From the NCBI RefSeq assembly GCF_022508225.1, contig NZ_JAETXJ010000004.1, positions 1 through 64,000 of the forward strand: DNA of 64,000 nt, in the 5' to 3' direction. The notes beneath the pieces are model-generated. The model saw only the letters and a list, made by a program, of their open reading frames with translations. It had not been told where the DNA came from and made no database searches. Within the stretch, counting starts at the first letter, position 1, and each line of letters begins with the position of its first letter. Shown here one piece after another: positions 1-64,000 of this stretch. This DNA is from Desulfovibrio sp. UIB00. GTDB lineage: Bacteria > Desulfobacterota > Desulfovibrionia > Desulfovibrionales > Desulfovibrionaceae. The position numbers and the translations under genes are program-made.

Positions 1-512
1 ACACCATCCACGGCTCCATCGGCCCTGATTGCTTTGGCTACCGCACCCCGCTGGATGCTTATTCGCTTTCCTACCACAACTACTTTGGCGCGCTCATGGG
101 CGCGCTGCCGAATGGCCGCAAAGCCGGTGTCGCTCTCACAGACGGCAGCGTTTCGGCCACCCCGGGCACAGACCATGAAGGCATCACGGCGCTTATCAAG
201 GCTGGCGCACAGGCTATCGACACCGTGCGGTATGGCGCAAACCACTTCAACGTCAAGCTCACGCCTGCTGCTCTGGCTGGCCCCGCCGGCGAAAGGCTGC
301 TGGTTTCACTTATAAAAACCTATTGCGACTTTGATGGTTCGCACATCCAGTTCAACTGCGTTTCCTCCGAAACGCTTAAAGACGCGCAGAAAAAGCCGGA
401 GGATTACCGCAACCTGGTGGTTCGCGTGGCTGGCTTCAGCGCGTATTTCACCCGGCTGGACAAGGGCGTTCAGAACGAAATCGTCAAGCGCACGGAATAT
501 AATAACTTTTAA
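1..512 (+). CDS. Glycyl radical enzyme, C-terminal part (5' end outside window)
   Basis: The reading frame is open from base 3 to the TAA at 510-512 and gives the last 169 residues of a pyruvate formate-lyase/diol dehydratase-type glycyl radical enzyme. The glycyl radical loop RVAGFSAYF lies near the C-terminus, followed by the usual short tail. The region ALPNGRKAG...DGSVSATPGTD is also typical of the family. The active-site Cys segment lies upstream and is not visible, so the substrate class (choline, isethionate, glycerol, hydroxyproline, aryl acids or other) cannot be decided. The activase gene follows at once on the same strand, which fits an enzyme/activase operon. The family call is firm and the substrate is unknown. 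Confidence 0.9.
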   Translation, partial: TIHGSIGPDCFGYRTPLDAYSLSYHNYFGALMGALPNGRKAGVALTDGSVSATPGTDHEGITALIKAGAQAIDTVRYGANHFNVKLTPAALAGPAGERLLVSLIKTYCDFDGSHIQFNCVSSETLKDAQKKPEDYRNLVVRVAGFSAYFTRLDKGVQNEIVKRTEYNNF

Positions 513-527
513 TCTCTCCTCCATACG

Positions 528-558
528 AGGCCGGGGGGATGTTGCCGCCCCCCGGCCT
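528..558 (+). promoter_or_regulatory. Intercistronic GC-rich hairpin
   Basis: An 11-bp perfect inverted repeat (528-538 with 548-558, loop of 9) lies between the glycyl radical enzyme stop and the activase start. There is no T-run, so it is more likely a processing or stability hairpin, or a weak attenuator that sets the ratio of enzyme to activase. Its function is inferred. Confidence 0.5.
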
Positions 559-586
559 CCCGCTGTGTGGAAGTTCAGGTACAACC

Positions 587-1483
587 ATGAGCCAAGGAAT
601 GATTTATAACATCCAGCGTATGTCCATTCAGGACGGGCCGGGGATACGCACCACCGTTTTTCTCAAAGGGTGCCCGCTACGATGTTTATGGTGCAGCAAT
701 CCTGAATCTCAGCAGGTTGCCCCGCAGCTTCTGGTTTTCAGCGACCTTTGCACAGGATGCGGCGCCTGCCTGGCCGCCTGCCCCAGTGGTGCGGCAATGC
801 GCCAGGAAGACGGAAAATGCGGAAAAATCGCTGAAAAATGCACATCTTGTGGTGCCTGTGCGGCAGTTTGCCCCAACAGGGCCAGAGAAATCAGCGGCAA
901 GACAATGACCGTTGATGAGGTAATGGAGATTGTCCACAGGGATTCAGCTTTTTATGCAAATTCCGGCGGCGGAGTCACCTTTGGCGGTGGTGAGCCAACA
1001 ATGGGCGGAGATTTTTTCATTGATCTGTTGCAGACAGCCCACGATGACGCACTGCATACCGCAGTGGACACCTGCGGGTTCTGTCCTGAAGACCGCTTTG
1101 AAAAAACCCTGAAGCTTGCCGACCTGCTGCTGTTTGACTGCAAGCACATGGACCCGGTGCAGCACAAAGAACTTACAGGGCAGGACAACGCTCTTATTCT
1201 GAAAAATCTGCAATCTGCACTTCTCTCGGGTATTGAGGTGCGAATCCGTATGCCACTTATGCCGGGCTTAAATGACAGCGATGAGAATTTTGCTGCCATG
1301 TCCAGCTTTTTGAACAAATTCGGGCAACAAAACATAGAAATCATGCCTTGCCACATGTTTGGTACCAGCAAATACAGGGCGTTAAACAAGCCATTGCCGC
1401 CTGTGAGCCAATATACACCAGATTCGCTTGAAAAAACGCTGATCAGGATGAAAAGGCATGGTTTGAAGTATACTATCATATAG
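587..1483 (+). CDS. Glycyl-radical enzyme activating protein (radical SAM)
   Basis: This 298-residue protein would put the glycyl radical on the enzyme encoded just upstream, using S-adenosylmethionine and a reduced 4Fe-4S cluster. The radical-SAM motif CPLRCLWC (CxxxCxxC) is near residue 30. It is followed by an inserted two-cluster ferredoxin domain with CTGCGACLAACP and CTSCGACAAVCP, as in activases of the glycerol/choline/isethionate group rather than the short pyruvate formate-lyase activase. The SAM-binding GGGEPTMGG segment is present. The ATG at 587 gives a normal N-terminus (MSQGMIYNIQRMSIQDGPG); an upstream ATG at 539 would add 16 unlikely residues. It lies 74 bases after the enzyme and its stop overlaps the Shine-Dalgarno of the next gene. 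Confidence 0.92.
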   Translation: MSQGMIYNIQRMSIQDGPGIRTTVFLKGCPLRCLWCSNPESQQVAPQLLVFSDLCTGCGACLAACPSGAAMRQEDGKCGKIAEKCTSCGACAAVCPNRAREISGKTMTVDEVMEIVHRDSAFYANSGGGVTFGGGEPTMGGDFFIDLLQTAHDDALHTAVDTCGFCPEDRFEKTLKLADLLLFDCKHMDPVQHKELTGQDNALILKNLQSALLSGIEVRIRMPLMPGLNDSDENFAAMSSFLNKFGQQNIEIMPCHMFGTSKYRALNKPLPPVSQYTPDSLEKTLIRMKRHGLKYTII

Positions 1484-1491
1484 GAGGTAAA

Positions 1492-1779
1492 ATGTTCTCA
1501 GTGGCGATTGATGAAGCAATGCTGCAAAAACTCAGCGGCATGCTTCAGGACGAAGATGAAGGAACCAGCGTCAGGCTCAGGGAATATAAAGTCGGCGGAG
1601 GCTGACATTCAAAAATCGTACTCGGTCTGGGTATGGACGAGCCAGATGAAGATGAAGACGAGCAGATTTCTGTAGGCAATGTGCCGTTTACGGCAGAAAA
1701 AGATTTTCTGCTCAAACACGGCAGGGCCTTCACACTTTCTTATGTTGAAGGTCAAGGGGTAGTCGTGGCTCCGGCGTAA
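1492..1779 (+). CDS. IscA/HesB-like small protein, probable selenoprotein (in-frame TGA = Sec38)
   Basis: From the ATG at 1492 (Shine-Dalgarno AGGAGGT, good spacing) the frame runs 95 codons to TAA at 1777-1779, with one internal TGA at 1603-1605. The surrounding protein is KVGGG-U-HSKIVLGLGMD. The next gene has KVGGGCHSQITLGLGMD at the same residue, so TGA replaces the conserved Cys38. The downstream part is intact and clearly homologous (FTAEKDFLLKHG). A possible bacterial SECIS stem-loop (ctcggtc/ggacgag, one mismatch, 7-base loop) starts 15 bases after the TGA. HesB-like selenoproteins are a known family. The role is inferred as a thiol/selenol or iron-sulfur-related partner of the glycyl radical operon. 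The alternative is a nonsense mutation. Confidence 0.82.
1621..1641 (+). promoter_or_regulatory. Candidate bacterial SECIS element
   Basis: A stem of four pairs, one G-A mismatch and two more pairs (one a G-U wobble) closes a loop TGGGTAT, about 22 bases from the in-frame TGA. An alternative pairing (TCTGG with CCAGA) is also possible. The position fits bacterial SECIS elements, but the fold is modest and no folding program was run. Confidence 0.4.
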
Positions 1780-1859
1780 TAATGCTCTGGGGCATCCTCC
1801 CGTGCCGATACGCAACGCTCTCATATACGAAATAAAATCCGACACTGCGGAGGTTTCAC

Positions 1860-2153
1860 ATGTTTAAAGTTACAATAGATGATGCAATGCTGCAAAAGCT
1901 GCGCACAATGCTGGAAGAAGAAGACGAAGGCACTTGCGTACGGCTTCGTGAATACAAGGTCGGCGGCGGATGCCATTCCCAAATTACTCTTGGTCTTGGG
2001 ATGGATGCACCAGACGCTGAAGAGGACGAGCAGACCCAGATTCACGGCGTTCCTTTCGTGGCAGAAAAAGACTTTCTGCTGAAGCACGGCAACGCATTTT
2101 CCCTTTCATTCAGTGGGGATAAGGGCGTAGTTGTTACGGCAACAGCGGAATAG
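1860..2153 (+). CDS. IscA/HesB-like small protein, cysteine form
   Basis: This 97-residue protein is a tandem paralogue of the gene just upstream, with the same length and layout (MFKVTIDDAMLQKL..., EDEGTCVRLREYKVGGGC, VPFVAEKDFLLKHG). Cys38 stands where the first copy has TGA. A second Cys at position 26 is Ser in the first copy. The fold is that of the iron-sulfur carrier family, but the C-terminal CGC motif of classical IscA is absent, so cluster transfer is not assured. A Shine-Dalgarno GGAGG precedes the ATG. It is the last gene before a strong terminator. Confidence 0.85.
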   Translation: MFKVTIDDAMLQKLRTMLEEEDEGTCVRLREYKVGGGCHSQITLGLGMDAPDAEEDEQTQIHGVPFVAEKDFLLKHGNAFSLSFSGDKGVVVTATAE

Positions 2154-2172
2154 TGTTTCCGCCATTACGCCG

Positions 2173-2222
2173 TGTACGCCAAAAGCCCCGCTCCGTTACT
2201 GGAGCGGGGCTTTTGGCGTACA
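2173..2222. terminator. Bidirectional terminator, 22-bp perfect stem
   Basis: A perfect 22-bp inverted repeat (2173-2194 and 2201-2222) closes a 6-base loop, with an AAAA/TTTT block inside the stem. It lies between the convergent HesB-like gene and EamA gene and can terminate both. Confidence 0.9.
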
Positions 2223-2278
2223 TTCGCCCGCACATCGATTGCATATTCCTGAAAAGTTGCAACCTCTTGGATGTGCAA

Positions 2279-3184
2279 TCAATCCAATACTGATCGCCTG
2301 CCATCACAGGGTGACTTGTGTGACGACGCAATCAAAAAAATCATGCTAATCAAAATACAAGATAATCCCAGCAGAGTTTGTTGAGTGCATGGTTCGTCAA
2401 GCACCATAAAACCAAGCACGGCTGCCCCGATAGGTTCGGCAAGCCCCAACGTGGAAGTCACAGCCGCAGAAGTGGTTTTCATGCCGTAGAGCACCAGGGT
2501 AAATGAGAGGCTGGTTGTCAAGGTGGCAAGATCTGCGGCGACCAACGCCCCACGCGGCGTCAAGAGCCATCCAAGCGGCTGCGTACAGAGCAGGGGCGCA
2601 AGACTCAGCCCCCCGATCAGAAAGATGACCGTCATGATCTGCGATGGGTCATGCCGTTGCAGCATCGGCTTGATGGTCACAAGAAATACAGCGTAGCTGC
2701 ATGCCGCAAGCACAGCCAGCCCCAGCCCCGGCATACTGAACTGCCCTTGGCTGCCTGCACCCAGCGTCAGCACCGCAAGGCCGCACAAGGCCAAGGCCGT
2801 GCCAGCATACCAGACTCTGGCAGGTTTCTCTTTCAAAAAAAACCATCCAAGAATTCCCACGACTATGGGGCAACCGCCAATAGCAACCATTGTGCATACG
2901 GCCACCCCAATCTGCTTGCAGGCTTCAAAAAAAAAGAGCTGATAGCCAGTCAGCCCTGCGGCAGAAATAACGATATACAATTTCGGCCAGCCAGCCGGTC
3001 GGGGGGTGTTGCGTGAAATCAGCCCCCACAGCAAAAGCACCAGCCCCCCGCCCAGAAGGCGGATGGCGCCGACGGCAAGGGGCGTAACACCTTCCGGCGC
3101 AAGGGCCTGTGCCGTGCCGGAAGTGCTTGCGCAAAACGCGCCGCACAAAATAGCCAACGGCGCTTTAAGAGAATATAAAGACAT
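2279..3184 (-). CDS. EamA-family (drug/metabolite transporter superfamily) permease
   Basis: This 301-residue protein of about ten hydrophobic segments has the two-repeat EamA layout. The N-terminal LAILCGAFCASTSGTAQ...AIRLLGGGLVLL and the C-terminal TTSLSFTLVLYGMKTTSAAVTSTLGLAEPIGAAVLGFMVLDE are characteristic. It sits in the inner membrane and probably exports a metabolite or amino acid; the substrate is unknown. It is transcribed leftward towards the 22-bp terminator and has no partner gene, although a permease gene follows upstream on the same strand. Confidence 0.85.
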   Translation of the reverse strand: MSLYSLKAPLAILCGAFCASTSGTAQALAPEGVTPLAVGAIRLLGGGLVLLLWGLISRNTPRPAGWPKLYIVISAAGLTGYQLFFFEACKQIGVAVCTMVAIGGCPIVVGILGWFFLKEKPARVWYAGTALALCGLAVLTLGAGSQGQFSMPGLGLAVLAACSYAVFLVTIKPMLQRHDPSQIMTVIFLIGGLSLAPLLCTQPLGWLLTPRGALVAADLATLTTSLSFTLVLYGMKTTSAAVTSTLGLAEPIGAAVLGFMVLDEPCTQQTLLGLSCILISMIFLIASSHKSPCDGRRSVLD

Positions 3185-3297
3185 GACGGTGTCTCCATAT
3201 TGAAAGCAATGTACCCCTTGTCTGATTCGGCAAGGGGTACATTTTACTTTTTTGAAGGGATTATCCGACAGGTTTAATCCTGTGGCAGGTTGCAGGC

Positions 3298-4764
3298 CTA
3301 AGAGGTGAAGTACACAGCAATATCTTTACTGCCCAGAATATTTTCCCTGACTTCAACTTCCGGAAGGGAAACCCAGTTTTTCTTACTGGTACTGTAGAAA
3401 ATAAATCCGAGCACTATCCAGATGCCAAGGCAGGCAAAGGGTGCACCGCCGATAAGGGCCGGAGAGCCGGGGATAAGCAGGAGCACAATGCACAGTACGG
3501 CGGTGATGGTTCCGATAGCGCAGCAAAGCAGCTTGAAGGCCTTGTTGGGAACATTAACACCACCATTGATGACGCGGCGGGCGGCCAGGCAGGTAAAGAG
3601 ATAGCCGATGCCCGTACCAACGGAGCTCATATCAACCGTCCAGGCGATAGCCGAACGACCAGCGAATGGTGTCAGAAGCGTGATGATGACGATAAAGAGC
3701 ACCGCGTTGTAAGGCGTGTGGTACTTGGGATGGATTTTGCCAAACCATTCGGGAAGGATCCGGCTGCGGGACATGCTGAGCAGCAAACGGCTGGCCGCGA
3801 TAAAGAACCCGTTGATGCCTGTAAGGACTGCACCAAATACGGCGCATGCAAGAACAACACTGCCGAACCGGCCAAAGGCCATGGTTGCCACTTCGCCAGC
3901 GCCCCAGGCGGCACCGCCGGTTGCGCGCTGCGCATCCAGTTTTGCCAGCATTTCCGGATAGGATATAGCCATACCCACTGCAAGCATTACCATGGCGTAC
4001 AGGATAACGCCTACGACAATGGCAATTATCATGATGTTTCTTGCCCGGGCGGGGTCAAAGGAAAACTCTTCTGCCGCCTGGGGAACGGTATCAAATCCGA
4101 CGAAAAGGAAGGGGGAAATGGCAAAAATCAGGAGCACGCAAGACAGAGGCGTACCATTCTCTGAAAAACCGGGAGTAAGATTACTCAATTGACTCGAATC
4201 CAGAGCAACCACACCAGCAAACAGCGCGACAATGCCAATTGTCAGCATAAAAGCCAAAACAAGCTGAATTTTGCCTGCTATGCCAATGCCCCGGTAGTTG
4301 ATCCAGCCAAAAATCAGGGTTCCGGCCGTCATCAACAGCACTTCTCCTGTGTATACCTGCCATCCGGCTATGGCATACAACGGGCCGAATTCAAAAATAC
4401 CTGGGAACAGAAACCGAAAGATCACCGACAGCGCGGCGATATCAATGGCCACAATGGCTATGTAACCGATTACAAGCGCCCATCCGCAGACAAACGCGGC
4501 TGTGGGGCCAAAACCGATATAAGCATAAGCAAATGCGCCGCCTGCCACAGGCGCGTACTTGATCATATAGCTAAGACACACTGCAACAAAACAAATAAGG
4601 AACGCACCGATCATGAAGCCGTAAAGCGTTCCAAGCGGCCCGGCCTTGGGCAGAAACATATCCCCCGGCAACACAAAGCAACCCCAGCCGACAATGGAGC
4701 CCAGCGCCAATGCGCAAACCTGCATTGGCGATAGTGTTTTTTCAAGCTGAACCTGTTCCGACAT
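3298..4764 (-). CDS. APC-superfamily amino-acid permease
   Basis: This 488-residue protein has about twelve membrane segments. The start (LSPMQVCALALGSIVGWGCFVLPGD) is the typical first helix of APC permeases, and FAISPFLFVGFDTVPQAAEEF matches the family's sixth helix. It probably imports an amino acid or amine at the inner membrane with proton or sodium coupling. The gene stands alone, 113 bases upstream of the EamA gene on the same strand and divergent from the DUF4125 gene. The substrate cannot be read from the sequence. Confidence 0.88.
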   Translation of the reverse strand: MSEQVQLEKTLSPMQVCALALGSIVGWGCFVLPGDMFLPKAGPLGTLYGFMIGAFLICFVAVCLSYMIKYAPVAGGAFAYAYIGFGPTAAFVCGWALVIGYIAIVAIDIAALSVIFRFLFPGIFEFGPLYAIAGWQVYTGEVLLMTAGTLIFGWINYRGIGIAGKIQLVLAFMLTIGIVALFAGVVALDSSQLSNLTPGFSENGTPLSCVLLIFAISPFLFVGFDTVPQAAEEFSFDPARARNIMIIAIVVGVILYAMVMLAVGMAISYPEMLAKLDAQRATGGAAWGAGEVATMAFGRFGSVVLACAVFGAVLTGINGFFIAASRLLLSMSRSRILPEWFGKIHPKYHTPYNAVLFIVIITLLTPFAGRSAIAWTVDMSSVGTGIGYLFTCLAARRVINGGVNVPNKAFKLLCCAIGTITAVLCIVLLLIPGSPALIGGAPFACLGIWIVLGFIFYSTSKKNWVSLPEVEVRENILGSKDIAVYFTS

Positions 4765-5238
4765 AATAGTACTCCCAGCACTAAAGAGTGGGCCAGAGAA
4801 TCTGCTTCGACAATTGCATCGTGCACCCCGGGGGATGTCGAAACAAAATTCACTGGCTGTTGCACCTGTCCACTGGTTATTCCCTCATGTAGCTGCCGGC
4901 TGGGAATAACTGTCTTCGTGACTGTTGAGCAAAGGCTGTGCCAAATAGTGAAAAAAATCTCCAGAACAGTCTGACTACCGCAATATGTAGGCATATTGGT
5001 CTATTAGTATGAAAAATCATTAGCTTCCATAAACTATTTTTTATATTTCGATGAATTTTTTCCTTTTTGCAAAAATTTTTTTCTCATTTTGAAATACTAC
5101 AATTTATTGGCGGCGTTCAACGACTTGCAAAAGCCACTAATCGCTCTGGCACTGTATTTGCTTAACGACATCATGTGAATTTGGTTACAAATTCCGAAGC
5201 AACAATTCATTTCAACCTTTTTAAGACATGGAGCAAAA
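4765..5238. other. AT-rich intergenic control region
   Basis: These 474 bases separate the divergent permease and DUF4125 genes. The stretch 5000-5100 is very AT-rich and probably holds promoters for both. No coding region, RNA gene or clear riboswitch was recognised. Confidence 0.5.
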
Positions 5239-5778
5239 ATGACTAACAGCAACGACGCATCCATCATCAGTGAAATAATCGCTTTGGAGCTGAAAATGTT
5301 CCAGGCAGTTAATAATCTAGGTGGCAAGGCGGACTGCCAAAATCAGCCTGAAGCTTTCTGCACCATGCGTCAGATTGTATATGAAGTTCTCTCACCACAG
5401 GTTCTTGCGGCATGGCTGAGTGATCTGAGAGATGCTGAACGCGCAGGCCGAAACGTAATGACGGAAAAATACGCGTTGATGTGTGGAAGTATTGAAATGC
5501 CCGAAATCTCCCAAGCCATAAAGAGCATAATTTCTTGCGAACTGGCATGGCTTCAGACTGCGGTGAAGAAACATCCCGATTATTTTGGCGGCAATGATGC
5601 AGATTTTTGTCGGTATCTGCTGTGCGAATTGCTGATGTATTCAGAAACAACTCTGAACGCATATGCGCAATGCATTGACGATGCTCAATCCACAGGGCGG
5701 AACCTTGTTCTGGAACGGATTGAAAATATAAAAAAACTTTTATGTTCCAATGCTATACACGCACCATCAGTACACTGA
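5239..5778 (+). CDS. DUF4125-like protein
   Basis: This 179-residue soluble protein has two similar halves. It begins SIISEIIALELKMFQAVNN and contains CQNQPEAFCTMRQIVYEVLS, GRNVMTEKYALM, SIISCELAWLQT and YSETTLNAYAQCIDDA. This pattern (EIIxxELxMFxxV, CQxxPxxFxxMR, GRNLMTEKYA) is what I recall of the uncharacterised DUF4125 family from anaerobes. The function is unknown. The Shine-Dalgarno GGAG precedes the ATG. It lies 45 bases before the TauE-like gene and probably shares its transcript. Confidence 0.72.
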   Translation: MTNSNDASIISEIIALELKMFQAVNNLGGKADCQNQPEAFCTMRQIVYEVLSPQVLAAWLSDLRDAERAGRNVMTEKYALMCGSIEMPEISQAIKSIISCELAWLQTAVKKHPDYFGGNDADFCRYLLCELLMYSETTLNAYAQCIDDAQSTGRNLVLERIENIKKLLCSNAIHAPSVH

Positions 5779-5823
5779 CGCAGATTGCTTTGGATCATTT
5801 GAAACAAAAGGAATAAAAATGTT

Positions 5824-6555
5824 ATGGAGTTAGAAGTAATTGTGGTCGTCTGCGCATGGTTCATGGGAGGATTTATTTCTGGAGTCAGCGGAATAGGCGG
5901 CGCCATGTTTGCAGTTCCGATTGCGGCGATGTTCATTCCCATACAGCAGGTTATTGTCCTCAGCTGTATTCTCAACCTTGCCATGGACGGCACGCTGACG
6001 GCTCTGCATTTTCGTTTTTGCCGAGTTGGTGCGTTGGGGCCGCTCCTGGCAGGGACAATACCAGGGTCGGTGGCAGGCCTGTTCATCTTGCAGATGGTTC
6101 CAGGACAAATCTTGCAGGGAATTGTTGGTGTACTGCTGCTGGTATTTCTGCTCTGGCAACAAGTTTTTCGTATTCGTGAAAAAGGAACAGAATCATGGCT
6201 GGTAGGCGGGCTTGCAGGCTGCGCAGCCGGAGTACTTGGAACGGCAATCTCTTTTGATGGGCCACCTGTTGGCGCTTACGGCTTATACGCAGGCTGGCAG
6301 CCGAGGATTTTTCTGGGAACGCTGGGTGTGTTTTTCATACTCAGGGGGACACTCACTTGCGCATTACAGGCATATTCCGGCCTTTATTCACCAGAAGTAA
6401 TTCAATATGCGCTATACGGCTTTCCAGCCACCATACTGGGAACATTCTGCGCATTTCCTGTTGCCAAATGGATTAACCCTGATGCATTTCGCAACATACT
6501 CAAGGTTATTATCGCTACGGCCGCAATTGTTTGCGTTTACCGTGCATTACTTTAA
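5824..6555 (+). CDS. TauE/SafE-family sulfite or organic-anion exporter
   Basis: This 243-residue membrane protein has about eight helices and the family's duplicated GG-rich repeats (FISGVSGIGGAMFAVPIAAMF and GCAAGVLGTAISFDGPPVGAYG). The family moves sulfite, sulfoacetate or other anions across the inner membrane. An ATG at 5820 opens a five-codon frame only, so the start is 5824. It follows the DUF4125 gene closely and converges on the old tRNA-Leu terminator at the left edge of the island. The substrate is inferred only from the family. Confidence 0.85.
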   Translation: MELEVIVVVCAWFMGGFISGVSGIGGAMFAVPIAAMFIPIQQVIVLSCILNLAMDGTLTALHFRFCRVGALGPLLAGTIPGSVAGLFILQMVPGQILQGIVGVLLLVFLLWQQVFRIREKGTESWLVGGLAGCAAGVLGTAISFDGPPVGAYGLYAGWQPRIFLGTLGVFFILRGTLTCALQAYSGLYSPEVIQYALYGFPATILGTFCAFPVAKWINPDAFRNILKVIIATAAIVCVYRALL

Positions 6556-6641
6556 CAGGGAAAACTTGCACGGCCAGTCAAAGGCTACCGCATTACTACC
6601 GTTGCGGGGTTTGGTGCAAGATGGTGCGGAAAAACCAACGG

Positions 6642-6668
6642 AAAAAGGGCCTGCATCACTGCAAGCCC
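6642..6668 (-). terminator. Original tRNA-Leu terminator, now separated from its gene
   Basis: Read on the minus strand, directly after the duplicated tRNA-Leu end, is a 9-bp hairpin with one mismatch followed by five T. This is the form of a tRNA terminator. It now sits about 21.8 kb from the intact tRNA, which suggests that the island split the tRNA from it. Confidence 0.7.
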
Positions 6669-6695
6669 TTGATTTAACTTGGTACCGGGAGCGAG
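6669..6695. repeat. Left attachment-site repeat (27 bp, tRNA-Leu 3' end)
   Basis: These 27 bases are identical to 28490-28516. They hold the last 16 bases of tRNA-Leu, including the CCA triplet, and 11 bases beyond. This is the classic trace of tyrosine-integrase insertion into a tRNA 3' end. The island side is to the right. Confidence 0.88.
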
Positions 6696-6968
6696 TGCCA
6701 TTTATTAAATATAACACACCTAAATATAAATATAAAAGCAATTCAATAAAAAAAGTTGCCCCTAAAGTTGCCCCCTTTTTTATTCGGCACCCTACTGGCG
6801 AAGGTATTGCAGATTGAGTAGGTGAGAGTACAAGAATACCTATGGTTAACCATGCCACTACCTGCTCTTTCTTATATCACCAGCTCAAATTCTGGCAGGT
6901 TAACTTCATGCTTGCACCACAAATAAAATACAATTCGACACAAATGATGTTTGCCTAAGGAGAAATCA
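6696..6968. other. Island left edge, no gene seen
   Basis: This stretch is AT-rich with a direct repeat of gttgcccc (about 6757 and 6769). No convincing coding region was found. The end of the segment carries the Shine-Dalgarno of the next gene. Confidence 0.4.
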
Positions 6969-7415
6969 ATGCCGACAATTAAGGATGTGCTTACTCTCGC
7001 TAATATCCGTAAAGATTTGAGATTTTTTCTTCATAGATTAGCAATAGGTGTAATTATTTTGGGGTTTGCACCTGATGAAGTTTTGCGTCCAATGCATGAC
7101 CCTTGGGGATTTCTATCGAAGAATTTGTATTTAGTGTTTTTTTTGCTTGCCCTCATTATAATAATGACCATTTTTTCCTTATGTAAACCTCAAATCGCAC
7201 ATTTTAAAAAAGTACAATATGAGTTTGTTGAATTAAGTAAAACTACATTTTCGATTTTTAGGGGGGTAATGATTGTGTGCATTCCTGCCTATCTAGTGTG
7301 GACTATTAAAGATAACAGTTGTTTATATTTATTTAGCATGATTGCATTTATTTTTTTTATAGAATTTTATACATCTTTATCCTTTGGCCTTAAAGATTAC
7401 AATGACAGTTTTTAA
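6969..7415 (+). CDS. AT-rich four-helix membrane protein, unknown
   Basis: This 148-residue protein has four predicted membrane segments (around LAIGVIILGF, LVFFLLALIIIMTIF, GVMIVCIPAYLVW and FSMIAFIFFIEFY) and a basic N-terminus. The ATG at 6969 is chosen because AAGGAGA lies six bases upstream; an ATG at 6951 lies before that site. Its base composition is far more AT-rich than its neighbours, which points to recent transfer with the island. I do not recognise the family. Membrane-bound toxins or superinfection-exclusion proteins of prophages can look like this, but that is a guess. Confidence 0.65.
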   Translation: MPTIKDVLTLANIRKDLRFFLHRLAIGVIILGFAPDEVLRPMHDPWGFLSKNLYLVFFLLALIIIMTIFSLCKPQIAHFKKVQYEFVELSKTTFSIFRGVMIVCIPAYLVWTIKDNSCLYLFSMIAFIFFIEFYTSLSFGLKDYNDSF

Positions 7416-7520
7416 CGATTATTATTACGGAGCTAAATTTTTTTAAAAAGGCCATGGAATTCCTCCAGAAGCACTAATCACAAAGTCGCTGTAATTTAGA
7501 GCTAGTCCATAAAAAACCCC

Positions 7521-7555
7521 AAATCCCGGCCCATGTACTGAGTCGGGATTTTTAT
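7521..7555. terminator. Hairpin terminator between convergent island genes
   Basis: An 8-bp stem (7521-7528 with 7544-7551) is followed by a T-rich run on the plus strand and has an A-run on the other side. It can end both the AT-rich gene and the minus-strand prophage-like genes. Confidence 0.65.
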
Positions 7556-7571
7556 TTAGGCTGTCAAGCTG

Positions 7572-7769
7572 TTACTGTGGGGCATCCTCTGGTGCGTCAA
7601 GCTCCGCGTGGACTTTCCCGGCTGCGAGGGCAATCAGGCTTAATCCCGCAGACAGAGTGCACCATCTGTCACCATCCACATTAAAAACCGTTTCTTCCAG
7701 AACTTTCATCATGCCTTGCGCCTGCCACTGGATAGCTTCCACGGCCTCCTTGATCTCGACCTTATTCAT
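7572..7769 (-). CDS. Small prophage-like protein (65 aa)
   Basis: This short acidic, helical protein (MNKVEIKEAVEAIQWQAQ...) is the last of four tightly overlapping minus-strand genes. Its ATG overlaps the stop of the upstream gene by four bases (ATGA), which indicates translational coupling. Small overlapping genes of this sort are typical of prophages and mobile islands. No family was recognised. Confidence 0.6.
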   Translation of the reverse strand: MNKVEIKEAVEAIQWQAQGMMKVLEETVFNVDGDRWCTLSAGLSLIALAAGKVHAELDAPEDAPQ

Positions 7770-8032
7770 GGCTTGCCCCCTTTGCCGGGCTTCTGTGCTG
7801 CCATGGCCCGCTCAAGCTCATCCTGGCACTGTTCCACATAATCGCCCAAGGTGTGCGCCGCGTGGGCCATGAGATTCAACCCGGCAAGCAATGACTGCTC
7901 GGCGGTTTCGTCACCGGACTTTAAGCCGTGGTCGAGGTAGGTTTCCCGCAGCCCTCGCGCCATGAGTTCGATGGATTCAGACAGCATGATTGCGTTGCCG
8001 TGGTCGCGTATGGTCAGGGGGGTGCTATTCAT
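7766..8032 (-). CDS. Small prophage-like protein (88 aa)
   Basis: The protein begins MNSTPLTIRDHGNAIMLSES and ends in a basic GKGGKP tail. The start at 8032 is chosen because it overlaps the end of the upstream gene by a few bases; an earlier ATG at 8077 would overlap it by more than 50. It is helical and soluble. It shares an acidic, Leu/Ala-rich character with its neighbours (MARGLRETYLDHGLKS, LLAGLNLMAHAA). The function is unknown. Confidence 0.6.
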   Translation of the reverse strand: MNSTPLTIRDHGNAIMLSESIELMARGLRETYLDHGLKSGDETAEQSLLAGLNLMAHAAHTLGDYVEQCQDELERAMAAQKPGKGGKP

Positions 8033-8306
8033 TGTCCATTCCCCACTTGCAGCAAGAACCACCGGGGATAATATCAATGGCCTTTACTGTCAGGTCTGCG
8101 CAATGATCTAAGAGCCTTTCCAGGCCTAATAGCCCATCATTGCTTAACGTGACTTCAATCTCGCTGTCATTTGCTACACCGCAAAAATCTCTAAGCATGG
8201 CTTGAATGTAGTAAGCGTCCCACAACATACTGCTTAAAGCGCCCGCATATTCCTTGGGTGTTTTCGCACCGTCGAACATGCCAGTTGAACTTGTCAGTTT
8301 ACTCAT
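8025..8306 (-). CDS. Small prophage-like protein (93 aa)
   Basis: The protein starts MSKLTSSTGMFDGAKTPKEY, with the ATG at 8306 overlapping the end of the upstream gene by eight bases. It contains LSSMLWDAYYIQAMLRDFCG and LGLERLLDHCADLTVKAID. The overlap on both sides shows it is translated as part of the four-gene set. No family was recognised. Confidence 0.6.
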   Translation of the reverse strand: MSKLTSSTGMFDGAKTPKEYAGALSSMLWDAYYIQAMLRDFCGVANDSEIEVTLSNDGLLGLERLLDHCADLTVKAIDIIPGGSCCKWGMDNE

Positions 8307-8662
8307 GTTCAGCCGCCCTTTCTTCAAGAGCATTGAGAAAATCAGTGTCACCGTCTGCCGCCATGACAAGCAAGTAGCTCATATGGTCTGCGTGGCGTTC
8401 AATGGTTTTTGCCTGCCAGCCGCAAGTGGTTACCATGTCACGGAGCATCGTTGCCGTGTTACTGAAAATATCTTTCCATACACGTTCATTGCTAGCAGCG
8501 GGAATATTTTGCATTTCGGTGTCGAGATCGTTTGCAGCCCGCCTCACTTCCTCTAATGCATCATTCAACGCTTTACGCTTTTCGTACAACGGGGCGATGT
8601 AGAGCTTGAATGCTGCTGTCCGACGTGCTGTGGCGGCGTAAAAAAAGCTCTGCCGCAGACAT
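8299..8662 (-). CDS. Small prophage-like protein with apparent 5' frameshift
   Basis: The intact frame 8299-8589 has no ATG and would need the TTG at 8589 (protein LYEKRKALNDALEEVRRAAND...). Upstream in the same frame the sequence still reads like protein (FYAATARRTAAFKLYIAP). An ATG at 8662 gives MSAAELF and would join this frame if the run of seven A (8640-8646, T on the coding strand) were six. I therefore read the gene as starting at 8662 with a one-base expansion in that run. This could be a real frameshift, slippage or a sequencing error. The role is unknown. Confidence 0.5.
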
Positions 8663-8680
8663 TTGTTCCCATATTTTCCG

Positions 8681-10714
8681 CTAACTGTTTTTCATATCCG
8701 CAACAAGCCGACTGAGATTTTTCGCCTGGCTGACCATGTCAGCCACTGCCTTGGCGGCCTCGCCCATGGCTGCGGCTGTTTGCCCTGCCATGGTGTTGAC
8801 CTCAAGGATTGACTGGTTGATCTCTTCGCTGGCGGCAGACTGCTGCTCACTGGCGGTGGCAATGGCCCGCACCTGATCGGCTGTGGCATCGGCATCGCTA
8901 ACAATCAGCCGCAGGGCTTCGCCGGACATATTTGCAAAATTCGTGGCAGTTTCCACCTCAGCCAAAGCATTATCCATACTCTTAACGCTCTTGGCTGTGC
9001 TGGCCTGAATGGCCGAAATAGCGTCGCCCACATCATGGGTTGAGGCCATGGTTTTTTCCGCCAGTTTGCGCACTTCATCGGCCACAACAGCAAATCCACG
9101 TCCGGCATCCCCGGCACGAGCGGCCTCGATGGCGGCATTGAGTGCCAGCAGATTGGTTTGGTCTGCGATATCAGAAATAACGCTCATGATGCGTGAAATG
9201 GCATACGCATGATCATTAAGTTGAGTCATGTCGTCTTTAAGCGCCAAAGAAACCGTGTGCAGCGTGCCTATACTCTGCAATGACTGCTGCATAATACGCT
9301 GGCCGCTCTGGGCATTGCCCTTGGTCTGGTCAGACATGCCAGAGGCCGAAGAAGCATTGCTGGCAACCTCCTGCACGGTCGCATTCATTTCGTTCATGGC
9401 CGTGGCCGCTTCGCTGAGCCGCTGCGAAGAATTGGTTGCTATGCGGTCAGACTGCTCTATTTGCGCAGAAAGCTGGCTGGATGCGGCAGAAATCACCGCC
9501 ACAACTTCTTCGAGCTGACCAGCGGCGGCAAGCATGCCTTCCTTTTTGGCATTTTCGGCGGCAAGGCGGGCCGATTCGGCCTGCTGGGTTGCGGTATGGG
9601 CAAGCCGCGTCTGCTCTTCTGCCTCTGCTGTTTTGCTGGTGGCTGTTTCAATCATGCCCTTGAGCTTTTCCACCATTGCAGACAAAGAATGGCCCAGTTT
9701 GCCCAGTTCATCATTGCGGTTAACGTACAGAGTCTGACCAAGGTCACCTGCCGCCACTGTTCCGGCAAAATCCACGCACTTGCGCAGGGCGGCAAGGATG
9801 GGATTAACAACAAACAGCATTGCCACGCAGGCCAGCACAAGACCTGCCGCGCCAAATATAAGGCTGGATCTGGTAACGGAATCAGTGGCCCTGTTTATAT
9901 CGCCATCGTTGACGACAGCGCCAACAACCCAGTCCGCAGCTGCAAGCCTTTTGAAGGTCATGACCTTCTGATGTCCGTCAAACGTGTAGGATACGGTACC
10001 GCTGTCCCTCGACAGCATTTCCCGGCCCCAGTCAAACTGGCTCACGTCCAGCTTCATGATGTGCTTTTTTTCAGGATGGCTGATCATCTTGCCCTTGCCA
10101 TCCATAAGATAGACGTAGCCCTCCCGCCCTATCCTGATCGGCGTGATCATGCTCTCCGAAAACTTGGAAAGATCAAGCCCCACAATCAGAACGCCAAGAA
10201 TCTTGCCTTCACGCCTGACAGGAGCCGCAATGACTGAAACCGGCTCGTTGTTGGTACGGCTCAAAACAGGCTCGCTGATGCAGACCTCGCCCGTGATGGC
10301 TCTTTTGAAGTATGCTCGGTCCTTGATGGAAACGTTGGTCGGCCCCTTGTTGTTGGTAATGCAGGTTCCGGAGAGGTCATACAGCGTCACGGCTTCAATA
10401 AAACCGCTGGTGTCCACGATGCGTTGCAGAGCCAGCTTTGCGTCTTCCAACGCTTTGCCTGTCGCGCCGCCGGGAAGCATCAAGGGGTCGAATTTTTCGT
10501 TTTCACTTTCCAGCGCCGCAACACCGCGCATGTAGCCAAGAAGATCATCAAGACTCTTGCTCACAGACTGCGTGGCAATTGTACCCATGCCCAGCAGACC
10601 ACGCCGAACTTCTTCCTTGGCTTCACGGGCAGAAAAATAGCTTGATATCCCAATGCTGAACATAAGCGTCATCATTGTTGGTATCAACAACTTTGCTCTT
10701 ACGCTGCCGATCAT
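8681..10714 (-). CDS. Methyl-accepting chemotaxis protein with periplasmic dCache-type sensor
   Basis: This 677-residue chemoreceptor has a first membrane helix near the N-terminus and a periplasmic sensor of about 240 residues with Cache signatures ([30 protein letters not shown]). A second helix follows ([19 protein letters not shown]), then a HAMP domain and a long signalling coiled coil. The hairpin tip is conserved ([41 protein letters not shown] in the family; the visible core is [20 protein letters not shown]). It would pass ligand binding to CheA/CheW. GGAGA precedes the ATG. Located beside the CoA cluster on the island, it may sense the compound used there; that is inference. Confidence 0.93.
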
Positions 10715-10914
10715 TTTTTTCTCCAGGTATGTTCTATGGCAATAAACCCTTCATTGATAAACATTATCAACCAAAGTGACGCCGTATAAACCACTATCTA
10801 TCAAATGCCGGTCTCTGCTGTACCGGCTTGCGCGCAATCGTGCGGGCTATACACGCCCGCCCAAAAGCCTCCACGTGGGCAGCAAGGCTGTTTTCCCTCA
10901 AGGGAATACGCTGC

Positions 10915-12570
10915 CTAGGCCACGGAACTGCTGCGCAGTTTTTCCGCTATCCACTGGCGCAACAACGTCTTACGTACCTTGCCGGATGGGGTGCGTGGCA
11001 TTTCGTCCAGAATCTCCAGGTGCTCGGGGAATTTCTGTTTTGCGATGTCCTGGGTGAGAAAAAAGTCGAAAACTTCCTGAAAGGTCAGCGATTCCACATT
11101 GTCGTGCAGCACCACAAAAGCGCATATGCGCTCTTGCAGGCGCTCATCGGGCATGCCCACCACGGCGGCATCCTTGACCTTGGGGTGTTGCAACAGCACG
11201 TTTTCCACAGCAAGGCTGCTGATATTTTCGCCGCCCCGCACAATGATGTCCTTGAGACGCCCGGTGATGGAATAGGTTCCATCGGCATTGCGGCGGCACA
11301 GGTCGCCGCTGTGGACCCAGCCATCCGCCTGAAGCACCTTTGCGGTCAGTTCCGGCTCCCGCAGGTAGCCCATGAAAACGGCGGGACTGTATGAAACTTC
11401 CTCGCCCTCCTCGCCTTCAGGCACATCCCTGCCCTGCCTGTCCACCACACGCACCCGAATGCCGGGCATGGGGCAAAGCGCCAGACTGTGCATATGGTCA
11501 GAAACCGGCGTCAACGGCGTACCCATGTGCGGCACGCTTTCTGTTGAGCCATAGACGTTCAACACGCGCAGACCTATTTGCTCCGCAGTCTGACTGAGGG
11601 GAACATTGGGCGGACTGCCACCGCACAAAAAAAAGCGCAGGGAGGAGTAGTCGTGCTCACCCCCCAGCTGAATTGTCTGCACAATATCGTACAGAAAGGG
11701 CGTGGCGGCCATGGTGACGGTGCACCGATGCGCCTTTATAAGCTCAAGGGCGCTGGCAGCGGTAAACACGTCGAGCAGAACCGAAGTCGCCCCCATGATG
11801 AAGGGCATGCTGACGCCGTGGTGAAAACCCGTGGCGTGCGCCACAGGGGCGGGCATAAACATGGTGTCTGCCGCATCTATCTGGAAAAATGAGGCAAAAC
11901 TTGTTTCGGCAAAAATAATATTGCGGTGCGAAAGCATTACGCCCTTGGGCTGGCCCTCAGAACCGGACGTGAACACCAGTGCCGCCAGGCTGTCGGGGGT
12001 TATCTGCCCGGCACGCGCCACTGCGTCCGATTCTGCCTGCGACATCGGCGTGGCCACGTCTTCTTCCACCATGTCCCTGAAGGTGGGCAACACAGACCCC
12101 TCGCCCTTCTTGTCCACGGCAATGACCACACGTAACGAATCAACTACCTTGCGCAAACGCACTGCCAATTCGCAATATTGCATTTTGCGGAATCTGCGCG
12201 GCACAAAAAACACCTTGGAATTGCAGGCAGACAGAATATGCTTCAGCTCATTATAGCGCAGATTGGGCGGGATGGGATTGATGACTGCCCCAAGCTTGAG
12301 GCAGGCCACGTAGATGGGCAAAAATTCGACCCAGCCGGGCAGCTGGCATGAAACCACATCCAGTGTATTGATGCCGCAATCTGCCAGATACCGGGCAATA
12401 CGGGCTGCCAGCAGGTCTACCTCGGCGTAGCTCAACGCCATGCCCTGAGCATCAATGACCGCTGTTTTTTCCGGGTTTGCCGCCAGGCTCGCATGCCAAC
12501 AATCCCGCAGCGTCATGTCTGCCATAGGCGCGTAGACCGTATTTTTCTGGCTGTTCCCTTCCGCAACCAT
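10915..12570 (-). CDS. AMP-forming acyl-CoA ligase (CaiC/AliA-like)
   Basis: This 551-residue ANL-superfamily enzyme would activate a carboxylic acid with ATP and CoA. The signatures are LVFTSGSEGQPKGVMLSH (P-loop), VLNVYGSTE, HSGDLCRRNADGTYSITGR (hinge and Asp) and the C-terminal RTPSGKVRK with the catalytic Lys. It is the last gene of the leftward island operon, 15 bases after the metallo-hydrolase. The layout recalls crotonobetaine/carnitine-CoA ligase and cyclohexanecarboxylate-CoA ligase. The acid substrate cannot be read from the sequence. Confidence 0.9.
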   Translation of the reverse strand: MVAEGNSQKNTVYAPMADMTLRDCWHASLAANPEKTAVIDAQGMALSYAEVDLLAARIARYLADCGINTLDVVSCQLPGWVEFLPIYVACLKLGAVINPIPPNLRYNELKHILSACNSKVFFVPRRFRKMQYCELAVRLRKVVDSLRVVIAVDKKGEGSVLPTFRDMVEEDVATPMSQAESDAVARAGQITPDSLAALVFTSGSEGQPKGVMLSHRNIIFAETSFASFFQIDAADTMFMPAPVAHATGFHHGVSMPFIMGATSVLLDVFTAASALELIKAHRCTVTMAATPFLYDIVQTIQLGGEHDYSSLRFFLCGGSPPNVPLSQTAEQIGLRVLNVYGSTESVPHMGTPLTPVSDHMHSLALCPMPGIRVRVVDRQGRDVPEGEEGEEVSYSPAVFMGYLREPELTAKVLQADGWVHSGDLCRRNADGTYSITGRLKDIIVRGGENISSLAVENVLLQHPKVKDAAVVGMPDERLQERICAFVVLHDNVESLTFQEVFDFFLTQDIAKQKFPEHLEILDEMPRTPSGKVRKTLLRQWIAEKLRSSSVA

Positions 12571-12585
12571 AATCCACCATCCCTG

Positions 12586-13599
12586 TTATGCCCGCGAGGT
12601 TGCGCGGGCAGATGTTTGCACTTCGGCGTAGGTCACGCTTCCCGTAGCATCTTCCAAGCGCTGCAACCTGCCGAGCATGGCCAGATGATCAAGGTGGGCC
12701 ACGGCCTCGCCCACGGCAAAACACTGCTGCTGCACCTTGTAGCTCTCCCATGTGCCCCGCAGGGCCCAGTGCATACGCGCGGCCACGGCAAAGGCCTGTG
12801 TGCGGCCCAGCCGCTCAACAATGGCGAGCACCTCGCTCAGCCTTCTTTCGTGGTGGTTGTGCAGTTGCCGCACGCGCACGTGGGTATCGGGGATGATGAC
12901 GCGGTGACCCGGGTAGGACTGCTGCACGGGCAGGCGCAAAATTTTGTCGAGGCTGCGCAGGTAGTCTCCCAGGGAATCTGCCACACCGTTCCAGGCCGTG
13001 ATATTGGGAGTGATGGAACCAAGCACGTGGTCACCGCAGATCAAAAAGTGCTGATCCGGCTCAAAAAGCGCCACATGGCCAGGTGTATGGCCGGGTACGG
13101 CAATGACCATAAATTTGTAGCCACCATAAGCGACAGCTTGCCCATCGCTCACTGGTGTGAAAGGCAACGGTTCCGGCGAGGCATAGATTTTACCCGGGTG
13201 TGAGCGCAGTAGCTCGTCCAGCGCACTATCTGGAAAACCGTGCCTGCCCAGACCGCGCATCATGCTTAACCAAGCGTGCTCGTCTTCAATAAATCTGTTG
13301 ATGTGATTGCCGTCTTCTTCGCTACAGTAAATGCGCGAGTCAGGCGTGCGCAGCACGGAAGTGAGCCCGTTGTGGTCGCTGTGCAGATGGGTAAGGAAAA
13401 AATCCAGTTTTTCCAGTGGGGTATCCATCTCTTGCAGAGCATGGCGCAAGGATTGCTCGCACTCGGCCATGTTGAAGCCGTTATCCACAAGCAGGTGACG
13501 ATCCTCACCCCGGATCAGGTACGCATTGAGCTGCTTGAGGGGATTGCCGGGCAAGGGCACTTCGATGCGGAACAGATTGGGCAATTCTTCAAAAACCAT
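12586..13599 (-). CDS. Metallo-beta-lactamase-fold hydrolase
   Basis: This 337-residue protein has the metal-binding motif THLHSDHNGL (HxHxDH) near residue 70, then VPGHTPGHVALF and LICGDHVLG with further ligands, and a helical C-terminal domain as in glyoxalase-II-like and DUF-type hydrolases. It probably acts on an ester or thioester. Given its place between fixX and the CoA ligase, a thioesterase or lactonase role for the pathway intermediate is plausible but not shown. It starts 120 bases after fixX. Confidence 0.85.
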   Translation of the reverse strand: MVFEELPNLFRIEVPLPGNPLKQLNAYLIRGEDRHLLVDNGFNMAECEQSLRHALQEMDTPLEKLDFFLTHLHSDHNGLTSVLRTPDSRIYCSEEDGNHINRFIEDEHAWLSMMRGLGRHGFPDSALDELLRSHPGKIYASPEPLPFTPVSDGQAVAYGGYKFMVIAVPGHTPGHVALFEPDQHFLICGDHVLGSITPNITAWNGVADSLGDYLRSLDKILRLPVQQSYPGHRVIIPDTHVRVRQLHNHHERRLSEVLAIVERLGRTQAFAVAARMHWALRGTWESYKVQQQCFAVGEAVAHLDHLAMLGRLQRLEDATGSVTYAEVQTSARATSRA

Positions 13600-13658
13600 G
13601 TCTCACCGCCTGCGCTATTGGGGAAAATGTCGTTGCTCGCCGTGTGGTTCCAGTTGCG

Positions 13659-13692
13659 TCCTGCGGCGGCTTTTGGCGAAACCGCCGCAGGA
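13659..13692. promoter_or_regulatory. GC-rich hairpin between fixX and the MBL-fold gene
   Basis: An 11-bp perfect inverted repeat (13659-13669 with 13682-13692) closes a 12-base loop and has no T-run. It probably modulates transcript stability or read-through inside the operon. Confidence 0.5.
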
Positions 13693-13719
13693 CAGTTCCA
13701 TGGCATTACGCTGACGGCC

Positions 13720-14004
13720 CTAGCCGTAGCGGAACTCGACCCCCATGGTTCCTTGCGGGTATTCCCACTTGGAAAGCACCGTGTCGCCAGCCACTATGCG
13801 GCATGTACCGCATTCAAGGCAGCCAGCGTAGTCAAAACGAAAACCGCCGTTGTCGTCGCGTTTGTACAGGTCCGCAGGACAGGCCTTTTCAAGCTTGGCG
13901 AACTCTCTGGGATCGGGATTGTCCACAAGGGTGATGTGGGCATTGCCCTCATCCACAAAGAACTTGTCCACGCCCAGCTTCATATCAACATTGACTGTGC
14001 TCAT
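13720..14004 (-). CDS. fixX: FixX ferredoxin-like protein
   Basis: This 94-residue ferredoxin of the FixX type works with FixC to take electrons from the FixAB flavoprotein. The iron-sulfur ligands are seen in CPADLY and GCLECGTCRI. The start at 14004 overlaps the fixC stop by four bases (ATGA), and the protein begins MSTVNVDMKLGVDKFFVDEG as usual for the family. It is the fourth gene of a complete fixABCX set, transcribed leftward. Confidence 0.92.
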   Translation of the reverse strand: MSTVNVDMKLGVDKFFVDEGNAHITLVDNPDPREFAKLEKACPADLYKRDDNGGFRFDYAGCLECGTCRIVAGDTVLSKWEYPQGTMGVEFRYG

Positions 14005-15287
14005 AGCGACCTCATGACGTTGATGCCATCTTTCAGCAGGTTGAGCAGGCCCACATTTTTGGCCCGTGCCCACAATTTGTTGCGTAACGGCGCAGAGGGG
14101 CCGTTGACGTTGAACATGTCCGCCATTATTCCGGCCGCCATATCTGGATACGCGGAGAAAATGCGATTGTTGTCTAGGGTATGGGGAAGATTGCGGTAGA
14201 GCTTCAACTCCTTGAGCACAAAGCTGTCTTCCAGGGCCTGCTTGTAGCCGCCAAGGCCAGCAGCGCTGAAGTCGTCGTGCTGTTTGGCAGTAATAACGGC
14301 CTGAGCCGCAGCCTCGCCCGAAGCAATAGCCAGATCCATGCCGCGCACGGTGTAGCCCACATTCAGGCACAAGCCAGCAGCATCGCCCGCCAGCAGCACG
14401 CCATCGCGCACAAGATCGGGCACCATGGCATAACCGCCCTCTGGCACAACATGGGCCGAGTATTCGACCAGCTTGCCGCCCTCAAGCAGCGGAGCCACAG
14501 CCGGGTGACTGCGAAAGTCTTCCAGCATCTGCGGTACGGATTTGCCCACCTTGTCCATATTGTGCAGGCCAAACACCACACCAAGCGAAACGGTGGTGGC
14601 ATTGGTGTACAAAAAGCCGCCGCCCATGTAGCCGTCAGAAGGCATGCCAGCAAAAAGCCACGCTGTGCCCTCGTTACCGGTGCAGGCAAAGCGGTCAGCC
14701 ATCTGCTGGGGGGTGAACTCCAGCACTTCCTTGACGCCCACCGCGCAGGTATGGGTGTTGACGGCCTTGACCATGCCCAGCTGCGCCCCCAGCAATGAAT
14801 TGACGCCGTCTGCCAGAATGACAGATCGGGCCTCCAGCGTTTCGTCGCCAGCGCGCACGCCGCAAACCTTGCCGTCACGTACCAGCAGTTCGTCCACGCG
14901 TACGCCAGGCACAAGCTGCGCACCGGCTTCTTCGGCCTTGCCGCACAGCCACTGGTCAAATGACGTGCGCAATACCGTATACGAACGCGAGGCGGCGTCC
15001 TGCGCCTTGGGGGCCGCATATTCCACCGTAACCGCGTCGGTTTCGTTCAGCATGGAGATGCGCTCGCGGGTAACTACCCTTTCCACGGGCGCTTCTTCTG
15101 CAAAACCGGGCAATAGCTTTTCGAGGCTGTGCGCGTACAGCCGCCCACCGGTCATGTTCTTGGCGCCCGCAAAATTACCGCGCTCGATGAGCAGCGTGTC
15201 CAATCCGGCACGGGCTGCCACCAGCGCCGCCGTGCTGCCCGCCGGGCCTGCGCCTACTACGATGAGGTCAACTTGATCTTCAGACAT
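14001..15287 (-). CDS. fixC: FixC flavoprotein (ETF-quinone oxidoreductase family)
   Basis: This 428-residue FAD enzyme begins with a dinucleotide-binding fold (LIVVGAGPAGSTAALVAARAG) and has the later FAD motif GVLLAGDAAGLC. Together with FixX it connects FixAB to the quinone pool or another acceptor. In FixABCX systems this can be an electron-bifurcating complex. The order fixA, fixB, fixC, fixX is conserved here, with fixC 58 bases after fixB and overlapping fixX. Confidence 0.93.
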   Translation of the reverse strand: MSEDQVDLIVVGAGPAGSTAALVAARAGLDTLLIERGNFAGAKNMTGGRLYAHSLEKLLPGFAEEAPVERVVTRERISMLNETDAVTVEYAAPKAQDAASRSYTVLRTSFDQWLCGKAEEAGAQLVPGVRVDELLVRDGKVCGVRAGDETLEARSVILADGVNSLLGAQLGMVKAVNTHTCAVGVKEVLEFTPQQMADRFACTGNEGTAWLFAGMPSDGYMGGGFLYTNATTVSLGVVFGLHNMDKVGKSVPQMLEDFRSHPAVAPLLEGGKLVEYSAHVVPEGGYAMVPDLVRDGVLLAGDAAGLCLNVGYTVRGMDLAIASGEAAAQAVITAKQHDDFSAAGLGGYKQALEDSFVLKELKLYRNLPHTLDNNRIFSAYPDMAAGIMADMFNVNGPSAPLRNKLWARAKNVGLLNLLKDGINVMRSL

Positions 15288-15345
15288 ATTCTACCTGCTT
15301 GTCTTGACCGATGTCTGCGCACAGGCGCAGGGGGGCGAGCCCCGG

Positions 15346-16272
15346 TCAGTTTTTCAGTGCCTTGGTCAGAGCGGGAAGGACCTTGTACAGGTCGCCAACA
15401 ATGCCGTAGTCGGCAAACTTGAAGATGGCGGCGTTTTTGTCCTTGTTGACAGCCACGATGGTTTTGCAGTCGCGCGCGCCCACCATGTGCTGAATCTGCC
15501 CGGAAATGCCCACGGCAAGGTACACATCGGCCTTGACCATGGCACCAGAAACGCCCACGTAGCGTTCGCGCTCCATCCACAGCTCGCCTTCGGCAATGGG
15601 GCGGGAGCAGGCAAGCTCGGCGTCCATGGCGGAAGCCAGGCTTTTTGCCAAAGCCAGATCTTCCTGCCGCGCAAAACCTCGGCCCACGGCAACAATACGG
15701 CGGGCCTTGGCGATATCCACGCTGGCGCAGGCCTTGGGCTTCACTTCAACTAGGGTTATGCGGGCAACGGGCTCCACAAAGCCAAGCTCCACAGTTTCGC
15801 CCTGTCCGCCGGTGGCTGTGGCAGGCTCAAAAACACCACCGCCCACGGTCATGATAGTCACGTCAGACAGGCTCTGCCGCCTGCCCACGGCCAAACCGCC
15901 GTAAACCATGTGGGAGAGGCTGTCGTCTTCTTCCACGCCCATGACATCGTTGACAACGGCAGCTTTGAGCAGGGCTCCAAGCTTGGCGGCCATGGCCTTG
16001 CCGCGCCGGTCATTGGGCAGCAGCACAACGCTCTTGCCCGCAGCCTTGATGGCGGCCGCTATGGAAGGCGCATAATCTTCAAATATATAGCCCGGCTTGG
16101 CGGGCAGCAGGCAAAGACGGCCCGCGCCCAGGCCAAAAACATCTCCGGCCTCGGCAGCGCTGCCAACAAACACAGCGGAAACCTTGTCGCCAAAACTTGC
16201 CGCACCGGGGATAAGGTCTGCAAAACGGGCGGTTTTGGCGCAGATCACAAATGCATTGGGAGCCTTGTTCAT
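15346..16272 (-). CDS. fixB: FixB, electron-transfer flavoprotein alpha subunit
   Basis: This 308-residue protein has the C-terminal FAD-binding domain of ETF alpha (VGRGFARQEDLALAKSLA, YVGVSGAMVKADVYLAVG, ISGQIQHMVGARDCKTIVAV). The ATG at 16272 has GGAGGC nearby upstream and gives MNKAPNAFVICAK; a longer frame reaching 16338 lacks such a site. It forms a heterodimer with FixA and takes electrons from, or gives them to, the acyl-CoA dehydrogenase encoded next to it. Confidence 0.93.
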   Translation of the reverse strand: MNKAPNAFVICAKTARFADLIPGAASFGDKVSAVFVGSAAEAGDVFGLGAGRLCLLPAKPGYIFEDYAPSIAAAIKAAGKSVVLLPNDRRGKAMAAKLGALLKAAVVNDVMGVEEDDSLSHMVYGGLAVGRRQSLSDVTIMTVGGGVFEPATATGGQGETVELGFVEPVARITLVEVKPKACASVDIAKARRIVAVGRGFARQEDLALAKSLASAMDAELACSRPIAEGELWMERERYVGVSGAMVKADVYLAVGISGQIQHMVGARDCKTIVAVNKDKNAAIFKFADYGIVGDLYKVLPALTKALKN

Positions 16273-16415
16273 GAAATTGCCTCCTAAATGGCTGGCATAT
16301 TTGCGGGGGATTGCCGCACTGCGGCAACTGAACCCCAACCGGTTTTAGTGCGGCGCGTCGCGGTGCACCGCCTGGCTGCCCCAAAATAAAGCAGACCAGT
16401 TTCCGGATACTGTAC

Positions 16416-17183
16416 TTATCGCTGAAGGGCCTTGCGCACGTTTTCCACAAAGGCGGCAACCTGCTCTTCTGCATCACCTTCAATGACATTGTGCAGTCGG
16501 TCGGCCTGTTCGGGAGCAAGCACCGACAACATGCTGTCCACACCATGCAGATCAGCGCCAAGGTCTGCGCACGAGACAGCATTGGCGGGCTTTTTGCCAG
16601 CGGCCAGAATGGCCTTCATGGTGGGAATTTTGGGCACGTTGATGTCGCTGGTAAGGCTGAGCACAGCAGGCAGGGGCATGCGCAGCACTTCGGTTTCGTC
16701 CTCAAGGGCGCGCTCGACCAGCAGGGTTCCGTCTTCACGGGCAATGGACTGCACAACGTTGATATTGGCCACGCCCAGCTTTTCACCCAGCAATATGCCC
16801 ACCTGCTGTGCGTACAGGTCGCCAGAACCTTCGCCACACAGCACCAGATCAAAACCGATTTTCTGGATAGCGGCGGCCAGGGCCTGAGCGGTTACATCGG
16901 GCAGGGCTTTGGCCAGGCTGTCGTCAGACACCAGTTCCAGACGGGCGGGGCCGCGAGAAAGAATGTCCTTGCAGATTTTTGAGTTGGAAAGGTACTTGGT
17001 CGGCCCGGCGCTCAGGGCCACAACTTCGTCGCCCTCGCCAGCAAGGCACATGGCGGCTTCGATGGCATTGAGATCATACTGGCTGATCTTTAGCGCGGCC
17101 TTACCCGTGTCCACAGACCTGTCGGCGTTGACGACTATATCCTGTTCCTCAGGCACAATTTTGCAGCAAACGATAATTTTCAT
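16416..17183 (-). CDS. fixA: FixA, electron-transfer flavoprotein beta subunit
   Basis: This 255-residue ETF beta protein starts MKIIVCCKIVPEEQDIVVNADR. It has the typical segments ISQYDLNAIEAAMCLA, DLVLCGEGSGDLYAQQVGILLGE and VLSLTSDINVPKIPTMKAILAAGKK. It pairs with FixB. It lies 122 bases after the acyl-CoA dehydrogenase gene, which points to direct electron exchange between the two. Confidence 0.93.
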   Translation of the reverse strand: MKIIVCCKIVPEEQDIVVNADRSVDTGKAALKISQYDLNAIEAAMCLAGEGDEVVALSAGPTKYLSNSKICKDILSRGPARLELVSDDSLAKALPDVTAQALAAAIQKIGFDLVLCGEGSGDLYAQQVGILLGEKLGVANINVVQSIAREDGTLLVERALEDETEVLRMPLPAVLSLTSDINVPKIPTMKAILAAGKKPANAVSCADLGADLHGVDSMLSVLAPEQADRLHNVIEGDAEEQVAAFVENVRKALQR

Positions 17184-17305
17184 GGTGTGCTCTCTTGGGT
17201 TCGGGGGATACGGCGCAGTACAGCAGATTGCTTTGTCATGCGCGGCTTTTGGGCAACGGCGGGCGGCAGCGCTGGCGACCGCCCTGCGTTTAGTTACAAA
17301 ACGCC

Positions 17306-18451
17306 CTAGCCCTCATATTCTTTCAGAATCTGCCGTGCGGCGATGTAGACCATGACCTCGTCCGTGCCGCCAGCCATGCGGGTGATGCGCACATCGCGCC
17401 AGAGGCGGGAGATACGCACGTCTTCGGTGTAGCCCACCCCGCCCATGACCTGCATGGCGGCGTCGATAACTTCGCCTGCGGCTTTGGCGCAATAGCGCTT
17501 GCACAGGGCAGAGGTAACGCGCAGGGATTCGTTGTTGTCGTTCTGCCAGGCCACCTTGCAGATGAAGTTGTGCATATTTTCAATCTGTATGGCCATATCC
17601 ACGATCTTTTCCTGAATCATCTGGAACTGGCCGATTGACTGACCAAACTGTTGCCGCTGGTTGGCGTAACGCACGGCGTCTTCATAAGCGCAGCGAGCCA
17701 TGCCGCAGGCGTAGGCTGCAATGACCAGGCGCTCGATTTCAAAATTCTTCATCAGGTGGATGAAGCCGTAGCCTTCCTTGCCGACCATGGCGCTTTCTTC
17801 AAGCTCCACATTGTCAAAATACACTTCGCAGTTGCTGATCTGGTGCCAGCCGATCTTGACCAGATCCTGAATCTTTACGCCCGGGGCCTGGGGATCTACC
17901 CACCACATGGTAAAGCAGCGCTTGGGGTCTTTGGGCTCGGCGTCGCGGGCCAGTACCAGCATGTAGGGAAAATCGCGCGCGCCGGTGATAAAGGTCTTTT
18001 GCCCGTTGAGGTACACCTTGCCGTTGCTGCGCGTGGCCGTGGTGGCAAGCAGGTTGTTGTCCGAACCGGCCTGAGGTTCGGTAAACAGCAGCGAATAGGC
18101 GGGAATACCCTTCTGGGCGCTCTCCACTGTTTTTTCCAGCTGATCCCTGCTGCCCCAGCTCACCATGTTGTGCACGCACAGGGCATTGGTCAGCAGGTAG
18201 CCGGTTCCGCCCATGCGGGCCAGCTCTTCAATAATCAGTATCTGGGTCAGCATGTCTGCCGGTACACCGTCAAATTCGTCGGGTACGCCCAGCAGCGAAA
18301 TGCCGTTTTCGGCCATGGCTGTCATGAATTCCACAGGAAAGCGACGGTCAAGATCACACTTGCGAAAATACTCGTCGGGAAAGTCGCGCTGCATCATTTC
18401 GCGCACGCTGGCGAGCAACAGTTCCTGTTCTTCTGTAAGCCTGAAATCCAT
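17306..18451 (-). CDS. Acyl-CoA dehydrogenase / reductase (CaiA-like)
   Basis: This 381-residue FAD enzyme has the standard order: N-terminal helical domain (MDFRLTEEQELLLASVREMM), beta domain (YSLLFTEPQAGSDNNLLATTA, YLNGQKTFITGARDF) and C-terminal helices (RQQFGQSIGQFQMIQEKIVDMA, AMQVMGGVGYTED). In the C-terminal motif that often carries the catalytic Glu (YEGT) it has AGGTDE, as do CaiA-type enzymes and many dehydrogenases with the base elsewhere. It could dehydrogenate a CoA thioester or reduce an enoyl-CoA with electrons from FixAB. It is the third gene of the leftward operon. Confidence 0.9.
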   Translation of the reverse strand: MDFRLTEEQELLLASVREMMQRDFPDEYFRKCDLDRRFPVEFMTAMAENGISLLGVPDEFDGVPADMLTQILIIEELARMGGTGYLLTNALCVHNMVSWGSRDQLEKTVESAQKGIPAYSLLFTEPQAGSDNNLLATTATRSNGKVYLNGQKTFITGARDFPYMLVLARDAEPKDPKRCFTMWWVDPQAPGVKIQDLVKIGWHQISNCEVYFDNVELEESAMVGKEGYGFIHLMKNFEIERLVIAAYACGMARCAYEDAVRYANQRQQFGQSIGQFQMIQEKIVDMAIQIENMHNFICKVAWQNDNNESLRVTSALCKRYCAKAAGEVIDAAMQVMGGVGYTEDVRISRLWRDVRITRMAGGTDEVMVYIAARQILKEYEG

Positions 18452-18509
18452 CTCAAACTCCTTTTCTGACGGGCCGCACGTATTACCGTGCGGCCCTTGT
18501 TAACCTGAA

Positions 18510-19817
18510 TTACGCGGTGCGCTTACGGGCAACGGCCTCACCAAAGGGGGCCACCCGCACAAAGACGAGCATCAGTGCGCCAAGAACGGCAGTACCCGCG
18601 CCAAAGCTGAGGGCAAAGTCGTAACCGTACTTGTCCACCAGCACACCCGTGACCGTGGGGGCAAGAATGCCACCAACCGAAGCAAAGGTGGCCCAGAGGC
18701 CCACAAGTTTGCCCGCATGACGCTTGGAAAACACGATGGGGATGGAATAGAATCCGCCCATGGTCAGGCAGAGAAAACCGTTTGAGGCGGAAACCAGCGC
18801 CGTGGCGGCCATGGTGCTGGAAGCAGTGGTGGCCAGGTACAGCAGCACAGCAGAGGCAATGAGGCCCACGCAGGGTAGAATTTTGCGGCCAATGTTGTCG
18901 CCAAAGTAAACTGCGCACTTGTCAGCCAGCAGACCGCCAATGGGGTAGGTAAACATGGCGGCCACATAGGGCAGCATGGACGAAACAGCGCTACCCGTAA
19001 CGGAAAGACCACGCCCGTCGGCAAAGTACGTGGGCAGCCAGGTCATGAAGAGGTAGAACAGAAAGTGCGTGCACAGGAAGGATATGGCGCCAAACCACAC
19101 GGCGGGCTGGGCATAGGCTTCCTTGGCGGTAAGCATCTGGTCGGGGTCATCGGCAGATACAGAGGCAGCCTGCGCAGCCGAAGCGGCGGCCGCGCCACGG
19201 ATATAATTAAGCTCGGATGTGGAAATATTGGGGTCTTCAGCCGGGGACTGGTAGCCAAACTTGATCCAGATCAGCACCCAGATGGGGCCAAGAATCGAGA
19301 AGGCATAAAAGACCTTCTGCCAGCCCCAGGTATTGATGACCCAGGCTGCCAGAGGCATGGTTACGGCAAGACCCGCCGCCACGCCAATAAGAGAAACGCC
19401 CTGGGCAACCCCCGATTCCTTTTTAGGAACCCACTTGGCTATCATGCTGGTCATGGAAGGCAGGGCCACGCCCTGAGCCATACCGCAACCAGCGCGCACC
19501 ACAATCATCAATACCAGCGGTACGCCAAGCGGCAGCGGCGTGATGAAAACAAACACCGACCACAGCACCGCAGCAACGCACAGCACCCTGCCGCCTCCAA
19601 ACTTGTCGGCCAGAACCCCACCCAGCACCATGGTGCTGGCATAACCAAGAAAAAAGGCCGTGGAAACAAGGCCAAATTCAGTTTTTGACCAGCCGTAAAA
19701 GGAAATCATGGAAGGCCCGGCCATGGAAACGCTGGCTCTGGCCATATAGAGCACGGTGTAACACAGAAAGAACAGGCCCAGTGTCCACCATCTTCTGTTA
19801 CCGATTGCATCTGGCAT
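18510..19817 (-). CDS. MFS transporter (anion:cation symporter-like)
   Basis: This 435-residue protein has about twelve membrane segments and the first-loop motif GGVLADKFGGGRVL. The opening (RRWWTLGLFFLCYTVLYMARASVSMAGPSM) and the Trp/Gly-rich fifth helix (MPLAAWVINTWGWQKVFYAF) resemble symporters for organic anions such as hexuronates, phthalate and phenylpropanoid acids. The ATG at 19817 follows AAGGA with six-base spacing. Its place between the CoA-transferase and the acyl-CoA dehydrogenase suggests that it imports the acid used by the pathway, instead of the betaine carrier CaiT of the E. coli system. Confidence 0.87.
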   Translation of the reverse strand: MPDAIGNRRWWTLGLFFLCYTVLYMARASVSMAGPSMISFYGWSKTEFGLVSTAFFLGYASTMVLGGVLADKFGGGRVLCVAAVLWSVFVFITPLPLGVPLVLMIVVRAGCGMAQGVALPSMTSMIAKWVPKKESGVAQGVSLIGVAAGLAVTMPLAAWVINTWGWQKVFYAFSILGPIWVLIWIKFGYQSPAEDPNISTSELNYIRGAAAASAAQAASVSADDPDQMLTAKEAYAQPAVWFGAISFLCTHFLFYLFMTWLPTYFADGRGLSVTGSAVSSMLPYVAAMFTYPIGGLLADKCAVYFGDNIGRKILPCVGLIASAVLLYLATTASSTMAATALVSASNGFLCLTMGGFYSIPIVFSKRHAGKLVGLWATFASVGGILAPTVTGVLVDKYGYDFALSFGAGTAVLGALMLVFVRVAPFGEAVARKRTA

Positions 19818-19957
19818 ATTTTTATCCTTCGGCGTAAGCCGCTGTGGCTGTTTGGATACAGGTCTTTGCCCATGCACCCAACATTCTTGCAAAAAACAGT
19901 ATCAACCCGACTGGCGAGGAGTTTTACGTTCGCCAGAGCCATCCCTCCGCCATAAAA

Positions 19958-21178
19958 CTAGCCGCAGATAATGGCTTTATCCTGCTGCATCTTGTCGATG
20001 GCCGCCTCGGGGTAGCCGCAAGACTTGAGCACAGAGGCGGTATCCGCACCAAGACCACGTGCAATGACGGCATCGGGGTCGCCCATGCTTTCAAAGCGCA
20101 CGGGCGTGGTGGTGATGACGCGTTCGTTGCCGCTGGGGTAGGTGACCTTGCGCAGGCCGTCGATGGCCCAGGCCTGGGGATCATCAAGAATTTCGCTAGG
20201 AAGCGCGCCCTTTTCGCAGGGAACGTCGTTTTCCTTAAAAATTTTCAGCCATTCGGCCAGGGTCTTTTTGCTCATGGATTCGCCAATGATGCCGATGGCC
20301 TTGGACTGGGTTTTGCGGGCCAGCACATTGCCGATGGTGCTGATGTCTTCATCGTCAAAAACATCCTCGCGCCCAAAAAGACCCATCATCTTGCGGAAAT
20401 ACACGTCGTAGTCAGGAACGCAGATGATCAGCCAACGGTCGTCGCTGGTGCGGTAGGTATTGTTGAAGGGGTTTGCCACTTCCATGCGCGACTTGGGGTA
20501 CGTGTTTCCGTACTGCGAGGACATGATGGGCACAGACATGGCCCAGAGCGCCTGATGGAACAGCGAGGTAACCACACGGTCGCCCTTGCCGGTTTTTTCG
20601 CGGGCATACAGGGCTGCGCAAATACCAGAAGCCAGGGTAAGGGCCACCTGATAATCGCCAAAGGCATTGGGCTCGTTGATGGGCGAGGTGCCACGTTCGT
20701 GAAAAGATCCAAGGATACCGCCACGTGCCACGTAGCAGGTCACGTCATAGCCGGCGGTATCTTTTTCGGGGCCTTTATCGCCATAGCCAAACATCTGGGC
20801 CATGACCAGACGGGGGTACTTTTCTTTCAGGGCGTCGTAGCTGAGGCCCAGCTTGTCCAAGGCCTTCTGCCGGAAGCTGGTCACCAGCACATCGGCATTT
20901 TCCAGCATGCTGTGCAGGGCTTTCATGCCCTCAGCGTTCTTAAGATTGAGCGCCACAAATTTTTTGTTGAGGCTCGTCATATCAAAGGAAAGGTTTTCGT
21001 CTTCCATCAGGGGAATGTTAAAAACCGGGGCCTGACGGCGGTAGGGATCGCCGTCAAACGACTCTACCTTCCACACTTCAGCCCCCCAGTCGGCCAGTAC
21101 GCGCAGCGCGGCAGGCGCCGCCGCATAGGTAGCCAACTCCACAACCCTGACGCCCTCCAACGGTTTGTGCCTTGTCAT
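19958..21178 (-). CDS. Class III CoA-transferase (CaiB/FldA/HadA-like)
   Basis: This 406-residue enzyme moves CoA between carboxylic acids. The N-terminus (LEGVRVVELATYAAAPAAL, LADWGAEVWKVES) and the middle (LVMAQMFGYGDKGPEKD, catalytic-Asp region FGDYQVAL) are class III signatures. From memory the wording (DVLVTSFRQKAL, LKEKYPRLVMAQ, YGDKGPEKDTAGYD) is closer to the phenyllactate/2-hydroxyisocaproate CoA-transferases FldA/HadA than to CaiB. The ATG at 21178 has GGAG six bases upstream; 21190 is an alternative. It is the first gene of the leftward island operon. Confidence 0.88.
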   Translation of the reverse strand: MTRHKPLEGVRVVELATYAAAPAALRVLADWGAEVWKVESFDGDPYRRQAPVFNIPLMEDENLSFDMTSLNKKFVALNLKNAEGMKALHSMLENADVLVTSFRQKALDKLGLSYDALKEKYPRLVMAQMFGYGDKGPEKDTAGYDVTCYVARGGILGSFHERGTSPINEPNAFGDYQVALTLASGICAALYAREKTGKGDRVVTSLFHQALWAMSVPIMSSQYGNTYPKSRMEVANPFNNTYRTSDDRWLIICVPDYDVYFRKMMGLFGREDVFDDEDISTIGNVLARKTQSKAIGIIGESMSKKTLAEWLKIFKENDVPCEKGALPSEILDDPQAWAIDGLRKVTYPSGNERVITTTPVRFESMGDPDAVIARGLGADTASVLKSCGYPEAAIDKMQQDKAIICG

Positions 21179-22123
21179 TGAATTCTCCATGTCTGCATTT
21201 AAATTTATTTCAAAACAAGCAATACACAGTTCAACACCTGTCAAAGATTGCTTACATTAACTGTATTTAAGTAAAAAAAGTCAAATTTATAATCTTCAAC
21301 AACATAGTAACGAATTTTTTGATATACGATCAGACTTTTTGCCAGAGTAATAAATTTTAATTAATTATTTAGCAATATTATAAAAATACAGCTGGCCAAG
21401 AGGCCAGCTGTATATCAATTGGTTTCAACAAATAATCAGTTACTTTGATCAAAAAACAGGACTATGTGATTTTTTTATCAAACAACGCACGAATCAAGCC
21501 TTTCCTACGCATATTTTTTTGAAACCTACCCACAATAGCTCATAATAAATCTTATAATAGACTGTAATTTTACACTATATTTTCAAAAATATCCAAAGAC
21601 CCACAAAAATGGACTTCGCTACCCTTCACCTCAAACCAACGCCACTACATTAATATAGTCCTGGTTCTGAGCACATGACTGAGCGGCTTATAGGTTGTGT
21701 AATCAAACAAAAAAGCCCCAAAATGGACCTGCTGAACATTTTTTTCACGAGATGGCGAATCAAAGGCTGCTATTTATCCCCCAAAACTGCCTTTTGTGAA
21801 ATTTATTTCAATAAAACCACTTTTCGCGGCAATAATTTTGATAATCACCTTTCAAATCGCGCAACAGTAATCCCGCATAAAAACACATAACACACCAAAA
21901 TATAAGAATAATAACAAAAAAATACCCGTCTTTACCGTGCCTACGACCACACCTCTATAAAAATATTCAATATTAATCTGCCGTCCATAATCAATTTGAC
22001 CAGAAAAGATATTTTACTGATTATGTATTTCAGAAAAGTAAAGGAAAATATACACGACTGCACACAGCAACAATGTATATTTTATTTCTAATCAACTGCA
22101 ACATTATGTTAAGGAGAAATGAG
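21179..22123. other. Long AT-rich divergent control region
   Basis: About 0.94 kb without a convincing gene separates the leftward CoA operon from the rightward acyl-CoA dehydrogenase unit. It is very AT-rich and holds a 12-bp palindromic hairpin at 21386-21413 and a motif TTGACCAGAA (21996-22005) that recurs upstream of the LysR gene. It probably contains the promoters of both operons. Confidence 0.6.
21386..21413. promoter_or_regulatory. 12-bp perfect inverted repeat, possible operator or terminator
   Basis: The arms 21386-21397 and 21402-21413 are perfectly complementary (ATACAGCTGGCC) around a 4-base loop AAGA, in AT-rich DNA about 210 bases before the CoA-transferase. It could be a protein-binding site or an RNA hairpin in the leader. 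Confidence 0.55.
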
Positions 22124-23317
22124 ATGGGCAAGTTGAGCAAGGCTGAATTTGACGCGTACCTGAAGCAGATTCGCGAGCTGTCAGAAGGCCCCTTTGAAGA
22201 ATTGCAGAAGGAAATCGAGGTAACCAACGTTTTCCCGAAGGAATTTTACGAACTGGGCATCAAGAATGACCTGTACCGCTGCTCTGTGCCCGTCGAATTT
22301 GGCGGATGGGGCCTCTCAGAAGCCGAAATTCTGCGCGTTCAGGAAGAATTCAGCCGTGGCCCCGGCGGCATCCGCATGCACCTGCACTATGCCATGGACC
22401 TGAACTGGCGTCCCCTTTACGACTACGGCACTGAAGAGCTGAAGAAAGAACTCATGCCCGGCTTCCAGGACCGCAGCGTGTTCACCAGCTGGGCCGTTAC
22501 CGAAGAAAAGGGCGGCACGGGCGCCGACATTCAGTCCTTTGCCGTGCGCGATGGAGATGACTACGTCATCAATGGCGAAAAGTACCTTATCTCCCACACC
22601 GACTGCTGCAACTACTCCTACGTCACCGTTGTCACCAACCCCGAGGCCGACAAGGATCACCGCCTGTCCACCTTCATGGTGCCTTGCGACACCCCCGGCT
22701 ACGAACTGACGCCCATGCCCCACATGATGGGCTGCCGTGGCGCTGGCCACACCGGCCAGAAGTTCACCAACATGCGCGTGAACAAAAAATACCTGCTGGG
22801 CAAAGAAGGCCAGGGACTTGAAATTGCCATCCACTCGCTTTCGGTTTCGCGCGTGCACATTGCCGCCAGTAACCTTGGCATGGCGCAGCGCATGCTCGAA
22901 CTGGCCCTGAAGCGCGCCCACGACCGCGTGACCTTTGGCAAGCCCATCATCGAACGTCAGGCTATCCGCATGAAGGTTGCCGACATGGCCACCCATGTGC
23001 ACGCCCTGCGCACCATGGTGTACGACTTTGCCAAGGATTACGAAAACAATCCCAAGGGCGAATACATCGAAGAAAAGGCCGCCATGTGCAAGCTGTTCAG
23101 CATTTGGACCACCAAGGTGGTCTCTGACGAAATGCTCGAAATCTTCGGTGGCATTGGCTACTTCGAAGATTGCGAATACGGCCCCGTGGAACGTCTGTAC
23201 CGCGACTGCCGCGCCATGTGGCTGGAAGAAGGCACTCCCACCGTACAGCGCATCACCATCTCCCGGCAGGCAATCAAGCACGGCGGCGTTTTGGGCTATT
23301 CTGACTTCGACGCCTAG
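22124..23317 (+). CDS. Second acyl-CoA dehydrogenase-family enzyme
   Basis: This 397-residue FAD enzyme has the family layout: SWAVTEEKGGTGADIQSFAV and VINGEKYLISHTDCCNYSYV in the beta domain, then RVTFGKPIIERQAIRMKVADMA and EIFGGIGYFEDCEYGPVER. The C-terminal motif WLEEGTPTVQ keeps a Glu where many dehydrogenases have their catalytic base (YEGT). The start at 22124 follows AAGGAGA; an upstream ATG at 22073 lacks this site. It heads a rightward unit divergent from the first dehydrogenase. It may act on a different step of the same pathway, or as a lyase-type member of the family. Confidence 0.9.
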   Translation: MGKLSKAEFDAYLKQIRELSEGPFEELQKEIEVTNVFPKEFYELGIKNDLYRCSVPVEFGGWGLSEAEILRVQEEFSRGPGGIRMHLHYAMDLNWRPLYDYGTEELKKELMPGFQDRSVFTSWAVTEEKGGTGADIQSFAVRDGDDYVINGEKYLISHTDCCNYSYVTVVTNPEADKDHRLSTFMVPCDTPGYELTPMPHMMGCRGAGHTGQKFTNMRVNKKYLLGKEGQGLEIAIHSLSVSRVHIAASNLGMAQRMLELALKRAHDRVTFGKPIIERQAIRMKVADMATHVHALRTMVYDFAKDYENNPKGEYIEEKAAMCKLFSIWTTKVVSDEMLEIFGGIGYFEDCEYGPVERLYRDCRAMWLEEGTPTVQRITISRQAIKHGGVLGYSDFDA

Positions 23318-23359
23318 CAAATACTCCTCCAACACGCCCTTGCCAGGCGTGCTTCCACT

Positions 23360-23391
23360 AAAAGGCCATCGGCTCTGGCCGATGGCCTTTT
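23360..23391 (+). terminator. Terminator after the second acyl-CoA dehydrogenase
   Basis: A perfect 13-bp stem (23360-23372 with 23379-23391) starts with AAAA and ends with TTTT around a 6-base loop. It can act in both directions and may separate the dehydrogenase transcript from the next gene. Confidence 0.8.
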
Positions 23392-23429
23392 GCGCAAAAC
23401 CTGCAAACCCTGGAACCGGAATACAAACC

Positions 23430-23993
23430 ATGTCTCAGCCGCCCTTCAGCCCCCTGCGCTGTAAACTGCCGCGCAAGCCCTGGATAAAGCATGCGGTGCT
23501 GCAATTCTGGCACTGCAAAAGCTGCGCACGCCTGCTGCACGAGTACCTGAGCGAGGATCACCCCGCAGATTCGCGCGCCGCGTCATCACTTGCGCCAGTT
23601 TGCTGCGGGCAGCCCATGCAGCCTTTGCTGCCCCAAACGCCTCAAGGCGCAGCAAACCTGCTGGACATTGATTATGAAATTGTTGGTGGGCTTAACAACA
23701 ATGCCGTGAGAGTACGCTGGAACAAAGCCGCCGCTACGCCCCCCATGTGGATAGCTTTGCAAACCTATACAGGCGTTTACCTCAAACACATCAGCCCCCA
23801 AAAAATGCCGCCCGTTGTCTTTCCTCTCTCCGACGAAGATGCCTACGCATACTGCGACAAGGATATTTGCGAGCAGTGTCTTTATTGCTGCAAAAAAGGC
23901 TGTACGATTTATGTCTACGCAGGTGAAAACGGCATGATCGTTCTCAATATGGACAAAATATCTCAATATTTTTTACAAAAACTGCCAATATAA
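23430..23993 (+). CDS. Desulfoferrodoxin-like protein lacking the catalytic histidines
   Basis: This 187-residue protein has two parts. Residues about 27-66 match the desulforedoxin domain (HCKSC at 28-32 and VCCGQPM at 57-63), so the four Cys ligands of iron centre I are kept (29, 32, 58, 59). Residues about 80-145 resemble the superoxide reductase domain (VRVRWNKA, PPMWIALQT, KHISPQKMPPVVFPL, AYC at 140-142). The centre II histidines of desulfoferrodoxin (PHPM...KHW and NLHG) are missing; only Cys142 remains. An added Cys-rich tail follows (Cys147, 150, 153, 154, 158). Superoxide reductase activity is therefore unlikely. It may be an electron carrier or a metal-site protein. Confidence 0.72.
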   Translation: MSQPPFSPLRCKLPRKPWIKHAVLQFWHCKSCARLLHEYLSEDHPADSRAASSLAPVCCGQPMQPLLPQTPQGAANLLDIDYEIVGGLNNNAVRVRWNKAAATPPMWIALQTYTGVYLKHISPQKMPPVVFPLSDEDAYAYCDKDICEQCLYCCKKGCTIYVYAGENGMIVLNMDKISQYFLQKLPI

Positions 23994-24226
23994 TAAAAAT
24001 AAATCATTATTACATCTCTTAATGCAATTTAAATAGCTTCTCAATAATTATAACAGGTGACCATACGCCACATATAAACAGGCTGGATTAATTCACAGGC
24101 ATTATAATGTGGATCACGACTGTGGCAGCAGTACAACCAGTCTTTCGGATTTGAATTTGCCCAAAAAGAGAATGCCGCAAGGTAAACGCTGCGGCATGCA
24201 ACCCAAACGACAAAGGAGACTGTTCA

Positions 24227-25720
24227 ATGAGGAAGATTCTGGTTTTACTGTGCGCTGCAGGCATGCTTTTGGGGGCCAGCACCGGGGCTCAGGCAATTGA
24301 CTTCAAGGCCAAGGGCCAGTGGGTTTTTGGCTTTGATTACGGCCAGCACGGCAACTTCACCTCTGGCTCGTCAAAAAATACCGGCTACAACTCGCGCACA
24401 GACGAATTCAGCCCTTCACAGCGAGTTCGTCTGCAAATGGATGCCGTGGCTTCCGAATGCCTTTCTGGTACTGTATATTTTGAAATAGGTGACCAGACCT
24501 GGGGCAAGGCCTCGCAGGGTGCGGCCCTGGGAGCGGATGGCACAGTGGTGGAACTCAAAAATGCCTACCTCGATTGGGTTGTTCCGCAGACAGACGCAAA
24601 AGTCCGCATGGGTATCCAGAACTTTACCCTGCCCAGCTTCACCACCACTTCGCAGATCATTTCCGCAGACGTGGCAGCCATTATCGGCAGCTACCAGTTC
24701 AACGACAATGTTGGTCTTACTGCCGTGTGGGCGCGCCCCTATAACGATAACTACAGCGGCTACCCCAATGGTTACAGGGCAAACTACATGGATAATGTAG
24801 ATCTATTCGCCCTCACGATGCCGCTGAGCTTTGACGGCGTAAAGGTTACCCCCTGGGCAATGTACGGCATGTTCGGCCCCAATGCCTTCCGCACCAGCGC
24901 CACAAGCTACATTCCTGCCCAGACCAGCAACTATTACCTGGCTGGCCTTTATCCGCTTTATGGCAGCACCCACAACCAGAAGCTCACAGGCTACGGCAAT
25001 GCGGTGTGGGCTGGCTTTACCGGCGACATAACGGCCTTTTCGCCCCTGCGCCTGGCGTGGGATTTCAACTACGGTTCAATCACGCGTGACGACCCGTCCT
25101 CCAACCGCTCTGGCTGGCTGGCCGATGCCCTTGCAGAATATGCGTTAGATTGGGGTATTCCCGGTATCCATGCATGGTACTCTTCTGGCGACGATGACAA
25201 TCCCGGCAACGGTTCCGAACGTCTGCCCTATACCGACCTCGATGAAGGCGGCGCTGGCTCCTTCGGCACATACGCCTTTAACGGTGGCCGCCCCAATACC
25301 TTCCGCGACAGCACCATTGCCCACAACATGGGCGGCACCTGGGGTGTCGGCCTGTATACCAGAAATATCAGCTTTGTGGACAAGCTCACCCACACAGTGC
25401 GTGTTAACTACATTGGCGGCACAAACGATCCGGCCCTGCTGAAAAAGCTTGCGGCTAGAACCGGCGAATGGATGGCCCCCAATGCCACGGCCTTGGGCAA
25501 GGAAGGGCTGTACATGACGCGCAACGATGGTGCCATAGAATTTAACCTGAACAACGAATACAAAATGTACGACAACCTCACCGTATGCTTTGACATCGCC
25601 TATATCAGGCTGATGATGGACCAGAGCCGCACCGTGTGGGGACAGAGCAAAATGAACAACAAAAGCGATGCCATGTACGACGCATGGAACGTGAACGTGA
25701 ACTTCATCTATTCCTTCTAG
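24227..25720 (+). CDS. Outer-membrane porin, Desulfovibrio homotrimeric type
   Basis: This 497-residue protein has a clear signal peptide (MRKILVLLCAAGMLLGAS...AQA), a beta-barrel pattern of alternating aromatic and polar segments and a C-terminal Phe (VNVNFIYSF) as needed for outer-membrane assembly. The opening IDFKAKGQWVFGFDYGQ and RVRLQMDAVASECLSGTVYFEIG are typical of the large porin family abundant in Desulfovibrio. AAAGGAG precedes the ATG. As island cargo it may let the pathway substrate through the outer membrane; Desulfovibrio genomes carry many such porins, so this is only suggestive. Confidence 0.88.
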   Translation: MRKILVLLCAAGMLLGASTGAQAIDFKAKGQWVFGFDYGQHGNFTSGSSKNTGYNSRTDEFSPSQRVRLQMDAVASECLSGTVYFEIGDQTWGKASQGAALGADGTVVELKNAYLDWVVPQTDAKVRMGIQNFTLPSFTTTSQIISADVAAIIGSYQFNDNVGLTAVWARPYNDNYSGYPNGYRANYMDNVDLFALTMPLSFDGVKVTPWAMYGMFGPNAFRTSATSYIPAQTSNYYLAGLYPLYGSTHNQKLTGYGNAVWAGFTGDITAFSPLRLAWDFNYGSITRDDPSSNRSGWLADALAEYALDWGIPGIHAWYSSGDDDNPGNGSERLPYTDLDEGGAGSFGTYAFNGGRPNTFRDSTIAHNMGGTWGVGLYTRNISFVDKLTHTVRVNYIGGTNDPALLKKLAARTGEWMAPNATALGKEGLYMTRNDGAIEFNLNNEYKMYDNLTVCFDIAYIRLMMDQSRTVWGQSKMNNKSDAMYDAWNVNVNFIYSF

Positions 25721-25943
25721 TCTGCCAGGGGCCGTTCCCTCCTTGACGGCTGGCAGTCACAACACGGCAGAGCCAGAGCACACGCTTGCACAAGCATGCG
25801 CTCTGGCTCATTTTTTTCGGCATCATTTCAGCATGGCGATTACGATTTGCCGCAGGTCAACGCCACAAAATGCAGCAGGGGCATTGCGCGCAACATGTAC
25901 GCCCAATGCCCCTGCCCGCATGGCAAGATGAGTTATCCAGCTA

Positions 25944-26918
25944 TCAGTGCAGGGCAACCTCTGCATCTTCAATGGTTTCTATGTTTGAGTCCTGCTTGTC
26001 GTCAGCAATTTCAAACTGCTGCTTCATGAAATTCAAAAAAGCCTTAACCTGTGGATACTGGTACGCGCCCGACTGCGACAGCACCATGTAATACTGCCGG
26101 GGGCGGAAAAACCGCGAAAGCGACACTGCCTGAATTTTTTGCGCAAAAAGGGCATCTTCGAGAACAAAGCGGTCTAGCATGCTCACACCAAGCCCCTGCG
26201 AAACGCAACGCACAAGGCAATCCTGATGCGTGATTATGTGCCGGGGGTTCAGCTTTACACCATAGCGCTGCGCCTGACGAAGAATATTTTGCCACAGGCT
26301 CGAATGGACAGAAGGCGCGACGATGGTCATTTGCGCTATATCTGTCAGATCCAGCATATTTTCAGGCGGCAGCTTTGCCTGCGGCGATGCAAAAAGCGTG
26401 ATGTCTGTTTTGAACAAGGGGATGACCAAAAAATCGTCAGGAATTCTCTCTGAAGCCAAAATGCCAACATCCACCTTGTTGGAAGAAATGTCTTCGAAAA
26501 GCTTGCTCTCCAGCATCTCGGGAATAAGCCTGAAGCTCACTTCAGGATACTGCTGCGAAAAAACGTGCACCAGATCCGGCAAGATATGATTGTAAAACGA
26601 AAACATGCAACTGATGCTTAGAGGGCCTTTTACTGTTGCTGGCAGATGCTCCAGCTGCCCACGCAGGGCATCAATCTGAGAAAAAAGCAACACTGCCTTG
26701 CTGAGCAAAAATTTTCCCTCTTCTGTCAGAACACGGTTTGTCTTGGAACCGCTAAAAAGCTTAACACCAAACTCTTGCTCAAGGCTGCGAATCTGATACG
26801 TGAGCGCAGATTGGTTACGGTTCATCTTTTTCATTGCAGCCGTCATGCTGCCACATGTTGCTGTATAATAAAAACCTCGCAACCATTGAATAAAATCGCC
26901 GCTGAACTCAGGAAGCAT
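25944..26918 (-). CDS. LysR-type transcriptional regulator
   Basis: This 324-residue protein has an N-terminal winged helix-turn-helix (FYYTATCGSMTAAMKKMNRN, ALTYQIRSLEQEFGVKLF) and a C-terminal ligand-binding domain with the usual two lobes. It is at the right end of the metabolic cargo, convergent with the porin. A nested inverted repeat lies just upstream of its start, and a related motif occurs before the second acyl-CoA dehydrogenase. It is therefore the best candidate regulator of the island pathway; the ligand is unknown. Confidence 0.9.
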   Translation of the reverse strand: MLPEFSGDFIQWLRGFYYTATCGSMTAAMKKMNRNQSALTYQIRSLEQEFGVKLFSGSKTNRVLTEEGKFLLSKAVLLFSQIDALRGQLEHLPATVKGPLSISCMFSFYNHILPDLVHVFSQQYPEVSFRLIPEMLESKLFEDISSNKVDVGILASERIPDDFLVIPLFKTDITLFASPQAKLPPENMLDLTDIAQMTIVAPSVHSSLWQNILRQAQRYGVKLNPRHIITHQDCLVRCVSQGLGVSMLDRFVLEDALFAQKIQAVSLSRFFRPRQYYMVLSQSGAYQYPQVKAFLNFMKQQFEIADDKQDSNIETIEDAEVALH

Positions 26919-26943
26919 AAAACCCTCCCTTGACGGAAACGAA

Positions 26944-27007
26944 AGGTGTTGTTCAAAATACCGAAAATAATATGGTCAAACAATGTATGTTGACCAGAAC
27001 AACACCT
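26944..27007. promoter_or_regulatory. Nested inverted repeats upstream of the LysR gene
   Basis: Outer arms AGGTGTTGTTC (26944-26954) and its complement (26997-27007) enclose inner arms TGGTCAA (26973-26979) and TTGACCA (26990-26996). The place, 26-89 bases before the ATG of the minus-strand regulator, fits an autoregulatory operator. Confidence 0.6.
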
Positions 27008-27454
27008 CGTTTCAAAATATGCTGCATATTGTGATTTTATTCTCACTCAAAGTACATACATGGTCAAGTATACAAACAACAAAATAATCTTACAAGCCAG
27101 CGTCTTTGCACCATGCGCTTCATTGTGTGACGGATAGTTCACATTCAACACTATTTTAAAAAAACCGTGCTTGCCACGGCTAAAATCGCCACACACCTTC
27201 CGTCAACGCCCTAACAATCATGCCACACCGTGGGCGCATCATAGGAAGGAGTGGGATCTTCTTCCTATGCTAAAGGGCTATTCGTCCCAATTGTCCTTGA
27301 TGGCATGTAGCACAGCTATGACAACTGATATCGAGCTCACGTAGTTCATTTGTCTTCCTTGCGTTTAGCAGTGCGGGACGCGCCGCTTTTTGTTAAGCGT
27401 AAGGGAACGAAATATTCCCGTTCGGTACCAAGGTCTGAAATTGAGGGGCACCAT
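27008..27454. other. Region without recognisable gene
   Basis: AT-rich near the LysR promoter, then mixed sequence with no convincing frame. It contains a second tggtcaag word near 27061 and an imperfect ataggaag/cttcctat hairpin near 27240-27268. Confidence 0.4.
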
Positions 27455-28003
27455 CATACAGCACCGCCATTGAGCAAGGCGACTGGCAGCAGGGCAAACA
27501 TGGCAAGGCACCAGATCGGGCAAATCGTTGACCACCCGGCTGGTTTGCGGCAACAGGTGCGTTATGTGTTCATCCCGAATGCCAAGGCCGTAAACTTCAA
27601 AGCCGATTTTATGGGGCACCCTAACGGCATTGTTTGCGGCCAGATGGTTGTCTGGCATGCCAATAACCTGAATCATCTTTCGCTGCTCTTTGATCGGCAG
27701 CATGGCCTGCAAAAACCACCACAAAGTCCCAGCCAACGGTGTTCCTCCAGAAGCCCGAATGTCGAACAAGTCTGGCACCGCCTGCCCGTGCCGCATGATG
27801 GGGAATACGGAATTGGTCGCCGTAGCAGCAGGGAAGGCCGTTACCGCCGGGTCTACTCCACTGAGATGCCTCAGTGCGGCTGCCACTGCAAAGCAGGCTC
27901 CTTTGGCGAGGTTAATTGGTGCGCCAGCCATGCCGCCACTTACCTCCAGCAGGACATGGACAGCGGCGTTAAGCCCTTGTAGTTCAGTCTCTTTTGGGGG
28001 GAA
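27455..28003 (-). pseudogene. Decayed von Willebrand factor A domain gene (CobT-like)
   Basis: Read on the minus strand this region gives VLLEVSGGMAGAPINLAKGA, ASGGTPLAGTLWWFLQAML, KMIQVIGMPDN and GFEVYGLGIRDEHITHLLP, the order of a vWA domain like that at the C-terminus of CobT-type proteins of plasmids and islands. The metal site is damaged: the DxSxS motif reads EVSGG and the later Asp of TDG is lost. Past VVNDLPDLVP the frame shifts, and AMFALLPVALLNGG continues one base over. No start or N-terminal domain is seen. It is a relic of the mobile element, not a working gene. Confidence 0.65.
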
Positions 28004-28042
28004 ATGAGCATTGCAAACTTGCAGACTGTGTAGTGAGTTGGC

Positions 28043-28471
28043 ATGCAGTGTCCCTATGCGCAGGGCAAGACGGGCCGCATCAAGCGCGTGTACCCCCCGT
28101 CAGCCTATTGGGAAGAGGCCAAGTTGAGCTACCAAGAAGATTCGGCAGCCGGGATACCTTGGGTTTGCCTCAGGCGCGGGCGCAAAGTGTTGGACTACAA
28201 TACGGCATGGCGCACTGCGGTAAAAGTCGCAGGCATGTAGGGGCGTGGAATCAGGCCGTATGATATACGGCACATCGCGGCCTCAGAAATGTTGGCACGC
28301 GGGGCAGACCTTGCCGCCGTGGCTGCACAGCTCGGGCATAGTAATGTTGCCACAACAGGCGGGACATATTCGCACGTCACAGCAGGGAGCCAAGCCGCAG
28401 CGGTTGCACTTATGCCCGGCCTAGATGATGGTGATACGGTGGTGATACAAAAAGACGTAAAAAAGGGTTAG
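28043..28471 (+). pseudogene. Tyrosine-type integrase, C-terminal relic with in-frame stop
   Basis: The frame encodes the end of a phage-type integrase: YNTAWRTAVKVAG, a TAG stop at 28238-28240, then GRGIRPYDIRHIAASEML, AAQLGHSNVATTGGTYSHV. The Arg of box II (YDIRH), the His of LGHS and the likely nucleophile Tyr of TYSHV are visible. The N-terminal half and the first catalytic Arg region are missing. It ends about 20 bases from the right attachment repeat, the normal place for an island integrase beside its tRNA target. Confidence 0.85.
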
Positions 28472-28491
28472 GTTTTTACACCTAACCCTTT
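28462..28491. terminator. Island-supplied terminator for tRNA-Leu and integrase
   Basis: A perfect 12-bp stem (28462-28473 with 28480-28491) with A- and T-runs lies directly after the tRNA-Leu 3' end on the minus strand. It apparently replaces the original terminator now found at 6642-6668. Confidence 0.8.
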
Positions 28492-28516
28492 GATTTAACT
28501 TGGTACCGGGAGCGAG
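28490..28516. repeat. Right attachment-site repeat (27 bp)
   Basis: Identical to 6669-6695 over 27 bases. It overlaps the last 16 bases of the intact tRNA-Leu gene, so integration restores the tRNA. Confidence 0.88.
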
Positions 28517-28587
28517 ACTTGAACTCGCAAGAGGTTGCCCTCGGCGGATTTTGAGTCCGCTGCGTCTACCAATTCCACCATCCCGGC
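28501..28587 (-). tRNA. tRNA-Leu (anticodon CAA)
   Basis: The minus strand folds as an 87-base class II tRNA: acceptor GCCGGGA/TCCCGGT, D-loop with TTGGTAGA, anticodon arm GCGGA-CTCAAAA-TCCGC, a long variable arm typical of Leu, T-loop TTCAAGT and an encoded CCA. The anticodon CAA reads UUG. It is the integration target of the island. Confidence 0.97.
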
Positions 28588-29055
28588 AGACTAGCCAAGG
28601 CACATGGGCAATGCCGCATATGCATGGCGTGAGTGGCTTTGTAGCCCAAGGTACGCCGATTCGTCAAGCCCTCAGCAGTGTTGCCTCTCTGATTAGGCCA
28701 AAAGCAGCTCGACACCGCACCATGCGGCTCCCACTCCCAGCCTGCCGTCTTTGATTTGGAGCCAATGTAACAGACTGCGCTTCGGTAAATCAGAATCACG
28801 GCTTTGTTATGCACGCTCCTGTCAGGCTCACCAATCAGGCTATGTAATTTTACTGAGCGGATTCACGATGAAGTCACCTGTGGATGAAGTCACCTGTGGC
28901 GGTATTGCCATGCCGCGCAGGCCAAAAAACTTTCCTTTGAGTTCACAACGTGAAATTTCCCCGCCCAGAGCTGAATTCCACCGATTCTGCCGCATTGACA
29001 TTTACAGGTAATGGCCTGACTCGAAAAATAATTTTACAAAAAAATTCGCATCTGC
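28588..29055. other. Intergenic region between two tRNA genes
   Basis: No convincing gene was found. A 16-bp unit (atgaagtcacctgtgg) is repeated exactly twice in tandem at 28868-28899. The region should hold the tRNA-Leu promoter on the minus strand, but no clear boxes were identified. Confidence 0.5.
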
Positions 29056-29084
29056 TTGACACTTGCCCCCCATTTGCGTAAACA
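29056..29084 (+). promoter_or_regulatory. Sigma-70 type promoter of tRNA-Lys
   Basis: TTGACA at 29056-29061 is separated by 17 bases from TAAACA at 29079-29084, which lies 16 bases before the mature tRNA 5' end. The -35 box is perfect and the -10 box is weak. Confidence 0.7.
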
Positions 29085-29100
29085 CCTCTTCACGCAATGC

Positions 29101-29176
<76 letters not shown>

Positions 29177-29184
29177 GAAAATCC

Positions 29185-29214
29185 AGGTTCGCGGTTACAC
29201 CGCGAACCTTTTTT
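29185..29214 (+). terminator. Terminator of tRNA-Lys
   Basis: An 11-bp stem (AGGTTCGCGGT with its complement, 3-base loop) is followed by a run of T, nine bases after the tRNA 3' end. Confidence 0.85.
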
Positions 29215-29236
29215 CTTTTGTTCTATCAGCAGTTAC

Positions 29237-29265
29237 AAAAAAACCGGCCAGTGGCCGGTTTTTTT
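29237..29265. terminator. Bidirectional terminator, hslU side
   Basis: A palindrome ACCGGCCAGTGGCCGGT is flanked by A-runs and T-runs. It lies downstream of hslU (minus strand) and can also stop read-through from the tRNA-Lys side. Confidence 0.8.
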
Positions 29266-29337
29266 GATCTTCAATGCTCTGATTTCTTATGCTCTGCTTC
29301 CGCTGTCATGCACCCAAGCAGCGCACAGGCCGAGCGC

Positions 29338-30651
29338 TTACAGAATATACTGGCTCAAGTCCTGATCGTCGCGCACATCCTGCAAATGCTCTTCCACATA
29401 GGCCTTGTTGACCACCACCTGCGCACCGGGCATTTCAGGCGCGTCAAAGGATATGTCAGCCAGAATTTTTTCCATGATGGTATAGAGCCGCCGCGCGCCG
29501 ATATTTTCCGTGCGGGTATTGGTGTCCTCGGCAAAGGCCGCGATTTCTTCCAGCCCGTCATCCGTAAAGCTCAGGCGAATCTGCTCCGTACCCAGCAATG
29601 CTTCGTACTGCTTGGTCAGGGCATTGTCCGGCTCCTTGAGGATGCGCAAAAACTCTTCCCTGCCCAGAGGCTGCAATTCCACCCGCAAGGGAAAACGTCC
29701 CTGCAATTCGGGTATCATGTCCGATGGCTTGCTGAAATGGAAAGCGCCCGCCGCAATAAACAGGATGTGATCCGTGCGGATCATGCCATACTTGGTGTTG
29801 ACCGCACTGCCTTCCACAATGGGCAGCAGGTCGCGCTGCACGCCCTCGCGCGAAATGTCTGACGTGCGGTTTTGCGAGGAGCTGGCGATCTTGTCGATTT
29901 CGTCAATAAAGATGATGCCCGTCTGCTCTACCCTTTCGCGGGCCTTGTCCACCAGGGCTTCCTGATCCACAAGCCTGCCAGATTCTTCCTGCACAAGTAC
30001 GGCAAAGGCATTGCGCACCTTCATTTTGCGGCGGCTGTGCTTGGGCGGAAAGGCCTTGCTGAACATGTCCTTAACCTGTCCGCCCATCTGCTCCATACCG
30101 GGGATGGCAAACAGATCAACACTGCCGCCGCCCTGCTCGGTCACTTCCACTTCCACTTCCCGGTCATCCAGAAAGCCAAGGCGGAATTGCTGCAAAAGCT
30201 TTTCGCGCGTGGAGGCGCGCTCTTCCGACCCAAAAGAACTGGGCAACAGCAAATCCATAAGGCGTGATTCAGCAGCAGCCTCGGCAGCCTTGCGCACACG
30301 GGCATTTTCCTCATCGCGCACAAGGTTGATGCCTATTTCCATGAGGTCGCGCACCATGGATTCCACATCGCGCCCCACATAGCCCACTTCCGTGAACTTG
30401 GTGGCTTCAACCTTTACAAAGGGCGCTCCTGAGAGCTTGGCCAGGCGGCGGGCAATTTCCGTCTTGCCTACGCCCGTGGGGCCCATCATAATGATATTCT
30501 TGGGCGAAACCTCATCACGCAACTCCGGCGCAAGGTGCTGCCGCCGCCAGCGGTTGCGCACCGCCACGGCAACCATGCGCTTGGCCTGTTCCTGTCCCAC
30601 CACAAATTTATCAAGCTCGGCAACTATGCCGCGAGGTGTCAAAGTACTCAT
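29338..30651 (-). CDS. hslU: HslU, ATPase subunit of the HslUV protease
   Basis: This 437-residue AAA+ unfoldase would recognise and unfold substrates for the HslV peptidase. It begins [20 protein letters not shown] and has Walker [17 protein letters not shown], the pore-region AVL-type insert domain, Walker [13 protein letters not shown] and the C-terminal [15 protein letters not shown] plus LSQYIL tail that docks into HslV. The start at 30651 follows AGGAGA; a longer frame to 30852 reads through the intergenic region. The usual partner hslV is not next to it nor anywhere in this window. Confidence 0.95.
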
Positions 30652-30905
30652 CAAATTCTCCTGCTGTAGGCACATTCTTATGTAAATATAGGCATTGCCG
30701 CGCACATGGCAATGGAGGCACACAAGGTTTTCTCCACCGCAGCAGCGTACCTGCGCGTACTGCCCTTGCGAACACTTTCCTGCAACGATACACTGAAAAA
30801 GTGAGAGCGAGAAATCTGGAAATCCGATCTCGCTAACAATAATCATTGACAATAAAGCCTTGATAGCACAGAATCCAAGAACCCTGAAACAATAAGGAGT
30901 TTCCT

Positions 30906-31409
30906 ATGGATACAGTTACGTTCAAAGGCAATGTCATGCATCTTGAAGGCACCCAGCCCGCCGTTGGCGGCAAGGCTCCCGACTTCACGCTGACCGCCAA
31001 CGATATGAGCCCCCGCAGCCTGAAAGACTACGCTGGCAAGGTGCTTGTGCTTGTATGCGTTCCCTCGCTGGATACTCCCGTATGCGATATGGAAGTTCGC
31101 CGCTTCAATACCGAAGCCGCCGCGTTGTCCGACAAGGTGCGTATTGTGGCCGTGAGCCGCGACCTGCCCTTTGCGCAGGCCCGCTGGTGCGGAGCTGCTG
31201 GCGTAACCGCTGTTGAAGCCCTCTCCGACTACCGCGCTGGCGCCTTTGGCAAGGCCTATGGCATTCTGATCAAGGAGCTGGATCTGCTGGCCCGCTCGGT
31301 CTTTGTGGTCGCCCCCGACGGCACCCTGGCTTACAGCCAGCTTGTGGGCGAAGTTACCCACGAGCCTGACTACGCAGCCGCTCTGGAAGCGGTCAAAAAA
31401 CTGGCCTAG
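30906..31409 (+). CDS. tpx: Thiol peroxidase Tpx
   Basis: This 167-residue atypical 2-Cys peroxiredoxin would reduce peroxides in the cytoplasm using thioredoxin. The peroxidatic site VPSLDTPVCDMEVRRFN and the resolving Cys in ARWCGAAG are both present, and the length is normal. The ATG follows AAGGAG. It is divergent from hslU and has its own terminator, so it is a single-gene unit. This is an expected oxygen-defence gene in an anaerobe. Confidence 0.95.
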   Translation: MDTVTFKGNVMHLEGTQPAVGGKAPDFTLTANDMSPRSLKDYAGKVLVLVCVPSLDTPVCDMEVRRFNTEAAALSDKVRIVAVSRDLPFAQARWCGAAGVTAVEALSDYRAGAFGKAYGILIKELDLLARSVFVVAPDGTLAYSQLVGEVTHEPDYAAALEAVKKLA

Positions 31410-31432
31410 CTCATACAAGCTACCCAAAAGCC

Positions 31433-31471
31433 AAAACGCCTTCCCCAACTGAAAGGGGAAGGCGTTTTTTT
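31433..31471 (+). terminator. Terminator of tpx
   Basis: A 13-bp perfect stem (AAACGCCTTCCCC and its complement, 8-base loop) ends in seven T. It lies between the convergent tpx and znuB genes. Confidence 0.9.
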
Positions 31472-31527
31472 GTGGTGTCGCGCAGAGAGCGCCAGACCAA
31501 ACGCAGAGATGTACAGCGGCCTTGCCG

Positions 31528-32391
31528 TCAGGAACGTCTGCGACCCGTAGCCTGAGCGGCAAACAGACTCACAGCAAACCAGCAGCAGGCCACAAGAATA
31601 ATGGTGGCCCCGCTGGCCGTAGCAAGCCATTCCTGAGCCGAAAGGGTCAGCCCTGCGAATGCGGATGACGTACCCACCAAAAGCGCCCACCAGAACATGC
31701 CCCCGGCAGAACGGGCAAAATTGCGGGCCGTGGCGGCGGGCACAATGAGCATGGCCGTCACGAGCAGTACGCCCACCGCCCATACAGAAAACATCACCAC
31801 CAGTGCCAGCAGTCCGGCAAAGGCATATTGCCACACGGCCACGCGTACACCGTGAACCCGCGCCATAACCGGATTCAGGGCAATATACATCAGCCTGTTG
31901 TAGCCTACGGCCTGAAACAGAAGCAGGGCAACAAAGAGCAGGGCCAGAAAGCCAATTTCACCATCGGTGATGGTAAGGATATCGCCGTACAAAAAGCGCT
32001 GCATGTCCCTACCTATGCCCTCGGCACGGCTCACCACGGCAAGACCAAAGGCCACCACGGCAGAAAACACAATGCCGATGACTGTGTCGGACGAAAGGTC
32101 GCTCTTGCGCCGCACAGCCATGATGCCAAGCCCCACCAGTATGCCAAACAGGGGCATGGCAAGACGCGGCGGCACAGCCAGTATCAACCCCAGCGCAACC
32201 CCGGCAAAGGCCGAGTGCCCGATGGCGTCTGAAAAAAAGGCCATGCGAAAATTGATAACTTCCACCCCGAGCACAGAGGCCATGGGGGCCAGCAGCAGCA
32301 CTCCGAGCAAGGCCTGCTGCATGAAGCGCATTTGCAGGCAATCAAGCGGAATCATGGAGATAAGCGCATATACGGGGCTGAGATCAGGCAC
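31528..32391 (-). CDS. znuB: ZnuB, zinc/manganese ABC transporter permease
   Basis: This 287-residue protein has about eight helices and the ABC-3 family motif VEVINFRMAFFSDAIGHSAFAGVALG. It is the inner-membrane channel of a zinc uptake system. I place the start at the GTG at 32391, because GGAGG lies five bases upstream and it overlaps znuC by only eight bases; an ATG at 32433 would overlap by 50. It is the last gene of znuA-znuC-znuB. Manganese or iron as substrate cannot be excluded. Confidence 0.88.
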   Translation of the reverse strand: MPDLSPVYALISMIPLDCLQMRFMQQALLGVLLLAPMASVLGVEVINFRMAFFSDAIGHSAFAGVALGLILAVPPRLAMPLFGILVGLGIMAVRRKSDLSSDTVIGIVFSAVVAFGLAVVSRAEGIGRDMQRFLYGDILTITDGEIGFLALLFVALLLFQAVGYNRLMYIALNPVMARVHGVRVAVWQYAFAGLLALVVMFSVWAVGVLLVTAMLIVPAATARNFARSAGGMFWWALLVGTSSAFAGLTLSAQEWLATASGATIILVACCWFAVSLFAAQATGRRRS

Positions 32392-33310
32392 GGGAACCTC
32401 CCTGATCCGGCGCTTTTTCACCGCAGGGTTCACTTTGTGAGGCGCTCAGGCGGGCAGACAGGCGCGCGTTCAGGCGGGCGGCCTCGCGCCGCTCAATGGC
32501 CGCATAGTTAGGCAGCAGGCCCTCGGCTTCGCTCACCACGCCGCACTGCGGGCAGCCGGGGTCTTCAGGGTCGCACTGGTCCGGATACAGGTGGATAGGT
32601 ACGCCAAAAAGTTCCATGAGGGTGGAAGATGTCAGCGTGGCGCGTGGCGCGCCTGTGGCGCATACTGTTTTGTTGAGGCAGATCACGTGGGTTGCGTAGT
32701 GCGCCACCAGCGGCAGATTGTGGCTGACCATGATCTGCGTAAAGCCGCGCTCGTGCCGGGCGGCATCCAGCAATTCCCAAAAGAGCCTCTCGCCGCGCAC
32801 GTCTACGCCTGCCGCAGGCTCGTCCAGCACCAGCAGTTCCGGATTGCGGCCAAGAGCCGCAGCCAGCAGCACACGGCGCAGTTCGCCGCCAGAAAGGTCG
32901 CCCATGCGGCTCTGCTCCAGATGCTCGGCTTTGACCATCTGCAAAAGCTGCCGCCCCTCGCTGCGCGCCCAAGGGCGCAGGCCCAGCCACAAGGGCTGGC
33001 GCTGGCGGCTCAGGGCCAAAAATTCGCACACGCGCAGGGGCAGGCTGCGATCCATAATCAGATGCTGCGGCACATAGGCCATGCGGGGCTGATGCTCTAA
33101 ACCAGCGAACTGGATACGCCCTGTATAGGCCATTTCGCCAATAAGGCAGAGCAGCAGCGTGGTCTTGCCTGCCCCGTTGGGCCCCACAAGAACCGTGCTG
33201 CCGCCAGCGGGCGCAGTGGCGCAGATATTGTTCAGAATACTATTGCCCCCTCGGCTGAGGCATACATTTTCAAAGCAGACCGAGGGGGCAAGCAAGCTGT
33301 TATTTGCCAA
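32384..33310 (-). CDS. znuC: ZnuC, zinc ABC transporter ATP-binding protein
   Basis: This 308-residue ATPase has Walker A VGPNGAGKTTLL, signature LSGGELRRVLLAAAL and Walker B LLVLDEPAAGVD. The first codon appears to be TTG at 33310, overlapping the end of znuA. After residue 230 it carries an unusual tail: a Cys cluster (DQCDPEDPGCPQCG) that may bind zinc, then a long Arg/Ala-rich stretch. This extension is longer than in typical ZnuC. It lies between znuA and znuB. Confidence 0.88.
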   Translation of the reverse strand: MANNSLLAPSVCFENVCLSRGGNSILNNICATAPAGGSTVLVGPNGAGKTTLLLCLIGEMAYTGRIQFAGLEHQPRMAYVPQHLIMDRSLPLRVCEFLALSRQRQPLWLGLRPWARSEGRQLLQMVKAEHLEQSRMGDLSGGELRRVLLAAALGRNPELLVLDEPAAGVDVRGERLFWELLDAARHERGFTQIMVSHNLPLVAHYATHVICLNKTVCATGAPRATLTSSTLMELFGVPIHLYPDQCDPEDPGCPQCGVVSEAEGLLPNYAAIERREAARLNARLSARLSASQSEPCGEKAPDQGGSRA

Positions 33311-34346
33311 AATATTTCTCTAATGTGTCCAGATTTTTGGACATGACGGTTTCGTAATAATCAAGGGGCGCGTCAGACGGCCCCGAGGCCAGAGGGTCAA
33401 GCTGCACTGCCGGAACACCCGTTTCCGCCGCAAGGGCGAGCACGGGCTTGTCCGAATACTGCGGCTCGCCAATGAGCACAACCGGCTTGGATTCTTTTAT
33501 TTTTTTCACCAGATCAAGCAGGCGCGCCGCAGAGGGTTGAGCCTCTTCATCTTCCTGAATCACATCCACAAGGTTCAGCCCGGCATCGCGCACAAGGTAG
33601 GCCATGCCATCGTGCAGGGCCACCACATTCTTGTTGGCGGCATTGGCCCCTACTGCGGCAAGGCGCTGGCCCAGAGCCTCAAGCCTGGCGGCATAGGCAT
33701 CCGCCGCCTGCGGGCAATTTTTTGCGGCAACCGGAGCAGCCGCAGCAAGGCCACGGCCAATATTGCGCGCCATCACAGCAGCTTGCAGCGGGCTGGAAAA
33801 AGCATGCGGATTCAGGCCGCCGTGGTCGTGCCCATGGTCATGGCCGTGACCATGTTCGTGATCATGCCCTTTTGCCGCTGCCACAGGGTTGTGGTCGTCC
33901 TTATGGGCGGCGTCCGCCTTGCCGTGATCGGCATCGTGGTCTTCGTCATGTTCTTCAACAATGGCGTTAATGCCCTTGCTGCTGTCGATGACGGCTATCT
34001 TCTTGCCTGCGGCGGCAAGCGGTTTTTCCAGAAAGGACTCCATACCCAGGCCGTTGATGATCACAACATTGGCCCTGGAGAGTTTTTGCATGTCCTTGGG
34101 GGTCAGCGCGTAGTCGTGCGGGCAGCCTGTCTGGGCGGGAATGAGCAGATCAACCTGCACATCCGGGCTTGTCTGGGCAACAGCGCGGGTCAACAGATAT
34201 ACGGGATAGGTGGTGGCAAGAACGCGCACCTTGGGCTCGGCGGCAAAAGCGCCAGTAACCGCAAAAGCGGCTACGAGCAGCGTGCATAAAAGCGCCAGGC
34301 CGTGATGTTTGCCCTTGCGAAACAAGACAGAAATACAATTGCTCAT
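33300..34346 (-). CDS. znuA: ZnuA, periplasmic zinc-binding protein
   Basis: This 348-residue cluster A-I solute-binding protein has a signal peptide (LALLCTLLVAAFAVTGAFAAEP) and the metal ligand motifs PHDYALTPKD, NPHAFSSP and the late GEPQYSDKP. In the middle is a long His/Asp-rich loop (for example HDHEHGHGHDHGHDHGG) that is the hallmark of zinc-specific ZnuA. The ATG at 34346 follows AGGAG. It captures zinc in the periplasm and hands it to ZnuB/ZnuC. No clear Zur site was seen upstream. Confidence 0.92.
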   Translation of the reverse strand: MSNCISVLFRKGKHHGLALLCTLLVAAFAVTGAFAAEPKVRVLATTYPVYLLTRAVAQTSPDVQVDLLIPAQTGCPHDYALTPKDMQKLSRANVVIINGLGMESFLEKPLAAAGKKIAVIDSSKGINAIVEEHDEDHDADHGKADAAHKDDHNPVAAAKGHDHEHGHGHDHGHDHGGLNPHAFSSPLQAAVMARNIGRGLAAAAPVAAKNCPQAADAYAARLEALGQRLAAVGANAANKNVVALHDGMAYLVRDAGLNLVDVIQEDEEAQPSAARLLDLVKKIKESKPVVLIGEPQYSDKPVLALAAETGVPAVQLDPLASGPSDAPLDYYETVMSKNLDTLEKYFGK

Positions 34347-34433
34347 GGTACTTACTCCTGTTTCCAAAGCAAAATGGTCAGATAAGACCCCGCAGCAGCC
34401 GTGTCAAGCCGGATATTTTCAATCCGTCAACGG

Positions 34434-35294
34434 CTAATTCTGTGCAGACGGAAGCCAGTGTTTGATAAATCTGCCTTCTTCAATTTCAAAATACGCCTGC
34501 ATCAGCTCTTCATCTGTATTCATGACAATGGGGCCACCCCAGGCGACCGGCTCCCGCAGGGGCGCGCCGGAAACCAGCACAAAGCGGCATTCTTCTTCGC
34601 CACCTTCAAAAGCGACGGTATCCCCCTCGCCCAGCAGGTAGGAGTGGCGGGCCAGCATTGGCTCCCTGCCCTCCATCAAGAAGCAGTCGCCAGCATACAG
34701 ATAGGCAAAAACCGTGTGGGCGGGGTTGGTCTCCACCTGCCAGCGCGCGCCGGGCTTAAGGCGCACGTCAAGAAAACGCACATCCACATAGTCGCCCTTC
34801 GCGGCGCCTTCGACGCCCTTGTATTCACCCGCGACCACGGCCACGTAAGCGGCCTCTTCCTCAACGCACGGCACCATATCAATGGTGATGTCGCGGTACT
34901 TGGGATCAGTCATCTTGTGGGCGGCCGGCAGATTGATCCAGAGTTGCAGGCCGAGCATGCGCGGCGAGGCAAGGGGCATTTCCTGATGCAGAATACCGCT
35001 CCCGGCGGTCATCCACTGGCAGCCGCCATCGCGGATAACGCCAGCATTGCCCAGGCTGTCCTTGTGTTCGATGACGCCATTCACAAGATAGGTGAAGGTT
35101 TCAATACCCCGGTGAGGATGCATGGGAAAACCCTTTACGTAATCCTCCGGATTTACGGAATCAAAGGCATCAAGCATAAGAAAGGGATCAAATGTTTTGA
35201 CTGTGGGCGAACCAAGCACGCGCACAAGGCGCACACCTGCGCCATCAATGGTGGGACGCCCCGTGACGTCTCCGGTGATGGATCGTAACTGCAT
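34434..35294 (-). CDS. Pirin-family protein
   Basis: This 286-residue bicupin begins MQLRSITGDVTGRP and has the metal-binding motifs PMHPHRGIETFTYLVNG and AGSGILHQEMP in the first cupin. Bacterial pirins are iron-binding and some act as quercetin dioxygenases or modulate central metabolism; the role here is unknown. AAGGAGG precedes the ATG at 35294. It stands alone between znuA and a divergent M23 peptidase gene. Confidence 0.9.
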   Translation of the reverse strand: MQLRSITGDVTGRPTIDGAGVRLVRVLGSPTVKTFDPFLMLDAFDSVNPEDYVKGFPMHPHRGIETFTYLVNGVIEHKDSLGNAGVIRDGGCQWMTAGSGILHQEMPLASPRMLGLQLWINLPAAHKMTDPKYRDITIDMVPCVEEEAAYVAVVAGEYKGVEGAAKGDYVDVRFLDVRLKPGARWQVETNPAHTVFAYLYAGDCFLMEGREPMLARHSYLLGEGDTVAFEGGEEECRFVLVSGAPLREPVAWGGPIVMNTDEELMQAYFEIEEGRFIKHWLPSAQN

Positions 35295-35416
35295 GTGCTG
35301 CCTCCTTGTGCCGGGCTTTCGCCGTATGTGCATAAGCCTGGCTTGCATTTTTTACAGTGCTCCGTATGCTGCCGACCTGTTCGCGCTCAAAACGCAGCTA
35401 CAGACGGGGAGAATAC

Positions 35417-36268
35417 GTGTCGAAATTTCTAAGCAGACTCGCGCTTGCCGCCCTCTGCATAGCCCTTGGCTGCCCGCCCACGGAACTTGTTGCCGAGGGC
35501 GCATCGGTCGCGCCCGTTGCCGACACCGCAAAACCTGCCACGGAACTTGCTGCGGAACCAGAAGCCGGACAAACAGACGCGCAAAAAACATCTGCCAGCA
35601 GCCAGTATACAGAGCCTGAATCTTCGCCAGCAATGCCGAAACCCACCCAGTCAAAAACCGCCCAGAATACCGAGACCAACCGCGCCTTGCCGCCATTGCG
35701 CGAGCTGATCACATCCCCCTTTGGCAACCGCCGCATGCCCGGTTGGCTCAGCAGGCGCGGCGTGGTCATGCGCGATCATGGGGGTATAGATATCCGCGCG
35801 CACATGGGTTGGCCTGTCACGGCCTTCAAGCCCGGCACAGTCATCCGCGCCGGAGAAAACGGCCCACTGGGCATCTCCGTTGATGTCCGGCAAGAAGACG
35901 GCATGACGGCGCGCTACGGGCACATGTCAAACACTCTCGTAAAAACCGGGCAGCGCGTCACCTCCGGCGAAGCCCTAGGGCTTGTGGGGTGTACTGGTAG
36001 AACCACCGGGGCCCACCTGCACTTTGGCCTGCTGGACGCTTCAGGCAAGGCCGTTGACCCCTTGCCCTACCTGCATTCTGCGGATGAAGTGCTGCGTCCC
36101 GACCCGGCGAGCATACCGCCCGTCATTGAAGCGCAGTCTTGCGGGCCAGTGCTGCGCGGCCCCAACGGACGCCCCATTCGCATGGGCAATACGCGCATGG
36201 GCACTACGCTGAAAGATCTCGATAACTATACCCCGCCGCCCATCCCCACCTGGGATCAGCGCCAATAG
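35417..36268 (+). CDS. M23-family (LytM) peptidase, probable lipoprotein
   Basis: This 283-residue protein has a short hydrophobic leader ending in a lipobox-like IALGC, a Thr/Ala/Pro/Glu-rich linker and a LytM domain. The zinc motifs are HGGIDIRAH and HLHFG with GHMSN between them. It would cut or bind peptidoglycan cross-bridges at the envelope. The start is a GTG at 35417 after GGGAG; an earlier ATG at 35357 lacks a good site and would bury the leader. Confidence 0.87.
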   Translation: MSKFLSRLALAALCIALGCPPTELVAEGASVAPVADTAKPATELAAEPEAGQTDAQKTSASSQYTEPESSPAMPKPTQSKTAQNTETNRALPPLRELITSPFGNRRMPGWLSRRGVVMRDHGGIDIRAHMGWPVTAFKPGTVIRAGENGPLGISVDVRQEDGMTARYGHMSNTLVKTGQRVTSGEALGLVGCTGRTTGAHLHFGLLDASGKAVDPLPYLHSADEVLRPDPASIPPVIEAQSCGPVLRGPNGRPIRMGNTRMGTTLKDLDNYTPPPIPTWDQRQ

Positions 36269-36367
36269 CAGGAACAGCCTGCCTTCGCATTGCACAAAAT
36301 TCCGGGCTGAGTTCCGGGCAGATTCCACCCCGATCAGGGGAAACACCCGCAAAGCAATGACCTGACT

Positions 36368-36724
36368 CTAGGCCGAACGACGGTTTCTCGGGCCTTCCGC
36401 CCTGCGGGACTTTTTGCGCCCTTTGGGCCACAGGGCCGCCATAAGCACAAGCTGTCCAACCACCAGTACCGGGTCGCGGTCAAACAGCCCCGCGCCGAGC
36501 ACAAGGCCCGCTCCAAGCAGAGCTGCGCCACGGCTGGCGTAAAACCTGCCCGCAAGCTGCAAGATCACACCAAGCCCGACCACTATGGCAAAGAGCAGTG
36601 CCGGGGCAGTTTCCGGCGCAAGAACAATGGGCAAACCGGGCAACGCAGACGAAATATCCGCCTGCGCCGCCGCAGTTGCCAAAGCAAATACCGTCAATGC
36701 TAATCCCAGACCAGCGCGCACCAC
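36368..36724 (-). CDS. Small membrane protein, unknown
   Basis: This 118-residue protein has three hydrophobic stretches (LGLALTVFALATAAAQA, ALLFAIVVGLGVILQLAG, AALLGAGLVLGAGLF) and a basic Arg/Lys-rich C-terminus. The N-terminus could be a signal peptide. It overlaps the end of prmA by 25 bases and is probably co-transcribed. No family was recognised. Confidence 0.6.
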   Translation of the reverse strand: MVRAGLGLALTVFALATAAAQADISSALPGLPIVLAPETAPALLFAIVVGLGVILQLAGRFYASRGAALLGAGLVLGAGLFDRDPVLVVGQLVLMAALWPKGRKKSRRAEGPRNRRSA

Positions 36725-37548
36725 TCGCCGTCAATAACGCGGCGGGGCTTGGGCAGGCACTGGGCCATGTAGGCTTCTTCCACGCTGTCGGCCTGGATTT
36801 CAAGCAGGCCGGAGAGCACCAGGCATGCGCCGGGCTTGCAGGCCCACACGATGCGCTGGGCAAGATCAATCAGCGGGCGGGCCAGAATATTTGCCAACAC
36901 CAGATCATAGGTGCGGCCTTCGAGCGCGTCTATGCTGCCAAGGCCCACTTCAAAACCCTCGATTCCGTTGATTTGCCTGTTTTCAATGGCATTTTCCACG
37001 GCCAGCATGTCGATGTCGTAGCCTTCGCCGGTCAGGCCGCTCTTGCAGCAGCCAATACCAAGCACGCCCGAGCCAGTGCCGAGATCCAGAAAATGCTGGC
37101 CCGGCTTGACGCGTCCGGCTTCCACAAGCTCGCTCAATACAGTGAGGCACAGGGCCGTAGTGGCATGGTGTCCCGTGCCAAACGCGCTCTTGGGTTCAAT
37201 AACAATCTTTTCCCGACCGGGAAAATCATTGCTGTCGGCAAGCCAGGGGGGCAGCACCACAAAACGGTTGCCGCACGGCACAGGCGTAAAAAACTGCCGC
37301 CATGCTGCCAGCCAATCCTGATCCTCAAGCGTGGTCAGGGTGTATTCCGCTGCGGGAATGCGGGCCTGAAGGTCGCTTTGCAGGTTGTTGATGAATTCGG
37401 GGTTTTCGCAATGCACGCGAAAGCGGGTTTCACCCGTGGGCAGGGTTTCTTCTTCCCAGCCAAAGGGCACACCCAAGGTCAGCAAGCCGGTGGCGCGGTC
37501 TGCATCTTCTTCGGCCACAACCATTTCCAAACGAAAAATCTGCTTCAT
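36700..37548 (-). CDS. prmA: PrmA, ribosomal protein L11 methyltransferase
   Basis: This 282-residue class I methyltransferase trimethylates ribosomal protein L11. The SAM-binding motif FLDLGTGSGVLGIGCC, the preceding KSAFGTGHHATTALCL and the later LVLANILARPLIDL are diagnostic. The start at 37548 (MKQIFRLEM) follows GAGAGGA. The N-terminal domain that binds L11 is shorter and more diverged than in E. coli. Confidence 0.92.
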   Translation of the reverse strand: MKQIFRLEMVVAEEDADRATGLLTLGVPFGWEEETLPTGETRFRVHCENPEFINNLQSDLQARIPAAEYTLTTLEDQDWLAAWRQFFTPVPCGNRFVVLPPWLADSNDFPGREKIVIEPKSAFGTGHHATTALCLTVLSELVEAGRVKPGQHFLDLGTGSGVLGIGCCKSGLTGEGYDIDMLAVENAIENRQINGIEGFEVGLGSIDALEGRTYDLVLANILARPLIDLAQRIVWACKPGACLVLSGLLEIQADSVEEAYMAQCLPKPRRVIDGEWCALVWD

Positions 37549-37777
37549 AATCCTCTCGCTCAGTGTTTGCGGCGGGGCCACTGGCACACCAGCCGACCGG
37601 CCAACAATGCCAGACTTCCCCTGCCGGGTCGAGTCCCTTTGGCGGGCCGAACCTCTTTGGCAGTGTGCTGGCCCTCCGCAATACCTACTTAATTAATAAG
37701 GATTGCCATACGCCTCAAATGCGGGTATAGTAGCTGACTTATCAAAGTCTTTGTATTCCCCTTTGCAAGGAACATCC

Positions 37778-38554
37778 ATGTCTGACTCCCAGTGCTCGCC
37801 TCTGTCGCCCGAGGAAACATCAACCAGTCTTTCCCCGGCCCATGCCGCCGAACTTGAGACCCTGCTGGAGCGCATCCGCACCGATTTTGATGTGGAATTC
37901 GAACCGCTGCATGTGGACGAAAATCCCCTTCAGGTGCTCTCCATACAGAACATGAGCGCCCATCTGGACAAGCTGCTGCAACGCAAGGCCATCCACGATC
38001 CGCTCAAGGATCTGCCCCTGTGGGCAAAACTGTGGCCCGGTTCGTTTGTGCTGGGCCGCCTGCTGCGCAAATATGAACCGCAGGGCAAAAGCCTGCTGGA
38101 GCTTGGCGCTGGCTGCGGCGCGCTGAGCCTTGTGGCTGCCCGCTACGGATTTGCGCGTGTGGTGCTGAGCGATGTGGTGGAGCAGGCCCTGCGTTTTGCC
38201 AGGGCCAACGTACTGTGCAACGGCCTGGGCGACCAGATAGAGGTCACCCATGTGGACGTGACTGCGCCGGGGCGCGACCCGCGCTTTGCCAGCGGCTTTG
38301 ACATTATCGCCGCCTCGGAAATCCTCTATCTGGACGACCTGCACAGGCCGTTGGTCAAGTTTGTGGATCGCCACCTCGCGCCCGGCGGCAAGGCCTTTTT
38401 CTGCACCGACGTGGCCCGCGCCAAACCCCATTTTGGCAAAATCGCGGCCAAGACCTTCAAGATTACCGAAGGCCGCATCGGCGTTAAATCCCATGATGAA
38501 AACGGCGAAGAACAGCGCCGTCTGTACAGTATTCTGATTCTGGAGCGGCCATGA
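37778..38554 (+). CDS. Class I SAM-dependent methyltransferase (lysine-methyltransferase-like)
   Basis: This 258-residue protein has the opening LPLWAKLWPGSFVLGRLL, SAM motif LLELGAGCGALSLVAARYG, acidic motif VVLSDVVEQALRFAR and FDIIAASEILYLDDL. This layout is that of the METTL/EEF2KMT-type protein lysine or nucleotide methyltransferases. The ATG at 37778 follows AAGGAAC. Its stop overlaps the ycaO start by four bases (ATGA), so the two are translationally coupled, and a joint role in protein modification is possible. Confidence 0.82.
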   Translation: MSDSQCSPLSPEETSTSLSPAHAAELETLLERIRTDFDVEFEPLHVDENPLQVLSIQNMSAHLDKLLQRKAIHDPLKDLPLWAKLWPGSFVLGRLLRKYEPQGKSLLELGAGCGALSLVAARYGFARVVLSDVVEQALRFARANVLCNGLGDQIEVTHVDVTAPGRDPRFASGFDIIAASEILYLDDLHRPLVKFVDRHLAPGGKAFFCTDVARAKPHFGKIAAKTFKITEGRIGVKSHDENGEEQRRLYSILILERP

Positions 38555-40299
38555 ACGAGCAGTTGCCCACCATAACCCTGGCCCCCTGCCCCAAGGGCTA
38601 CACGCGCGATCTGGACAAAACCATGAGTCCCGCGCAGACCATCGCCCGCGTGCGGGAACGGCTGGATTCCTCCCGCCTCGACATTTTGTCAAAAACGCGC
38701 CGCGTGGACGTGGGCAGGCTTGGCATCCCCGTGTTTTTGAGCGTGTGCGGGGCTGATGCCCGGCGTATCATGCCTACCCGCAAGCAGATGGGCAAAGGTT
38801 CCTCCGCCGAACAGGCCGAGGCTTCGGCCCTCATGGAACTGATGGAGCGTTTTGCCTTTTTCAGCTTTTGGGAAGAGCGCCCCCACATGGTCAGCGCCAC
38901 ATGGAGCGAGGCCGAGGCCCGTTTTGGCAGTGATCTGCTGCCCATTGAGGCCATGCTGCGCTCGGTGGACGACCCCCTTTCGCCGCAGGATGCACGCCGT
39001 GTGCTCGACCTCACGCGCTGGCAGTTCTACCCCGCCACCCGCCTGCTGGACGGCAAAACTGTGTGGCTCCCGCTGGACTGGTTCAAGCTGCTTGGCGAAT
39101 TTAACGGCACCTCGGCTGGCAACAGTCGCGAAGAATCGCTGCTGCAAGGCCTGAGCGAACTGATCGAGCGCCACGTGTGCTGCCGCGTTGACCGCAACCT
39201 GCCCACCACGCCCACCATCGACCCGGCGTCCTGCGCCTTTGACCCGGTGCTGGCCGAACTGCTGGCGGCATTTGAGCGCGAAGGCGTGCATATTGTGCTG
39301 AAAGATTTTTCGCAGGGAATGCCCCTGCCCACGGTTGCCGCCGTGGCCTGGGATCCCAAAACCTTTCCCGACAGCTCTGAAATCGTCTACACCGCCGGCA
39401 CAGCGGCTTCCCCTGCCAAGGCGGCCATCCGCGCGGTTACGGAAGTTGCCCAGCTTGCAGGCGATTTCTGCACACGCGCCTGCTACGAGGCCTCAGGCCT
39501 TTCCAAGTACACGGCCCTTGAGCAGATCAACTGGCTTATCGAAGGCCCAACCGTCTCCCTTGCCAGCCTGCCCACCGTGGAGGACGCCGATATTCGTGAA
39601 GAACTGCTCACAGCTCTGCGCGGCCTTGCCCCGCTGGAGCTTTACGCGGTTGAAACCACGCATCCGCGCCTCGGCATCCCCACCCACTACAGCATTGTGC
39701 CTGGCCTGCATTTTCGCGAGCGCGACCGCAACCAGAGCCTTGGCCTCTTTGTGGGCCGCAAGCTCGTGGAAGAAGCCGATGCGGAAACTGTACTGCATGG
39801 CCTGAAAGTGCTGAAATCATGCTATCCTGGCGCGCATTTTCTGCCATTCTTTGAAGGCATGCTGGCCCTGCGCGCGGAAGACTTCAACACTGCCCGCAGC
39901 GCCTTTGCCGCAGCCGTGCCCCTGCAACCGGACGCCGATTCTCAGGCCCTGGCCTCCTTTTACCTTGGCTATACAGATACCCTTGAATGCCGCTGGCAGG
40001 AGGCGCTGCCCGCGCTGGCAGCCGCTGCCAAGCTCTGCCCGGACATGAAGGAATACGGCAATCTGCTTGGTGTGGCCCACTTCAAAACTGGCGACTATGC
40101 CAAGGCGGCTGAGGCCTTTAAGGCTGTGCTGCGGGTGGACAAAGGCTCTGCAATGGACCTCGCCAACCTCGGCCTGTGTGAAAAATTCATGGGCAATGCC
40201 GAACAGGCCCGCGAATATCTAAGCGCCGCGCTGGAGCTTGACGCCAGCCTGGATTTTGCCCGCAACCATCTGGCGGAGCTGGAAGGATCGGCTAACTGA
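38551..40299 (+). CDS. ycaO: YcaO-family ATP-dependent enzyme with C-terminal TPR repeats
   Basis: This 582-residue protein has the YcaO nucleotide-binding segments KGSSAEQAEASALMELMERF and SREESLLQGLSELIERH, with IRAVTEVAQ later. About 130 C-terminal residues form tetratricopeptide repeats (NLLGVAHFKTGDYAKAAEAF). Length and layout match E. coli YcaO, which is linked to methylthiolation of ribosomal protein S12, rather than the YcaO enzymes of peptide antibiotic clusters. No precursor peptide, dehydrogenase or TfuA gene lies nearby. The coupled methyltransferase upstream is the notable context. Confidence 0.87.
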   Translation: MNEQLPTITLAPCPKGYTRDLDKTMSPAQTIARVRERLDSSRLDILSKTRRVDVGRLGIPVFLSVCGADARRIMPTRKQMGKGSSAEQAEASALMELMERFAFFSFWEERPHMVSATWSEAEARFGSDLLPIEAMLRSVDDPLSPQDARRVLDLTRWQFYPATRLLDGKTVWLPLDWFKLLGEFNGTSAGNSREESLLQGLSELIERHVCCRVDRNLPTTPTIDPASCAFDPVLAELLAAFEREGVHIVLKDFSQGMPLPTVAAVAWDPKTFPDSSEIVYTAGTAASPAKAAIRAVTEVAQLAGDFCTRACYEASGLSKYTALEQINWLIEGPTVSLASLPTVEDADIREELLTALRGLAPLELYAVETTHPRLGIPTHYSIVPGLHFRERDRNQSLGLFVGRKLVEEADAETVLHGLKVLKSCYPGAHFLPFFEGMLALRAEDFNTARSAFAAAVPLQPDADSQALASFYLGYTDTLECRWQEALPALAAAAKLCPDMKEYGNLLGVAHFKTGDYAKAAEAFKAVLRVDKGSAMDLANLGLCEKFMGNAEQAREYLSAALELDASLDFARNHLAELEGSAN

Positions 40300-40331
40300 A
40301 CTGGCTCCATCCCCCAACCGGGAATTGGCTT

Positions 40332-40438
40332 GCCTGTCAGGCCTGATGGCGCAAATACGATTTTGCCGCGCTGAATGCGTCAGCGCCGGGGTTTTGATGC
40401 TACCGTGCAGGAGTACGGACGCGCAAAATCCCGGCGCT
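40332..40438 (+). repeat. Dispersed repeat, copy A, with inverted core
   Basis: Contains gcctgtcaggc, then tgaatgcgtcagcgcc and a 15-base inverted pair (40382-40396 with 40424-40438, one mismatch) built on CAAAATCCCGGCGCT. The same order occurs, inverted, at 59007-59120, and partly at 41681-41742. It lies in the 334-base gap between ycaO and queE, where no gene or riboswitch was recognised. Confidence 0.75.
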
Positions 40439-40633
40439 TGTTTTTCAAAAGCAGCAAATCATTTACCAGGACGCTGCCAACACCCCACTGATATTCTTGA
40501 TAAAATACATATTTTGCCTCAACATGGCTCTGAGGGTATAAGAATACGCGCTTCACGCAGTAGGATTGCGGCTGCCTGCCTGTTGCGTAAAAGCGAGTGC
40601 ACGGCAACTGTGCGGTGAAACAGGAGAAATATA

Positions 40634-41272
40634 GTGAGCTTTGCAGTCAAGGAAATTTTTTATACGTTGCAGGGGGAAGGGTTCCACGCAGGCCGCCCCG
40701 CAGTTTTCTGCCGTTTTTCCGGCTGCAACCTGTGGTCAGGACGAGAAGAAGATCGCAAATTTGCCAAATGCCCATTTTGCGATACAGACTTTCTCGGGGC
40801 CGAGAAATCGGGCGGAGAATTCAAAAACGCCGCTACGCTGGCCCAGGCGATCTGCTCTTTTTTCCCCAGCTATACGCATCCGGGCTATCGGCCTTACGTG
40901 GTCTTTACAGGGGGGGAACCTGCCCTGCAACTTACCGAAGAATTGTTGCAGGAATTGGGCCGCTGCGGTGTGGAGACGGGAATAGAAACCAACGGGACGC
41001 TCGCCCTGCCCAAAGGCTTGGACTGGGTTACTGTCAGCCCAAAGGCGGGAACAAAACTGGTTGTTACATCCGGGAGCGAGCTAAAGCTTGTCTGGCCTCA
41101 AGAGGGCATCTCCGTACAGGATTTTGAGCAACTGGATTTCAAACATTTTTTTCTGCAACCGCGCGACTATGCAGGTCAGTCACAGGCAACAGAAAATGCT
41201 GTCAGAATCTGCCAGGATCGCCCGTTGTGGAAGCTCAGCCTTCAGACACACAAGTTTATCGGGATTTCGTAG
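40634..41272 (+). CDS. queE: QueE, 7-carboxy-7-deazaguanine synthase
   Basis: This 212-residue radical SAM enzyme catalyses the ring contraction step of queuosine/preQ0 synthesis. The cluster motif is the CX14CX2C form (CNLW...KCPFCDTDF), as in the E. coli-type QueE, followed by VVFTGGEPALQL and ETGIETNGT. The start is a GTG at 40634 after AGGAGA. It is followed by queD nine bases later, a typical pair. Confidence 0.92.
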   Translation: MSFAVKEIFYTLQGEGFHAGRPAVFCRFSGCNLWSGREEDRKFAKCPFCDTDFLGAEKSGGEFKNAATLAQAICSFFPSYTHPGYRPYVVFTGGEPALQLTEELLQELGRCGVETGIETNGTLALPKGLDWVTVSPKAGTKLVVTSGSELKLVWPQEGISVQDFEQLDFKHFFLQPRDYAGQSQATENAVRICQDRPLWKLSLQTHKFIGIS

Positions 41273-41280
41273 GAGAACAT

Positions 41281-41637
41281 ATGGATATTTACGTTACTTT
41301 GACCTTTGACGCAGCGCACCGGTTGCCCGCTGTTCCGGCAGGCCACAAATGCGGCAATCTGCATGGGCATACTTTTGTTGTTGAAGTTTATGTGCAGGGC
41401 GAAGTGTCTGAAACCAATGGCTGGGTTGTTGATTTTGGCGACATTAAATCGATTGCGAAGTCGTATGTTGACCATCTGGATCACACGTATCTGAATGATA
41501 TTGAAGGGCTTGAAAATCCCACCAGCGAAAATATCGCCATCTGGCTCTGGGGCAAGCTGAATTCCCAGATCAAGGGGCTTTCAAAAATCGTGGTTAAGGA
41601 GAGCCCCACCTCTGGCGCCGTGTACACCGGGAAGTAA
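41281..41637 (+). CDS. queD: QueD, 6-carboxy-5,6,7,8-tetrahydropterin synthase
   Basis: This 118-residue enzyme makes the substrate of QueE from dihydroneopterin triphosphate. The zinc ligands are visible in FDAAHRLP and GNLHGHTF, the catalytic Cys in HKCGNLHG, and the C-terminal ESPTSGAVYTG is conserved. The ATG at 41281 follows AGGAGA. It is the last gene of a two-gene unit and is followed by the second copy of the dispersed repeat. Confidence 0.93.
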   Translation: MDIYVTLTFDAAHRLPAVPAGHKCGNLHGHTFVVEVYVQGEVSETNGWVVDFGDIKSIAKSYVDHLDHTYLNDIEGLENPTSENIAIWLWGKLNSQIKGLSKIVVKESPTSGAVYTGK

Positions 41638-41680
41638 GGAAAGTTGGGGAAAAGATAGCAACGGACACATATGAGGGGTT

Positions 41681-41742
41681 GGGTGAGCCTGTCAGGCTGA
41701 TTTACGCAAACCAAGCTTTCACGCACTGAACGCGTCAGCGCC
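41681..41742 (+). repeat. Dispersed repeat, copy B (partial)
   Basis: Shares gggtgagcctgtcaggctga and tttacgcaaacc with copy C and cactgaacgcgtcagcgcc with both other copies, but lacks the long inverted core. It lies between queD and the HlyD-family gene. Confidence 0.7.
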
Positions 41743-41851
41743 CCACAGGCGTCCTAAACTCCGCCAGAGGACGGAATCCTGTGCCCACAGGGCAGAAAAT
41801 TTCAGAAATTTCAGTTAGCCGCCCGCCCCGCAAGCCCCCCAACCGTCCCCT

Positions 41852-43042
41852 CTAATTCCAGAAAACCCTTGTCATAACCTCGCACTTCCCCAGCATGCCG
41901 GGTTCAAACTGCTTGCCCTCGCCATCGCTGATGGTTATGCGCACAGGCACGTAAACTTCCGGGCGGGCCGCAGTTTCCCTGGCATCCTTGTTGTCCGCGA
42001 TGGCATTGGGCGGCAGGGGCTGGGGGTCGAGCCTGTCATAGACGCGCCCTTCAAGCTTGGTGTCGTTTTTCAGGGTTATGGCGCATTTCTGGCCCGGCTT
42101 GAGGGCATTGGCGGCATCCTGCGTAAAAAAGGCCAACAGCCAGAAGGATTTTTGCGCTTCCTTGCCCTCGGGCAGCAGCAGGACCACGGGTTCGCCGCGT
42201 TGCACAGACTGCCCCGGCATGGCAATACCGCGCAGAATGCGCCCATCTTGCGGGGCGTAGAGATTGCCGTCCACAGCATTTTGCGGCACGGCATTCATGG
42301 CAGCGCCCAGGGCGCCTGCCACGTACTTGGGCGTATAGCGGTTGCTTGAGGCCAACTGTTTGTAACGCAGCGCTTCCGCGCGCACTCGGGCAAGCTCCTG
42401 ATCGATTGCAGCGCGCACAAGGCTGACCTGTTCAAATTCCACAATGGCCCGCTCCTTGGCAAGGCGGGTCTGAGCTTCCGCCTGCTTGACGGCTGCGTAG
42501 CGCGCGCTGCCCACGGCGCGTTCACCGCCCTGGCTATCAAGTGTGCGCAAGGCCAGTTGGGCGCGCACATGCTCTGCCACGCGTTCTTCGCGCGCTTTCT
42601 GTTTGAGGTCTTCATCGTGCCGCGCCAGTGCGATACGGCGCACCATCTCCTGTTCGGAATCCTGCGCCTGCTTGAGACGCGCTGTCGTTTCTTCAATGCT
42701 CGGCGGGCCAGCCATAACGCGCAGAGCGGCAGCTTCGCGCCCGGCCTCGCCCACACGGCCAGCGTATGCTTTGGCGTCCAGCCGGGCCAGCACCTGCCCT
42801 TTTTTGACGCGGTCGCCCTCGCGAACAGCTACGGATTCAACTTTGGCGGGGAATTCGGACGAAACCGCGTACACCATGCCATCGAGCATGGCCCAGGTGC
42901 TTGTTACGCGGCCAGATTCAATCCACCACCACCCGGCGGCAACCAGACAGCCCATCACCCACAGGGGCAGCAGGCGCAAAAACATACGGCCGTGCTTTTT
43001 CAGTCTTGGTTCGGGCATTTGCAAGTATATTGGTTCGGGCAT
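41852..43042 (-). CDS. HlyD-family membrane-fusion (adaptor) protein
   Basis: This 396-residue protein has one N-terminal membrane anchor (LPLWVMGCLVAAGWWWIESG), a biotinyl-lipoyl-like half (VESVAVREGDRVKKGQVLARLDAKAY), a long coiled coil of about 130 residues, the second lipoyl half (NLYAPQDGRILRGIAMPGQSV) and a beta-barrel domain. Such adaptors bridge inner-membrane pumps to an outer-membrane channel. No pump or channel gene lies beside it, so the partner must be elsewhere. The start may be 43042 or 43018. Confidence 0.86.
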   Translation of the reverse strand: MPEPIYLQMPEPRLKKHGRMFLRLLPLWVMGCLVAAGWWWIESGRVTSTWAMLDGMVYAVSSEFPAKVESVAVREGDRVKKGQVLARLDAKAYAGRVGEAGREAAALRVMAGPPSIEETTARLKQAQDSEQEMVRRIALARHDEDLKQKAREERVAEHVRAQLALRTLDSQGGERAVGSARYAAVKQAEAQTRLAKERAIVEFEQVSLVRAAIDQELARVRAEALRYKQLASSNRYTPKYVAGALGAAMNAVPQNAVDGNLYAPQDGRILRGIAMPGQSVQRGEPVVLLLPEGKEAQKSFWLLAFFTQDAANALKPGQKCAITLKNDTKLEGRVYDRLDPQPLPPNAIADNKDARETAARPEVYVPVRITISDGEGKQFEPGMLGKCEVMTRVFWN

Positions 43043-43217
43043 GTCGTGTCCTGTGGGGTTGGAGCATTTTCATGACATTATCATAAAAACATGCAGATAC
43101 CGTACCACATTGCCTGCAATGCTCTTTACAAGCCGCTCGCAGACGCTTACAAAAGCTGCATTCACGGAGAAGCGGCTTTTTGCCGTCAAATCTCCGCCAG
43201 GGGAGTCGACACATATC

Positions 43218-43940
43218 ATGGTCTTATCGCGAATCTGCGCCCTGCTTTGCCTGGGCTGTCTGCTTGCTGGCTGCGGTACCACCCGCCCTGTAGTTGTGGT
43301 GGAAAAAGACGAATTCATGAAAATGGCGCATAACATGCCCAAGGAACTCCAGGCCCGTGACCTGCTGGACAAGGACGGCTCCTACACGGCCCCCATGTCT
43401 TTCAAGGGCTTGAAAGACTACGGCGACATACTTTTCACCCGCCTTTCGCCCTCATTTATGCTGCAAAATGATACGGCGCACGATGTGTATCTTGGCGAAA
43501 CATTTTCCGCCACCATCCTGCCCGACAGCCGCGTGCAGCGTTTCCCCAACGGTTTCAGCATCAATCATGCCACGCAGAAGCTTAAAGTCAATATGGTCGG
43601 CATTGCGGACTGGAACGGGGACGGACAGGATGAATGGATAGTTTCCTGCTTTGTGGAACCCAAGAGGGGTGGGCGCACCCGCATTTATTATGTGCTGGTC
43701 CCGCCGCCGCTCAATGATCAGGAAAAACTCAAAGGCACCGTTGCTGCGGTATACGAGTGCTTTGGCCTTTCCTGCACGCTGTATGTGCGCGACAGCAAGG
43801 TTATTCAGCGCGATGCCGCCGATCCGCTCTTGCCGCCTACAGAAGTGCATGACGTGGTGCCCGGCTTGCAGCCTGTCACCACCCCGCCCAACAAGGCCAA
43901 GCAAAAGAGCGGCGAAGGTCTGGAAGAGCGCAGCCTGTAG
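43218..43940 (+). CDS. Conserved lipoprotein, unknown function
   Basis: This 240-residue protein has a lipoprotein signal (MVLSRICALLCLGCLLAGCGTT, Cys after LLAG) and a mature part with an EF-hand-like calcium loop DWNGDGQDEW, as in FG-GAP/VCBS-type repeats. The C-terminus is Pro/Lys-rich. AGGGGA lies upstream of the ATG at 43218. It is divergent from the HlyD-family gene and could be an envelope partner of it, but nothing proves this. Confidence 0.75.
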   Translation: MVLSRICALLCLGCLLAGCGTTRPVVVVEKDEFMKMAHNMPKELQARDLLDKDGSYTAPMSFKGLKDYGDILFTRLSPSFMLQNDTAHDVYLGETFSATILPDSRVQRFPNGFSINHATQKLKVNMVGIADWNGDGQDEWIVSCFVEPKRGGRTRIYYVLVPPPLNDQEKLKGTVAAVYECFGLSCTLYVRDSKVIQRDAADPLLPPTEVHDVVPGLQPVTTPPNKAKQKSGEGLEERSL

Positions 43941-43965
43941 GCCACACACTCGCCAACCACTGTAG

Positions 43966-44011
43966 TATAAAAAACAAAGGCTGTCGGTTCACACAGAACT
44001 GGCAGCCTTTT
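43966..44011 (+). terminator. Terminator after the lipoprotein gene
   Basis: An imperfect stem (GGCTGtcgGTTC with GAACtggCAGCC) is followed by six T. The A-run on the other side allows bidirectional use. Confidence 0.75.
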
Positions 44012-44325
44012 TTGCGTCCGAGCGCAAGCAGCATCGTCCAGCCCTTCACCTGAATTTGCACAGTAACATGAATGCGCTGGGGTCAACTGCCTGTCCCGAG
44101 TCCCCCCCCCCCGAATTTGCCGCGTCTTACGCATTCTTGCCTGACCTCGCGCGAGGATAACGATCTGCAAAAACGGAACTGCGTGCGCAAGGGAGCCACT
44201 GTTGGGCAGCCCGCCGCAACCGCACAAATCGCCTGCCTACACGGCACGATTATGACGCTGCCTCACCCAACGAAGGCAGCCTCTGCCGCTCAAAAGAACG
44301 CCAAGGGCTGCCGCACAATAAAGAA
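44012..44325. other. Intergenic, no gene seen, with an 11-base C run
   Basis: The stretch holds a homopolymer of eleven C at 44102-44112 and no convincing reading frame. The run could be length-variable but does not sit in a recognised promoter or gene. Confidence 0.4.
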
Positions 44326-44380
44326 CCCCGCCGGGGCAGGGGTTCGGTTCGCAAGAACCTGCTTCCCTGCCCCGGCGGGG
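44326..44380. terminator. Long GC hairpin, terminator of ppaC
   Basis: A perfect 16-bp stem (44326-44341 with 44365-44380) holds an inner ggttc/gaacc stem. On the minus strand it lies 27 bases after the ppaC stop and is followed by ttctttatt. Confidence 0.75.
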
Positions 44381-44406
44381 CAAAACATTTCAAGCTAAGC
44401 TAAAGC

Positions 44407-45324
44407 TTATTTGAAAGCCTTTTCAAAGTTGGGCACGACCTGCTTTTTGCGGCTCATCACGCCGGGCAGCCACACGGATTCGCCTTCGGCCTTCACGCCA
44501 AAAGCTTTTTCCACCACGGAAGGATCGTCAGAAACGATCAGCATTTCAGAGCCTTCCTTCATGATGTCGGTGAGCAGCAGGAACACGCTGTGACGGCCTT
44601 CGCCCTTCACGCGGGCGATTTCGGCCTGAAGGCCAGCCTTGACGGGTTCCAGGATGGAAAGGTCGACCACTTCGAGCTGGCCGATGCCAACTTTCTTACC
44701 GCCCATGTCGAAGTCCTTGTAGTCACGGAAGACCAGGTCCTTCATGGAGGTGCCTTCAACGGCGCTCTTGACCTTGAACATTTCCATGCCCAGAGCCATC
44801 ACGTCGCTCACGCCCGCGATCTTGGCCAGTTCTTCAACGGCCTTCTTGTCGGCGGGGGTGCAGGTGGGGGACTTGAAGATAACGGTATCGGAGAGGATGG
44901 CGCACAGCATGCCGCCAGCGATGCCCTTGGAAATTTCCACGCCGTAGAAGTCAAACATGTTCTTCAGCACGGTGCAGGTGCAGCCCACGGGCCAGATCCA
45001 GGCTTCCAGGGGCGCGGAGGTGGTCACATCACCAAGCTTGTGGTGATCAGCGATACCGAGCACACAGGCGGAATCCATTCCCTTGGGGGCCTGAGCCAGA
45101 TCGGAATAGTCCACCAAGTACAGATTCTTGCCAGCCACGTCGGCAACAACCTGGGGAGCGGTGAGACCGAACTTCTTGAGCACGAATTCGGTTTCAGGAG
45201 TGGGCGCGCCCTGAGCGGCAGGGGTAACGTCCAGACCGCGCTTGCTGTACAGGTCGGCGGCGGCAATGGCAGAAATGATGCTGTCGGTATCAGGATTCAT
45301 GTGACCAATAACTAATGCGGACAT
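44407..45324 (-). CDS. ppaC: Manganese-dependent inorganic pyrophosphatase
   Basis: This 305-residue family II pyrophosphatase of the DHH superfamily has the metal ligands GHMNPDTDSI and IADHHKLGD and the C-terminal DHHA2 part with the conserved SRKKQVVP segment. In sulfate reducers it pulls ATP sulfurylase forward by removing pyrophosphate made during sulfate activation. The protein has normal length and a good GGAGAG Shine-Dalgarno. It is a single-gene unit with its own terminator. Confidence 0.95.
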   Translation of the reverse strand: MSALVIGHMNPDTDSIISAIAAADLYSKRGLDVTPAAQGAPTPETEFVLKKFGLTAPQVVADVAGKNLYLVDYSDLAQAPKGMDSACVLGIADHHKLGDVTTSAPLEAWIWPVGCTCTVLKNMFDFYGVEISKGIAGGMLCAILSDTVIFKSPTCTPADKKAVEELAKIAGVSDVMALGMEMFKVKSAVEGTSMKDLVFRDYKDFDMGGKKVGIGQLEVVDLSILEPVKAGLQAEIARVKGEGRHSVFLLLTDIMKEGSEMLIVSDDPSVVEKAFGVKAEGESVWLPGVMSRKKQVVPNFEKAFK

Positions 45325-45509
45325 GACAGTCTCTCCTTCCGGTATTGTTCGGGTATGCGGTTCAGTGCGACCGCTTTGTTCTCTTTAGCACAAAGTCCTG
45401 TCCATGCCAAGGTCTTCGCACAAAAAAACCCGAAACAGATTAGTGGACACTCTACCCCACAAAACACATCTATCTGAAAATAAACAATATTTTTAACTTA
45501 GTGATTTTT

Positions 45510-46628
45510 TTATTTTTTCGTCGCCTTGGGATGGGCCTTGTCATAGGCTTCCATCAAATGCTCAAGGCTTACCTGCGTGTAGCGCTGTGTGGTGGTCAAT
45601 CTGCGGTGCCCCAGCAGCTCCTGCACACTGCGCAGGTCGGCCCCTGCCGAAAGCAGGTGCGTGGCAAACGAATGGCGCAGGCTGTGCGGCGACACTGTAA
45701 AGTCCAGCCCGGCCCGGCGGCACAGGCGCTCCACAATGCGCGCGGCCTCCCTGCGGTTCAGGCGCGAACCGCGCGAACCCACAAACAGGGCCTGCTCTTC
45801 GGGCAGGGCCAGGAGCGGACGCTCGTCAAGCCATGCCCTGAGGCTCTCGCACGATGTGTCGGAAAGCGGTGCAAGCCGTTCCCGCGAGCCTTTGCCCATA
45901 ACGCGCAACACGCGCGATGAAAGCTGCACATCATCAATATTGAGGCCAAGCGCCTCTGAAATTCGCAGGCCAGAACCGTAGAGCAGTTCCGCCAAGGCAA
46001 GATCGCGACACAGCAGGCGCGCGGATTCGGCGCTCTCTGCTCCGGCCTGCCCATGCTCCGCATCCAGCAAGGCAAAGGTTTCGTCCACATTCAGAGCGCG
46101 GGGGTGGCGTTTTTCCTGCCGGGGATTGCGCACCTGCGCGGCCACATTTTCTGTTACCACACCCTTGCGCTGTTGAAAACGAAAGAATGAACGCACAGCC
46201 GCCAGTTTTCTGGCCATGGAGCTTTTGGCCTCGCCCTGACGGAACAGCCAGGCCAGATAGGCCTGCACGTGACGCCGGGTGACGGTTTCGGGCCTTCCGA
46301 GGTCAGCATCCTGCCCGCGCAGAAATTCGATGAGTTGCGCAAGGTCGCTGCCGTAGGCTTTGAGAGTGGCGGGCGAAGCGCCCTTCTGCACTTCCATCCA
46401 GGCCAGAAAGGCATCAACAAAGAGCTTTGTCCGGTCGGGGCCGGGTTTGCGTTGCCCGCCAGCGGCCTGTTCCTGCGTGTTTGGCGTGGCTGCCTCGGTC
46501 AACGAGCCTTGCGTTTGCTTGCCCGCAGTTTTTTTGCGCGCTGTCGTTTTGGCAGCAGCACCGCTCCCGGCCTTTGGGCTGGCGGGCGCGCCGACCGGGC
46601 CTTTTTGCCCGCCCTGTGCCCTGCTCAT
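45510..46628 (-). CDS. XerC-like tyrosine recombinase with long N-terminal extension
   Basis: This 372-residue protein has the two-domain Xer layout and the full catalytic set: GSGLRISEALGL (Arg), VMGKGSRERLAP (Lys), HSLRHSFATHLL (His/Arg) and LGHRRLTTTQRYTQ (His and Tyr). About 60 residues rich in Ala, Lys, Thr and Gly precede the core, which Xer proteins usually lack. It overlaps dprA by four bases, as in many bacteria where xerC and dprA are neighbours. It probably resolves chromosome dimers, though a Xer paralogue cannot be excluded. Confidence 0.87.
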   Translation of the reverse strand: MSRAQGGQKGPVGAPASPKAGSGAAAKTTARKKTAGKQTQGSLTEAATPNTQEQAAGGQRKPGPDRTKLFVDAFLAWMEVQKGASPATLKAYGSDLAQLIEFLRGQDADLGRPETVTRRHVQAYLAWLFRQGEAKSSMARKLAAVRSFFRFQQRKGVVTENVAAQVRNPRQEKRHPRALNVDETFALLDAEHGQAGAESAESARLLCRDLALAELLYGSGLRISEALGLNIDDVQLSSRVLRVMGKGSRERLAPLSDTSCESLRAWLDERPLLALPEEQALFVGSRGSRLNRREAARIVERLCRRAGLDFTVSPHSLRHSFATHLLSAGADLRSVQELLGHRRLTTTQRYTQVSLEHLMEAYDKAHPKATKK

Positions 46629-48010
46629 GCCGTCACCTCATAGCGCGCGCCGGGCAAACGGCGCACCTTGCCCAGCATCTCAAGCCCCACAAGAGCGGCA
46701 TTGGCCGCCGCAGCGCTCAGCCCTGCGGCATCAGCCAGAACATCTGCATGGGTGGGGCCGTGCTGGCGCAGATACGCAAGCAGGCCAGCGTTGCCATCAG
46801 CGGCAGCGACGTTTTCCGCAGCTGCGCGCTCGCCCGCGTTGAGGGGCTGCACGGTGCCCGCCTTGCTGCTGGCATCATCTATAATGGATACGTTTTCGCT
46901 GGCATGCTCCCCGGTTGGGGCATCCTGCCCATTGGCCTTGGCCCTGCCGGGTTTCCCCGCCGTCGCGTCCCGGCCTGCGGCACTGGATTCTGATGCCTTT
47001 AGCGCGCCTTCCGCCTTGGATGATTCCGGCGCGGGCACATCCTCCAGCAGGCCTTCCTCTTCACCGGGGACACTGCCCTCGCTGATGCCAAAGGGCCGCA
47101 ACTGCTCCGCCAGATCGCGCAACACATCCTCGGCGCTGAATACGGCATGCGCGCCCTGACGCACCAAATCCTGACATCCAAGGCAATGGGCATCCAGTGC
47201 AGGCCCGGGCACGGCGTACACTTCGCGGTTTTGCTCCAGCGCCAGCTGCGCCGTGATAAGGCTGCCCGAACGCTGGGCGGCCTCCACCACCAGCACGCCC
47301 AGCGAAAGCCCGCTGATGATGCGGTTGCGGATGGGGAAATTGCCCGCATGTGGCAACGTACCGGGCGCAAATTCAGAGATCAGCAGGCCCCGGCGCTCCA
47401 TTTCTTCAAAAACAGTCATGTTGCCAATAGGATAGAGCATATCAATACCCGTTCCCAATACGCCGATGCTGCGCCCAATGCGCGCAAGGGCGGCCTCATG
47501 GGCAACCCTGTCTATGCCCAGCGCCATGCCGGAAATAATGGCAATGCCGCAGGCCGAAAGGCAGCGCGCCATGTATTCGGCCACAGACCTGCCATGTTTG
47601 GTGGCCTTGCGCGAGCCAACCACCGCAAAGCCCGGCGATTGCAGCAGGGAAAGATCACCCCGGCAATAGAGCAGCAGGGGCGCGTCAATAACCGGGCGCA
47701 GCAGCACAGGATATTCAGGGTCTGTCCACAGAACTATGGACGCGGCAAGATCGCGGGCGCGATCCCATTCTTCCCTGGCAGTGACACGCCACGAACCCGT
47801 AGCCAGTTCGGCAGCCTGCCCCTTGTTGACGCCCGCCTCATGCCAGAGTTCGCGCGCCTGCACGGCGGCGTAGGCCGAGCCAAAGTGCCGCGCCAGACGT
47901 GCGGCAGAACGCGCGCCCAGCCCACGACAATGCCGCAGGGCAAGGCTGGCCCAGTATTCCTTGCGGGCGGCCTCGTCCATTACAGCCAGAGTTTTACACG
48001 GCTGGCTCAT
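46625..48010 (-). CDS. dprA: DNA-processing protein DprA
   Basis: This 461-residue protein binds single-stranded DNA entering the cell and loads RecA. It has an N-terminal helix-hairpin-helix region, the Rossmann core with GSRKATKHGRSVAEYMA, ISGMALGIDRVAHEAAL and GVLGTGIDMLYP, then a low-complexity linker of about 110 residues and a C-terminal winged helix (DVLADAAGLSAAAANAALVGLEMLG). The linker makes it longer than most DprA. It is coupled to the Xer-type gene. Confidence 0.92.
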   Translation of the reverse strand: MSQPCKTLAVMDEAARKEYWASLALRHCRGLGARSAARLARHFGSAYAAVQARELWHEAGVNKGQAAELATGSWRVTAREEWDRARDLAASIVLWTDPEYPVLLRPVIDAPLLLYCRGDLSLLQSPGFAVVGSRKATKHGRSVAEYMARCLSACGIAIISGMALGIDRVAHEAALARIGRSIGVLGTGIDMLYPIGNMTVFEEMERRGLLISEFAPGTLPHAGNFPIRNRIISGLSLGVLVVEAAQRSGSLITAQLALEQNREVYAVPGPALDAHCLGCQDLVRQGAHAVFSAEDVLRDLAEQLRPFGISEGSVPGEEEGLLEDVPAPESSKAEGALKASESSAAGRDATAGKPGRAKANGQDAPTGEHASENVSIIDDASSKAGTVQPLNAGERAAAENVAAADGNAGLLAYLRQHGPTHADVLADAAGLSAAAANAALVGLEMLGKVRRLPGARYEVTA

Positions 48011-48052
48011 GCCGCCACCGCTGTATGGCCCAAGGCCGCTGCAAAACCCATT

Positions 48053-49378
48053 TTACCGGGCCAGACCTCGCGACCGGGCAAGCCCCGCCGCTTCAGAGTT
48101 GGGAAACTGCGACAGCAGCTTTTTGTAGGCCTGTGCGGCGCCTTCCTTGTCACCCATACGGCTCAAGGTCATGCCGGTTTTCAGCAGGGCATCGGCGTTT
48201 TTATGATGGCGCGGCCACTGGCTGTTGACCTTTTCAAACTGCGCCAGCGCATCCTTGTATTTCCCCTGGGCGTAGTAGCCCTCGCCAATCCAGTATTCCG
48301 CATTGGCGGCAAAGCGGCCCTGAGGATATTCCTGCAAAAAGGTCTGAAAGCGGCCAATGCTGTCTGCGGCCCGGCCAGACATGGCAGGCTGCAAGGCAGC
48401 CTTGTATGCGGCCTCCTCGCCCTTGCCGCTCTTGGGCAAGGCTGCGGGCTGGGCTTGCGCCGTAACAGCAGGCGTGGCGGCAGCGCTTGCCGCCGGAGCA
48501 GGTGTTGGGGCAGGAGCAGATGCAGGTGCGGCAGCGGCTTTGGCAGCCTTGCCCTTTGCGCCGTTCTTGGCGGCGGCATCACCAGGCAGGGGCGGCAGGC
48601 CCAACCCCGGATGCTCGGGCGGCAGAGCAAGATCAGAGACCGGCACGGAAGGCACGGGAACATCAGGATTGCCCCCGGCTGCGGCAACGGGCGGCAGCAT
48701 GGGCTGAACCGCCCCTTTCCCGGCAGCGGATGCCGCAGGAGGAGACGCCGACTCGGGCGGCAGAGCGAAAGACGCAGTGGATGAAGCAGACGCAGAACCC
48801 GTCGCGCCCTTGGCGGCGGCTTGCGGCTTTTCTGCTGGGCTTTGCGGAGCAGTAGTCTTTGCCGCAGGAGTTTTGGGCATTGCCTCGGCTTCGACCTTGG
48901 CTGCCTCACGCGGGGTGGCAGCGGGAATGGGCCTGATTGTGGCGGCAGGATCAATGGCGCGGGCGTTGGGCGTTGCGGAATTTGTCGATGCCGTATTCGC
49001 AGGATTCACTGGGGGCTGGCTTGCGGGATGCTCGGAGCTAGTTGCAACCGGGCCGTGCGCGGTAAGCTGGGCGCTTTCCGGCTGGGCAGACGCAACCACG
49101 GCGCTTTTATGGGGCTGCGGCGGAATAATGGGCACCACTGTCATGCCGGTTTTTTGTCCGCCACGGGTGCGCACTTCGTAAACCCTGTTATTGAGCTGGG
49201 CAACCTGAGTATCAAGTGTGTTTACGCTATGCTCCAGCGTGCGCAACCGCTGGTCGGTCTCGCGCAGCAGCTTCTGGTTGGTTTCGCTGGTCGATTCCAC
49301 CTGACGCATTTTGTCAGAAGAAGCGCACCCGGCAACCAGCGCAACGCAGGCCAACGGCACAACAATCAGTGTTTTCAT
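48053..49378 (-). CDS. CpoB/YbgF-like Tol-Pal system protein, lipoprotein form
   Basis: This 441-residue protein has a lipoprotein signal (MKTLIVVPLACVALVAGCASS), a coiled coil (ETDQRLRTLEHSVNTLDTQV), a very long Ala/Pro-rich linker of about 230 residues and C-terminal TPR repeats (AEYWIGEGYYAQGKYKDALAQF). This matches YbgF/CpoB, which coordinates Tol-Pal with peptidoglycan synthesis in the periplasm. The E. coli protein lacks the lipid anchor and is much shorter. The ATG at 49378 follows GGAG. The tol-pal genes are not adjacent. Confidence 0.82.
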   Translation of the reverse strand: MKTLIVVPLACVALVAGCASSDKMRQVESTSETNQKLLRETDQRLRTLEHSVNTLDTQVAQLNNRVYEVRTRGGQKTGMTVVPIIPPQPHKSAVVASAQPESAQLTAHGPVATSSEHPASQPPVNPANTASTNSATPNARAIDPAATIRPIPAATPREAAKVEAEAMPKTPAAKTTAPQSPAEKPQAAAKGATGSASASSTASFALPPESASPPAASAAGKGAVQPMLPPVAAAGGNPDVPVPSVPVSDLALPPEHPGLGLPPLPGDAAAKNGAKGKAAKAAAAPASAPAPTPAPAASAAATPAVTAQAQPAALPKSGKGEEAAYKAALQPAMSGRAADSIGRFQTFLQEYPQGRFAANAEYWIGEGYYAQGKYKDALAQFEKVNSQWPRHHKNADALLKTGMTLSRMGDKEGAAQAYKKLLSQFPNSEAAGLARSRGLAR

Positions 49379-49839
49379 CCCGGTCTCCAGCACAAGAGCA
49401 TTCTTGCGTTGAAATATCGCTCAATGCATCAAAAGCCCGCAACAGACGCCCATCAAAAAAAATTCGGCCCTGCCTTGCCGCTTGCCCGGCTGCTATAGCT
49501 GCCAGAACTGCAAACGCACAAGCCCATCAACCTGCCAACCTTTCTTGTGCCTCAACCCCGGCCATATTTCAAGAACTCTTGCAGCGGCAGCGTTTTTCAG
49601 GCAAGAACAGGCTTGCTCACGCTCGTACAGCATAACAGATAAGGACAACCGAAGCGTCGCAACATCCATAGGGCTGTTTCACGGCCTGTTGATGTGCCTT
49701 GCTCCCCGGTTGCAAAACGGGATTTTGCCTTCATCCGCACGTACACAGGGGATTACCCGAAACACGGCAGGCGAAGGACGGCAATAATCCGCATGAACAG
49801 TTCCTATCCGGCATCAAGCCAGACCGGAGGCGAAGCCAG
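49379..49839. other. Intergenic region, no gene recognised
   Basis: About 460 bases between the divergent CpoB-like and membrane-protein genes. It probably holds promoters for both. No RNA gene or repeat was recognised. Confidence 0.4.
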
Positions 49840-50859
49840 ATGAATTTTTTCCAGGAAATGGCAGCGGCCCTGACAACTTGGATGGACGCGTTGCGGCATC
49901 TTGGACAGTCCTTTCCCATGGCGCGCATGGGCCTTGACGCCCTGAGCATTGCCCTGCCGCTCGCGGCCCTGCTGGCCTTTGCGGGCCTGGGTTTCATGTC
50001 TGCCGCCGCACGGGCGCTGGCAGTTACGCGCAAGCGCGCTTCTTATGAAAAGTGCGCGCGCCAGCTGGCCTTGCTCTCATTGCTGCTTGGCTGGACGCTG
50101 CTCATCTGTGGCAGGGTCTGGCTTTTCTTTACGCAAAGCTCCTATACGCCCGACTCCATCTCCGACTTCATGGTTGAAATGAGCTGGATCATGCTCGGGC
50201 TGGCCGTGCTTATCAACAGCATGTATTTCGCCTTGTGGAAATTCTTGCTTAAGCTGCCCATGCTGCATGTGGGCATGGGCGTGGTCAGCGGCATTCAGGG
50301 CATCATCGCCACCGTGGCGTCCCTAGCTGCGGCCCGCCTGATCACGGCGCTGGCCCGCCCCGATGCGGACATGCTGACCCTGGGGCATATTTATGTTCCC
50401 GGTTTTGGCACACCCTTCTGGTGCGCCCTTTTCTGGTCGCTGCCCCTGATGCTGGCCGTGGCTGGCGGCATGGGCGCTTTCTGGCTTGTGCTGCGCCGCA
50501 AATATGACGACTTTGGCCGCGACCACTACAATACCATGCTCCCCTGGTGCGCCACATGGGCGCGCAACGCCTGGGCTGTTTTCTGGGTTGTTCTGCTGGC
50601 ATCCTCGGTGTTTGACGTTCAGAACGCCTGGCAAAACGACACCTTTACCGCCACTGACGCCATTATGGAAAGCGCAGAGCTGCTGCTCTGGCTTGTTCCG
50701 GCCCTGCTCTGGACATTCGTGGCCCGCAGCGCCACCCCCATGCGCCACAAGATCACCTTGCTGGCTGCACTTGTGTTGGCGGTTGCCATCATGCTGCCCT
50801 TCTACCTCAACATGACGGAAATCACCTTGCCCCCGTCCATGGCCGATATTGTGCAATAA
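49840..50859 (+). CDS. Conserved multi-pass membrane protein, unknown
   Basis: This 339-residue protein has about eight hydrophobic segments, for example GLDALSIALPLAALLAFAG, LALLSLLLGWTLLICGRV and KITLLAALVLAVAIMLPFYL. The ATG at 49840 follows GGAGGCGAAG; an in-frame ATG at 49699 is far upstream. The layout loosely recalls cytochrome-type or quinol-interacting membrane subunits, but no haem ligand pattern is clear and I do not name a family. It ends just before a clear terminator. Confidence 0.7.
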   Translation: MNFFQEMAAALTTWMDALRHLGQSFPMARMGLDALSIALPLAALLAFAGLGFMSAAARALAVTRKRASYEKCARQLALLSLLLGWTLLICGRVWLFFTQSSYTPDSISDFMVEMSWIMLGLAVLINSMYFALWKFLLKLPMLHVGMGVVSGIQGIIATVASLAAARLITALARPDADMLTLGHIYVPGFGTPFWCALFWSLPLMLAVAGGMGAFWLVLRRKYDDFGRDHYNTMLPWCATWARNAWAVFWVVLLASSVFDVQNAWQNDTFTATDAIMESAELLLWLVPALLWTFVARSATPMRHKITLLAALVLAVAIMLPFYLNMTEITLPPSMADIVQ

Positions 50860-50886
50860 GGGCAGATTGCCGCATGGATATGACGT

Positions 50887-50915
50887 AAAAACCCCGCCTC
50901 CACGGCGGGGTTTTT
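50887..50915. terminator. Bidirectional terminator
   Basis: AAAAACCCCGCC pairs with GGCGGGGTTTTT around a short loop. It lies between the membrane-protein gene and the convergent glycosyltransferase gene. Confidence 0.9.
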
Positions 50916-50979
50916 CGTATGCGCGCTACTGGCAAAAAAGGGCGTGGTGCGCAAAGGATTTTTCAGCAATATCAGTGTA

Positions 50980-52266
50980 TTATTTTTTGCCGTACTGCCT
51001 GCGCCATTCATCCAGAAACAGCAGGGCAGCCTCGGTTTCCGTCAATACGCCGCTACGGGCGCGCAAGGCATTGATGACATCGTCAAATCCGGCATTGGGG
51101 CCAAGGCCAAGCCCCTGCAACATCGCCGCCATGTCCCTGCGAATCTCTGGCGAAAGCACGGCCTCAACATCGGGCGGCATACCGCCGGAAGACTCCATTT
51201 CCAGCGGCCATGGGCCAAGGCGCTGCTCCACAAAACCAAGCAGGGCGGCCATGCGCTGCTCATACGTATGATCGCGCAGCACCCGCTCCCGTGCGCGGGC
51301 CGCAAAGGCATGGCGCTCGTCAGGATGGGCCAGAAAATACTCAATGCCCGCGTAAAATTCTTCCAGCGTGCCAAAGGTTGCCAGTTCATCCTGCGCGAAC
51401 AGCTCGGGCATGAGCGCCCGCCTGTCCACAAGCTGAAAGGCCCCCATGCATGCCAGTTCAAAAGTGCGCGGATTGACAAAATCACCCTTGCTCACAAGCT
51501 CCGCAGTGCCAAGGCTCGAGTGCAGATTCAGGTTGACGCGCGTGGCATTGTAGATTTTGACGCTCTCATCCGCATCAATGCGCGCGCCGCCGCGCTGCAC
51601 GTGGGGCGCAAGCAGGCTCTCGCCGTCCCAATCCGACCCCCAGATTTTAAAATCACGCCCCACAAGCTGACGAAAAGCCAGCCGACGGTTGGGGTAACCC
51701 GCGCCAAGAAAGCCGATATCGGCCCCGTATTCGCGCTTTTCCTGCTCGGTCAGTTCCAGAGGCTTGTGAAAATCCGGCTGGGCCGCCAGCGGCAGATACA
51801 GGGCGTTGCTTTGCCCGATGCCCGAGAGCATGGATAAAAAAGGCTCTTTCTGGATAACGGCAAAAACATCGTACAGTGGCGCGTAGGCCTTCCAGTAATC
51901 AAAAACCTCGTGGTCTTCCACAAACCACATGGCCGTGCGCACGCCCGACCTGTGCAAACGCTGCAACAGGCTGCGCCCTATGGGAGCCTGCGCCAGGGCC
52001 AGCACCAGATGCGGCTCCTGCGCCTGCACCTGCGCCCACACGGCCTGCGAAACCACCTGCAAAAAAGAATTTTCCAGTTGGGCAGTCTGCGTCGGGGCCA
52101 GTCCAAGGCCGCGCAGCCCGGTAAAGGCCGGATGCAGCAAGGGAGCCTCAAACACGCGCACGCTGTGCCCCAGCCCGCTGAGAGCGCTGGCACAGTAACG
52201 GCCGATGGGCAGCGAACCGCCGTACATGGGCAGCACCACAAGAATTCGCAGAGGAGCGACGGGCAT
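50980..52266 (-). CDS. CgeB-like glycosyltransferase
   Basis: This 428-residue protein begins LRILVVLPMYGGSLPIGRYCA and has the later segments YGADIGFLGAGYPNRRL, NATRVNLNLHSSLGTAELVSKGDFVNPRTFELACMGAF in part, and a late QDELATFGTLEEFYAGIEYFL. This order matches the CgeB/DUF3880-glycosyl transferase group 1 family. Its ATG overlaps the stop of the upstream GT9 gene by one base (TGATG), so the two are coupled. They probably work on the same surface glycan or lipopolysaccharide. Confidence 0.82.
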   Translation of the reverse strand: MPVAPLRILVVLPMYGGSLPIGRYCASALSGLGHSVRVFEAPLLHPAFTGLRGLGLAPTQTAQLENSFLQVVSQAVWAQVQAQEPHLVLALAQAPIGRSLLQRLHRSGVRTAMWFVEDHEVFDYWKAYAPLYDVFAVIQKEPFLSMLSGIGQSNALYLPLAAQPDFHKPLELTEQEKREYGADIGFLGAGYPNRRLAFRQLVGRDFKIWGSDWDGESLLAPHVQRGGARIDADESVKIYNATRVNLNLHSSLGTAELVSKGDFVNPRTFELACMGAFQLVDRRALMPELFAQDELATFGTLEEFYAGIEYFLAHPDERHAFAARARERVLRDHTYEQRMAALLGFVEQRLGPWPLEMESSGGMPPDVEAVLSPEIRRDMAAMLQGLGLGPNAGFDDVINALRARSGVLTETEAALLFLDEWRRQYGKK

Positions 52267-53546
52267 CAGCAGTATCTCCCTGGCGGCAACATCCAGTCCG
52301 CATCGTTGTAAAGCCATTCGTCAAGATTCGGCGCTTGCGGGGCAAGGACGGCGCTTTCGTCCGTCATGGACAGATGCAGGCGCGCAGCCAGAAAATCGCG
52401 CACATACCCGCGTTCCCGTGCATGCGGGTCACTGCCCGCGAGCAGGTAAGGCAACGTGCCCAAGGCGTCCATGCCCGTGCGCCACAACTGCAAATCCGCT
52501 GGCAAGGGCGGCCACGATTCCGCCTGTGCGGCGGCAAAGGGCGCGCCCGATTTTAGGCGGGCAAGTACGGCGGCAACGGAACGCAAAAGTTCCACCTGCG
52601 CCAAGGGCCGGCCACAGGCCACATCGTAGGGGCAAGGGGCTGTTTCAAGGCACGGCCCGCAGGTGCGCGCCGTCTGCCACACATGATGGCCCTCGCCGTA
52701 TGGCCCGGTTTCGTGCAGCCAGGCCGAAGAAAGGAAAAAACCAAGCACAGGCACGCCAAGGTGCGCGCCAAGGTGCATGATGCCCGTATCCGGCGTGATC
52801 AGCGCGTCCAGCTCGTCTACGGCGTCCACAAGGGAGGGCCAGTCTGTTTTGCCGCTGCAATCATCCACCCTGTCGAGCATCTTGCCGGGCAACTGCCGCA
52901 TGAGCTGACGGGCAGCGGGCTGCTCCGCCCTTGAACCCAGCAACAGAATGCGCGGGCCGCCCAATGCCCCAAAGGCCGTGCGCACAACCTCGGCCAGCAC
53001 GGGCACGGGCAACGAGCGGCGAGATTCCCGCCCTGCCAGCACCACGCCAAGCCCTCGCCCGCCGGGGGTCGCCACAGGGTTGACCCTGCGGGACTCAATA
53101 GGATCTGGTGCAAAATGCGCCCAAAAATCCACAAGGTTCATAGTTGCCAGCGCGCGCCGCTCACTGAGGCGGAAGCCAAGCCGCGCCCAGGGCGAGCGCG
53201 AAATTCCTCCGGCCTCGGGTCGATACCCCTGAACCTGCTCTGCCTCAAAAACTCGGCACAATGCCGCAGTAGTGCCGGAAAAATTGCAGTTGTACACGGC
53301 TTCAAAGGGCAAGCCCAGCCAACGGTCCAGCACAGCGGTGTTGCGCGCCAGCGCCTCTGCCTCGGGCCTGCCGTGCACCGACAGGGCGTGCAGCTCGGCA
53401 AAGGGATAGAGCACCCTGGCCAGCGGAACCAGACTGGCATCCACGGCGAGATGAACCTCGCCGCGCAAGGCCAGGCTCAACAACAGGCGCTTGGTCTGCA
53501 CCAGATCGCCAAAGCGTGCCGCTTGTATGACCAAAAATTTGGGCAT
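52266..53546 (-). CDS. Glycosyltransferase family 9 (heptosyltransferase-like)
   Basis: This 426-residue protein begins MPKFLVIQAARFGDLVQTKR, the standard start of GT9 enzymes, and has DALITPDTGIMHLGAHLGVPVLGFF near residue 250. A Cys-rich stretch (CGPCLETAPCPYDVACG) follows, which recurs in GT9 members. It would add a heptose or similar sugar in the lipopolysaccharide core or a surface glycan. It is the first gene of a two-gene unit with the CgeB-like enzyme. Confidence 0.86.
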   Translation of the reverse strand: MPKFLVIQAARFGDLVQTKRLLLSLALRGEVHLAVDASLVPLARVLYPFAELHALSVHGRPEAEALARNTAVLDRWLGLPFEAVYNCNFSGTTAALCRVFEAEQVQGYRPEAGGISRSPWARLGFRLSERRALATMNLVDFWAHFAPDPIESRRVNPVATPGGRGLGVVLAGRESRRSLPVPVLAEVVRTAFGALGGPRILLLGSRAEQPAARQLMRQLPGKMLDRVDDCSGKTDWPSLVDAVDELDALITPDTGIMHLGAHLGVPVLGFFLSSAWLHETGPYGEGHHVWQTARTCGPCLETAPCPYDVACGRPLAQVELLRSVAAVLARLKSGAPFAAAQAESWPPLPADLQLWRTGMDALGTLPYLLAGSDPHARERGYVRDFLAARLHLSMTDESAVLAPQAPNLDEWLYNDADWMLPPGRYC

Positions 53547-53765
53547 GTCGTTCCGTATGGTTGTTGCTGGCAGTAGTCAGTTAATGGCCGAAACATGCGT
53601 AAAACTGCCAATTGCCCACAATCTAAGGCAATCTGCCCACCGAGGCAAGCAATGTGGGGCGCAACAATTGAAGCTGCGCAAAGACGGCAACGCGCTGGCC
53701 CTTTGCAAAATATTTCGCGCTGCTGTATGCTCACCTTCAAGCTTCTTTCACCATCTGGATCACAC

Positions 53766-54461
53766 ATGCGCGCACAACAGCCCTCCGCCCCGCTCTACCC
53801 CATATTTATCTCGCTTTCGGGCATCCGCTGCCTGGTGGTCGGCCTTGGTCAGGTGGGGCAACGCAAACTTTCCGGCCTGCTGGCCTGCAATCCGGCATCC
53901 GTGCTGGTGCTCGACCTTGCCGGACCTGCACCGGAAGCAGCGGAACTGCTGCGCGACTCAAGGGTACGCTTTGAACGCCGCGCCTGCGAGGCTGCCGACC
54001 TCAATGGCTGCGGGCTGGTATTTGCCGCCACGGGCAGCGCTGCGGAAAACAGCCGCATTGCCGCCCTGTGCGCCGCTGCGGGTATTTTGTGCAACAGCGC
54101 GAGCAATCCGGATGAAGGCTGTTTTCAGGTGCCTGCCGTGGCCCGAAGCACCCCGCTTGCGGCGGCGCTTTCCACTGGCGGGGCAAGCCCCGCGCTGGCC
54201 CGCCGCTGGAAGGGCGAACTTGAGCACTGGCTTGAACCGCGTTCGCGCATGGCAACCCTGATGGGTCGGCTGCGGCCTCTGGTTCTTGCCTTGGGGCACG
54301 ATACAGGGCAGAATACCGGATTGTTCCGCAAGCTGGCAGAATCACCTCTGCAACAGTGGCTGGAAGAACACGACCATGAAAACTGTACGCGTTATTTGCA
54401 GGCGGCGCTTCCGCCCGCACTGCACGCCAATATAGCGGAGTTGCTCCATGATCTCCCCTGA
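53766..54461 (+). CDS. Precorrin-2 dehydrogenase (siroheme branch)
   Basis: This 231-residue protein has the N-terminal NAD-binding domain of Met8/CysG-N enzymes (SGIRCLVVGLGQVGQRKLSGLL, LVFAATGSAAENSRIAALC, GILCNSASNPDEGCFQVPAV) and the STGGASPALARRWK helix. It oxidises precorrin-2 to sirohydrochlorin, needed for siroheme in sulfite reductase and for cobalamin. The start may be 53766 (MRAQQ) or 53727. It precedes the CcsA-type gene and hemA, an arrangement expected in sulfate reducers. Confidence 0.86.
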   Translation: MRAQQPSAPLYPIFISLSGIRCLVVGLGQVGQRKLSGLLACNPASVLVLDLAGPAPEAAELLRDSRVRFERRACEAADLNGCGLVFAATGSAAENSRIAALCAAAGILCNSASNPDEGCFQVPAVARSTPLAAALSTGGASPALARRWKGELEHWLEPRSRMATLMGRLRPLVLALGHDTGQNTGLFRKLAESPLQQWLEEHDHENCTRYLQAALPPALHANIAELLHDLP

Positions 54462-55275
54462 ATTTTCCACCGCCGTAACCCTGCTGCTCTATGGCTCCGC
54501 CAGTGTTGCAGGGCTTGCGGGCGTTGCCGCGCGCAGCGCCCTGTGGCGCAAGATAGGCTGTAGCGTGGCGCTGGCGGGCTTTGCCTGTCAGACGCTCATG
54601 CTCTTTCTGGGCTTTCACAAGGCCCTGCCCGGCGGCCTGAGCGCTGGCGCGTACTTTCAGCTCATGGCCTGGTTTGTGGTGCTCTGCGGCATTGCCGCCT
54701 GGGCCAAGCTGCGGCAGGAGATTCCGCTGGTATTCGCCACGCCGCTCGGGCTTATGCTCTTTGCCATGTCGGCCCCGTATCTGGCCTCAGTGGTGCAGGT
54801 TCCGCCCTCTCTCAACACCTCGTTTTACGCCCTGCACATCGGTTCGCTCTTTTTGAGCCTTGCCCTGCTGGCGCTGGCCTTTGCCGCCGGGGCGCTGTTT
54901 CTGTTCATGGAGGGGCGCATCAAGAGCAAGCTGACCATGAAGGGCTTTTGGCTCGACATGCCCGCCCTCTCCATGCTTGATAAAATCAACGCCATCACGA
55001 CCATGATCGGCTTTCCCATGTACACTCTGGGCATCGTTTCCGGGCTTATCTGGGCCAAGCCGGTATTTGGCGGCACGGTGACGGGCGACCCCAAGGAAGT
55101 TATCAGCATTGTGATCTGGCTGTTCTACTCCGTGCTTTTCCACAACCGCCTCACCAAGGGCTGGAAGGGCCGCAAGCCTGCGCAACTGGCTGTTTTTGTA
55201 TTTATTCTCTGCCTCTTTTCAATCATTGTGGTGAATACCTTCATGGAAACACACCACGCATTCATCCGGCGCTGA
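54448..55275 (+). CDS. Cytochrome c assembly / HemX-type membrane protein
   Basis: This 275-residue protein has eight hydrophobic segments and the CcsA/HemX signature order: AYFQLMAWFVVLCGIAAW, SLNTSFYALHIGSLFLSLALL and FPMYTLGIVSGLIWAKPVFGG with a final IVVNTFMETHHAFIRR. It overlaps the precorrin-2 dehydrogenase gene by 14 bases and precedes hemA by 13. In Bacillus the HemX homologue controls the level of HemA, and CcsA homologues handle haem for cytochrome c. Either role fits this position. Confidence 0.87.
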   Translation: MISPEFSTAVTLLLYGSASVAGLAGVAARSALWRKIGCSVALAGFACQTLMLFLGFHKALPGGLSAGAYFQLMAWFVVLCGIAAWAKLRQEIPLVFATPLGLMLFAMSAPYLASVVQVPPSLNTSFYALHIGSLFLSLALLALAFAAGALFLFMEGRIKSKLTMKGFWLDMPALSMLDKINAITTMIGFPMYTLGIVSGLIWAKPVFGGTVTGDPKEVISIVIWLFYSVLFHNRLTKGWKGRKPAQLAVFVFILCLFSIIVVNTFMETHHAFIRR

Positions 55276-55288
55276 CCGGGCTATCATC

Positions 55289-56581
55289 ATGGACTGTGAT
55301 ATCTTTCTTGTCGGCCTGAATCATCGCACTGCCAGCGTGGACGTGCGCGAACGCTTTGCCCTGGTCAACCACTGCGATGAAGAGCATTGGGCCGTGCCGT
55401 GTGTTGGCGCGGTGAGCGAAAGTGTGATCCTTTCCACCTGCAACCGCGTGGAGCTGCTGGCCGCCGGCAACGGCGACGTGGCCGGACAGGTGCTTGAAAA
55501 CTGGGCCGTTGCGCGTGGCGCAAAGCCCGAGGAGCTCAAGCCCTACGTCTACGTGCACAAAAATCTGGAAGCGGTGCGCCATCTGTTTTCTGTGGCGTCC
55601 AGCCTTGATTCCATGGTGCTGGGCGAACCGCAGATTCTGGGCCAGCTCAAAACCGCCTACCGCAAGGCCGTCAAATGCCACGCCACGGGCGTCATACTTA
55701 ACAGGCTGGTGCACAAGGCTTTTTCCGTAGCAAAAAGGGTACGCACAGAAACTGCGGTGGCCTCCAGCGCGGTTTCCATCAGCTATGCCGCCGTGGAACT
55801 TGCCAAACGCATTTTTGGCGACATGAAGACCCACAAGGCCATGCTGGTGGGCGCGGGTGAAATGGCCGAACTTGCCGCCATGCACCTTTTGCAGTCGGGC
55901 ATTGATGAAATTCTGGTTGCCAACCGCACTCTTGAACGCGGGCAGGAGCTGGCAAAGCAGTTCAAAGGCCGGGCTATCCCCTTTGAAGACATGGCAGAGC
56001 ACCTGACCGAGGTGGACATCATCATCACCTCCACCGGCTCGCAGGAACCCATCATCCGCGCGCGCGACATTCGCGCCGTGCTCAAGGCCCGCAAAAACAG
56101 GCCCATGTTCTTTATCGACATTGCCGTGCCGCGCGACATCGACCCGGACGTCAACGGCCTCGACAACGTCTATCTGTACGACATTGACGATCTCAAGGAA
56201 GTGGTGGAAGAAAACCTCGCCACCCGCCGTGACGAAGCCGCCAAGGCCGCCGATATCGTCAATGAGGAAGTGCTGCTGTTCTCCCGCTGGCTTTCAAGCC
56301 TCGACGTGCAGCCCACCATCGTTGACCTCATCCAGCGCGGCGAACGCATGGGGCAGGAAGAACTGGCCAAGACCCTCAAAAGGCTCGGCCCGGTAAACGA
56401 TGAAACCCGCGATGCCCTTGAGGCTCTGGTGGGTGCGCTGGTGCGCAAGCTCAACCATGATCCCATCATGTTTCTCAAGCGCGGCAGCATGTCCCAGGAG
56501 GGCAACGGCCCGCGCATCAGCATTGCGCGCCGTATTTTCAATCTGGATAAAACTGGCTGCCCTTATTCGGAGGAACACTGA
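55289..56581 (+). CDS. hemA: Glutamyl-tRNA reductase HemA
   Basis: This 430-residue enzyme makes glutamate-1-semialdehyde, the first step of tetrapyrrole synthesis. It has FLVGLNHRTASVDVRERF, the catalytic Cys in ILSTCNRVELLA, SLDSMVLGEPQILGQLK, the NADPH domain (AMLVGAGEMAELAAMHL) and the C-terminal dimerisation helices. It sits in an operon with the siroheme-branch gene and a CcsA/HemX-type protein, giving a compact haem/siroheme unit. Confidence 0.95.
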   Translation: MDCDIFLVGLNHRTASVDVRERFALVNHCDEEHWAVPCVGAVSESVILSTCNRVELLAAGNGDVAGQVLENWAVARGAKPEELKPYVYVHKNLEAVRHLFSVASSLDSMVLGEPQILGQLKTAYRKAVKCHATGVILNRLVHKAFSVAKRVRTETAVASSAVSISYAAVELAKRIFGDMKTHKAMLVGAGEMAELAAMHLLQSGIDEILVANRTLERGQELAKQFKGRAIPFEDMAEHLTEVDIIITSTGSQEPIIRARDIRAVLKARKNRPMFFIDIAVPRDIDPDVNGLDNVYLYDIDDLKEVVEENLATRRDEAAKAADIVNEEVLLFSRWLSSLDVQPTIVDLIQRGERMGQEELAKTLKRLGPVNDETRDALEALVGALVRKLNHDPIMFLKRGSMSQEGNGPRISIARRIFNLDKTGCPYSEEH

Positions 56582-56919
56582 TGCGCTGGTACGGAATTGA
56601 CGACATTACAGAAGAAGATACCGCAAAACTGAGTGCCACCCTCACCGAGATGGAGCTTACCTCGGGTATGGACGGCCTATTCTGGCTGCCCGTTCCCGCC
56701 GACATGCTCTCGCCTGTGCAGCAGGAGCATGAAGAAAGCTGCGGCCCCCACGTTATGGGCCTTGAAATTGAAGAAAATTTTGTGCGCCTTGAACTGCTGG
56801 TGCGCGCGCGTGGCCGCATGCGCTGCGAATGTGTGCACTATGCCTCGCCCGAACTGCGCGACCGCATGATCGTATGGCTTGAGAACCTGCTGGTTGAACT
56901 GGGCATCAATCCGGCCTAG
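56581..56919 (+). CDS. Small acidic protein, unknown
   Basis: This 112-residue protein starts MRWYGIDDITEEDTAKLSAT and contains FWLPVPADMLSPVQQEHEESCG and MRCECVHYASPELRDRMIVWLENLL. Its ATG shares a base with the hemA stop (TGATG), which indicates coupling. The tail of two Cys (CEC) and the acidic character are notable. I do not recognise a family. Confidence 0.7.
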   Translation: MRWYGIDDITEEDTAKLSATLTEMELTSGMDGLFWLPVPADMLSPVQQEHEESCGPHVMGLEIEENFVRLELLVRARGRMRCECVHYASPELRDRMIVWLENLLVELGINPA

Positions 56920-57058
56920 GCGCTGTTTTTCGACATGGCTTTTTGGGGGCGGCGCCTGCTGCTCCCAAAAGTCCTTTCAACGCTAGTTATTCCAGCCTCG
57001 CAGGCTCAAATCTCTCAGGGCCGATCTTCTGCCCATACATCCTTGCCGCAGGCATGCC

Positions 57059-58189
57059 ATGATCAAATCTGCGCCTACGCTGCAAAACATCCCGCCCGCT
57101 ACGGCCCGTCTTTGCCTTGAGGTGGAGCGCTTCTGCCTGACGCAGCTTGGGCTTGCAAAAGGTTCGCGGCTGTTGCTGGCCCTCTCTGGCGGAGCCGATT
57201 CCACGGCGCTGGCCTTTGTACTACGCCTGCTGGCCCCACGGCTGGGGCTGAGCGTCCACGCCTTGAGCGTTGACCACGGCTTGCGGAAAGAATCTGCGCA
57301 AGACGCTGTATTTACACTCCAGTTATGCAATATTCTGAACATCCCCTGCACAGTGCGGCAAGCCGATGTGCGCAAGCTTGCCGAAAACAGCGGCTTTGGC
57401 ATTGAAGATGCCGCCCGGCGCTTGCGCTATGCCCTGCTTGAGCAGGAACGCGTTGCCGTGAGGGCCGACTTTATCGCCCTGGGGCACCACGCAGGCGATG
57501 TGAGCGAGGACGTATTGCTGCGCCTCACGCGCGGCACAGGCTGGCCCGCCCTTGGCGGCATGGCCGCCCGCGATGACGAGCGCCATCTGCTCCGCCCGCT
57601 GCTGGCAACGGACGCGCAATCGCTGAGAGCTTTGCTGGTCGAATGCGGCATTGACTGGCGCGAGGATGCCAGCAACCAGAGCCGCCAATACAAGCGCAAC
57701 AGGCTGCGGCTGGATGTGCTGCCCCTGCTGCGCGAAGAGAACCCATCCCTTGACCGCACCCTGCACGATCTCTGGCAAATGGCGCGCATGGATGAGGATT
57801 ACTGGAATACCGCGTTGGATGCGGCTCTGGCTGAGCATCCGTGGATTGTGGGGGGGAGTGAAGCGGAGCTTTCAGCAAAGAAAAATATTGCTGAAGGCCC
57901 CAGCCTGACATTGCCCGCAAAGTTGCTGGCAAGTCTGCACCCTGCGGCCCGCTTGCGCCTGTATGTGCGGGCTGTGCGTTTTTTGTGCCGCCCTGCGGTG
58001 GGGTGTGGTGGTGAGGATTCTGACAGCTCGGGGCAGATTCACGGTCAGGCAAGGGCACGCACCCTGCTGGCTTTGGATGATGCCCTTGCCAAGGGGCGGG
58101 GGAATACGCGGTTTCAGTTGCCCGGCGGGTTGGAAGCGTATTTGAAAGGTGGGAGTGTTGTTTTTCGCCGCTGCGCGGCTGGCAGATAA
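57059..58189 (+). CDS. tilS: tRNA(Ile)-lysidine synthase TilS
   Basis: This 376-residue enzyme converts the anticodon wobble C of tRNA-Ile(CAU) to lysidine. The PP-loop LLALSGGADSTALAF and the following VDHGLRKES, ALGHHAGDVSEDVLLRLTRGTG and DASNQSRQYKRNRLRLDVLPLL are diagnostic. The C-terminal tRNA-binding domain is short. It stands alone and is followed by a long GC-rich gap. Confidence 0.92.
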   Translation: MIKSAPTLQNIPPATARLCLEVERFCLTQLGLAKGSRLLLALSGGADSTALAFVLRLLAPRLGLSVHALSVDHGLRKESAQDAVFTLQLCNILNIPCTVRQADVRKLAENSGFGIEDAARRLRYALLEQERVAVRADFIALGHHAGDVSEDVLLRLTRGTGWPALGGMAARDDERHLLRPLLATDAQSLRALLVECGIDWREDASNQSRQYKRNRLRLDVLPLLREENPSLDRTLHDLWQMARMDEDYWNTALDAALAEHPWIVGGSEAELSAKKNIAEGPSLTLPAKLLASLHPAARLRLYVRAVRFLCRPAVGCGGEDSDSSGQIHGQARARTLLALDDALAKGRGNTRFQLPGGLEAYLKGGSVVFRRCAAGR

Positions 58190-59286
58190 CTGGATTTTGC
58201 CGCCTTCGGGCACGGGGTTTCGCCCTCTGGCCACAATGATTTGGTTTGCTGCCCTGCGGGCACTTGGTTTCGCCTTTCGGCGAAGGTTATGCGCCTCCCC
58301 GGCGCGGGGCAAAGGGGGCCTGTTAGGGGCTGCGCCCCCTTCATCCTGATGCCAAATCCCGTTTTACGGGCTTTGGGCCGCCATCGGCGTCTACGCCGCC
58401 GGGCGGTAAGGCACGAAAATCTGTCGCTTACGGCGCGGCAAAGCCGCGACCTACTCCTGATTTCCGGTCGTGTTGACGTTGCCAACACTCCGTCGGGGCT
58501 GCGCCCCTTTTGCCCCCTTGCATCCCCCCCCGAAGCGCCCCCAAGAAAACTTTCAACTTACGCAAAACGGCGAGGGCACGCGGCTTACGCTGCGGGAGCT
58601 TCCTTCCCTCGCTCCGCTCGCTCAGGCGATCTCCCTCTGCGCCGCGTAAATGCCAGAGTACGCTTTCGCTTCGAGCGGAAGTCCGCTTCAGCCAAATACC
58701 TTTGATACAGTTAGTACTTTAGGTAATTGCTTCGCTGCCATTTCTGTCGCTTCAGGACTTTTCATCATTGCGAGGCGTTCAAAAAACTCCAAATTGCAAT
58801 ACTAGGCATAACCTTTTGCTACTTTGCCTGCACTAATGTTGAATTCAATTCGCTCATAAGTGGGCCGACAACTTCCGTATTAATAAAATTTCGCCATCAG
58901 GAGCTGGTCGCGGAGTCGCCTTCCTTATACTCGCCGGAGCGAAAGCGGAGGCGATGGCTGGTGTTGGGCTAATTTGCAAAATACGCGTTTTGCGGGCTGA
59001 AAAGAAAGCGCCGGGATTTTGAGCGCAGCGTACTCAAGTACGTGAGCATCAAAATCCCGGCGCTGACGCATTCAAGCCACAAAAGTCGGGTTTGCGTAAA
59101 TCAGCCTGACAGGCTCACCCCAAACCGCAAGGCAACCATTTGCATGGAGGGGTTCATTCCTGGCGCAAGATGGATTTTGTTCTCAGGCAAGGAAGACAAG
59201 GCGGCTTTGAGGGAGTGTGCTTTTGGCACTCGACCGAAAAAGCCGCCGCAGTCTGACGCAGCCTGAGGACAAAAGACGCTTGCGCC
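58190..59286. other. Long intergenic region with GC-rich palindromes and repeat copy C
   Basis: About 1.1 kb without a convincing gene. The first half is full of short GC-rich hairpins (for example around 58312-58340 and 58430-58452), giving several spurious frames. The part 58690-58980 has lower GC and no assignable gene. The dispersed repeat lies at 59007-59120. Confidence 0.55.
59007..59120 (-). repeat. Dispersed repeat, copy C, with perfect 15-bp inverted core
   Basis: The arms 59007-59021 and 59050-59064 are a perfect inverted repeat (AGCGCCGGGATTTTG). On the minus strand the order gtgagcctgtcaggctgatt, gcgtaaa-type spacer, gaatgcgtcagcgcc and inverted core follows that of copy A. Copies lie beside ycaO, queD and polA, in both orientations. 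Confidence 0.78.
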
Positions 59287-62073
59287 CTAGTGGGCGGAGC
59301 CCCAATCACGCCCCTGCCCCCAATCCACAACCAGCGGCACAGACAAAGCCACGCCGCCCGGCATAACCCCGCCCATAAGCGCCGCCACCCGTTCACCCGC
59401 AGCAGCCGCAGCCTCCGTGGGTACTTCCAGCAAAAGCTCGTCATGCACCTGCAAAAGCAACCGGGCATCCAGACGCTTCAACTCCGCATCATGGGCCACA
59501 GCCAGCATGGCAAGCTTGATGATATCCGCCGCTGACCCCTGAATCACGGTATTGATAGCCTGTCGCCGCGCCAGCGCGTAGTTCTGCCCGTTGGCGGAAT
59601 GGATATCGGGCAACAAGCGCCGCCGACCACCAAGGGTGGTCACATAGCCCTGCCGCTTGGCAACAGCCTCCACCTCTTCATAAAACTGCTTCAGGCCTGT
59701 AAGCCGCTCAAAATAGCGGGCAATGAATTCCTTGGCCTCGTTGGTCGTGATTTTCAGTTCCTGAGCCAGCTTTTGCGCGCCCATGCCGTAAATAAGACCA
59801 AAGTTGATGGTCTTGGCGTTGCGCCGCTGGTCGGGGCTGACCTCGCTGGACGGCAGATCATACACCAGCGCAGCCGTGCGGGCGTGGATGTCCTCGCCGT
59901 TGCGGAAGGCCTCAATCAGGGCAGTATCCTGTGACATGTGGGCCAGTACGCGCAGTTCAACCTGCGAATAGTCGGCGGAAACAAGGGCATGATCGGGCCC
60001 GGCGATAAAGCACGAGCGCATGCGCTTGCCCAGCGGCCCGCGCACGGGGATGTTCTGAAGATTGGGATTGCTGGACGAAAGCCGCCCCGTGGCCGTGGCC
60101 TTCTGGTTAAAGGTCGTATGGATGCGCCCGCGCGGGTCCACAAGACGCGGCAGGGGGTCCAGATAGGTGGAGCGCATTTTTTCCAGTTTGCGGAACTGGA
60201 GGATGCTCTCCACCACGGGATGCTGCCCGGCTAGTTTTTCCAGCGTTTCCTGATTGGTGGATGCCTGCCCGCCACGGGTTTTGCGCGGCGAGGGCAGCTT
60301 GAGCGTGTTGAACAATACCTCGCCAAGCTGCTGGGCCGAGCGGATGTTGAACGTGGTTCCCGCTGCGGTAAAAACCTCCTGCGTGAGCCTGTCGATCTCG
60401 CCCTGCACATCTGAAAGAAAGGACTGAAAGGCCGCTGCGTCAATGGCGACCCCGCGCGCCTCCATCTGGGCCAGCACGGGCGTGAGCGGCAGTTCAAGCG
60501 TGCGATACAGCTCGAGCAGGCCGTCAGCCTCCAGCCGTTGCTCCATGGAAGCGGCCATGCGCTGGGCCATGCTGGCAGGGCCATTGCCGCCCTGCCCTTC
60601 GCGCAGGGGTATGCCCCAGCGCACAGCCAGACGGGGCCAGCCATAATCGCTTTCCTCGGGATTAATGAGGTAGGCGGCAAGGCCAAGATCAAAGAAGAAC
60701 GGAGGATTGGCCTCGGACGGCAGCTTGCGCCAGCACGCGGCGGCAATCAGCTGGGCCTTGAGGTCAGACGTAACCAGCCTTTGCGCCCCGGCAAGCCACG
60801 TGCAGAGGTCTTCCACACTGCCGCCCCAGCGAAAATCATCACCGCCAGCCACCGCCACGTGGGGCGGCTTGCCCATACCACCGGGCCAGATGATTGCGGC
60901 CTCCAGCCCTGCGCAGGGGGGCAACTGCCCTACTTCGCTCAGCAGCGGAGCCTCGGGTTCATCGGCCACATCCAGCAGGCTCATCTGCGGGCCAGCCCCA
61001 GCTGCGGGGCGGGGCTTTGAAGAAGATTTTTCGGCGGCAGCCATCAGCGAACCCTGGGCAGCGGAGCGGGGAGCGCCAGCATCCGCACCAGTATTTGAGC
61101 CAGCATTTGATGCTGCCCCCTCAGATGTAATGACAGAAGGGGCCGGGAACGGAGACACTGCCGAACCTGTGGGGGCGCTGCGCTGCAAACGAGCCAGAGT
61201 TGCCATGTCGCGGCGCAGGGCGTGCAGTTCAAATTCGTCCGCCATGCTGGCGCACAGGGCTTCATTCAGCGGATTGACGGTCATGTCGTCAATGGTCAGC
61301 CCGGTGCACACATCCAGCGAAAGGGACGTGAGCTGCCGCCACAAAAACATATTTTCAAGGTGGTCACGCAGCTTGTCCTGAATCTTGGGCCCAAGCAGAG
61401 CAAAATGATCGCGTATGTCTTCAAGCGTCGGGCATATTTCAAAAATTTTCTGCGCCGTCTTGGGGCCAATGCCCGGTACGCCGGGGATATTATCGCTCGT
61501 GTCGCCCACAAGGGCCTGCACATCGGCCCACTGGTCGGGCCTGAGGCCGCTTTCTGCCGTAAAATCTGCGGCAGAAAGCAGCTTTTCTTCCTTGGATGCA
61601 GGGTCCCACATGTACACGTTGGGGCCGAGGCACTGCTTGAGGTCTTTATCGCCGCTCACAATAATCACGGGCCGCTGGGCGGAGAAACGCGCCGCCAGCG
61701 AGGCAATGCAGTCGTCAGCCTCGCAGCCGTCAGAAATCTCGACTGGAATGCCAAGAGCTTTGACCATGCGCACGATGGGATCCATCTGCCGCACCAGATC
61801 TTCGGGGGTAGCGTCACGGTTGGCCTTGTACAGCGGGTACAGATCGTGACGGAAGTTCTTGCCCTTGCCATCCTTGACGAAGAGAAAATGGGCGGGCCGC
61901 TCATCACGCAGGATGCGCAGCAATACACGCGTTACCACCACCAGCGCGTTGGTGGGAAAGCCGTCGGAGCGCTGCATGTTCTTGTTGGCAAAAAAACCGC
62001 GATATATAAAGGCAGAGCCGTCCATAAGAAAGACAGGCTCGGCAGAAAGATTGAGGCGTTGTTTCAGCGACAT
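59287..62073 (-). CDS. polA: DNA polymerase I
   Basis: This 928-residue enzyme has an N-terminal 5'-nuclease domain (FLMDGSAFIYRGFFA, GCEADDCIASLA, DTSDNIPGVPGIGPKTA), a middle 3'-5' exonuclease-like domain and the polymerase domain with motif A SADYSQVELRVLAHMS, motif B RRNAKTINFGLIYGMG and motif C LLLQVHDELLLE. In the middle domain the DxE of exonuclease motif I is not seen, so proofreading is probably lost, as in several bacterial Pol I. An Ala/Ser/Gly-rich insert lies near residues 300-370. It fills gaps in repair and removes primers. Confidence 0.94.
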   Translation of the reverse strand: MSLKQRLNLSAEPVFLMDGSAFIYRGFFANKNMQRSDGFPTNALVVVTRVLLRILRDERPAHFLFVKDGKGKNFRHDLYPLYKANRDATPEDLVRQMDPIVRMVKALGIPVEISDGCEADDCIASLAARFSAQRPVIIVSGDKDLKQCLGPNVYMWDPASKEEKLLSAADFTAESGLRPDQWADVQALVGDTSDNIPGVPGIGPKTAQKIFEICPTLEDIRDHFALLGPKIQDKLRDHLENMFLWRQLTSLSLDVCTGLTIDDMTVNPLNEALCASMADEFELHALRRDMATLARLQRSAPTGSAVSPFPAPSVITSEGAASNAGSNTGADAGAPRSAAQGSLMAAAEKSSSKPRPAAGAGPQMSLLDVADEPEAPLLSEVGQLPPCAGLEAAIIWPGGMGKPPHVAVAGGDDFRWGGSVEDLCTWLAGAQRLVTSDLKAQLIAAACWRKLPSEANPPFFFDLGLAAYLINPEESDYGWPRLAVRWGIPLREGQGGNGPASMAQRMAASMEQRLEADGLLELYRTLELPLTPVLAQMEARGVAIDAAAFQSFLSDVQGEIDRLTQEVFTAAGTTFNIRSAQQLGEVLFNTLKLPSPRKTRGGQASTNQETLEKLAGQHPVVESILQFRKLEKMRSTYLDPLPRLVDPRGRIHTTFNQKATATGRLSSSNPNLQNIPVRGPLGKRMRSCFIAGPDHALVSADYSQVELRVLAHMSQDTALIEAFRNGEDIHARTAALVYDLPSSEVSPDQRRNAKTINFGLIYGMGAQKLAQELKITTNEAKEFIARYFERLTGLKQFYEEVEAVAKRQGYVTTLGGRRRLLPDIHSANGQNYALARRQAINTVIQGSAADIIKLAMLAVAHDAELKRLDARLLLQVHDELLLEVPTEAAAAAGERVAALMGGVMPGGVALSVPLVVDWGQGRDWGSAH

Positions 62074-62167
62074 GACAGCCCGGTGGTTTGGGGTTTCAAA
62101 AAGATTTCAAAACGGTTCGCAGGCCAGGACGCTTGCGAAGATGTTGTGCTACGCGTATAGTATAGTG

Positions 62168-63295
62168 ATGGAAACAAGTCCGCAAGTGACCGTATCTGTT
62201 CAGGGGCCGCTGCTGCGCGTGAGCGTTGGCGGGCGCTGGAATTTGGACGAACCATGGCCTCTGGAGGCCATGGCCGCCCTGAGCCAGATAGCCGACCAGC
62301 GCATCCGCGAGGTGTGCCTTGAAAGCGCCGCCCTTGGACAGTGGGACAGCACCCTGCTGGTTTTTCTGGTGCAGATGGTCAAGGCGGCGCGCGCCCGTGA
62401 TCTGCCGGTGCATACGGAACTGCCCGAAGGCCTTGAGCGCCTTATCAAACTGGCCTTTGCTGTTCCTGCCAAGGCAGGCTCCGAACGCAGCAAAACCGAT
62501 GCGGGCTTTGTGACCCGCGTGGGCGAATGCGTGCTGGCTCTGCGGCCCAAGCTCGAGGACTTTCTTAATTTTCTTGGCGAGATTGTACTTTCCATCTGGC
62601 GGCTGTTTCTTGGCAGGGCCAAGATGCGCCCTATGGACCTGTTTGCCGCCATGCACGAATGCGGCGTGGCCGCATTGCCCATCATTTCGCTCACGAGCCT
62701 GCTGTTTGGCCTGATTCTGGCCTTTGTGGGCGCGGTGCAGCTCACCCAGTTTGGCGCGCAGATTTATGTTGCGGGCCTTGTGGGTATCGGCATGCTGCGG
62801 GTCATGGGGGCCATCATGGTGGGTGTGGTCATGGCGGGCCGGGTGGGCGCTGCCTACGCCGCCCTTATCGGCACCATGCAGGTCAACGAAGAGGTGGACG
62901 CGCTCTCCACCCTTGGCATTTCTCCCCACGACTTTCTTGTGCTGCCGCGCGTGCTGGCCCTCATGGCCATGATCCCCCTGCTGACCCTGTATGCCGACCT
63001 CATGGGCGTTATCGGCGGTTTTCTGGTGGGCACCACCATGTTGCGCCTGAACCCGATGGAATACATCAACGCTACCATACAGATGGTGCCCTTCAAGCAT
63101 ATGATTATCGGCCTTGTGTACGGCACGGTTTTTGGGGCCATTGTGGCCGTGGCAGGGTGCTATCAGGGCATACGTTGCGGACGCAGCGCCCAGGCTGTGG
63201 GCCAGGCCACCACCACGGCAGTGGTGCAGGCCATTGTGGGCATTATTGTGGCTACCGCCATCATCACCGTTATCTGCAACGTGCTGGAGGTGTAA
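62168..63295 (+). CDS. mlaE: MlaE-family permease with N-terminal STAS-like domain
   Basis: This 375-residue protein has an N-terminal domain of about 100 residues that resembles STAS (RVSVGGRWNLDEPWPLEAM, VCLESAALGQWDSTLLVFLVQM), then the MlaE permease with GLVGIGMLRVMGAIMVGVVMAGRVGAAYAALIGTM and EEVDALSTLGISPHDFLVLPR. It would move phospholipids for outer-membrane asymmetry. E. coli has the STAS part as a separate protein, MlaB; here it is fused. The next gene encodes the ATPase one base after the stop. No clear Shine-Dalgarno precedes the ATG. Confidence 0.88.
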   Translation: METSPQVTVSVQGPLLRVSVGGRWNLDEPWPLEAMAALSQIADQRIREVCLESAALGQWDSTLLVFLVQMVKAARARDLPVHTELPEGLERLIKLAFAVPAKAGSERSKTDAGFVTRVGECVLALRPKLEDFLNFLGEIVLSIWRLFLGRAKMRPMDLFAAMHECGVAALPIISLTSLLFGLILAFVGAVQLTQFGAQIYVAGLVGIGMLRVMGAIMVGVVMAGRVGAAYAALIGTMQVNEEVDALSTLGISPHDFLVLPRVLALMAMIPLLTLYADLMGVIGGFLVGTTMLRLNPMEYINATIQMVPFKHMIIGLVYGTVFGAIVAVAGCYQGIRCGRSAQAVGQATTTAVVQAIVGIIVATAIITVICNVLEV

Positions 63296-63296
63296 C

Positions 63297-64000
63297 ATGC
63301 CTGACGCCGACCAGCCCTCCATTATCCTGCCAAATACGGACGCGACCAGCGCTGCTCCGTCCTGCCCGGCCTCTGCCGTGCCGGATGAAGACGTGCGCAT
63401 CAGGGTACGTGATCTTACGGTGGCCTTCGGTTCCTTTGTGCTCATGCGCAATGTGTCGTTTGACGTGCGCGTGGGCGATATTTTCATGGTCATGGGCGGT
63501 TCCGGCTGCGGCAAAAGTACACTCTTGCGCGTGCTCATGGGCCTCAAGGAGCCGCAGCAAGGACAGATATGCTATAACGGCGAAGATTTCTGGGCTGGCA
63601 CGGAAGAAAGCCGCAGCCGCATCATGCGCAACACAGGCGTGCTCTTTCAGGGCGGCGCGCTGTGGAGTTCCATGACGCTGGCGGAAAATGTGGGGCTGCC
63701 CCTGCAACAGTATACTGACCTCACCGATGATGAAATCAGGGAACAGGCTTCGCTCAAACTGGCTCTTGCGGGTCTGGCAGGATTTGAGGATTATTATCCC
63801 TCGGAGATCAGCGGCGGCATGCGCAAACGCGCGGGGCTTGCCCGGGCGCTGGCGCTTGATCCGCAGATTCTCTTTCTGGACGAGCCTTCCGCAGGGCTTG
63901 ACCCTGTCAGCTCCCGGCTGCTGGACGACCTGATACTGGAGCTGCGCGACAGCCTGGGTACAACGTTTGTCATTGTTTCTCACGAGTTGCCGAGTATCTT
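63297..64000 (+). CDS. mlaF: MlaF-type ABC transporter ATP-binding protein (3' end outside window)
   Basis: The visible 234 residues hold an ABC ATPase with Walker A MGGSGCGKSTLLR, Q-loop VLFQGGALWSSMTLAENV, signature EISGGMRKRAGLARALALDP, Walker B ILFLDEPSAGLDP and the H-loop IVSHEL. The MRKRAGLARA signature is typical of MlaF/Ttg2A. The ATG at 63297 follows GGAGG directly after mlaE. The Ser-rich N-terminal 35 residues are an extension not usual in MlaF. The window ends before the stop. Confidence 0.9.
   Translation, partial: MPDADQPSIILPNTDATSAAPSCPASAVPDEDVRIRVRDLTVAFGSFVLMRNVSFDVRVGDIFMVMGGSGCGKSTLLRVLMGLKEPQQGQICYNGEDFWAGTEESRSRIMRNTGVLFQGGALWSSMTLAENVGLPLQQYTDLTDDEIREQASLKLALAGLAGFEDYYPSEISGGMRKRAGLARALALDPQILFLDEPSAGLDPVSSRLLDDLILELRDSLGTTFVIVSHELPSI

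What the first reader, a model, noticed from the sequence alone, without database searches (positions are those of the whole stretch)
1492..2153. Tandem selenocysteine/cysteine pair of IscA/HesB-like genes behind a glycyl radical enzyme and activase
In the sequence, two adjacent paralogues are colinear, and the first has TGA exactly where the second has TGC (residue 38, context KVGGG-x-HS). The frame downstream of the TGA is intact. HesB-like selenoproteins are established as a family. The tandem Sec and Cys forms and the place behind a glycyl radical enzyme/activase pair are less expected. Inference: the pair offers a selenium-replete and a selenium-poor version of a thiol or metal-handling step for an oxygen-sensitive radical enzyme. 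The Ser/Cys difference at residue 26 may tune the function.
Basis: partly seen in the sequence, partly recalled or inferred. Interest (0 to 1): 0.78.

Follow-up and report, generated by a model that had tools for sequence, protein, structure and literature searches.

The report
Selenocysteine/cysteine gene pair serving radical enzyme
Next to the genes of an uncharacterised oxygen-sensitive radical enzyme, this Desulfovibrio carries two sister copies of a small iron-sulfur-carrier-like protein, one using selenocysteine where the other uses cysteine, and relatives show that the small protein nearly always travels with that enzyme, so it looks like a dedicated, unstudied selenium-containing partner.

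Summary
Window 1492-1779 is a 95-residue frame with in-frame TGA at codon 38; its neighbour (1860-2153) has TGC there. Both pass the NF033940 (ErpA-related) cut-off. The TGA is a real selenocysteine codon: selA, selB and tRNA-Sec are present, the frame after it is conserved, and a hairpin 18 nt downstream (loop GGUCU) pairs in 98.6% of cells over 24 Sec genes, with a compensatory change, frozen synonymous codons, and decay in Cys copies. The wider story is better: this A-type-carrier-like protein is tied to one uncharacterised glycyl radical enzyme (GRE) subfamily (37 of 39 GRE hits have it just downstream), and follows the GRE even where the activase gene lies on the other strand. That GRE lacks the usual active-site Glu (GCV[SGAT], not GCVE). 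Sec/Cys tandems arose more than once, nearly always Sec first. Most likely it is a GRE-dedicated accessory partner whose loop-tip Sec/Cys38 does metal or thiol/selenol chemistry; that last step is inferred. Selenium-rich/poor switching is possible but no regulation supports it. The Ser26 idea fails: Ser26 is private to this genome. It is a GRE-linked variant of HesB-like selenoproteins, not found in a 2026 inventory of 119 families.

The parts
3..512 (+). C-terminal 169 aa of a glycyl radical enzyme (gene cut by the contig start; glycyl-radical Gly codon at 432-434 in RVAGFSAYF). The N-terminal 631 aa are on contig C14:51328-53220 of the same genome.
   Evidence: PF01228 Gly_radical E 1.5e-28; 99% identical to the G040 homologue, N-terminal part found on C14; homologue below every GRE equivalog cut-off
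587..1483 (+). Radical-SAM GRE activase with ferredoxin-type [4Fe-4S] motifs
   Evidence: TIGR02494 358.7 bits, cut-off 174.35; Radical_SAM and Fer4
1482..1488 (+). Ribosome-binding site AGGAGGT of the Sec gene, overlapping the activase stop codon
   Evidence: sequence; conserved in G040
1492..1779 (+). Sec-form ErpA-related (A-type-carrier-like) gene, 95 aa with Sec38
   Evidence: NF033940 123.8 bits; read-through frame; pN/pS; AF2 model pLDDT 91.7 with IscA fold
1567..1569 (+). Codon 26 of the Sec copy, AGC (Ser); Cys in the G040 Sec copy and the other close Sec copies
1603..1605 (+). TGA codon for selenocysteine 38
1618..1634 (+). SECIS apical hairpin GUACUC-GGUCU-GGGUAU: loop begins 18 nt after the TGA, 6-bp stem
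   Evidence: 24 Sec genes: 98.6% of cells paired, compensatory A-U/G-C at stem position 3; stem kept 5.8/6 in Sec and 4.2/6 in Cys genes, p 6e-8; invariant synonymous codons
1849..1853 (+). Ribosome-binding site GGAGG of the Cys gene
   Evidence: sequence; conserved in G040
1860..2153 (+). Cys-form ErpA-related gene, 97 aa, Cys38 = TGC at 1971-1973
   Evidence: NF033940 140.6 bits
2172..2223 (+). Very strong inverted repeat right after the Cys gene, likely the end of the operon
   Evidence: fold of 2165-2225: -48.3 kcal/mol, z -11.5; no poly-T tail, so the consensus terminator scan did not list it

Best explanation
The two genes encode dedicated partners of the glycyl radical enzyme encoded just upstream. 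They are small acidic proteins of the IscA/ErpA (A-type carrier) fold that lack the C-terminal Cys-x-Cys of true carriers. They keep one reactive residue, at the tip of the GGGx loop where carriers have their first cluster ligand: selenocysteine in copy 1, cysteine in copy 2. Shown by computation: the TGA is a Sec codon, the protein has the A-type fold, and it is tied to this one GRE subfamily rather than to the activase. Inferred: it binds the GRE (as HPAD-gamma, BSS-beta/gamma and MASS accessory subunits do, though with another fold) and there uses the Sec/Cys38 selenolate or thiolate, either as a metal or cluster ligand or as a low-potential thiol/selenol reductant, to mature, gate or rescue the GRE's radical or active-site Cys. 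Both copies appear to be made from one operon; the Cys copy needs no selenium, so it would also cover selenium shortage, and the two may form mixed dimers.
For: Sec decoding: selA, selB, tRNA-Sec; hairpin with the same 18-nt spacing and GGUCU loop in 21 Sec genes, and covariation; codons +6 to +9 (LGLG) are CTC GGT CTG GGC/T in 21/21 Sec copies but use 3-4 codons each in the Cys copies. GRE dedication: of 39 GRE hits at 47% identity or more in 199 family genomes, 37 have the small gene downstream on the same strand; the two without it lie on the most distant branch. Partner is the GRE, not the activase: in six loci the activase is on the opposite strand and in L075 it is 5 kb away, yet the small gene still follows the GRE by 16-200 bp. 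The same arrangement occurs in a genome of another family (G212). Fold: Foldseek top hits IscA; VIA Z 10.1-10.6 to IscA, SufA and DsrR. In three genomes a third tandem paralogue keeps the fold signature but lacks Cys/Sec38, which suits a subunit more than a cluster carrier.
Against: No biochemical data, and no complex prediction was possible with these tools. Known GRE accessory subunits use HiPIP or rubredoxin folds, not the A-type fold (PMC12358834). Operon linkage also fits a maturation factor that never stays bound. Divergent members keep Cys-rich C-terminal tails, which could ligate a cluster and favour carrier function in those lineages. One more distant GRE (L080, 311 bits) also has a Sec copy, so the dedication is not absolute.
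Confidence: 0.5

Rival explanations
1. Dedicated Fe-S carrier: the proteins deliver or repair [4Fe-4S] clusters of the radical-SAM activase or of another operon protein, with Sec/Cys38 as a cluster ligand in a dimer.
For: A-type carrier fold. NCBIfam name 'ErpA-related iron-sulfur cluster insertion protein'. Sec/Cys38 sits in the GGGC motif shared with ErpA (family-model match). In most loci the gene directly follows the activase. In at least five loci a C_GCAxxG_C_C putative redox protein lies in the operon.
Against: The C-terminal Cys-x-Cys of IscA/ErpA is absent in the window clade. The gene follows the GRE, not the activase, when the two separate. Most other GREs with their activases do without it. 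Cys-less paralogues exist.
Confidence: 0.3
2. One reading: a selenium-rich/selenium-poor pair for one step, switched or buffered by selenium supply. This can be true together with either mechanism above.
For: Sec and Cys forms replace each other across the family; Cys-only genomes include three of one genus in which selA was not found. Tandems arose more than once, nearly always Sec first. Sec/Cys isoform switching is established in Methanococcus maripaludis (PMC11097638).
Against: No regulatory site or convincing promoter between the genes; both appear to be in one operon. At least nine genomes have a Sec copy only. Cys copies in some lineages carry their own conserved changes (GGGCRSR, LGLALEEK in Mailhella-type genomes).
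Confidence: 0.35
3. The TGA is an ordinary stop: the first gene is a pseudogene or encodes only a short peptide.
For: TGA is the default stop in bacteria; Rfam gives no SECIS match here; single-sequence folding of the hairpin is not exceptional (z -0.9).
Against: Conserved frame after the TGA in more than 20 genomes, pN/pS near 0.05 after the TGA, SECIS covariation and frozen codons, Sec machinery.
Confidence: 0.02

Closest known systems
HesB-like selenoprotein family (TIGR01911, motif UxGP) and IscA_HesB_Se (NF038090)
   Same: Small A-type-fold protein with Sec at the first carrier Cys; Cys homologues exist; function unclear (a HesB-like selenoprotein of M. maripaludis was identified by 75Se labelling, PMC11097638). 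The same Desulfovibrio genome has a Sec/Cys pair of the NF038090 kind beside mfd on contig C6.
   Different: The window genes match NF033940 instead (TIGR01911 does not match them), have UHS rather than UxGP, lack the Cys-rich tail, and are tied to a GRE.
A-type carriers IscA / SufA / ErpA
   Same: Fold (VIA Z about 10); GGGC loop with the first ligand position.
   Different: No C-terminal Cys-x-Cys; Sec in place of Cys in copy 1; gene linkage to one enzyme.
DsrR (Allochromatium vinosum, PDB 2k4z)
   Same: Best VIA match (Z 10.6); an A-type-fold protein encoded with one enzyme system (dsr).
   Different: From my own knowledge, DsrR lacks the cluster cysteines and acts on dsr expression; here Sec/Cys38 is conserved.
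Accessory subunits of GREs: HPAD gamma, BSS beta/gamma, MASS beta/gamma/delta (PMC12358834)
   Same: Small proteins (HPAD gamma 9.5 kDa) encoded with the GRE; roles in solubility and gating of the glycyl radical domain.
   Different: HiPIP or rubredoxin folds with [4Fe-4S] or Fe sites; none has Sec or the A-type fold.
GREs such as trans-4-hydroxyproline dehydratase HypD, CutC, glycerol dehydratase
   Same: Same enzyme superfamily: glycyl-radical motif RVAGF and active-site Cys.
   Different: This GRE has GCV[SGAT] where HypD and glycerol dehydratase have GCVE, and falls below every equivalog cut-off.

Membership tests
NF033940 ErpA-related family | Score above the curated cut-off (65 bits) | tested here: met
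   123.8 and 140.6 bits
HesB-like selenoprotein (TIGR01911) | Score above the TIGR01911 cut-off | tested here: not met
   Only the C6 pair matches, below the cut-off; the window genes do not match at E 0.001
HesB-like selenoprotein (TIGR01911) | UxGP motif (PMC13188914, Table 1) | tested here: not met
   Motif here is GGGUHS
Bacterial selenoprotein gene | In-frame TGA with conserved frame on both sides and Cys homologues at that position | tested here: met
Bacterial selenoprotein gene | SECIS hairpin just after the TGA | tested here: met
   (by comparison of genes; Rfam silent)
Bacterial selenoprotein gene | selA, selB and selC in the genome | tested here: met
Bacterial selenoprotein gene | selD in the genome | not tested
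Bacterial selenoprotein gene | Selenium in the protein | not testable with these tools
   needs 75Se labelling or mass spectrometry
A-type Fe-S carrier (IscA/SufA/ErpA) | A-type fold | tested here: met
A-type Fe-S carrier (IscA/SufA/ErpA) | Three Cys ligands (one Cys, then Cys-x-Cys near the C-terminus) | tested here: not met
   C-terminal Cys-x-Cys absent in both proteins
A-type Fe-S carrier (IscA/SufA/ErpA) | Cluster binding and transfer | not testable with these tools
   needs biochemistry
GRE accessory subunit | Encoded together with the GRE | tested here: met
   37 of 39 GRE hits of this subfamily
GRE accessory subunit | Stable complex with the GRE | not testable with these tools
   needs co-purification or complex modelling
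GRE accessory subunit | HiPIP- or rubredoxin-type metal-binding fold of the known subunits | tested here: not met
   A-type fold instead
Known GRE classes (CutC, HypD, HpsG/HpfG, indoleacetate or hydroxyphenylacetate decarboxylase) | Equivalog score | tested here: not met
   G040 homologue (98-99% identical) far below all cut-offs; the genome's other GREs do reach CutC and HpsG cut-offs
GRE dehydratase/lyase classes | Active-site Cys-x-Glu | tested here: not met
   GCVS in window relatives, GCV[GAT] in others; the loop of the window's own GRE lies on C14 and was read from the 98% identical G040 homologue

The most novel reading that the evidence does not exclude
The small protein is a stoichiometric subunit of a new GRE class, and its selenol (or thiol) takes part in the radical chemistry itself, for example by supplying a hydrogen atom or electron to repair or reset the glycyl/thiyl radical site: the first selenoprotein subunit of a glycyl radical enzyme.
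Probability: 0.2. Interest if true: 0.88.

Novelty: new variant of a known kind. Interest (0 to 1): 0.63.

Why it matters
HesB-like selenoproteins still have no clear function two decades after they were described. Here one subfamily is pinned to a single enzyme, which makes the function testable. It also marks a GRE subfamily without the usual catalytic Glu, so an undescribed radical reaction in sulfate reducers, some from the gut (one relative is Desulfovibrio piger), is likely. The recurrent Sec/Cys tandems are natural matched pairs for asking what selenium buys over sulfur in one small protein.

Tried and rejected
Ser26/Cys26 tuning: rejected, as Ser26 is confined to this genome. Sec38 and Cys26 as an intramolecular redox pair: thought unlikely, since in the model Cys26 starts strand 26-34 and residue 38 is at the far tip of that hairpin (secondary structure only, no distances). 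Single-sequence folding of the SECIS region: not exceptional; only the comparison of genes shows it. Papers joining GRE, HesB and selenocysteine: none in the library. Some searches failed on wrong coordinates, and read two GREs on the wrong strand, redone. Gene conversion between tandem copies was considered as an alternative to repeated duplication and is not excluded. Two Cys residues outside residue 38 as a conserved second ligand: Cys26 is conserved in the close subfamily but not in the divergent clades, so it is not a general ligand.

Full report
What is there. The window is the first 64 kb of contig C4 of a 3.46-Mb, 20-contig genome. Its relatives are Desulfovibrio and allies (record titles; the congener G190 has the contig length of D. 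piger ATCC 29098, and G040 the size of the single-chromosome genome of D. desulfuricans IC1, PMC6675984; both identifications are inferred). Reading TGA as Sec, 1492-1779 encodes 95 residues with U38; 1860-2153 encodes 97 residues with C38. They are 69% identical and both pass the NF033940 (ErpA-related) cut-off. A GRE C-terminus (3-512) and an activase (587-1483) precede them on the same strand. The GRE looks truncated only because the contig starts there: residues 1-631 of the 815-residue G040 homologue lie at the end of contig C14. A very strong inverted repeat (2172-2223, -48 kcal/mol, z -11.5) follows the Cys gene, so the order is GRE, activase, Sec copy, Cys copy, likely terminator.

The TGA is a selenocysteine codon. 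The genome has selA, selB on C8 and a tRNA-Sec with anticodon TCA; selD was not searched. Across the family, 27 TGA-bearing genes were collected from 26 genomes. Between this genome and G040, the part after the TGA shows one nonsynonymous and six synonymous differences (pN 0.008, pS 0.149). After the TGA come 18 nt, then loop GGUCU closed by a 6-bp stem (window 1618-1634). In 24 Sec genes 98.6% of cells pair, against 19-48% when the partner is slid by 1-3 columns. The third pair is A-U in the window, G040 and one more gene and G-C in the rest, a compensatory change; two further pairs show one-sided changes. The Cys copies have lost the stem (4.2 of 6 pairs against 5.8; p 6e-8, though the genes are related and not independent). 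The codons for L-G-L-G at +6 to +9 are CTC GGT CTG GGC/T in 21 of 21 Sec copies of the close subfamily but vary in the Cys copies, which keep nearly the same amino acids there. From my own knowledge, loop GGUCU and this spacing are those of the E. coli fdhF SECIS. An ordinary stop codon is excluded for practical purposes.

Who keeps company with whom. In 199 genomes of the family the G040 GRE finds 39 close homologues (47-100% identity). For 37 of them the small gene lies downstream on the same strand (in G000 and G092 the GRE itself is split over two contigs). The two exceptions (G095, and the second copy in G107) form the most distant branch. Of three still more distant GREs in the fetched loci, two lack the gene (344 and 367 bits) and one has a Sec copy (L080, 311 bits). 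In most loci the order is GRE-activase-small gene. In L070 and L118-L120 it is GRE-small gene-activase. In six loci (L060, L069, L071, L073, L074, L116) the activase is on the opposite strand, and in L075 it is 5 kb away, yet the small gene still starts 16-200 bp after the GRE. The pattern extends to a genome of another family in the phylum, G212, with GRE, Sec, Cys and a third Cys-less copy. So the partner is the GRE. In the wider phylum sample (395 genomes) G212 was the only genome outside the family with the gene.

The GRE is not a known class. The G040 homologue falls far below every NCBIfam GRE equivalog (best subfamily score 515 bits against a cut-off of 678). The other three GREs of this genome reach the cut-offs of CutC (one) and HpsG-type sulfopropanediol dehydratase (two). 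Its active-site loop reads GCVSTG (GCVG, GCVA or GCVT in relatives), where HypD, HplG and glycerol dehydratase have GC[VI]E. Loss of that Glu argues against dehydratase or C-X lyase chemistry of the usual kind (inference). Neighbours include an amino-acid permease, a TauE-type exporter, an EamA transporter and DUF4125, a divergent sigma-54 regulator upstream in relatives, a C_GCAxxG_C_C putative redox protein in at least five relatives and a DUF169 protein in others. The substrate is unknown.

What the small proteins are. AlphaFold2 gives a confident model (pLDDT 91.7). Its matches are IscA (Foldseek E 2.5e-4; VIA Z 10.1-10.5), SufA (Z 10.1) and DsrR (Z 10.6). The conserved GGG[U/C] corresponds to the first ligand Cys of ErpA (model match; the residue assignment is from my own knowledge of ErpA). 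The C-terminal Cys-x-Cys of true carriers is missing here, while divergent members keep a Cys-rich tail. Residue 38 therefore stands alone at a loop tip. Some tandem third copies lack Cys/Sec altogether, and so does the copy beside a second GRE in G190: the fold is kept without the reactive residue.

Sec and Cys alternate, repeatedly. Twelve genomes have an adjacent Sec-Cys tandem with Sec first; one (G160) has Cys first; G127 is split by a contig end; in G036 the Cys copy is 12 kb away. Nine of the searched genomes have a Sec copy and no Cys copy (G026, G117, G132, G154, G178, G179, G185, G190, G193); G001, G056, G107, G131 and G176 have only a Cys copy. selA was not found in three of those five (G056, G107, G131, all one genus, so possibly one event) but was found in 24 of 27 TGA-bearing genomes; the misses there are two incomplete assemblies (83-84%) and one fragmented one. 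The window pair groups with its G040 counterparts (95-96% bootstrap), and one origin of all Cys copies in this subfamily is rejected (AU p 0.014), although gene conversion could mimic this and the alignment is short. The Cys copy evolves faster than the Sec copy (pN/pS about 0.27 against 0.05 after codon 38, few sites).

Mechanism. I commit to a GRE-dedicated accessory partner whose loop-tip selenolate/thiolate acts on the GRE or its metal environment (0.5). Steps shown by computation: Sec decoding, fold, GRE dedication. Steps inferred: physical binding, and which chemistry residue 38 does. A cluster carrier for the activase remains a serious rival (0.3), weakened by the missing Cys-x-Cys and by the gene following the GRE rather than the activase. 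The selenium-supply idea is compatible with either (about 0.35 as the reason for keeping two copies, not exclusive): since each gene has its own ribosome-binding site, the Cys copy would still be made when the TGA is not read, but there is no sign of regulated switching.

Known or new. HesB-like selenoproteins are an established family (PMC1794560), given in a 2026 inventory of 119 families as TIGR01911 with motif UxGP (PMC13188914). A search of that text found neither ErpA nor NF033940. The window genes do not match TIGR01911 and have motif UHS. No held paper joins HesB, selenocysteine and glycyl radical. The library holds only part of the literature, so this is a new variant as far as could be checked. 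GRE accessory subunits known so far have HiPIP or rubredoxin folds (PMC12358834).

Noticed in passing
G000:C6:60135-60859 (L007:6136-6860, minus strand): A second Sec/Cys tandem of another A-type family (IscA_HesB_Se, NF038090), Sec copy first, directly before mfd; the family has members in 185 of 199 relatives, commonly as a TGA copy and a Cys copy close together.
   Followed up: partly
G000:C14:51328-53220 and window 3-512: The GRE gene is split by a contig break, with about 15 residues missing between C14 and C4; the divergent sigma-54 regulator seen upstream in G040 has a 94% match on C14.
   Followed up: yes
L067:3480-3755, L069:6405-6680, L116:8573-8845: A third tandem paralogue that keeps the family signature but has lost the Cys/Sec loop (RRGSYDN or similar).
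   Followed up: partly
L117:9165-9428 (G190, probably Desulfovibrio piger): A second GRE of the same subfamily is followed by a small A-type-like gene without Cys/Sec at the loop (GGDRH).
   Followed up: no
L080:2724-6549 (G160:C5): A more distant GRE (311 bits) with activase is followed by its own TGA-bearing A-type-like gene.
   Followed up: no
L053 about 6102-6630, L070:4253-4825: A C_GCAxxG_C_C putative redox protein in several of these GRE operons, after the activase and before the small gene in most.
   Followed up: partly
window 2279-6555: EamA transporter, amino-acid permease, DUF4125 and TauE-type exporter genes recur near this GRE operon in relatives and may hint at its substrate.
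   Followed up: partly
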